DNA from: Blastocystis sp. Blastoise
Taxonomy: Eukaryota > Sar > Bigyra > Opalinata > Blastocystidae
DNA length: 64,000 bases
Assembly: GCA_039096225.1 (NCBI GenBank)
Contig: JBBPEB010000009.1
Location: forward strand, 124,001-188,000
Direction of reading: 5' to 3'
Shown piece after piece: positions 1 to 64,000 of the stretch. The notes below the pieces were generated by a model. The model did not search any database and was not told where the DNA came from. It worked only from the letters and a program-made list of their open reading frames with translations. Within the stretch, counting starts at the first letter, position 1, and every line of letters starts with the position of its first letter. The translations under genes and the position numbers were made by a program.

Positions 1-918
1 AATCATTCTTAGAAATATATATATACTTTGATAATACTGTTTTAAATTCGATAATTTTGATAAAATGTCACTAATTGTTTCTTTCTGAATGTTTCGTTGT
101 TTGATCAAATTCCATATTCTATAGAAACACAATTTAAATTACATAGATGATAAAAATAATTAAAAATGAAATAACCATTTACTTCACATCATTCATAATG
201 ATGACCGAAAAGGTTTTTATATTCTCCTTTGAAGAAAGAAATCCATGTGCAACTAAAAAAAAATTGAAATTAAATTGTGATTTAAAAGAAACATGAACAT
301 ACTATAATGGATCAAATAATTCTCAATATTTGAACAATATCGATCAAAACAATCACTACTAACTGTTTCATAATTAACTAAACGAAGATCAATAATCTAG
401 TATCAATACCATCATCACATGAGAACAATTATATAAATAAAAATACAAAGCAATCCATATGCTAAAAGAATAGAGTGATTATGTATATATGTTTGGATTT
501 GATTGGGATTTAATGTTTAAATAAATGGTAATAAAGAATATATATATATATTTATGTAAAAATTAAAAGAGGGAAATAATTATAATAACTTTTTTGACAG
601 AAAAATAAGCATATTAAAAGATAGTATTCTAATATACAAATATATCATTAAGAAAATGAATCTTCTCGATAAAGCAGACAATATGAAGTGTATATAGATA
701 ATTTATAATGAATTTTTAAAAAAAATAAGAAAAAAATAACATAATAAGAAAGCATACAATAAATAATTTATAATAAAAAACAAAATAAAAAGAATGCCAT
801 TAAGATTATACATATATATATCAAATAAATAATACAAGGCACATAAAAATACAAAGTAGAGATATAATTGTATTCCATAAAGAAAACTCTTTAAAAAAAT
901 AATAATAATAATTTTCCT
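1..918. other. AT-rich intergenic DNA
   Basis: No open frame with recognisable protein character is present on either strand. The stretch is mostly short A and T runs and (TA)n. It lies 3' of the ZIP gene, which reads leftwards and stops at 919, so it should contain that gene's 3' UTR and poly(A) site. No tRNA-like or other RNA fold was noticed. Confidence 0.5.
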
Positions 919-2016
919 TTAGTGTTCTACAAAGAGCATATAAGGGATAATGAGCCCAATAAACATGCATATCATTTGTAAAATAGAGAGTTGTTCCCCG
1001 AAATCATTCATAAGATGAGAAACACCAACGTGTACAAACGTCCCTGCACTAAAGGCAAAAAAATAAGGAATATAATAAGAATTAATAAAATTAGATTGAT
1101 AATAAGCAATTAATGCTGTTAATAACGCAGAAACTGGAGTACATATACTTAAAAGGAGAAGATAGAAGAAACCTAAAGAAGAAGAATATTATTATTATTA
1201 TTATTTATATAATTATTATTATGAATAATAGGAGAACAATAAGAAATAGTATATAGAGTAAAGAAGGGCTAATATGTAAATATAATATATACATATTAAT
1301 AATTTACATATATAAACACATTAACTAATAAATATATAATATATGTTAACGATTCATACAAATAAAAATAATAATATATATATACTTGACTTGAAAGTAA
1401 GTTTAGAAGCTTTTAGAAATGTACCAATTCCAAAACTAGAGGACATTTTATGTAACATCATAGCACCAAAGACTATAGTGACCGTATTTACGTTACCACT
1501 CATATAACTAGAAGCTAAGGAGATACCATCAAATATAGAATGTAATGCCAATCCATAAACTTTTGTACTTACATTATGAATAGTATGTCGAGGAGAATGC
1601 ATACCTTCATCTTTTTTATCAAGAGATTCACAATCAGCAGCTGTCTCTCCTGATTCATGAGAATGGCCATGAAATCTATGAGATAATGACTCAAATAATA
1701 TCATAACGAAAAAACCAAAGGATATTGCAAAACCTAACTTTTGAAAGGATGGAGCAAGAATATTATTACTTCCTTCACTTGAAGCACAATTACAAGCAGG
1801 CTCTAAAGATTCAGGAATTATAACACAAAAAGCTGTTCCTACAACAAGACCTGCACCAAAAGCAGTAAGCAAATAGGTTTGTTGCTTACTGACTCTTATC
1901 CATAAAGGAATAGAAGTTATGAAGAATGTCCATAAAAATATAATACAGCAGAAACCAATATATACAACATTAATAGAACGATCTAAGTGAATGGATGGCA
2001 TAGAATTCAAAAACAA
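919..2016 (-). CDS. ZIP-family metal transporter (ZIP9-like)
   Basis: Two exons, 2016-1386 and 1172-919, join in phase to give 294 residues. The donor is GTATATAT and the acceptor TTTAG. The protein starts with an N-terminal membrane helix and a GAGLVVGTAFCVIIPE segment. A loop carrying HGHSHESGE, a typical histidine-rich metal loop, follows. The signature ALHSIFDGISLASS then holds the His and Asp of the transport helix. Exon 2 supplies TPVSALL, SAGTFVHVGVSHL and a short C-terminal helix ending FVEH. Helix order and these motifs match SLC39A9 (ZIP9), which moves zinc across Golgi or plasma membranes. Family assignment is strong; metal and location are inferred. The upstream region (2278-2367) shares a two-box repeat with the GT4 gene at 25325. 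Confidence 0.88.
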
Positions 2017-2277
2017 AAAAATAAATAATATCAGATAAAACCAAGAAACACGTTTCTTTAGAAAAGATGTATAATATATTAATCTCTTTGTAGTAATAAA
2101 GACTTATTACAATGAACGTCAGATAATCTATTTGAATTTTTTTTCCATATTTTTTCCCATAAATATTTCGAAAATCTTCTGCAAAGATTGATAATGAAAC
2201 ATTTTTCTTCTTTTATTTTATAAGCAGATGATTCTATTGAAGACGCATCCTTTGTAGAATGTCTACAGATCACCATT

Positions 2278-2367
2278 CCAAGAAAGTCTTCTTTCTGCCT
2301 AGAGAACCTACGCTAATCTTCATAAACTGGCTCTTTAACGTATGTAACACTCCAAGAGAGTCTTCTT
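2278..2367 (-). promoter_or_regulatory. two-box promoter repeat upstream of ZIP
   Basis: Read on the minus strand, towards the ZIP gene, this stretch has a distal box AAGAAGACTCTCTTGG (2367-2352) and a proximal box GAAAGAAGACTTTCTTGG (2295-2278). They are 74 bp apart and lie about 260-350 bp before the ZIP start codon. The same two boxes occur in the same order, orientation and spacing at 25008-25096, upstream of the GT4 gene. The boxes contain an imperfect AAGA-NNN-TCTT palindrome. A regulatory role is inferred; it may instead be a small dispersed repeat. Confidence 0.55.
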
Positions 2368-2628
2368 TTCAATTCCTAAAATTATCTAGATATATACTAA
2401 ATATCAAATAACAATAATTATTAATTGAAAGACATAGGAGAATTCGATGCAACGACAGGTTACAACTATTCACTAGTAACATAATCGTCATGAGTATTCT
2501 TAACACAACAACAATATATGAATGAAATCTGCTATATGTTATTACTGTATATTGTTTATATATAATTCATCTTTGAATACTATTTTTTTCTCATGTAATC
2601 ATACTTTTTTTAATATAAACATGGGTTT

Positions 2629-2658
2629 CCAGCTATTTCGAGGCTTGAAATAGCTTGG
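2629..2658. other. GC-richer perfect hairpin
   Basis: The arms AGCTATTTC (2631-2639) and GAAATAGCT (2647-2655) are perfectly complementary around a 7-base loop. CC at 2629-2630 can also pair with GG at 2657-2658 across one bulged base. It stands out against very AT-rich flanks in intergenic DNA. It could be part of a small RNA, a terminator-like structure or a chance palindrome; nothing seen decides between these. Confidence 0.4.
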
Positions 2659-3320
2659 GATTAATAAAAACCATTTACTCTGACAATACAAAAGATTTTT
2701 ATAAATAGAATCTATTTTTATTTTCTTTATATTGACTGTTTAATTGTTATTTATCATTAAAATAAAATTGTATGATGCTTAAAAATATTTTTTTTAATAA
2801 TATATGATATCGACTACATTATAGAATTCTTTTTGAATTTTTTTTAGATTTTAAATAATAAAAAAAAAATAATTCTCATCTGCAATATATTTTTAGTGAT
2901 TTACTATGGTCATAAAAATAAAATACAATAAATAATCATCAAAAAGAAATTAATTCATGATATCTTTTTATCAATTTCAAGTTATTTTTTGTTCTTCATA
3001 CTTTTTTAATTCATTCCCCGTATTAAAAAATACTTATAAGTACATTTTTTTAATACTAAAAAAATATTCGTACGAAAATCATCATTTCAACTCTTATATT
3101 CATAAGATAATACTATTTTAATACCAATAAAACGAATAATAAAACTTAGTAAGCACAGCAAAAAAAAATACTATAAAAAAATAGATTTTGAAAAAAGGGT
3201 CAAAAATAAGGTAATAATTTTATTTTTATTTTAAACTTGAGTTTGGGAAATCTCATAATTTTTAATAAAATATTATTTATAGATTTTATTACTCCTTCAT
3301 ATCAAATACATAAAAAATAG

Positions 3321-4219
3321 ATGCCAAGTCAACGTCAATACTTATCATTTTACGATGCCGCGTTAAATATTTTAAAACGGCGTCCACATAGGTATCTTCT
3401 TTGCATCTATAAACTGTTAGAAGTAGAAATAATACAATTTCTCTAGTGAATTTGAGATAAATCAGAAACTCCACTCGTTAATCTATAAAAGAAAAGCTCG
3501 AAGATATGGTAAAAAATACACGGACGACACAAATACATACAATTCTTCCTGGACAACAGGGTCTTCGATGTTTTCAACTCTTAAGAGTATGCATGTTTGT
3601 TTTTTTGTATATTTTTTTCCATTATTTATATTATTATTAGTGATACATTATTGTTATAGAAACAGAGGATGAAGAAATCATTGATACTATAGAACAACTT
3701 AAAAATGAAGGACTTATTGATGATATTGCTTTTACTCAATGGTATATAGAAAATAGACAATCATTTAGTCCAAGAAGTAACATGAAAATTACTCAAGAAT
3801 TATTACAAAAAGTATATTCAGGTTAGTTTAATAATATATATGATTTTTAATATATAATATATAATATATAATATATAGTATACAATATATATAGTATATA
3901 ATATATAATATATTTGTTAATAAATGCTTCTATAGGGTGTAAGTAACGATATTATAAAAGAGAATATGGTTCTTCTTCATGAAGAAGAAAATTGTGAATC
4001 TGTTATTCAACAGAAGAAACAACGATATACGGATCCACAAAAAATGAAAGTTTATTTATTAAGAAATGTATATATATATATATATTAAAAATAGTATTAG
4101 ACTGATTGATCTTATTTTCTATTATTATACAGGGCTTCTCCGTAAATAATGTAAATAAGTCAGTCAATAAGATATATAATATAAATGAAATAAAAATAAA
4201 AAAAGATGATTTGATTTAA
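3321..4219 (+). CDS. RecX-family recombination regulator
   Basis: Five exons (3321-3391, 3447-3586, 3660-3811, 3936-4067, 4133-4219) join through phases 2, 1, 0 and 0 into 193 residues. No exon is long, so the gene is easy to miss. The product has the three-helix repeat layout of RecX: YDAALNILKRRPHSEFEI at about 11-28; then LKNEGLIDDIAFTQWYIENR (84-103) followed by ITQELLQKGVSNDIIKEN; and a C-terminal KVYLLRNGFS repeat (about 160-168). Length fits bacterial RecX (about 150-200 residues). RecX binds RecA filaments in bacteria; nuclear copies in eukaryotes are uncommon, the best known being organelle-targeted. The first residues (MPSQRQYLSF) do not look like a targeting peptide. A partner is inferred only: DMC1 is encoded in this window. 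The introns show it is not bacterial contamination. Confidence 0.82.
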
Positions 4220-4528
4220 GACTAAACGAGAATGGAGTTGTGTTGTGGTATATGTTTATATATTGAATAATTAGTTTTTTTAAAAAAGTAATGATGCTTA
4301 TATATTATGATCTCAAATGGAATACATAATACAAATGATATATAGAACTATTTATACATTTAATAGTTGATTCTTGACAAACAATCAAAACAAATGAACA
4401 ACAGTGAGTGATTGACAACAAGTAATATATAAATAACCTAATAGAGGTATTGATATATATATAAATATAATAATAATACTCAAAATCAATGAAAAAGGTG
4501 TTATATAAAGAGAATATATTAGTTTAGT
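4220..4528. other. short convergent intergenic region
   Basis: The RecX and golgin-like genes converge here. The roughly 300 bp hold both 3' UTRs and nothing else that I can recognise. Confidence 0.5.
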
Positions 4529-9598
<5,070 letters not shown>

Positions 9599-10407
9599 CG
9601 ATAATTTGAATCAAAAGTGAATTACAAAATATTCTGAAAAAATCTGAAAATTATGATTCATTGTGTTTCAGATTTTCTGTTGTTTTTTTGAATATTTTGT
9701 TTTGATATAATGCTTCTAAATATTGCTATAACATAAGAACAACGATGACAGAAGAATATCTGTAAAAATGAGTATAAATTAAAATTTTTATTGAAAATAA
9801 TCACCAAATATATTCAGAAATATAAGTCTTATAGTGGAATTTATATTTTAGGAATCATTAACCACAACAGTTTTCGTTTTATTTATTGAATAAAGATGAT
9901 GAACAATGTTATTTATTTGTTTTTTGACAGTTTCAAAATAAAAATAAATTGATTATGGAGATTGTATTGGAATGAAAATATAATCGATGTTAAAAAAACT
10001 ACGATAATAATAAATGAAGATGAAGACGAATAAAAATGAATAGAAAATGATTTTTAGGATTCTCATCAGTGCTATTTACAGTTCTTTGTAACTGATAAAG
10101 ATTTATTCTACATAATAAGATGAGAATAATAAAACAAAACTTAGAAAAGTTTACGCTCTATGTGTCAGTGCGTTTAGAAAGCTAAATAGCGATCGCCGGG
10201 AAGTGTGAGGATAAAATTACGAATAAATCACAAAAGTTTGGTGAATTCTGTAGAAAACCACGGTTAACAGATGTGGTTGGGAAGAGAGTCGGTATTTGAT
10301 TGGTTGTTGCGGAGTAATGCCTGTTTTTCTTTTGAGCATTTCAATGATAAGAACAATTTGTTAAGAAATTGATCATCATACTGTTTTTATTCTAATTACT
10401 TGATACT
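9599..10407. promoter_or_regulatory. divergent promoter region golgin / FARSB
   Basis: Both flanking genes start at the edges of this 0.8 kb stretch. Positions about 10150-10330 are clearly more GC-rich than their surroundings. They include GCGATCGC near 10190 and an inverted CCAAT box (ATTGG) near 10299-10303, about 105 bp before the FARSB start. No protein or RNA gene is recognisable. Promoter function is inferred from position. Confidence 0.45.
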
Positions 10408-12564
10408 ATGCCGAACGTACCTGTTGAGAGAGATCTTTTATTCAAAGCTCTTGGTAAAACCTTTACTGATGAAGAATTTGATAAACTTTGTTTTGAATAT
10501 GGTATTGAACTTGATGAAATTGTCACTGAAAAGAAAATGAAACGACGACTCGATGGTGATGAGGAAGAGAAGGATTGTGTCGTATACAAAATAGATGTTG
10601 CTGCTAACAGACCTGATTTATTATGTCTTGAAGGTCTTGTTCAATCTTTAAAAGTTTTCTTAAGACAGGAAGATCCTCCAGTATATCAGAATATTATTTA
10701 AAATATAAGATTATTTTTATTTTACCATGTGATTATGAATTTTTAAAATTTATGATCATTCTAATTTTTATATTGTTTTTTTCTTATATAGATTTTCAAA
10801 TTAACTGAACCTAAGGAAATGATGACAATGACAGTTAAACCTCATACAAAGGGTGTAAGACCTTATGTATGTTGTGCTGTTTTAAGAAACCTTAAGTTTG
10901 ATCATGAAATTTATAACAAGTATATATATAACATTATATTTATAATATAAAGATATTTATAATGAATAGTATACTAATATTATATATATAGTTTCTTAGA
11001 TTTACAAGATAAATTACATTTTAATATCGGTCGTAGACGAAATCTTGTTGCTATTGGTACTCATGATCTTGATACTATTGAAGCACCTTTCATTTATGAT
11101 GTATATATATGTTATTATTATTATTTATGTTATTATTATTATTTATGTTATTATTATTATTTATGTTATTATTATTATTATGTTATTATTATTATTTATG
11201 TTATTATTATTATTTATGTTATTATTATTATTTATGTTATTATTATTATTTATATTATTATTATGTTTATTATTATTATTATTATATATATATAGGCTCG
11301 TGAACCTGAAACTGTTAATTTTGTTCCTTTAAATCAAACTCGTTCTTTTAATTGTAAAGAATTAATGGATTATTACCGTGATCCTAAGAATAATGATTGT
11401 AAACATCTTACTCCTTATACTGATTTAGTGTATAATGAGAAGTATACTCCTTGTATATTCGATAAGAATGATGTTCTCCTCTCTTTCCCTCCTCTTATCA
11501 ATGGAAATCACTCTAAGATGTGTGATCATTCTAAGAATATATTCATTGAATGTACTGGTAAAGATTTAACTAAAGTGAATATTACACTTAATACTATTAT
11601 TGCTTTATTCTCACAATATTGTGAAGTTCCCTTCTCTGTTGAGCCTGTTAAGGTTATATATGAGCCTGATACTATCTTCCCTGAAGGAGCTACTTTTATT
11701 ACTCCTGACCTCACGGAGAAGAGACTCACTGTTAATATAGATGAATGTAACTCCACTATTGGCGTAGATATCTCTCCTGAAACAGTTGTCGACCTTCTTA
11801 CCAAGATGCAAGTATATACTATACTATACTATACTATACTATACTATACTATACTATACTATACTATACTATACTATACTATACTATTATAATATATAGT
11901 TACGTTGTGAGTATACTACTGGTTCTCGTTTCGTTACTGTTGATATTCCCATCACTCGAAGTGATATTATCCATCCAGTTGATGTCTATGAGGATGTAGC
12001 TATTGCTTATGGATATAATAATATCAAGAGACAAGCTCCTCCTACCAATAATATCGGTAGTGAACAACCTGTCAATCATTTAAGTGATATGTTACGTGCT
12101 GAGTTAGCTAATGCAGGTTATAGAGAATGTCTTACTCTTGCTCTCTGTTCCTGGAAGGAGGAGTATGACGACCTCCTTGCTCCTAGAGATCATCTCGCTG
12201 TCTCTCTTTCCAATCCTAAAACCATCGAATTCGAAGTATATTTATATATATAGTATAGTATAGTATGCTTTATAATTATATTGACAATGTTATATTATAT
12301 TATATTTATAATAAAATAAATATAATAAATATAAACAATATAATAAAATAAATAAAATAATATACACAATATAGGTATGTCGTACTTCTCTTCTTCCTGG
12401 TCTTCTTAAGACTCTTCGTGAAAATAAGAATCTTTCTTTCGCTAAGGGTATAAAGATATTTGAAATCAGTGACGTTATTCTTCAAGATCATAACAATTAT
12501 GCAGGCGCACGAAATGAAAGACATCTCTCTGCCGTCTATTGCGGTAATACTGCTGCTATGGAAG

Positions 12565-12595
<31 letters not shown>

Positions 12596-13099
12596 TTATC
12601 TTATCATATATTTTTTATCAATTATAAAAATACTTTTATTATATATATATTTTATCAATTATAATAATAATATATATATATATATATAGATTATTCATGG
12701 TTTAATGGATCGTATTATGAAATTACTTGATATTTATCCTGCTCAAAGATATTCTTTATCTACTGAACCCATTCCTGAAGGTAAATGGCAATATTATATC
12801 AGAGCTTCCTCTTGTCCTACTTACTATCCTAACAGATCCTGCGAAATAGTTATTATTAAGGGAGAAGAAGAAGAAGTATCTAGATATATATATATATATA
12901 GAATAATAATAAACATAATAATATAATAATATAATAATAAACATAATAATAAAATATAATAAATATAATAAAATAATATAAATAGGTTGTGGGTACATTT
13001 GGTGTTCTTCATCCTAAGGTATTAAAGAACTTCTCTTTGGTATATCCTGGTTGTGCTATTGAAATGAACCTCACTTCTTTCATCGATATGAAATATTAA
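10408..13099 (+). CDS. FARSB: phenylalanyl-tRNA synthetase beta subunit, cytosolic
   Basis: Eight exons (10408-10680, 10792-10919, 10992-11100, 11296-11811, 11900-12235, 12375-12563, 12690-12875, 12986-13099) give 616 residues, against about 590 in animals. The protein aligns along its whole length with eukaryotic FARSB. Matches include [11 protein letters not shown]-type [16 protein letters not shown] near the start, [59 protein letters not shown] and FEISDVI. The C-terminus ends [11 protein letters not shown]...EMNL, as expected of the catalytic-like domain. With an alpha subunit (not in this window) it charges tRNA-Phe. Homology fixed every splice site. Intron 4 is a TATAC pentanucleotide satellite and intron 3 is (ATT)n-like. 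Confidence 0.97.
11812..11890 (+). repeat. (TATAC)n pentanucleotide satellite in intron
   Basis: The fourth FARSB intron starts GTATATAC and continues as about thirteen TATAC copies before its TATATAG end. Almost the whole intron is the repeat. Confidence 0.9.
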
Positions 13100-13489
13100 A
13101 TAATGAATATTATTATTTAATTTTTTTTTTAAACTTTTTAATTATATCATTATTTTTTTTTGACAACTATTAAACTTTATTTTTTCTATTTCAAGTATAG
13201 TCATTGTTGCGTTTAAATAGGATTTATAGTTAAATCTGAATAATGGGCTATTCTAAAAGTATTATTCAATTCTTAAACAATAGTTTTCTTAAAAGAACAA
13301 AATCATAAAGAAACATATCTTTTTTTCTCTGACGAATTACCATGGGAATAATCTTATCGCAATCGTGTTTTCACTTCATTTTTGTTTTTTTAACTAATAA
13401 ATTATTTCTTTCTTTATTTCGGTGAAGATTATATATTTCAATAAATTTACTCATTATTTTCATTATATAACTAGTTATTTGTAAGAAAG
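13100..13489. other. intergenic region FARSB / AMPK beta
   Basis: T-rich DNA of 390 bp, presumably the FARSB 3' UTR followed by the AMPK beta promoter. No gene or defined motif was recognised. Confidence 0.5.
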
Positions 13490-15209
13490 ATGGGTAATGC
13501 GTTTATTACCGAAGAAGCTCATCCTACTTACTCCTTATCTAATAGTAAATCTCCTATTTATTCATTCGAGAATGATTTTCGGGATCAATGTGAAAGGAAA
13601 AGAATAGAAGGAGATCAATCTCCAGTAGTTCCTCTTAATTTAGGACCACCTCAAATTGTGAAAGATATCCCTTATGAAGAAACAAACGATCCAGAAACGT
13701 TCTATAACACTAATAATACACATTATGTACGAAGATATGTACGATCAGAAGCACAAAAGAAAAATTATTCAGAACGATATAATCAGCGAGAACTATTAAG
13801 GCAGGAATTTGAAAATGGAACATATAGATATCAAGATTATGTATCTCCTGTTGCTGAGAAGACAGGTGATGATTTTAGACAACAAGATTTATCGGCTCGT
13901 TATGTTTCATTTACAGCTCCTCGAAAAGTGTATATAAATATATTATTTATTGTTTTAATTACTTTTTTTAAAAATTTATTATATATATATAATTATTTCA
14001 TATTATAGTTATTCTTATAATAATACTGCTCCTGTGACTCCTTTATTACGGCCTGATATACGCAAAGTCCCGGTGGTATTTCGTTGGAGAGGAAAAGGAA
14101 GAGACGTTTATTTACATGCTCCTTTTATACCTACTATTGATCATAAAGTATATATATATATATTGTATTAATATATTTATATTTATTTATTAATTATAGT
14201 ATAGTATCTAGTTTATTTCATACATTCTTTATATATATATTTTAAATATCCTCATAGAAATTTTAATAACTATAGAATATTTATATTATTAAGATTCTTA
14301 TAGTATTCTATATTAGTATTAATAGTAATAATGTGAATAATAATAATAATAATAATATGAATCTATGATTATAATACTCTATAGATCCGTATGATACCCA
14401 GCGAAGATGATATGTATGCGATTCTCTTAGTTCCTAAGGCAGGTGTATATAATTATCGATTTATTGTGGATAATATCTGGACATATGCACCTGAACAGCC
14501 CAAAATCAAGCAATATGGTCTTAATATGTATGTAAATCAAATTAATATGAATGATTATTTCCCTTTTGAGATGGAATGCCAAGCTATTGCAAATAAAAAA
14601 ACGCAACTTATTGAATATCGATTTAGACAAGTATATATATTATATTATTTATATGAATATTCTATTTAAATTATTATATAATATCTTTTATTATATATAT
14701 ATATATTATTATCTTCATTCTTTTTAAGTATTATATTATATTTGATTATGTTATTATATATATAGTATATACCTATCTCTATTATTATATATCTCTATTA
14801 TTATTTCTATCACTATTATGATTATATATCACTATTATTATTCATACTCTATATATAGGAGCCAGTTATACCCTTAGTATCATCATTTATTCATGAACCT
14901 CCTTCTCTACATTTCCTTCAACAAGAAATCTCATTGAATCATGTATATATATTAATATATATATAATATATAATCATGAATAATATCATAATATAATAAT
15001 AAATAGAATAATATAAAACAACATATATATACTATACATATTCCTTTTCTCTATAGCCCTTTGAGAATGGTAGACTTCCTCCTCCTTCCTTTGTTAATAT
15101 AGATCATCTATATACAAGGCCAAATGAAACAGGAGTCAATTTACTGGCCACTATTATTCGATATGATAAAAAAGTCACAAACGTGTTTTATGTTTCTTAT
15201 CTACCTTAA
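13490..15209 (+). CDS. AMPK/SNF1 beta subunit
   Basis: Five exons (13490-13929, 14009-14147, 14385-14630, 14859-14942, 15057-15209) join in phase to 353 residues. The protein starts MGNAF, an N-myristoylation signal as in animal AMPK beta. A CBM48-type glycogen-binding module runs from about 167 to 245; it has VVFRWRGKGRDVYLHAPF and, near its end, YNYRFIVDNIWTYAPEQP. The C-terminal part (about 275-353) has the subunit-binding ASC features: PPPSFVNIDHLYTRP, ATIIRYDKKVTNVFYVSYLP. The beta subunit scaffolds the alpha kinase and gamma nucleotide sensor and can tether the complex to glycogen or membranes. The kinase at 27160-32141 is CAMK-like but carries SPX and PH domains, so it is not the obvious catalytic partner. 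Confidence 0.92.
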
Positions 15210-15658
15210 TTCTTTGTAATATATATTATTTATTATTATTTATTTTCTATTCATTCACAACGTATTCTCTTTTTTAAAACGTTATTTTGAATTCTGATTT
15301 GTATTCTGTAAAAAAAAATGATTTTTTTTTCGTTAAATTTTACTATTCACTATTTTCTTTCTTTTTCATTTTCTCTTTTCTATTTTCCATTTTTTATTTT
15401 TTATTTTTTATTTTCATTCGTTGTGAAGTAATAATGCATTTCTAAGGGATTCTTTTGTACCCATTCCAGAATAGTTTGTTTTATTATACAGAAGCTTTTA
15501 ATTTGATATTCTTCTTTAAAAAAAAAAGAAAAAATAATTCACTTTTTTTCTTTTTTTGTTTTATTTATTTAATTGATTATTCACAAATATAATTCTTGTA
15601 ATAAATTTGTATTCATTCACACACCGTTTTCGTTCTTTTTACTCTGTTTCCAACACAA
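15210..15658. other. intergenic region AMPK beta / PIG-U
   Basis: T-rich sequence with long T runs. It holds the AMPK beta 3' UTR and the promoter of the next gene. No gene is seen. Confidence 0.5.
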
Positions 15659-16914
15659 ATGCACTCAATCTCACATTCTTTATGTCGGCCTCTATTAGTT
15701 ATCTTCATTGTAAATATCCTATGCTTCCAAATACAACCTAATCTGATGGAAATGATACCTGGATTAAAAGAATCTAGTAATTACTTTTCTTTTTCATTAT
15801 TATTATCATGTCTACTTTTTTGTAGGTATCAATCCATTCTTTTTAAATACAAATATTATAACAAATTACATATTACCTATGGTAATCAGTATATTAAATG
15901 GAATTCTCGTATTCCGTTTCTCATCTTGCTATTCCAAATGGTATTCTCAACAATTTCCAAATTCCAAAATTCAGTTAACATTTCTTAATGAAGAACTAGT
16001 CACTATCTTGTATATTTTTTTTCCATTTCCATTTTTTTAATTTTTTTTTTCTATATAGATATGCTATCAATCCTCTAGTCATTGCTACTTGTGTTACAAA
16101 CAGCGAATATTGCTATCTTTTATGTTCTATTTTATGTCTTTTAAATTCCATTTTCATGAACAGTATATATATTTTTCATTTATATTTATACACGTTTTTC
16201 AATAGAACTACAATCCTCTCTTTTCCTTTCGACTCTTATTCTGTTCCTAACTACACAAAATACTTTAATAAAAGATATGAATATATTATATTATCTTCTT
16301 TTCTTATCCTTCTATCAAATATATAATGTATGTAAAGATGAATATAGTATATATGTTTTTATTATTATTATTAACTATAATAACGTATAAATATCTATAG
16401 AAATCTATTTATTTGATTTATCCATGCGTAGTATCTCCTTTTCTTCATATATTGACATCTTCTGAAGTATATATATATTTTTTTATTCTATATATATATT
16501 TTTTTATTCTATATATATATTTTTTTATTCTATATATATATTTTTTTATATTATATATATTTTTTATATTATATTTTTTTTATATTATATATATTCAATA
16601 TACTATATATATTTTTAATATATTATATATATTCAATATACTATATTCTTATTATACTATATATTCAATATACTATATTCTTATTATACTATATATTCAA
16701 TATATTGTATATCTTCAATTAACCATATAAATTCTATATACACAATATATATATCTTTTCAGTATACTATATATCTATATAGTTATCTCAAGGAATATTT
16801 AATCCTGTTACTTATGTTATGATGGATACATTCTCTTCTGTTCGTTCCTTTATATATATATCAACTCTATTTATTCAATATATACCTCTATTCTATACAT
16901 ACTTCTTCATTAAG

Positions 16915-16952
<38 letters not shown>

Positions 16953-17511
16953 TATATACTTAATATCCTTAGATCTCCTGTATCCAAGATGATTAATATT
17001 CTGTTATTCTCTTTTCCTCTATTCTCAAAATATGGTATATATATATATATATATATATATAATCAAATATATATATACCATATAAAATTATATATATATA
17101 CATATAAAATTATATATATATACATATAAAATTATATATATATACATATAAAATCATATATATACATATAAAATTATATATACATATATATAAATACTAT
17201 TTATTTATTATTTATAGGTATGGCTTATTCTATATATATTATCATTTTAGCTTCATCCATCTTGAAATTTTATCAAAGTATATATATACATAATAATAAT
17301 AATAATATATATATATATAGATTCATATAAACCTTATTTTTTATGCGGTAGCTATATTGTTGTTAGTTTATTGTCAGTTATTACTTATTATTCATTGAAT
17401 ATCAATGGATCTGACTCAATTTCAATTTATTTCTTGTCATGTTGTGCTAACTATATTGTTATTGGACAAATTATACTGGAAATATTCAAATGTCATGATG
17501 TTCATCAATAA
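15659..17511 (+). CDS. PIG-U-like GPI transamidase subunit
   Basis: Nine exons (15659-15776, 15826-16009, 16059-16162, 16206-16327, 16401-16466, 16783-16913, 16973-17034, 17218-17277, 17321-17511) close in frame to 345 residues, shorter than human PIG-U (435). The protein is very hydrophobic with many membrane helices. The best anchor is VTILYAINPLVIATC at the exon 2/3 join, which matches the VALFYLLNPYTILSC segment of PIG-U. Later stretches (LQSSLFLSTLILFL, FNPVTYVMMDTF, ANYIVIGQIILEIF) follow the family's order. PIG-U/Cdc91 is part of the ER complex that attaches GPI anchors. The call rests on the exon 2/3 motif, helix pattern and order; overall similarity is weak. Two introns contain larger repeats. 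Confidence 0.68.
16467..16782 (+). repeat. repeat-built PIG-U intron
   Basis: After the donor GTATAT, the unit TATATATATTTTTTTATTC recurs about four times (16474-16545). It is followed by related TATATTCAATATACTATAT units up to about 16710. At 316 nt, this is the longest intron of the gene. Confidence 0.75.
17035..17217 (+). repeat. tandem repeat in PIG-U intron 7
   Basis: A 22-24 bp unit of the form ATATAAAATTATATATATAC is repeated about five times between 17080 and 17185, inside the intron before exon 17218-17277. Confidence 0.75.
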
Positions 17512-18002
17512 TTATCCTTTAAAAACTTGTTTTGCTTTTAACTCTAATTAAGGTCCAATAAGTATATGCTCAAGAAATAATTCTATGAAACAAAACAAGT
17601 TGAAATCTACTAATAAGAAATAAACAATGAATGACTCATCACCTTGACAACATTTATAAAAACCTATTAGTCATCAATAACTATATAACACATACCAATC
17701 ACTACTAAAAAACATTTATAAAAATCAATTCCACACACTCTCCTTCTATTTAAATTGAAAAGATCAATTAATTTCAGCATTAGTTCTACTGTTTTTCATT
17801 ATATCCACTATTTTTCAGCGATTTTCAGTAGCTTCACATCATCATGAATGAAGAAAATAAAATTGACAGAGGAATCTCCTCTTTTTTCAGGGGAAAATCG
17901 ACTTGATAATCTCTAAAGAATTTCTTTTTTTACAGATTTTTCAAGTGCATTTTGTTGATTAAGTCGCGTATTCTATTATTTAATAATATTTTTTTCAAAG
18001 AT
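17512..18002. other. intergenic region PIG-U / ARL1
   Basis: AT-rich DNA without a recognisable gene. It should contain the ARL1 promoter. An in-frame ATG at 17952 precedes the chosen ARL1 start, but the family begins at the later Met-Gly. Confidence 0.5.
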
Positions 18003-18925
18003 ATGGGTATAATCTTCTCAAAGCTCTTTTCTTCATTCGCTCCTAATAAAGAAGTCAGAATCTTAGTTCTTGGATTGGATAACGCTGGTAAAACTACTAT
18101 TTTATATCGTGTTCAATTAAATGAAGCTGTTTCTACTGTACCTACAATTGGTTTCAATGTAGAAACTATCAAATATAAGAATCTTACATTCCAAGTTTGG
18201 GATTTAGGTGGCCAAACTAGTATTCGTCCTTATTGGAGATGCTATTTCCCAGATACTGATGCTATCATTTATGTTGTTGATTCTGCTGATTTTGATCGTT
18301 TATCTATTGCTCATTCTGAATTAGATGTTATCTTAAATGTATTTATTAATAGAATATTATATATATTATATATATGATACAATCAAAAAGAAACTCTCCT
18401 TATTCTCTATATATATATATATATAGGAAGATGAACTACATGGTGTTCCTCTATTAGTATTTGCTAATAAACAAGATATTCCTGGAGCTCTTCGTGGAGA
18501 TCAAGTAGGATTCTATATATATATATTTGATTTTTTTTTGATGTGAATCTATATAGATGAAATTATATATATATATTGTTTTTCTAAAGAAAATTTAAAA
18601 TGATATCTATAAATATATATATATATATTGTTTTTCTAAATAATATCTAAAATGATATATATATAAATATATATATAAATAGATAAGTGAGGGATTAGGT
18701 TTAACTGAGATTCGTGATCGTAAATGGACTATATTTGAATCCGATGCAAAGAATGGAAAAGGATTAACTGAAGGATTTGACTGGTATATTTATTCATATA
18801 CTTTTATTATTATACTTTTATTCATATTCATATTTTTTAATATTATAATAATTATCTTTTTTTTCACATATTTAATAATAATATATATATATAGGTTAGC
18901 AAATGAATTAGATGTTAAAAATTAA
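18003..18925 (+). CDS. ARL1: ARL1 ADP-ribosylation-factor-like GTPase
   Basis: Four exons (18003-18338, 18427-18504, 18683-18783, 18895-18925) give 181 residues, exactly the usual ARL1 length. The start at 18003 yields MGIIFSKLF, the N-myristoylation site and amphipathic helix of the family. GTPase motifs are complete: GLDNAGKT (24-31, P-loop), PTIGFNVE (switch I), [17 protein letters not shown] (switch II) and NKQD (126-129). The [12 protein letters not shown] sequence and [24 protein letters not shown] near the end favour ARL1 over ARF1. ARL1 acts at the trans-Golgi, recruiting GRIP-domain golgins and lipid-flipping complexes. The second intron has an atypical donor (GTAGGATT). Confidence 0.96.
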
Positions 18926-19989
18926 ATGATTCTATAAATATGATATATATATATATATATCATCTCCTTTTTATATTCCTTTTTATTAACTATTTTTATC
19001 ATCTTTTTCATATATTTTATTTTATATATTATTTCTAAATTGTACATGTAATAATAAAATTATATTATATATATATTTGATACTTATTATGTTTTCTTCA
19101 TTTTTCTTTTTTAATACATTTTAGTTTGATTGTTTATTATTTATTTTTTTTTTCAATTCGGAAGAATTGTATGTATATTTTTATTATATTTTAAAATTAA
19201 ATTCTTTTACGTATTAATCTTTTGCTTTAGTTATTAGTTTTGACTGCTAGTATTTATAAAGTATTTGACATTTCTAAGAACGCTAATTTAATATATATAC
19301 ATTGTTAACACATGAAAAGTAATTTGAAAAACATGATTTCCTCTCACATTCATGATTATTCCATATATCTCATCATATTATTGCTCAAAACAACTTAGAA
19401 CATCTCATAACATAATAATGAAATAAATTTATGAGTAGATCACTTGATACTTTGTTACATCGACACATTTTTTCATTTTATTTATGAATCTCTGAAATGA
19501 AACACAATGAATCATACTCAACGTGATCACCGTAATCTAAATATCCAATGAAATATGAAATCTTTCCTTTTTGAATTCCATCACATCATTTCGTGCTAAT
19601 CAGATTCAATATAATCCAAACATAATAAGAACAATGAATAGCAGCAAGTGACTAACATAAGCAAATACTTTAAAATGACAGAAATATTCAGTTACAAACA
19701 TAAAATCTATCATTTTGTTTTTGTCAAATCTATCATTTTTAAATTTTTTTTTGATATAGTTGATTTCCTTGTTGATTTCGTTTGTATTTGAGATGATATT
19801 CAAATTTTATTTGTTTTACTCTTTCAAATCTTGTAACTCAAATAGAGTATGTGCCATATATATATGTTTTATTCGCATTCATTGTTTTTTCTATGTTCTT
19901 TTTTTAAGTATTATCTAAACAAATCATAGATACTATTATGAATATACTATTATAGTTGTTCTATATATGCTTTTCTATTATTTAGGACC
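18926..19989. other. intergenic region 3' of ARL1
   Basis: About 1.06 kb of AT-rich DNA without convincing coding sequence. The last bases before the next start codon (TTATTTAG at about 19979-19986) look like a 3' splice site, so a 5'-UTR intron is possible for the next gene. Confidence 0.45.
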
Positions 19990-22900
19990 ATGTCAAGTAC
20001 AATTCAAGTGTGTAACTCCAAATCTGCTTTCCCTAAGACTTCTCAAGGCATTAAAAAATATCTAGCTGACAAAAAACGTGCTCATAACAAGAAATCTAAA
20101 AAAAATGCAACAGTAACTGAAAATTCATTCTCTATGATGAATAATCCTTATTTATATGTTTTTGGGGAGAACGATACTATTTATAATTCTGAAAATGATC
20201 CTGAATGTTCTTCACTATGTGGAAATACAAAGATATACACTCCTCTAATGGAAACTTCCACTATTATAACAAATCAAGAACAAACTATTCCTTCTTCTTC
20301 TTCTTCTTCATTAAAGAATCCGAAATCATCATTAGAAAATAGCGATATATGTAATACGCCATCCAATATCAATCAAGATCAATGTATAAATCCATTCATA
20401 CCAACAAAATCAACATATAAATCAAAAATAAAAGTTTTTGATTCAATGAAAGATTTGAATACTATTCGAAAAGAACTGATCTCTCTTCCTAATAATATAA
20501 ATCATTCTCAATATAATTCAAACTGTTCACAATCTTCTAATCTCAAGAATATGTCTTTAAATGATTATCATTCTATAAAGAGTCAATCTCTTCAAGATAT
20601 TCAAGATGAATGTACTGTTACTAATAATTTAGAACAATTTAAGAATTCAAAATCCTTTCCATCAACTACTTTTAATACATCAAATCCTATTCTTGAAAAT
20701 GACAAATTTTCTGAACCCTATATAATAGCTTCTCAATCACCGTTATCTTCTTCAGTAGATCTCTGTTCTTCTCAATTATTATTATTCTCATTATCTCTTT
20801 ATAAAGACTGCTCTTTCTATGATTCTCTTGTTTCTTATACAAAAGAAAACAAAAATAAAAGTAAAAAAACAAAACAAACAAAAAAAACAAAAAAGATTGC
20901 TAAGGTTTCGAATATTATTAATGATACAAATGATATAATTACTACTACATATAATAATTCTCAATTGAAATCAACTCAAATCAATGAACAGAATAATATA
21001 GATATTACTGAACAATCATCAGATTCTATATTATCTATATCTCTTCATCCATCAGATTGTTTATATACACTAAATCAATCTGAACAACAAAATATTTCTA
21101 TTTCTACTTCTCAAGATGTATCGAATGCTATAGTTCTATCTTCTGTACATACATCAAATACATCATTATCTTCTACTTGTATATCTTCACACTCCTTTAA
21201 TACTACACAAACTCTCTCTCAAACTATTATCTCTCAAACTAATCTCCAAGATACTATTAATAATAATATTAATGTTTCAGATAATAAATACAATACTTCA
21301 TTAGTTTTTTCTACAAAGTCTATAACACAAGTCAATACTAAACAATATACAAAGAGTCAATCTATTCTCCTTCATCAGTTAGAAAATGAAGAATTTGTAT
21401 CTACTTGTCAAAAAGAAAAGGATATAAATTATCAATATTTATTAGTAGAAAATGAGGATTATAAAGAACATATTCATGATTTAGAAATAGAATGCAATAA
21501 TATGATGGAAGAAAACAGTTATTTAAGAAATTATATTATTTCTTTAGAAGCTATTCATGAAGAAGATACAATTCAATTAGATGAATATAAGAAAGAAATT
21601 GAAAAAAATGATGAGGATTATAAGGCATTATATAGTGATTATCGATTACTTCAGAATAACTATGAACAACTTCAAAAAGATATATATTTAAAAGATATTC
21701 AGTATAAGTCTTTATTAAATATATCTGAAGAAAAAGATAAATTAATTGATAAGATATCTTGTCAACTAGATTTCTATATTCAGGAGATGAATGCTCTTAA
21801 AGCATATCCTACACCCTTAACAGAATCTGATATGATACATGATGATATTATAGATACTATAGATATACCTTTAGAATTAAAAGAACAAGGAGAAGAACCA
21901 AATGCTACTTTATTATCTTATTATTTATTATCTCAGAAATGTTTAGATCATTTAAATAAGATTTCATCTTTTATTTCTACATATAATTTAGAATATAAAG
22001 TATTGTTTCATTCTATGGATTATGTTTCTTCTTCTAAACTTCCTACTACTGATATTGAATTATTAGCAAAAGAAGAAGATTTAGATAATATTCCTCAAGT
22101 TGTTTGTTCTATACCTTCTTCTTCTTTACTGTCAAATGGTTCTGTACACTCTAAAGAAACTGTTTCAATTGGAACCATATATAATACATTTAGTAAACCA
22201 GATCGTGATATTATATGCTTACAGTATAAATCATCACAATCACTTTATGATACTATTGAACAATTACATTTTAAGAATTATGATATAGAAATGAAAAATC
22301 ATAAATATATAACTCAATTACTAAATAAGGACTCTGAAATATCTCAACTAAATAAGAAAATGAATAAATTAGAAGAATCCAATACAATCTTAGAAGATGA
22401 AAAGAAACAATTTGAAGAATATAATAATTCTCTTATCTCTACTCTAGATATGTATAATCAACAAATCTCTCAATTGTTAGCAGTTAATAATGAATATAAA
22501 GTCTCTATTGAACAACAAGAAGAATATATTGAGACATTACAATTAAATATCAATCAAATGACAGAGAATATGAATCATATAGATGAAGATAATAATGATA
22601 AGTATCACTCTTCTCTTTCATCATCTCAAAATTCGAATATAAATAGTATTAATAATTTGAATATAAATAGTATTGATAATTTGAATATGAATAGTATTGA
22701 TAATTCGAATATGAATATTATAAATAATTCGAATATGAATATTATAAATAATTCGAATATGAATATTATAAATAATTCGAATATAAATATTATAAATAAT
22801 TCGAATTTGAATAATTCTTCTTCTCTTGATTCTACTACATCTATAACTAATGCTAATATCTCACCAATATCTACTTTAGAAACATCTACTGTATCTCAAA

Positions 22901-24032
22901 ATAGTTTAGATTCTTCTTGTACTATCCCTTCAACTTTCAAAAGTATTTATTCATCTTCATCTTCTAGTATATATAAAGAGAATACAGATGATTCTTCCTA
23001 TTCTAGTCTTTATAATCAGTATAAATGTTTAATAACTATTGTAGAAGAAATGAAAAGCCGTATATATCTATCAGAATCTAATAATTATCAATGTAATCAA
23101 TGCATACAAGAGATTACTCAATATATACAGAATCCAATAAATACTGATGAATCTATATTATCAAAGAATATACTCTCTATTATTGAATCTTATTCTATAG
23201 ATAATGCATATGATATCACATTAGAAAGAGAAATTAATGATATATATAATGTCATAACACATATAGAAGAAAATGTATCTCATTTAGATAACAATAGTAA
23301 TAATGATATACATATAGTCACTCCTAATTTTGATTCTGTGAATAATTGTATAAATAATGCTCTTACTGTATATATACCAGATTCTTCATCTTCTATATGT
23401 GAATCAATTTCTATTCCTAATTTATCATCATCATCTTTATCATTCTTTATTTCTTCCTCTTCTTTGTCCTCTTCTTCTTCCTCTCTTCCTTCCTCTTCTT
23501 CTTCTTCTTCTTCTTCAACTCTTCCTTCTTCTTCTTCAATAGCAAATACAGATATTAATAATATACAAACAGTTATTCCAGATGAAATCACATTGAACGA
23601 TTATAAAGAAAAGTATACAACTCAAGATAAGTATATACAGAACTCTGATTCTCAAGACTACAATAGTATTCCTGCAAATAGAATGACCACCACCACCACC
23701 ACTAAATCAACCTCTATATTAGCAGGTACTACCCATAGATCAACGATAAATAATAATAGTGTTATCACCACCACAAACACTAATCCTTTTTATCATCAGA
23801 TTACTCTTTTTCATCCTATACATTCTTATTTTATTATTGCTCATAATCAATCGTTCATTCGTTTTCTTTATTCTTCTTTAGCCAATTCAAATCTTCTTTC
23901 ATATTCTTCTTTTCGTCATAGAAATTCTTCTCTATATAATCTTTTCCATTTCCTTGATCAAAAGAAAATATCTGTATTTCATGTGGATAACTTTTCTTCT
24001 TCTTCTTCTTCTTCTTCTTCTTCTTCTCCTAT

Positions 24033-24073
<41 letters not shown>

Positions 24074-24243
24074 TATGTCCATCCCTATTAGCATCTCTTT
24101 TTCATTCATCATTTATCATCTCTAAACAACGATGCCAGTCTTATTTATTCTACATTTATCCTTCTTTTTTTATCTTATTTTATATACATTTTCCTGCAAA
24201 TGGAACAACTACAATTCTTATAGTATCATCTCCATTCTCATAA
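19990..24243 (+). CDS. large Ser/Asn-rich coiled-coil protein, unknown
   Basis: One uninterrupted frame of 1417 residues; I do not recognise a family. The N-terminus is basic (IKKYLADKKRAHNKKSKKN). Residues about 30-460 are Ser/Thr/Asn-rich. Acidic coiled-coil segments lie at about 480-610 and 760-870. A tandem repeat of NSNMNIIN-type octads is encoded at 22627-22810. Poly-Ser runs (23390-23540 and 23992-24028) and a Thr run (24031-24072) follow. The last 130 residues are hydrophobic/Ser-rich and could be read-through of a non-coding 3' part, so the true C-terminus is uncertain. Lack of introns over 4.2 kb is unusual here, though the kinesin gene has a similar-sized exon. A cytoskeletal or scaffold role would be a guess. 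Confidence 0.7.
22627..22810 (+). repeat. coding tandem repeat (Asn/Ile/Met octads)
   Basis: About seven 24-bp units (AATTCGAATATGAATATTATAA-like) encode NSNMNIIN / NLNINSID octads inside the 1417-residue ORF. Unit length keeps the frame. Confidence 0.85.
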
Positions 24244-25324
24244 TAATTACTATCATTTTCTTTTTTTCGTTTTTCTACTTGTGATTATTATCTCTTTTTT
24301 TTTTGATATATATATATATTATTTACTGTTTCTTCTTTTCTCTTTTTTTTATTAATCAAATATTTTTTCCATTTAATTCTTAATTCATTTATTTTTTTGT
24401 TTTGTTTCATTCATAAGTATGCTCTCTGTTATTGTTGACATTTCTATAATTATATAAAAAGAAAGAAATATTTAAGAAAAGATTTTTTTAAATACAAGAT
24501 AAAAGCGAAGTATATTCAGAATCATTATCTCTATGTATCCATATTAATTCAAATCCAGTTTCTATCAGAATGCTAGCAATGTTTCATTTCAATAAAAAAA
24601 CATACGTAAAATTATTATTAAGAATGCATTATATCTATCACCAAAAACCACAAAGTGTAATCTATATATTAACAATTCTTTACATGTACAACAAACTAAA
24701 AGAAAACATTTTTTCGTGAATCACAAAAAAAAAATACTTATTATGCAAAACTACATTATGAAATATTCCCAAAATAACACATCATAAGCTTCCATATATG
24801 AATTACGTATATTTAATAAAAATAAAAGAGAGAACAAATTACATACACCGTTTGAAAATATAAAAACGATATTGAGTTCTACTACTATTTAGAACTGATC
24901 AAGTACTTACTCTTCTATACGTTTTTAAAATGTATACAGTCATATAATTGAATAATATTTTTATTTACTGAAATGATTTTGAGGATTGGTTTCAGTCAAT
25001 GTTTTTCAAGAAGACTCTCTTGGGATTCAAATTTTCTAAGAAAGTCAGTGTATGAATATTCTTAGACTCTCAAGGCGTAGAGAAAGACTTTCTTGGAGAG
25101 CAAACTTGACTCAATATACAGTTTGGCGACAGCTGAGTTTCGGTCGCTTTTAAAAATGAGCCACTCATTTTGATGCAGATGTGTTTCAAAAGACATTTTT
25201 CATGTCGACTGTATATTACAATTGAACTGAGGATTTCTTTTTGTATTCTATTAGAATTCTATGCAAAATTAAAATTATTTTTCATTTCATTTATTTATAT
25301 TTCGTGTTTGAATATATTTATAAA
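24244..25324. other. intergenic region upstream of GT4
   Basis: About 1.1 kb without a recognisable gene. The first part is T-rich 3' UTR-like DNA. The second part (24900-25240) is the GT4 promoter region and contains the two-box repeat at 25008-25096. Its composition from about 24990 to 25200 is less AT-rich than usual for this window. Confidence 0.5.
25008..25096 (+). promoter_or_regulatory. two-box promoter repeat upstream of GT4
   Basis: The distal box AAGAAGACTCTCTTGG (25008-25023) and proximal box AGAAAGACTTTCTTGG (25081-25096) lie 73 bp apart, about 230-320 bp before the GT4 start. The copy upstream of the ZIP gene (2367-2278, minus strand) has the same boxes, order, orientation relative to its gene and a 74-bp spacing. 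Part of the spacer also aligns (GTCAGTGTATGAA here, GCCAGTTTATGAA there). A shared control element is inferred; a mobile-repeat origin is the main alternative. Confidence 0.55.
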
Positions 25325-26473
25325 ATGGAACATTTGATTATAGTTATAGCTTGTGATTGTTATGATTCTACTAATACTGGTGGTGTAATCACTGCTCAAA
25401 GATTTACAAGAATTCTACGAGAACAAGGTCATACCGTACGAATTATAGCTCCTGGAAAGCCTGAGAAAGATAAATACCTTGTACCTGAATTTGGAAGAAA
25501 CAACCCTCTTGGAAAGCTTTGTGAACAACAAGGCATTACGTTAGCTAAGATCAATAGAGATTCTATTCGTGAAGCCTTGACAGGTGCCGATGTTCTTTAT
25601 ACTCTCATACCTACTCCTATGGCATACGCTTGTATTAAAATAGCAAAAGAAATGGGTGTTCCAGTTACTACGGGATTTCATACATTACCTGAAAATTGTA
25701 CATATAACGTTTATTTAGGTTGGTTTAAAGCATTGAATTCATTTGGATATACATTGTTGAAGTGGCTCTTTTACAGTAAAGTCAATTTTATTCATTGTCC
25801 TACACAATTTGTTTGTGATCAATTAGAAAAGCATCATTATAAAGCTAACAAGTATGTTTTTTCTAATGGAACTATTCCATTCTTTCATCCAATGGAAGTT
25901 GAAAGACCAGAAGAATTGAAGAATAAGTTTGTTATTATTTCAGTTGGTCGTTTATCTAATGAAAAACGTCAAGATATTCTTATTAAGGCTGTAAATCGTT
26001 GTAAATATAAAGATGATATTGCTATTATTCTTGGAGGTAAAGGTCCAAATGAGAAGAAGTATCGAAATTTAGCTAAGAAATTACCCAATCCTATACATAT
26101 AGAATTTTATGATCAAGAGAATTTAAGAAAGACTTTGAATATGTGTGATCTTTATGTTCATTGTGCTGATGCAGAAGTTGAGTCTATGTCGTGTACTGAA
26201 GCTTTTTCTTGTGGAATAGTTCCTTTGATTTCAGATGCTAAGATGTCCGCTACAAAACAATTTGCATTAACAAAGAATAATATATTTAAAGCTGGTTCTT
26301 CAAAGGATTTAGCCAAACATATTGAATATTGGATGGATAATCGTGAAGAATTAAGTAATTTAAGTAAACAATATATAGATTTATCTAAAAGTTATTCTAT
26401 ATATAAATGCGCTGATAAAATGGTATCTATGTTTCATGATGCTATTGAAGAGAAGAAGAATAAAGTCATGTAA
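25325..26473 (+). CDS. GT4-type glycosyltransferase, bacterial-like
   Basis: Intronless, 382 residues from the Met at 25325; an in-frame extension to 25241 looks like AT-rich leader. It has the GT-B fold pattern. The N-terminal domain carries GGVITAQRFTRILREQGHTV and GFHTLPENCTYN. The C-terminal domain has IISVGRLSNEKRQDILIKAV, ILGGKGPNEKKYRNLA and an E-x7-E motif in EVESMSCTEAFSCG. No signal peptide or membrane helix is evident. The overall look is that of bacterial GT4 enzymes that glycosylate lipids or surface polymers; donor and acceptor cannot be told. Absence of introns in an intron-dense neighbourhood suggests acquisition from a bacterium. Codon use is now as AT-rich as its neighbours, so any transfer is not recent. 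It shares an upstream repeat with the ZIP gene. Confidence 0.85.
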   Translation: MEHLIIVIACDCYDSTNTGGVITAQRFTRILREQGHTVRIIAPGKPEKDKYLVPEFGRNNPLGKLCEQQGITLAKINRDSIREALTGADVLYTLIPTPMAYACIKIAKEMGVPVTTGFHTLPENCTYNVYLGWFKALNSFGYTLLKWLFYSKVNFIHCPTQFVCDQLEKHHYKANKYVFSNGTIPFFHPMEVERPEELKNKFVIISVGRLSNEKRQDILIKAVNRCKYKDDIAIILGGKGPNEKKYRNLAKKLPNPIHIEFYDQENLRKTLNMCDLYVHCADAEVESMSCTEAFSCGIVPLISDAKMSATKQFALTKNNIFKAGSSKDLAKHIEYWMDNREELSNLSKQYIDLSKSYSIYKCADKMVSMFHDAIEEKKNKVM

Positions 26474-27159
26474 TATTAATATTTATAGAATTCTCTATAT
26501 GTTTCATAGTAATGTCTAGCATATATATAAACTTGTTTTTCTTTATATATATATATATATATTTGTTTTTTTCGCATGATTCAATATTGAATCATGTTTT
26601 TCTTATTTTTTTCTATTTTATTTCTTTTAGAAGATATATATATATATATCTTAATATTACACTTTCTTTAATATTTTATTCATATTAAATTAATCCTATT
26701 TTTTTTTTTAATTCTTTTATTATTAATTTCAAGAATATATGAAATTTAATAACGTAAATATAGTTATATAATACCACTATTTCATTTTGATCAAGTATAG
26801 TATTGTTTGGTTTTTAAAATGTAATTGAATCATCTTTATAAATAAGATGAAAGTTATTAAAAAAAAAATATATATATATATGTATACATATATATTTTAT
26901 GTAAAAGGATATAATATATATGATACTCTTAGATAACAAAACTCATAAGAAAAAATATTTTATCTACATTTAATATTTTAAAGAAAAAAAAGAAAAAGAT
27001 AAAAGAGAAAGGAAAAAACTAGATAGAAGAATATAAATAATATGAATATATATCTGAGAAAAAAATGAGGAATATAAAATACAAGGTAGAGAGTGAGGTA
27101 TACAATAGAGATCTATTAAAATTCATAAAAACAAGTAACTCCTTGGTTGATATAGAATT
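26474..27159. other. convergent intergenic region
   Basis: The 3' ends of GT4 and the SPX-PH-kinase gene face each other across about 0.7 kb of (TA)n-rich DNA. No gene was seen. Confidence 0.5.
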
Positions 27160-32141
<4,982 letters not shown>

Positions 32142-32503
32142 GATACAACAATTAATGAGATAGAAAAAATATACAGAAAATGAATCTATTCAAACACTTT
32201 TTTATTTTTTTTTTTTGGTTTTTTCTCCTAAGACACAAATAACAAAACCTCGTTTTCCCATGAATCTTCATAAGAAATGCTCATTATTTTTTTGTGTTGT
32301 ACTCTATAGAAACAGATTTATTTTCATTCTATTTTATTGGATATCTCTCAATGAACCACTAATAAAACATCATTAAAGAACTCTATTGATTTATTGGGTG
32401 AACCAATTCATAGAAAACCCACCCTTTTCAATTTCTTTTTTTTAAACATAAATCTATTCTTTTAAAATGATTAAAATAATTTGATTAAGATAAAGTATAA
32501 TAA
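32142..32503. promoter_or_regulatory. bidirectional promoter SPX-kinase / DMC1
   Basis: Only 362 bp separate two divergent start codons, so both promoters must sit here or overlap the genes. ATTGG/CCAAT-type motifs occur near 32336 and as a close inverted pair around 32395-32409. Function is inferred from position. Confidence 0.45.
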
Positions 32504-34636
32504 ATGGCTCTCAGTACTTCTGTACGCAAACAGTAATTATATATTCAATTGATGTTATAAATATGTTATAGAGCTGAAGAAATCATCAGTAATGATTATG
32601 TTGAAGATGAAGAAGATTCTTTTGAAAACGTTGATAAACTCCAAGTATGATTATTTTAATAGGATGTAGCTATGAAAATTTTAGCAATTTGGAGTAAATG
32701 CAACAGATATTAAAAAATTAAAAGAAGCGGGTTTATATACTATTGGTCTTGTTATGAAAACTCCTGTAAAAGTATGATTTAATCTAGTCATAAATCTTTA
32801 TATATTATGTATTGTAGGATTTATTGGCTGTTAAAGGTTTGAGTGAAGCAAAAGTAGAAAAAATTCTTCAAGTTTGTAAACAGGTAATTCAATTGATTAT
32901 TATGTTTTTTTATATACGTTTATTATTTATATATATAGATAAAAGTATATATAATATATATTGATGTATATCTAAATGAATGTAGGTTGGTGGTCTTTTT
33001 TATACAGGGAGGTATTTTTTATTATTATTAATTAATATATATATATATATATATTCTTTTATAATATATAGAGAAGTGATGCATTTACGTGAAGTATTTA
33101 TTGTTATATAGTGTTTATTGTAGAATGTTGTTAACTGTGATATGCTATATCTTAGATAATGTTTAATATATATATCTATTATATTGAATAATTATATATA
33201 TATAATAAATTATTATATAAATTATTATTTATATTAGATATAATAAATGATTATATTAGATACTATTTACATTATATATAATAATTTATATAATATAATC
33301 TAGAAAGTGATAAAGATTACTACGGGAAGTAAAGAATTAGATACTTTATTAGGAGGAGGGATAGAAACAATGAGTATTACCGAAGTTTTTGGAGAATTTA
33401 GAACAGGAAAAACACAATTAGCTCATACTTTATGTGTTACAACACAATTACCCTCTGAAATGTATATATACTGATATCATCTATTAATTATATATATATA
33501 TATTATAGGCATGGTGCTAATGGAAAAGGTTTGCTATTTTTATTTTACCTTTTTTAATATATATATATAGTGATATTCCTAGATACAGAAGGAACATTAT
33601 ATCCTTTATATTAATATATATGAGTTTATATAAATATCAAATAGGAGTAACCTTAATTAAAAGTTACTAGACCTCAACGTATTATAGAAATAGCAAATCG
33701 ATATGGATTAAATGGTGAAGATGTATTAGATAATATTCTTCTTGCTAGGTATATATATATAATATATAATATATTGGTATATACTACTATTAATTATATT
33801 CTATAGAGCTTATACACATGAACAGCAGATGGATATTATAACGGCAGCAGCTGCAAAAATAGTTGAAGATGAAGCTCCTTATCATTTATTAGTATATATC
33901 TCATATTTACTGATACATCTTATATAACACATAGATTCTTTTTATTTATGAATAATAATCATGTTATTTAATATATCATCATTTCTCTTCTTAATTAAAT
34001 AATTATTATAATAATGTATTATCTCTATCTATATAGATTGTTGATTCTGTTACAGCATTATTTAGAGTTGATTATTCAGGAAGAGGAGAATTATCAGAAC
34101 GACAACAAAAACTAAATAGACATATGAGTGCACTAAAAAAACATATCCATTCTTTTTATAATTATAATAATTTATACAATAGTTGTAATTAGTGATCTTT
34201 AATATATATGTACTCGCTGAAGAATTCAATATTGCAGTACTCATTGTTAACCAAGGTATATTCTATCTATTATATATTATAAATACTCTCATCTATTGAA
34301 TGATCTCTTCTAGTAACTGCAGACCCTGGAGCTGCTTCTATGGTATATATTTTTAGAATTTATCCTTTATAATAAAGCAAATTCTTTAAAAAAAATAATC
34401 ATTTTAGTTTGTAAAAGATACCAAGAAACCAATAGGAGGAAATATTATAGCTCATGCAAGCACAACACGTCTCTATCTACGTAAAGGAAAAGGAGAACAA
34501 CGAATTTGGTATGTTTATAAAATCATAAACAAATAATTTATTTGTATATAGTAAAATATATGATAGTCCAGATCGACCAGAATCAGAAGCAACATTTGCT
34601 ATCGGTACTTTAGGTATAGTAGATGCTGAAGACTAG
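32504..34636 (+). CDS. DMC1: DMC1 meiotic recombinase
   Basis: Sixteen exons close to 345 residues (human DMC1 is 340): 32504-32532, 32572-32644, 32685-32771, 32818-32883, 32986-33011, 33072-33093, 33304-33461, 33509-33528, 33571-33598, 33668-33748, 33807-33891, 34037-34142, 34214-34255, 34314-34342, 34408-34508, 34552-34636. An N-terminal HhH segment ([20 protein letters not shown]) precedes the RecA core. The core has Walker A GEFRTGKT (131-138), DTEGTFRPQRI, Walker B LLIVDS (224-229) and [33 protein letters not shown] and NQVTADPGA favour DMC1 over RAD51. It performs strand exchange in meiosis. Introns 33599-33667 and 34143-34213 are AT-AC introns with U12-like signals; both are needed to keep the conserved protein in frame. 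Confidence 0.95.
33599..33667 (+). other. AT-AC intron with U12-type signals (DMC1 intron 9)
   Basis: The 69-nt intron begins ATATCCTTT, a perfect minor-spliceosome donor, and ends AC. A CCTTAAT branch-like motif has its A about 11 nt before the AC end. Splicing exactly here joins DTEGT-F to RPQRI, the conserved RecA-family sequence. No GT-AG alternative gives that frame. Confidence 0.85.
34143..34213 (+). other. AT-AC intron with U12-type signals (DMC1 intron 12)
   Basis: The 71-nt intron begins ATATCCATT and ends AC, with a TCTTTAAT branch-like motif whose A is about 11 nt from the end. Splicing joins SALKK-L to [13 protein letters not shown], as in DMC1 homologues. Stops block read-through. 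Confidence 0.8.
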
Positions 34637-35244
34637 CTAATTATCACTTTAAACTCTCATCAACAAAGAATCTATAACCTATCCATATAAAAATTTATTT
34701 ATCAACCTAAATGAAATACTAATATATCTTTTTCTACAAATAATGAATAAAAAATTTCAAAATGTTAAGTTTATTAGATATTCTTATTTCATTATTTTAT
34801 TTTAAAATAAAAATAATTGCACATACAATAATAGTAGAAGCAGCAATAATTAAGAAAAATACCTTTGAATTCACTAAGATAATGAATAAAAATGTGTAAT
34901 TAAATAAAAACGAACTGAATTTTTCTGACAAAAACAAATTCAATTCTGTTTCGTCTTAACAAGATAATCTTGATTTTATTTCATTTTTGACTAGAAACTG
35001 TATAGAACAAATAGAGTCCCTTTTTAAATAGGTCTTTTCTTAAGTTATACACCTTTATTCTATTGGTGTGCCTTTATGTTTTACGGGAATTTATGAAAAT
35101 TCAGAGAAATTCCATAAAAGTCTAAATGGAGAAGTCCTTTCTAGATATATGCCTGTTTTAAACTGAATATTTTTTTATTTGTATTATTTTATATAGCTAA
35201 TATCTATAAAAATAGAATTCTTTTCATAGTTAATATATTGATAA
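34637..35244. other. intergenic region DMC1 / SPFH
   Basis: AT-rich DNA of 0.6 kb, with the DMC1 3' UTR and the promoter of the next gene. Nothing else was recognised. Confidence 0.5.
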
Positions 35245-37053
35245 ATGGGTTTAGTAGGTATTGTTGGGGCCGTTCTTATTGTATTTGTCATTTTAATGAT
35301 AATCTATTTTAAATGGTTCACAATTATTGTAGAACCAAGCACAGCTGTGATTATTGAGCGATTCGGAAGCTTTTTGAGAAAAGTATAATTATTTGTTTTA
35401 TTCTTTTTATATATTATATTTATTCATTACATTATGTATATTTGTATATAGTGTGAAGGTGAATGGGTCTTTTTGATTCCATTTGTTGATCGTCCAAGAT
35501 ATATTGTTTGGAGATATGTTGAAGTATATAAAATTGATGAATATATTCTAGATTTTTTTTCAACTACAGTCTTATATTATATAAATCACACTAATTTTGT
35601 AATAATTGAAAGTAATAGAACACATAGTGGAACTGTATCTAAATATGTTGAACATAAGACTTTTTCTATTGATTTACGTCAAGTGCTATTTGATTTACCT
35701 ATTCAACCTATTATTACTAGAGATAATGTCGAAATCTTTGTTCATCCTATGATGCGTTATGAAATCTGTGACCCCGTTCGTGTTGCTTATGAAGTATGTT
35801 TTTTGATGTTTTTTTTAAATTTATGTTTTTATTATTATTTTTTTTTATTTTAATTATCTTTATTATCTTTTTTATATTTATTATCTTTTTTATATTTATT
35901 ATCTTTTTGATATTTATTATTATTATTATTGTTTTTATTATATATATTATATTTATTATCTTTATTATCTATATAATTTTTATATATATGTATCTACATT
36001 CTATTCTATAAACTGTAGATTTAATGTTATGTGTAGAGCGTTTAGTACAAACTACCTTACGTAGTGTTATTGGTGATATGGGTCTAGATGATACCTTAGC
36101 TTCTAGAGCTGAAATTGAAAAGTTAATTACAACAAAGATTTCTAAAGTATGCCAAGATTGGGGTCTTTCTATTAAGGGCGTCGATTTACTTGAAATTGAT
36201 CCTACTCCTTCTATTCTTGTATATATATATTATTATTTTTAATATTTTTATGTTTATTATTATTATTCTAATTATTATTATTATTATTATTATATGCTAT
36301 TTATTATCTTTTATTAACTATATATGAAGCTATGTATGAACAAATTAGAGCTGAAAGATATAGAAGAACTCAAAAGGTTACTGCTGAAGGTTATGCTGAA
36401 AAAGTTAGATTACAAGGTATATATATATAGAATATACTTTATAATAATATATTTTAAATTCTTATAATAAAAAAAAGATATATATCTATATATATATAGC
36501 TGAGGGTAGTTGCCAAGTAATGAAAGCTACTTCTTATGGTGATGCTGAGTCTATAAAATTAGTTAGTAAGGGTACTGCTGATGCTCGTTTAATTGTAGCT
36601 CAACAACGAGCTGAAGCCATACGTCTTGTTGCCAATGCTCTTAAAGTATATTTATATATATAATATAATATAAATATATTTAATATTCATAATCTACATA
36701 CTATTGTATTTAATATATTAATATATTTATAGGGTATTTCTGTTGATCCTACTCAATATTTAATTGGTATCCAATATATCACTGCTTTAAGAACACTGGC
36801 CACAGCCAACTCAGCTCACTGCTATCTTTATGTTCCTCTTGAAGTATTTATTGATTGTTTTTATTATTTATTTATTTATTTATTTTTTTATTTATTATTT
36901 ATTTATTTATTATTTATTTATTATTTACTATTTATATATTATATATTATTTATTTAATTATTTATTTAATTATTATTATTATTATTACTATTATATTCCT
37001 TATATTCTTCACCTTTATAGACGGATATATCTGGCGCTGCTGGAAGATTCTAA
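35245..37053 (+). CDS. SPFH/stomatin-like (SLP2-like) membrane protein
   Basis: Exons 35245-35382, 35452-about 35793, about 36019-36218, about 36326-36416, 36500-36645, 36733-36843 and 37021-37053 give about 353 residues. An N-terminal membrane segment (LVGIVGAVLIVFVILMIIYF) leads into an SPFH domain: STAVIIERFGSF, FLIPFVDRPRY, HKTFSIDLRQVLFDLPIQPI, ITRDNVEIFVHPMMRYEICDP, LVQTTLRSVIGDMGLDDTL. An Ala/Glu-rich helix (EQIRAERYRRTQKVTAEGYAEK) and the short C-terminus of the stomatin/SLP2 group follow. Such proteins form oligomeric membrane scaffolds. Two junctions are uncertain. The 35794-36018 intron does not keep the frame with its obvious GTATGT donor. The 36219-36325 intron seems to end in AT rather than AG, because homology requires the exon to start GAAGCTATG. 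Sequence error or non-canonical splicing could explain both. Confidence 0.8.
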
Positions 37054-37623
37054 TCCTTCTCCTCTTTTATTATACAAAAAAAAATATTATATTTTTATAT
37101 ATTTTTATTACAAGCAATCGTTCTTCATTTATCTTAGTCATTCATTTGCATTCAATAACATCAAATATTATTTGTTTGTTTTCATATATGAAATCTCTTT
37201 TTAATGAATCACATTTCTTCTTTATCTTTTTATTTCTTGATTCTCTACTATTTACTATCCTATTCTATCAATAAAAATCAATATTATAAACTTTATAAGT
37301 GACTTTTTGCAATGTAAAAATTGTTCCTTTATTAATTGTGTTCCTACACTGACACTTTTTACTGAAGAATTGCTTTCAAATTGCTTTTATTTTTTTCTAG
37401 GAAAAATATAATCATGTTTCCAGAAATAGAATCACGGGGATTTTTTCTAAAAGCAGTCAAATAACATAAATTCCAACAAGAATAGAAAAAGGAAGAAATT
37501 AACTTAATGAGCAAAGATTAAGAAAAAGAAAAATAAAATATAATCCTATTTGCAAATTCATTAATTATTAATACCTAGATATTATTCCATTATTGTAAAG
37601 AGAACTCTATTTTCTAATAGACT
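37054..37623. other. intergenic region SPFH / kinesin
   Basis: AT-rich DNA with the SPFH 3' UTR and the kinesin promoter. No gene was seen. Confidence 0.5.
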
Positions 37624-46616
<8,993 letters not shown>

Positions 46617-46711
46617 ATCATTCAATTATTTTATTTTTATTTTTATCAATATATATCTATTATTTGTTGATTATTTATATTACATTTTCTCTTATTTTTT
46701 TTATCATTTTC

Positions 46712-46744
<33 letters not shown>

Positions 46745-47347
46745 ATTCACAAAAAATGGTTGTAAATTGTTATTTTATTTTTTAGCGATCTTTCTTATCA
46801 ATTGTATTCTTATTATTTCATTCTCTGTAGTTATAGAATACTTATTAAATACTTTTAATTTCTAAGCATTTTATTATTTTTATTGATGTATTTTTATTTA
46901 TAAAGAGAATTACTGCTGTTTTATTTATTATATCTCTTTTTATTTATTTTTTTCTATAAAATAGACATTTCTTCACATTTCAATACTGTCTATTTTATTT
47001 TTTTGAATTTTCAAAACAATATTTTTTTTGTTTTCTTTGTTATTTAAAAAACTATGTAATGTATATTTTTAAACGTAAAGTATTAATGAAAAAAAATGGA
47101 TTTTAGAAATATATAATAGTAAACAAAAAACAAATCATAACGACAATGGGATTTGTCTGTTGACCAAGATAATATACATATATAAATGACAACTGAGAAA
47201 TAGATAAAGATAATAATATATAACTTTGTGATTACGAGATCATGCTATGATTCGTATGAATAATAATTATACATGAAGGATATTTCAATATAAAAAGAAG
47301 TAAATTAAAAAAAATAATGCTTCGTTCAGACGGACGTTTCAATACAT
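46617..47347. other. convergent intergenic region kinesin / GR
   Basis: Two 3' ends meet in 0.7 kb of T-rich then A-rich DNA. No gene was recognised. Confidence 0.5.
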
Positions 47348-49676
<2,329 letters not shown>

Positions 49677-50782
49677 TCTTATAAATCTATTAATTCTTAA
49701 TAATTATCTTTAAATAAAATTAAATATTTTTTGTATAAAAAGAAGAAATGATAATAACGAAAAAGAAATAAATTCGATTCTTGTTTGGATACAAAGGAAT
49801 GTGAAGATCAATTTATCTGATTGGATAATTCGAGAGTTGTCATCTTAAAAAAGAATTGGACACAAATACTTTTTGAAAATGTCTCTTGTAGCATACATTT
49901 TAGAATGAATGACTTCTTTTCATTGGAATAAAAGAATTGTTTCTGGAACATGATGATGAACTGGAATACCTCAATTAGAAAAACTTTTTTGTTATCTCAA
50001 GGAATTCACAACAACCATTTCTCATTATTTAAAAGAGATGTTTTCATGATATAAACACTTTCTACTTACTATATAGGATTCGTGTATCATTCTAGTTTGC
50101 TTATTTTCCTCAGAAAGAAAAGAAAAGTTCCATGAACATTTGCATTAATTCTTATTATCTTTTGTATTGCTTAATGCTTGATTGTACTCTATTTTTTTAA
50201 ATATAAAAAAAATATAAATAACTCTGATTCTCGATTATTTTTTTTAATTAAATATTTTTAATACTTTTTTACGAAGTATACATTTTCAAATACTTTGAAC
50301 AGTATATTTAAAGTGATGTGTCTTAATTATACTTATGCAAATAAATATCCAGAACATCATCATGCAAATTCGTTTTCACTACTGATGTTTTTCGTTGTTT
50401 ATTTCTCATTCATTCTATATAGAATGTTGTTTGAAACTTTCTAATAAATAAATCTATTGAAAAAAATGATTTACAAAAACAATTATCTGACACAAAACAA
50501 CTTTCCAAATATAATTTTTATTCCATGGATCAATATGTTTCTCATTAGTATGTTTGTGGCTAAAAATAAATTCAATATTAAAAAAGAGTTTTAAAAATCA
50601 GTAAAAAGAAGAAAAAAGAAAAAAAATTTTAATTTTTTAAACATTTGTATTTTTTGACACATCAATTTGTATGTATATCCATATATTATTTAAAAATAAG
50701 CATTGTTTTTATCTTTATATAATAAGTCATATCTACTTGAATTCTTATTTGAGTTATTTCATAGTTTGTATTTGTGTCAACA
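49677..50782. other. divergent intergenic region GR / GnT-like
   Basis: This stretch holds the promoters of both flanking genes in 1.1 kb. An ATTGG motif lies near 49820. A short frame beginning at 50671 overlaps the next gene's first exon in another frame and was not accepted. Confidence 0.45.
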
Positions 50783-51587
50783 ATGAAATTCTTTCCTTTG
50801 TCAGCAAAGATCCTTTTCCCATTTCTAGCCATACTCATGGGAGTAATGTTGGGATACTCGTATTTAATTTATTTTAGTTTATAATCATTGTTTCTACAGA
50901 TTATCGTTCATACAACTTGCAAAACCATACATAGATTCCTACAGATACCGTATATATACATAATTCTTATTTATACTTAGTTTTTAATATATTATTACAT
51001 AAATTTAACTAAATGTATAAAATATAGTGAATCAAAGAGCTAGATTCGAGAAGCCATTTATCAATCAACATAATGGTACAGTTTTAATACGTAAAATGCA
51101 TGAAGACTCAACTGAGAATTCAGAATTACAAGCCTCGATTGTTTTTAATGATGTTCAAAATAATAGTTGTATATATATATGAAGTTTGTTTTTATCTCAA
51201 CTCTATATAGCTTCACGTATCTATGTTCAGAGTATTGATTCATCGAAACAGTATTCTACGAAATTACGAAATAAGCAACAAATAAGTGATGATAAGAATG
51301 TATTTTCTGTTAAGAAAAGTATATAAATATAATTTATTTTTCTTTTTTTCTAAATCTATATTTATTAAATACTATTAATTGTAGTTTCTCATCCTATAAA
51401 TGCTATTATTAATTAGACTATCGATAATAGAATTAATACTTTTATTCTATAGACATTCATGTTTCAGAGAATCGAATTATATCTAGTATAACACCACGAG
51501 TTGTTTCAGTAACTCCACAAACCTCTATAAACAAACGATCTACTAAGGAAGAAAAAATGATTTCATCGAATAATAATAATATCTCAG

Positions 51588-51671
<84 letters not shown>

Positions 51672-53613
51672 TCTCAAATAATAGTAATATCTCAGATAAT
51701 AATAATATCTCAAATAATGATAATTATACATCTTCAATAATAAATCAAACTATATTTTCATCTATATATCAACTTTCATTTATGATTCCCATGGTAAATG
51801 TCAAAACTACAATACCTATGTCTTCTAGTGTATTAAATAAAGTCAATTTATTTACACTGTCAGATTCAATAGAATCAGAAAGAATTCGAAAACACGTGCT
51901 GCAAAGGAAATATTTACCAGTAGATAGTGATTTGAATATAAATGATTCCCTTCGAAATGTAATTAATAGAGAGTAAATATATATATTCAAGTTGTTTTTA
52001 TTATTCAGTATTTGATAATTATATTGATTCTCATTTATAATAATTAGAATTATTGTATATATTCATATATATAGTATTATATATTATTATTCTATATATC
52101 TTATAATATTTATGAAAAAGTAATCTTAATTATATAATATATATATATAGATTATTCACACCTTATGTTGTGGAGTTAACTACAAAATTAGATTTGTTCT
52201 TAGAGACCAAGGACCATATTACTTCAAAAGATCATATATATAAGCAAAAGAATGGGAATAGAATGATTGATTTTGGTTATGAACAATTTTATTTAAATCC
52301 CTCTTCATCCCCCTCTGTTTATCCAATGAAACGATGGCGTCCTGCACTTGTACTGGTCACTTGCTCTAGATATAAAATGGCTGAAATGATTATAAATAGA
52401 ATTTTAAGTCAACAATTATCATCTCAATATGATATATATGTTTCTTTAGGATGTCTAACAGAAAATATAACAGTATATATATTATTATTATGTTTATTAT
52501 TATTATGATTAAGGTTTTTATTTTTTAAATATTAATTAATTAATATATGATTCCAAAACTATGATAATATCTTTATATATAGAGTTTTTCTCCTTTTAAA
52601 TCTGAGTTTACTTCATCAATAAAAGGAATATTAAGGTATCCTTATTATTCGGATTCTATTAGTGTTGCTAATAATATTGGAAAACATTATAAGTTTATTA
52701 TGGATAGTATTTTTATAGAGAAAAAATATACACATTTAATTCTATTGGAAGATGATTTATTTCCTTCTGAAGATTTCTTAAAATATTTTCAGGACACAGT
52801 GAGTTTATTAGATTTAGATCCATCTCTTTATTGCATATCTGCTTGGAATGACAATGCGTATATTATTCTACTCTTCTTAATATATTCTTATCTTATTCTA
52901 TATGTATATTGATTTATTGATTGATTGATTTATTTATTGATTGATTTATTTATTTATTGATATATATATCATAGAATGGCTTCTTATTATCCTCATTCTT
53001 CCTTCTTCACTCGATTAGCAAGAACGGATTATTTCCCAGGATTAGGATGGATGATCAAACGAGAATTCTATTTTGAAATTGCTTCTGCATGGCCTGAAAA
53101 TACTTTTTCTGGTATGTATAAGTATTCTATTTTATTTATTTTATTTATTCTTTTATTCTATTCTATTTGTATTTATTGTATTGTATTTATATATTTTTGC
53201 ATGTATATTCTTTATTATTATTATTATTTATATATATTCTTTATTATTATTATTATTTATATATATTCTTTTTATTATTATTTTTTTTGAATATATTCTT
53301 TTTATTATTATTATTATTATATGCATTCTAATTATTATTATTATTTTTTATATCATTCTATGTATTCTTCTTCTTAATATTCTTTATCTTCTTTTCTAGG
53401 TTGGGATAATTGGTTTCGTATATATCCGTCCATGCGTTCTCGTAGTTGTATATATCCATTTCTACCTCGTGTGACCCATCTGAAGGTAGGAAAAGCTAGT
53501 AATACTGGTCACCAATTAGATCATCTCTATAGATTCTATAGAAGAAGCTATTTAGATCAAGTATTTATCATTTATTTATATTTTATTTAATACTATTAAT
53601 GTTAATATAAGCA

Positions 53614-53661
<48 letters not shown>

Positions 53662-53867
53662 TACACATTTTGGTGATTTGAGTTATTTATTAGAATGGAA
53701 TTATAAAAAGTCTGTGAATGAGCATATACAGACTGCCATAGTAGATACCATAAGATCTTTACCGAATTCTTTGGCTTCTAATACTCATTCTATTCATAAA
53801 CTAGTATTACATACTAATATATATATAAACATATATTGTATTATTATATCATCTTCTTCGTATTAAC

Positions 53868-53904
<37 letters not shown>

Positions 53905-54735
53905 TATATATATATTATAGATATATCGTTTAATGTCTCATTTCTACCCTCTGTTTCCCTCTCAGTATCGTGGGGTTGAACACGGTGTGCTTATTGCTTA
54001 TTTATTTACTGTCCCTGTATATCTTATTAATAACATGGAATATGCTATTCATGAACCTCCTGTATATTATATTATTATATCTATTATTATTATTATATTT
54101 ATAATTATTATATCTATTATTATTATTATATCTATTAGTATTATATTTATAATTATTATTATATCTATTATTATTATTAAATTTATTATTATTAAATTTA
54201 TTATTATTATACTATTAACGTTCAATTTTTTATTACAAAACGCTGATAATTCCTTTAATTATAATCATTTTGCTTCCTTATTAGTATTATTATTAAATAG
54301 TTTAATTATGAATTGTCAGATACTTCTAATATTCTATTGGCCAAACGTGGGCAGAGTTGTATAGAAGCATGTGCTAATTATAAAGACCCTCAACTCTCCT
54401 CCAATCAAACTCAAACTTATATATGTCGTGATAATGCATTATTCTTATTAAATGATTGTAAAGTTATGCAGAAATATACTAGTTGTCGTCACAAATGTCA
54501 TTATGATGTATATATATATATATTGAAGAAGCATAGAGATCTCAGATTATATATATATATATAGGTTAGTAAATATTTTCCTGCGTTAGTATCGAGTTCT
54601 ACGGATTCTATTGGCACGTGTTATGTACATCGAGAGATGTTTGTCCCCACGTGCATTAGTAAAGATCCCCGATTCCAGCGATTATGTATGTGTATTCCCA
54701 AACCAAAAACTCAAAGTCATTTAGCTTTTGAATAG
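50783..54735 (+). CDS. GnT-I-type GlcNAc transferase with GnT-V-like Cys-rich tail
   Basis: Thirteen exons (50783-50859, 50900-50949, 51028-51168, 51211-51318, 51453-51972, 52151-52472, 52583-52857, 52975-53111, 53400-53560, 53660-53803, 53921-54061, 54301-54507, 54565-54735) close to 817 residues. The first helix (about 8-32) is a type II signal anchor, followed by a long Ser/Asn-rich stem with a poly-Asn run. The catalytic domain matches GT13 (MGAT1/POMGNT1): RPALVLVTCSR (362-372), metal-binding EDD (462-464) in HLILLEDDLF, YCISAWNDN, and DYFPGLGWMIKREF. The last 125 residues carry many cysteines: RGQSCIEACANY, ...DPRFQRLCMC. They resemble the cysteine-rich C-terminus of GnT-V (MGAT5), not the normal GnT-I end. 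It probably adds GlcNAc to N-glycans in the Golgi; the exact acceptor is inferred. Confidence 0.85.
51592..51670 (+). repeat. coding (AAT)n, poly-Asn in glycosyltransferase stem
   Basis: An in-frame AAT run encodes about 26 Asn residues. Imperfect ISDNN / ISNNSN units flank it. It lies in the lumenal stem, where length variation is tolerable. Confidence 0.93.
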
Positions 54736-55551
54736 TTCTATATATATCCATCAATATATAATATATTATAATAATAATTATATATATATATTACTATTTC
54801 TATTACTTTAGACTAAAAATTTATATTAATTTTATATATAACTATTTTTATACATATTTAAATAAAACTATCAATATATTGCTTTTTTTCGTCTCAATAG
54901 CAATTCATTTTTTTAAATAATTTTCTCTATCTAGTTGTCTAATATATACAATTAATGATATATTAATAATAGTATAATAATGCTGGTTTATATATATACT
55001 ATTTCTTCTAATACATTATATCATGCCTAAATGTATATTTACAGTGTTTTATTATAATAGCTCCTTTTTTTATATAATTATATATATATTCTAAAATTCG
55101 TATTGGTATTTCTCTTTTTTTTAATAATCCTTCTTCTTCTTATACTATAATTATAGTATATTGACGTGTTACTTTATAACATAACTATATACATATTTAT
55201 TATTTAACCTTTTGCTTTTAAGTTTATATAAATAGTACTATGCTTATATTTGTTATCTACAGTTATTTTTCTCTCTTCTTATATTCTAATTGATAACTTT
55301 CTCCTTGTGTTTCCAGTTTATATCCTTTAAGTTATTAAATACCAAAATTTTAAATAGTTAGTTTATGATACTCTTATTTTGTTTTATTTTACACTTATTA
55401 ACATACTAATAAAAACGAAAACAAAAGAATTTTAAATCCCCTTAAATACTTTGACAATATTATAATTATTATTATATATATATTATAAAAAAAAAACAAC
55501 TATTTATTTTTTAATTTATTTTTCCTTTCTATTTTTAAGTACTCCCTCATT
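54736..55551. other. convergent intergenic region GnT-like / ISCA1
   Basis: AT-rich DNA of 0.8 kb between two 3' ends. No gene was recognised. Confidence 0.5.
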
Positions 55552-56372
55552 TTACTTGCAAGACTTTGAAGAAGCACCCTCATCTGTAGAAAAACTCTCA
55601 CCACAACCACAAGTAGCAGTTGCCTAGTTAATATATAATAATAAATATAATGATAATAAATATATGATAATAAATAATGATAATAAATAAATAATAATAA
55701 ATAAATAATAATAAATAAATAATAATAAATAAATAATAATAAATAAATAATAATAAATAAATAATAATAAATAAATGAAAATAAATATGATGATAATAAA
55801 TAAATAATTATTATTATTATGATAATAAATATATGATAATAATTATAATGATAATAAATAAATAATAATAAATATATGATAATAAATAAATGAAAATAAA
55901 TATAATGATTAAAAAAAGCTAAAATATATAAAAATAATAGTTATTAACAAAATAATATATATTAAAACAATACTAAAGGATTATCAAACACAAATTCTGT
56001 GGCAAAATCATTTTCTTGAAAGTCTATTTTTGTTCCTATTACATACATAATAGAATCTGCATCGATAACAACACGAATTCCATCTTGTTCAACTACCTCA
56101 TCAAGTGGGCCTTCTTCTCCTTGTTTGACATAATTTAATGAATATTGATGTCCATTACAACCTTTTGTTACAGTAGATAAGTAGATCCCAGTACCTTGTG
56201 GCTTCTTATTTAACAAATATTTACAACGATCTACAGCAGCTGGTGTAAGAACAATAGCAGCTTCTCTTGGTTTTGGTAATCCTTTTCCTTTTGTTGAATT
56301 AACGACTTTTGCAAAAGAACGGAGTTGTGTGAATGACTTCGTTATAGTCCCAAATTTATTTATCGCAAACAT
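55552..56372 (-). CDS. ISCA1: mitochondrial Fe-S assembly protein ISCA1
   Basis: Two exons (56372-55974 and 55623-55552) give 156 residues. The first 25-30 residues (MFAINKFGTITKSFTQLRSF) are rich in Lys/Arg/Ser/Thr without acids, a likely mitochondrial presequence. The A-type carrier domain follows: VLTPAAVDRCKYLL, YLSTVTKGCNGHQYSLNY with Cys72, VVIDADSIMYVIGTKIDF, and the C-terminal CGC of TATCGCGESF (Cys138, Cys140). The tiny second exon supplies the two essential cysteines, so any model ending at the first exon would lose function. ISCA1 acts late in mitochondrial iron-sulfur assembly, for [4Fe-4S] targets. The intron is a 350-bp array of AAATAATAAT-like units. Confidence 0.94.
55624..55973 (-). 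repeat. AATAAATAATAAT repeat array filling ISCA1 intron
   Basis: The only ISCA1 intron is a degenerate tandem array of AAATAATAAT units with occasional GATAATAAAT variants. Confidence 0.8.
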
Positions 56373-57482
56373 TCCAATAGATTTATGAAAAATATTTATA
56401 TAAAACTGTTCGTTTCCTTAACTTCTTTTTTTCAAAGAAAAGAAGAACAAAGTTTGCCTACAAAACATTTTTCGGTATTCATGGGAATTGTCAATAAAAC
56501 TAGTGTAATTTATTCTTTTCACAATCTTCGTTTTTGTTTCTCTTTTCGATTTATTTCTCTAATTCATTTTCTATTATTTTCTTACTTGAAATACAAGAAT
56601 CCTATCATTTTCTAACTCTTCGAGATGATTCACCTGTGATATAACTAAAAAAATATCTGATTACTTGTTTTTATACATTTTTTTCATTTGATCTTTTCTT
56701 GTTCTTTCTTCTGAACATATAGAGAGACTCCTAGGACATAAATGGGCAACATCCGACTATTCATATATCTCTTTTTCAAGAATTTAGAGAAATTACGTCA
56801 TCGACTCTTTGTTTTCTTGTTTTTTCTTGTTTTTAGTTTAAAATAGTATATGTGGACGATGAAATATAGGTCTTTCGATGATATTTCCTTTTTTATCCAT
56901 TACATTTTTTGGGGTGTTTCTCTTATATATTCCATGCTCTAGTGTACTTTAGTTAACCCACACACTCCCTATATAATCTTGCGTAAGTCCTTTTTGTAAA
57001 TGAAAAAGATGAAAAGATTTTGACGACCTGTTATTCTCCAATGAATATTCTCCTATGATTCATTTATCCAATGAAAACACTTTAAATTATGAATTCAAAA
57101 GCTTGTTTTTTAGTTGTGATTACTGTTGCTTTTATTTGACTTCACAGAGGATTTCAATAATTTATTTTGAATCTTCATATTCTTTTATAGTTAATTACAA
57201 TTAATCTTATATAAATTATCAATAAACAACAAAAGAAAAACACATTTAAAAAAACATTTCGAGAAAGAAAAACCGTAAGAAAACGTGATGATTTCCTATA
57301 AAGAATCCTAAAATCACGGAATCTCGAGATTATTGCCTTTTTTCAAATAAGAAAATCAGTGGTTGAGGATTATTCCTATGAAATAGGGCTTAATGATCAG
57401 GAAAGTCAAGTCTTCATGAAAAAATAAAATAACGATTCTATTGATTATTTATATAAGCAAATACAATACACATATCTAAGAG
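56373..57482. other. divergent intergenic region ISCA1 / TPT
   Basis: The promoters of ISCA1 and the TPT-family gene fall in this 1.1 kb. Two CCAAT motifs lie near 57036 and 57069. Short frames here show no protein-like conservation that I recognise. Confidence 0.45.
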
Positions 57483-58623
57483 ATGATTTGGTTTATTATC
57501 TGGTTTTGTTTAAATGTTCTTGTTACTATTCTTAACAAGGCATTCTTTTCTCGTTTCAAGTGTCCTTATCCCATTTGCGTCACCTTAGTTCATATGATTT
57601 GCTCTTTTACTTGCTCTTTCTTGCTTTTAAGTCTTAAGACTTGCTATAGAAGAAAATCTGTTTCCTCTAGAAGATATAAGAGTATTGCTATGATGAGTGT
57701 TGTATTTGCTTCTAATATCTTACTTGGTAATTCATCCTTAAATTTCTGCAGCTTAGCATTTGTTCAAGTATTTATCTTTTTTATTCTCTTTTTTATATAA
57801 ATTTTATTATTTTTAATCGATACCTTGGATTCTTAAAGAGTGGATATCGTTTATTTTTCATTTTTTATAAATGATTCGTTGCACAATTCCTGCTATTACT
57901 GTTATTTTCTCTTATTTGGTTTTAGGACAAAAGACTTCTTTCAGAGTTCTTTGTTCTCTTGTTCCTGTTGTTGTTGGTGCTTGTATTGTTTATATTGGTG
58001 AAATCTGGGTAACTCCTTTTGGTGTATTCATTACAGTTGCTGGATGCTGCTTATCTTCTCTTAAAACTGTATTAACCAAAATGTTCTTATCTTCTGGAGA
58101 AAAATTAGATCCTGTTCAATTATTAGAATTTGTATATATTATATTCTTTTTTTATTAATATTTTTTCTTTTAAATTCTTATTTATAATTTTGTTTTGTAT
58201 ATATATATAGAATAGTATGCTTGCTTGTTTTGAAATTCTTCCTATTAGTGTTACCTTAGAAAGAAAATTCTTCACTGAATGGATTTTCAAGTATATATTT
58301 TATGGTTATTATGTTTATTATATTATATTTTTTTTTATTATTATATTATTATTATTATTATTATTATATATATTTATTATTATTATATTATATTTATTAT
58401 TATATATATTTATTATTATTATTTATAATATTACAATTAACTTTACTTATATATATAGTACTCCTACTCTTTATATACTTCTTCTTTTGCTTCATGGATT
58501 CTGTGCTTTCTTATTAAATATCTCTAACTTTGAAGCTACTAAAGTCACTAATCCTATTTATATTACTGTTGGTGGTAATGTCAAACAAGTATATATATAT
58601 TATTATTATTATTATAATTATTA

Positions 58624-58687
<64 letters not shown>

Positions 58688-58860
58688 TATTTATTTAGGT
58701 TGTTATGATTTTCTTATCTGTATACTTATTTGATAGTAAGATGACTACTGTTGGTATTATTGGTTCTTCTATTACTATTTTTGGTGCTACTTGGTATTCT
58801 CTTGAAATGATGAAACAAAAGAATCCTAAACCTGTTGCTAACAGTGAAACCAAAATCTAA
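57483..58860 (+). CDS. TPT/SLC35E-family sugar or nucleotide-sugar transporter
   Basis: Five exons (57483-57767, 57871-58131, 58211-58290, 58459-58588, 58699-58860) give 305 residues. About ten hydrophobic helices show the family pattern. WFCLNVLVTILNKAFF and FKCPYPICVTLVHM lie at the start, and VFASNILLGNSSLNFCSLAFVQ precedes MIRCTIPAITVIFSYLVLGQ. GNVKQ-VVMIFLSVYLFD and an ITIFGATWYSLEMMK end follow. The C-terminal Lys-rich tail resembles ER/Golgi carriers. Substrate cannot be told. The first intron is odd: GTATTT donor, but homology places the next exon at ATGATTCG directly after TATAA, so the apparent acceptor is AA (57868-57870 TAA) instead of AG. An in-frame TAA forbids an earlier start. 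A single base error (TATAG to TATAA) would explain it. Confidence 0.88.
58615..58690 (+). repeat. (ATT)n microsatellite in TPT intron
   Basis: About 20-25 ATT copies lie in the last intron of the TPT-family gene, U-rich on the transcript. Confidence 0.88.
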
Positions 58861-59196
58861 ATCTTATTTCATAAATAACTAAATTATTATATACACCAAT
58901 ATTTTCTATAAATACTCCTAATTATTTTTTTTTTATTATTTGTTTGTATTGAAATCTATTCCTTTTTTTTCCTGTTGTATTCTTGGAATTGATATATCTA
59001 TATTATTTATTATTTCTTGTTCAAATTTCTGGAGTATTTATATTATATTTGTATATATTATTGAACGTATTACTTATATCATTTGATAAAAAGTCGTCAT
59101 ATTCTGTTTTGTTCCCATTTGACTCATTCTATTAAAAAATATAAAAAAAATTTTTTTTTTTTTTTTTTTTTGAACAAAACAAATAACAAAATTTCC
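58861..59196. other. intergenic region with long T run
   Basis: About 335 bp between TPT and the bromodomain gene, including about 22 T residues at 59150-59171 just before the chosen start. An in-frame ATG at 59083 precedes the T run; the ATG at 59197 is preferred because the run would encode poly-Phe. Confidence 0.5.
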
Positions 59197-62196
<3,000 letters not shown>

Positions 62197-62518
62197 ATAC
62201 TATTCTATAAATATATATATTTGTTTTCTTTTTTCCTATTTTCTCTTTTTTTGGAGTTATTCTCTATTATATATGTTATTTCTCAATTCTTATGTTATTT
62301 CTATTGTAGTTATAGTTATAATTATAATTCTGCTTTAAAAATACTTTATAATAATACTTATATATTCTCATTCATATTATTTAAAAGTTTTATTTTTTAA
62401 ACACAACAAAAAAAAAAGAAGAATATAAGCATACAAATAAAATGTATTTAAGTGTATATATACATCAAGCAATAAATAAAAAAATACAACAATAAATAAT
62501 ATATATAAAATACAACTA
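62197..62518. other. convergent intergenic region
   Basis: Roughly 320 bp between the 3' ends of the bromodomain/CW gene and the SCI1-like gene. No gene was seen. Confidence 0.5.
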
Positions 62519-63113
62519 TTAATAATCATAAGCTGGCTCATCATCTGGTGCAAGAATTTTTTCAATTTTATGAACTGTCTCCATATCACCTCGTTTGAAT
62601 GCAGCTTGTTTTTCCAACTAGATTCATTGATTTATATAGTAATAATAGATAAATCTTATTGTTTATAAAATAGACATGTAGGATTATAAAGAGGATACAT
62701 AATATAATAATTATTATTATAATAATATAATAAATATTAATATGATATTAGAATAATATATATAATGTTAATAAATAGAAATATAATAAAAGTGGTAAAT
62801 ATTATAATAAATATCACAATATAGTAATATAATAGTATCAGAATAACTTACAATAAGTTCTTGTTGCTTCTCCATAGCTTCCTTCTTCTCATTATCCAGT
62901 CCCTTAAGAGCCATCCAATCCTTCATAATCTGCTTCTCCTTCTCCTTCAACTCTATCTCCTCAGCTGTAGGACCAGTAGAAACACTATATATAGTGTTAT
63001 ATTCATAATAACAACTTTTAATGATAATTTAATAATTATAATAATACTATGAATATTTAAATATATATATATATACTCTGATCCTTTTCGAGAACTTCTT
63101 CTTTCTATATATA

Positions 63114-63146
<33 letters not shown>

Positions 63147-64000
63147 GTTTAAAAATAGTTAACTATATACTAGCTTCTTTCTCTTGTTGATATTTAATAA
63201 TATCATAATATTTTCTTGAAGGAAACGTACATGTATTAAAAGCAGAACAATATCTATATAATAAATTATATATAAAATGAAAAAGAATATTCTATATATA
63301 TAGATAATAATTCATTAGTATTCATTAATATATATATATATATTACCCTTTAAATAATTTCATAGCTTCACTTCTTGACTGTGGAATAGAATCGATATGT
63401 TTCACTTCTTTCAACCAGAGAGCGAACTCCTATAGATATACAATAAAATAATATTTATATATAGATATATAGAGAGAATAATTATGTATATATTCTATAC
63501 TATAGTATTATGATTATATATATATATACCATTTGTTTATTGAAATAATCAGAATCAACAACAATTCCATATTTACCATAGTTATTCATATCAATAGCTA
63601 AAGATTTCTGGGTATGCTGATGAGAAGAATGCTAAGTATATTTATATACATATATATAATTATTTATATATATATTATTATTTATATATATAATTTATTT
63701 TTATAAAATATATACATGTCTGTGTCCATGACTATGTCCACTACCGTGACCACTACCGTGACCATGACTATGTCCATGACTATGTCCATGACTACGACTG
63801 CGTCCTCGATGTTCATTATTACTCTCAGAATCAGATGACGAACTATCATTTCTTTCTTTTGATTGATTTATTTGCTTATTCTGATCGGTCGTTTGTTGTC
63901 TCACACTTGTATCATCATCAGAAGAATCAACTAAAACCCACATCTCACTCTTTTTATTTTCTGCTATCTTGCCGACATCATCAGAAATGGAACGAGAACG
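62519..64000 (-). CDS. His/Ser-rich SCI1-like nuclear protein (5' partial)
   Basis: The gene enters from the right edge and reads leftwards to the stop at 62519; its start is outside the window. Visible exons include 64000-63716, 63631-63530, 63429-63347 and others near 63250, 63110, 62985 and 62620. The first part is RS-like (RSRSISDD), acidic, then a Gly/His/Ser repeat (SHGHSHGHSHGHGSGHGSG). The conserved core follows: VVDSDYFNKQM-EFALWLKEVK, SEAMKLFKGY, SRKYYDII. After it come a basic RRSSRKGS patch, a Glu/Lys helix and LEKQAAFKRGDMETVHKIEKIL. The core resembles the small SCI1/KIAA-type RS proteins of plants and animals, which are nuclear and linked to splicing or cell-cycle control. Function here is unknown. 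Confidence 0.65.

Follow-up and report, generated by a model that had tools for sequence, protein, structure and literature searches.

The DMC1 gene of Blastocystis sp. Blastoise contains two AT-AC introns that, with high confidence, are genuine introns of the U12-type (minor) class. The gene lies on the forward strand of the 64,000-nucleotide stretch of DNA analyzed in this study (the window), to which the coordinates below refer, and the introns occupy positions 33599-33667 (69 nt, phase 2) and 34143-34213 (71 nt, phase 1). Both were identified by a splice search, a test of shifted boundaries and a comparison with the public protein model. An earlier note on this DNA had reported the coordinates, the AT and AC termini, the U12-type donor and branch motifs and a branch adenosine 11 nt from the intron end, and all of these were recovered. 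The observation is correct, and it extends a phenomenon already described to a further Blastocystis isolate.

The DMC1 gene spans positions 32504-34636, from the start codon to a TAG stop, and it was delimited by the splice search together with comparison with relatives as a gene of 345 residues and 15 introns. When GT/GC-AG and ATAT-AC introns were allowed, six splice paths led to the 345-residue protein, and the same 15 introns were common to all six, namely the two AT-AC introns and 13 GT-AG introns, as the earlier note had it; five of the six paths contained an extra intron within the stop codon. With GT/GC-AG introns only, no splice path between 32504 and 34636 yielded the DMC1 protein, and it was the removal of 33599-33667 and 34143-34213, as had been claimed, that restored the conserved EGTFRPQR and KKLAEEFN. 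Because the target protein of this search was the analyst's own reading of the frames, independent support has to come from its resemblance to related proteins. The spliced protein was matched over most of its length by RAD51 and DMC1 chains with solved structures (E 1.9e-118 and 1.1e-116, respectively), the best solved chain being narrowly RAD51 (398.5 bits versus 392.7 bits for DMC1), and many of the named database matches were DMC1. Within the RAD51/DMC1 family of recombinases, the putative assignment to DMC1 rests on these named matches. Moreover, EGTFRPQR and KKLAEEFN were uninterrupted in all three other Blastocystis proteins compared (P0002-P0004), one of which (P0002) was checked by alignment.

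Both introns begin with a donor of the ATATCC type. The 5' splice site of intron 1, ATATCCTTT (33599-33607), forms a duplex of 8 pairs with the 5' end of the U11 of this genome (-6.6 kcal/mol), and the donor of intron 2, ATATCCATT (34143-34151), which departs from ATATCCTTT at one position, is weak and forms a weaker U11 duplex (-2.3 kcal/mol). The branch motif CCTTAAT is exact in intron 1 (33651-33657; U12 duplex -5.5 kcal/mol), and intron 2 carries CTTTAAT, with one departure, within TCTTTAAT (34196-34203; U12 duplex -3.8 kcal/mol). In both introns the second A of the TTAA core, at 33656 and 34202, is the likely branch adenosine and stands 11 nt from the 3' end. When the boundaries were shifted by up to 3 nt, intron 1 had a single position that preserved the mRNA, and intron 2 had three (AC-GT, CA-TA and AT-AC), so that on mRNA grounds its position is ambiguous by up to 2 nt; among the three, AT-AC is the known class. 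The combined pattern of donor, branch motif and terminal AC matched twice in the window on both strands. This pattern by itself is not significant, because a set of 90 permuted donors, counting the true one, gave a mean of 1.03 matches, and 24 of the 90 reached two. Chance does not explain the placement of the two matches, as each falls precisely on one of the two excisions by which DMC1 is restored.

Other features of the window were noted in passing. An open frame of 415 codons at 25226-26473 on the forward strand is glycosyltransferase-like by eye and has no visible introns within a region rich in them; bacterial transfer of this putative glycosyltransferase frame is possible. Long runs of AAT/ATT-type trinucleotides were seen at 29881-30289, 38521-38940, 48736-49127 and 61357-62196, the last of which, read in frame, is poly-Asn inside a longer open frame.

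AT-AC introns of the same type were also found elsewhere in the genome. Four AT-AC patterns were compared with reversed controls by rows of matches, which include repeated sites and gene copies. Two short-gap patterns were barely above their controls (16 versus 11 rows and 25 versus 23 rows), a further pattern gave 66 rows versus 38, including 12 copies of the intron of one gene, and the long-gap pattern gave 15 rows (one site twice) versus 3, which is the only strong numerical excess. Frame scoring covered 67 of 70 loci and found an open join in 54 and none in 13; the closed join of locus L017 opens with a later AC, and locus L022 remained without support. The frame test is weak, since even DMC1 intron 1, whose exon is short, ranks no higher than the top 4.9% of the null distribution, and Pfam matches were therefore preferred as evidence. 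When the matches were grouped by their first 14 bases, unrelated introns fell together (L018 with the 12-copy family), and the resulting 32 groups are not equivalent to introns. Among 17 hand-chosen and hand-trimmed joined peptides (8 and 9 from two rounds), six had a Pfam match over cut-off across the junction, comprising a kinase domain (a protein kinase), Sec7, mitochondrial carrier, FYVE, DNA polymerase A and HECT. Four peptides had sub-cut-off matches only, with MFS and PH across the junction and TPR and a marginal PepSY-like match beside it, and the remaining seven had no Pfam match.

The 12 near-identical introns were considered as possible mobile introns, and this reading was rejected, since the flanking exons were near-identical too in the six copies with inspected flanks, which indicates that whole genes were copied. 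The loci L062, L065, L066, L068, L073 and L074 (around base 1500) belong to this 12-match gene family, which has its AT-AC intron at GTY/KTIPHLPTARNYTF, and the joined peptide of one copy had no Pfam match. Three more repeated families showed near-identical flanks in the inspected copies (3/6, 3/3 and 2/4), and no coding was seen in them.

The two DMC1 introns may be slowly spliced switches that time the expression of the gene, a role compatible with their being minor introns and in line with the argument, in the part of PMC3728624 available to us, that minor introns are switches limited by unstable U6atac. We consider such a role unlikely, as the same kind of intron is found in genes of general function.

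The earlier note had proposed a genome-wide search for the minor snRNAs, and this search found U11, U12 (below cut-off) and U6atac, with U4atac represented only by a weak-scoring candidate. The genome searched was the assembly of 33,333,487 bases in 34 contigs, alongside 14 control genomes. In the Rfam search, U6atac (63.8 bits) and U11 (62.9 bits) scored above their cut-offs, and U12 scored 46.8 bits, below its cut-off of 53, with a full-length match that retains the GUAAGGAA stretch. Neither U12 nor U6atac matched in any of the 14 control genomes, and U11 at E<=10 matched in three of them, never over the cut-off. Scanning the U12 locus for bacterial promoters was uninformative for a eukaryotic snRNA gene.

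For U4atac, the Rfam search of the genome returned nothing at E<=0.001, and a stem-based pattern gave seven matches versus eight in its control, none of which was U4atac-like by eye. At E<=10, one place in the genome was matched (29.7 bits, E 0.045, cut-off 53), and this candidate carries TGCTGAC where the stem-based pattern had demanded TGCTAAC. Its score alone means little, because the same search at E<=10 also matched in 11 of the 14 control genomes. However, the 5' part of the candidate and the U6atac of this genome form stems of 13 and 8 pairs in the expected order. When this 5' part was shuffled 2000 times, 10 shuffles reached a complementary run of 13 with U6atac. The energy of the U4atac/U6atac duplex was -32.7, whereas 300 shuffles averaged -19.4 (sd 3.8), the lowest being -35.3. 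The pairing suggests that the weak-scoring candidate is probably U4atac. A tRNA gene (L077:2078-2149, minus strand) lies about 440 bases upstream of it.

The co-occurrence of U11, U12, U6atac and probably U4atac in the genome, together with AT-AC introns of the same type in other conserved genes, supports the assignment to the minor class that the earlier note had made, and it is most likely that the minor spliceosome removes both DMC1 introns. In the established order of minor splicing, U11 and U12 recognize the donor and the branch site, respectively, U4atac/U6atac enters, U6atac replaces U11, and the branch adenosine attacks. For the DMC1 introns, U11 would bind the ATATCC donor, with U12 at the branch site; the U4atac/U6atac pair would then join, and U6atac would take over the donor from U11. 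The branch adenosine, 11 nt from the intron end, would attack the donor, and the joining of the exons would yield the conserved EGTFRPQR and KKLAEEFN. From the sequence, the frame and the snRNA genes we infer that splicing in the cell takes this course. In other systems, the major spliceosome processes a small number of AT-AC introns that carry U2-type signals. The same could be proposed for the DMC1 introns in view of the poor U11 pairing of intron 2; however, both combine the extended ATATCC donor with a U12-type branch motif at 11 nt, and the minor snRNAs exist in the genome, which makes removal by the major spliceosome very improbable.

The database protein closest to the spliced DMC1 was WA158_000461 (94% identity), which is assigned to 'Blastocystis sp. 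Blastoise' itself. Applying GT-AG introns alone to the window reproduced this protein letter for letter (347 residues, stop at 34636). Of the GT-AG introns that it implies on the forward strand, the one at 33529-33663 swallows the 28-nt exon 33571-33598 and all of intron 1 but its last 4 nt, and the one at 34182-34222 begins within intron 2, so that the initial 39 nt of that intron are translated. The differences between WA158_000461 and the conserved protein are found only at the two AT-AC introns, where nine residues (IFLDTEGTF) are replaced by a single T and LAEE is replaced by 14 other residues. That the public model is right, with the introns 33529-33663 and 34182-34222 in use and no AT-AC introns at all, is very unlikely: its frame is open and the annotation follows it, but at both replaced places all three other Blastocystis proteins compared and two aligned solved chains are continuous. 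The public model evidently overlooks both AT-AC introns and is wrong there. DMC1 is often taken as a sign of meiosis, and this public gene model, limited to GT-AG introns, breaks at the AT-AC introns of a meiosis-marker gene; the same fault may be present in other gene models of this isolate.

The subtype and the phase of the minor introns in this genome were also considered. The matching GT-AG minor patterns gave one match versus one in the control and none versus none, and the single match, L027, looks repetitive; these genome patterns yielded no confirmed minor intron of the strict GT-AG type. By hand count, 15 AT-AC introns were supported or plausible, six from the 16-row pattern and nine from the 15-row pattern. 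Given the 23% of other types in subtype 1, the probability that all 15 would be AT-AC is 0.02, a value that assumes equal retention of the consensus in GT-AG minor introns and takes the L027 match as false. The phases of 18 introns hand-picked after inspection were 0 in 10, 1 in 3 and 2 in 5; these 18 comprise eight counted as homology-supported (one by the sub-cut-off MFS match) and 10 open joins, and the phases of joins without homology support are best readings that may be wrong. Open joins without a convincing coding appearance were left out, among them L013, L023, L029, L031, L033, L034, L041 and L059. Against the 22% phase 0 that the available text of PMC10639083 gives as the minor-intron average, 10 of 18 corresponds to a one-sided p of 0.002, and five of eight in the first homology-supported set to 0.016; adding the HECT intron, which was among the 10 and later gained Pfam support, gives six of nine by hand. 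A tentative reading, less likely than not, is that the minor introns of this lineage are AT-AC only with an excess of phase 0, and that both oddities predate its split from subtype 1 and do not stem from a recent gain in subtype 1. On this reading, the lineage may have lost its GT-AG minor introns altogether.

The suggestion of the earlier note that the two introns say something about the splicing machinery and ancestry of the organism was not supported as something new, as the system of Blastocystis subtype 1 was published in 2017 (PMC5608401). The available part of that report lists 346 U12-type introns in 319 genes of subtype 1, along with the full set of four minor snRNAs and seven proteins of the minor spliceosome, and describes minor introns and components in subtype 7 too. 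The accessible text of PMC10639083 gives 253 minor introns for subtype 1, of which 77% are AT-AC and 49% phase 0 (124/253), with a median length of 39 bp; in 2023 it left the AT-AC and phase-0 bias open and called for further species. In the open-licence literature, no paper on the isolate Blastoise or its minor introns was found, and no later study of Blastocystis minor introns was among the matches listed.

Human AT-AC minor introns have the ATATCCTTT donor, the CCTTAAY branch motif and the AC end, and the DMC1 introns resemble them in the donor, in a CCTTAAY-type branch motif and in the AC end. Human minor introns differ in their subtypes, as about 26% are AT-AC according to the part of PMC10639083 available, whereas the introns confirmed here include no GT-AG minor intron. 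Counts cannot be compared with those of subtype 1, which come from annotated introns there and from motif matches here, and the 18 introns of this study are 56-100 nt long in comparison with the subtype 1 median of 39 given in that text, in a search whose patterns excluded introns shorter than about 39 nt. Blastocystis subtype 1 shares the prevalence of AT-AC introns and the presence of minor snRNAs in the available parts of PMC5608401 and PMC10639083, and about half of its minor introns are likewise in phase 0 (124/253 there, 10/18 hand-picked here). With the genome of this isolate, the bias toward AT-AC and phase 0 described in PMC10639083, as far as its available text goes, can be tested in a second Blastocystis genome.
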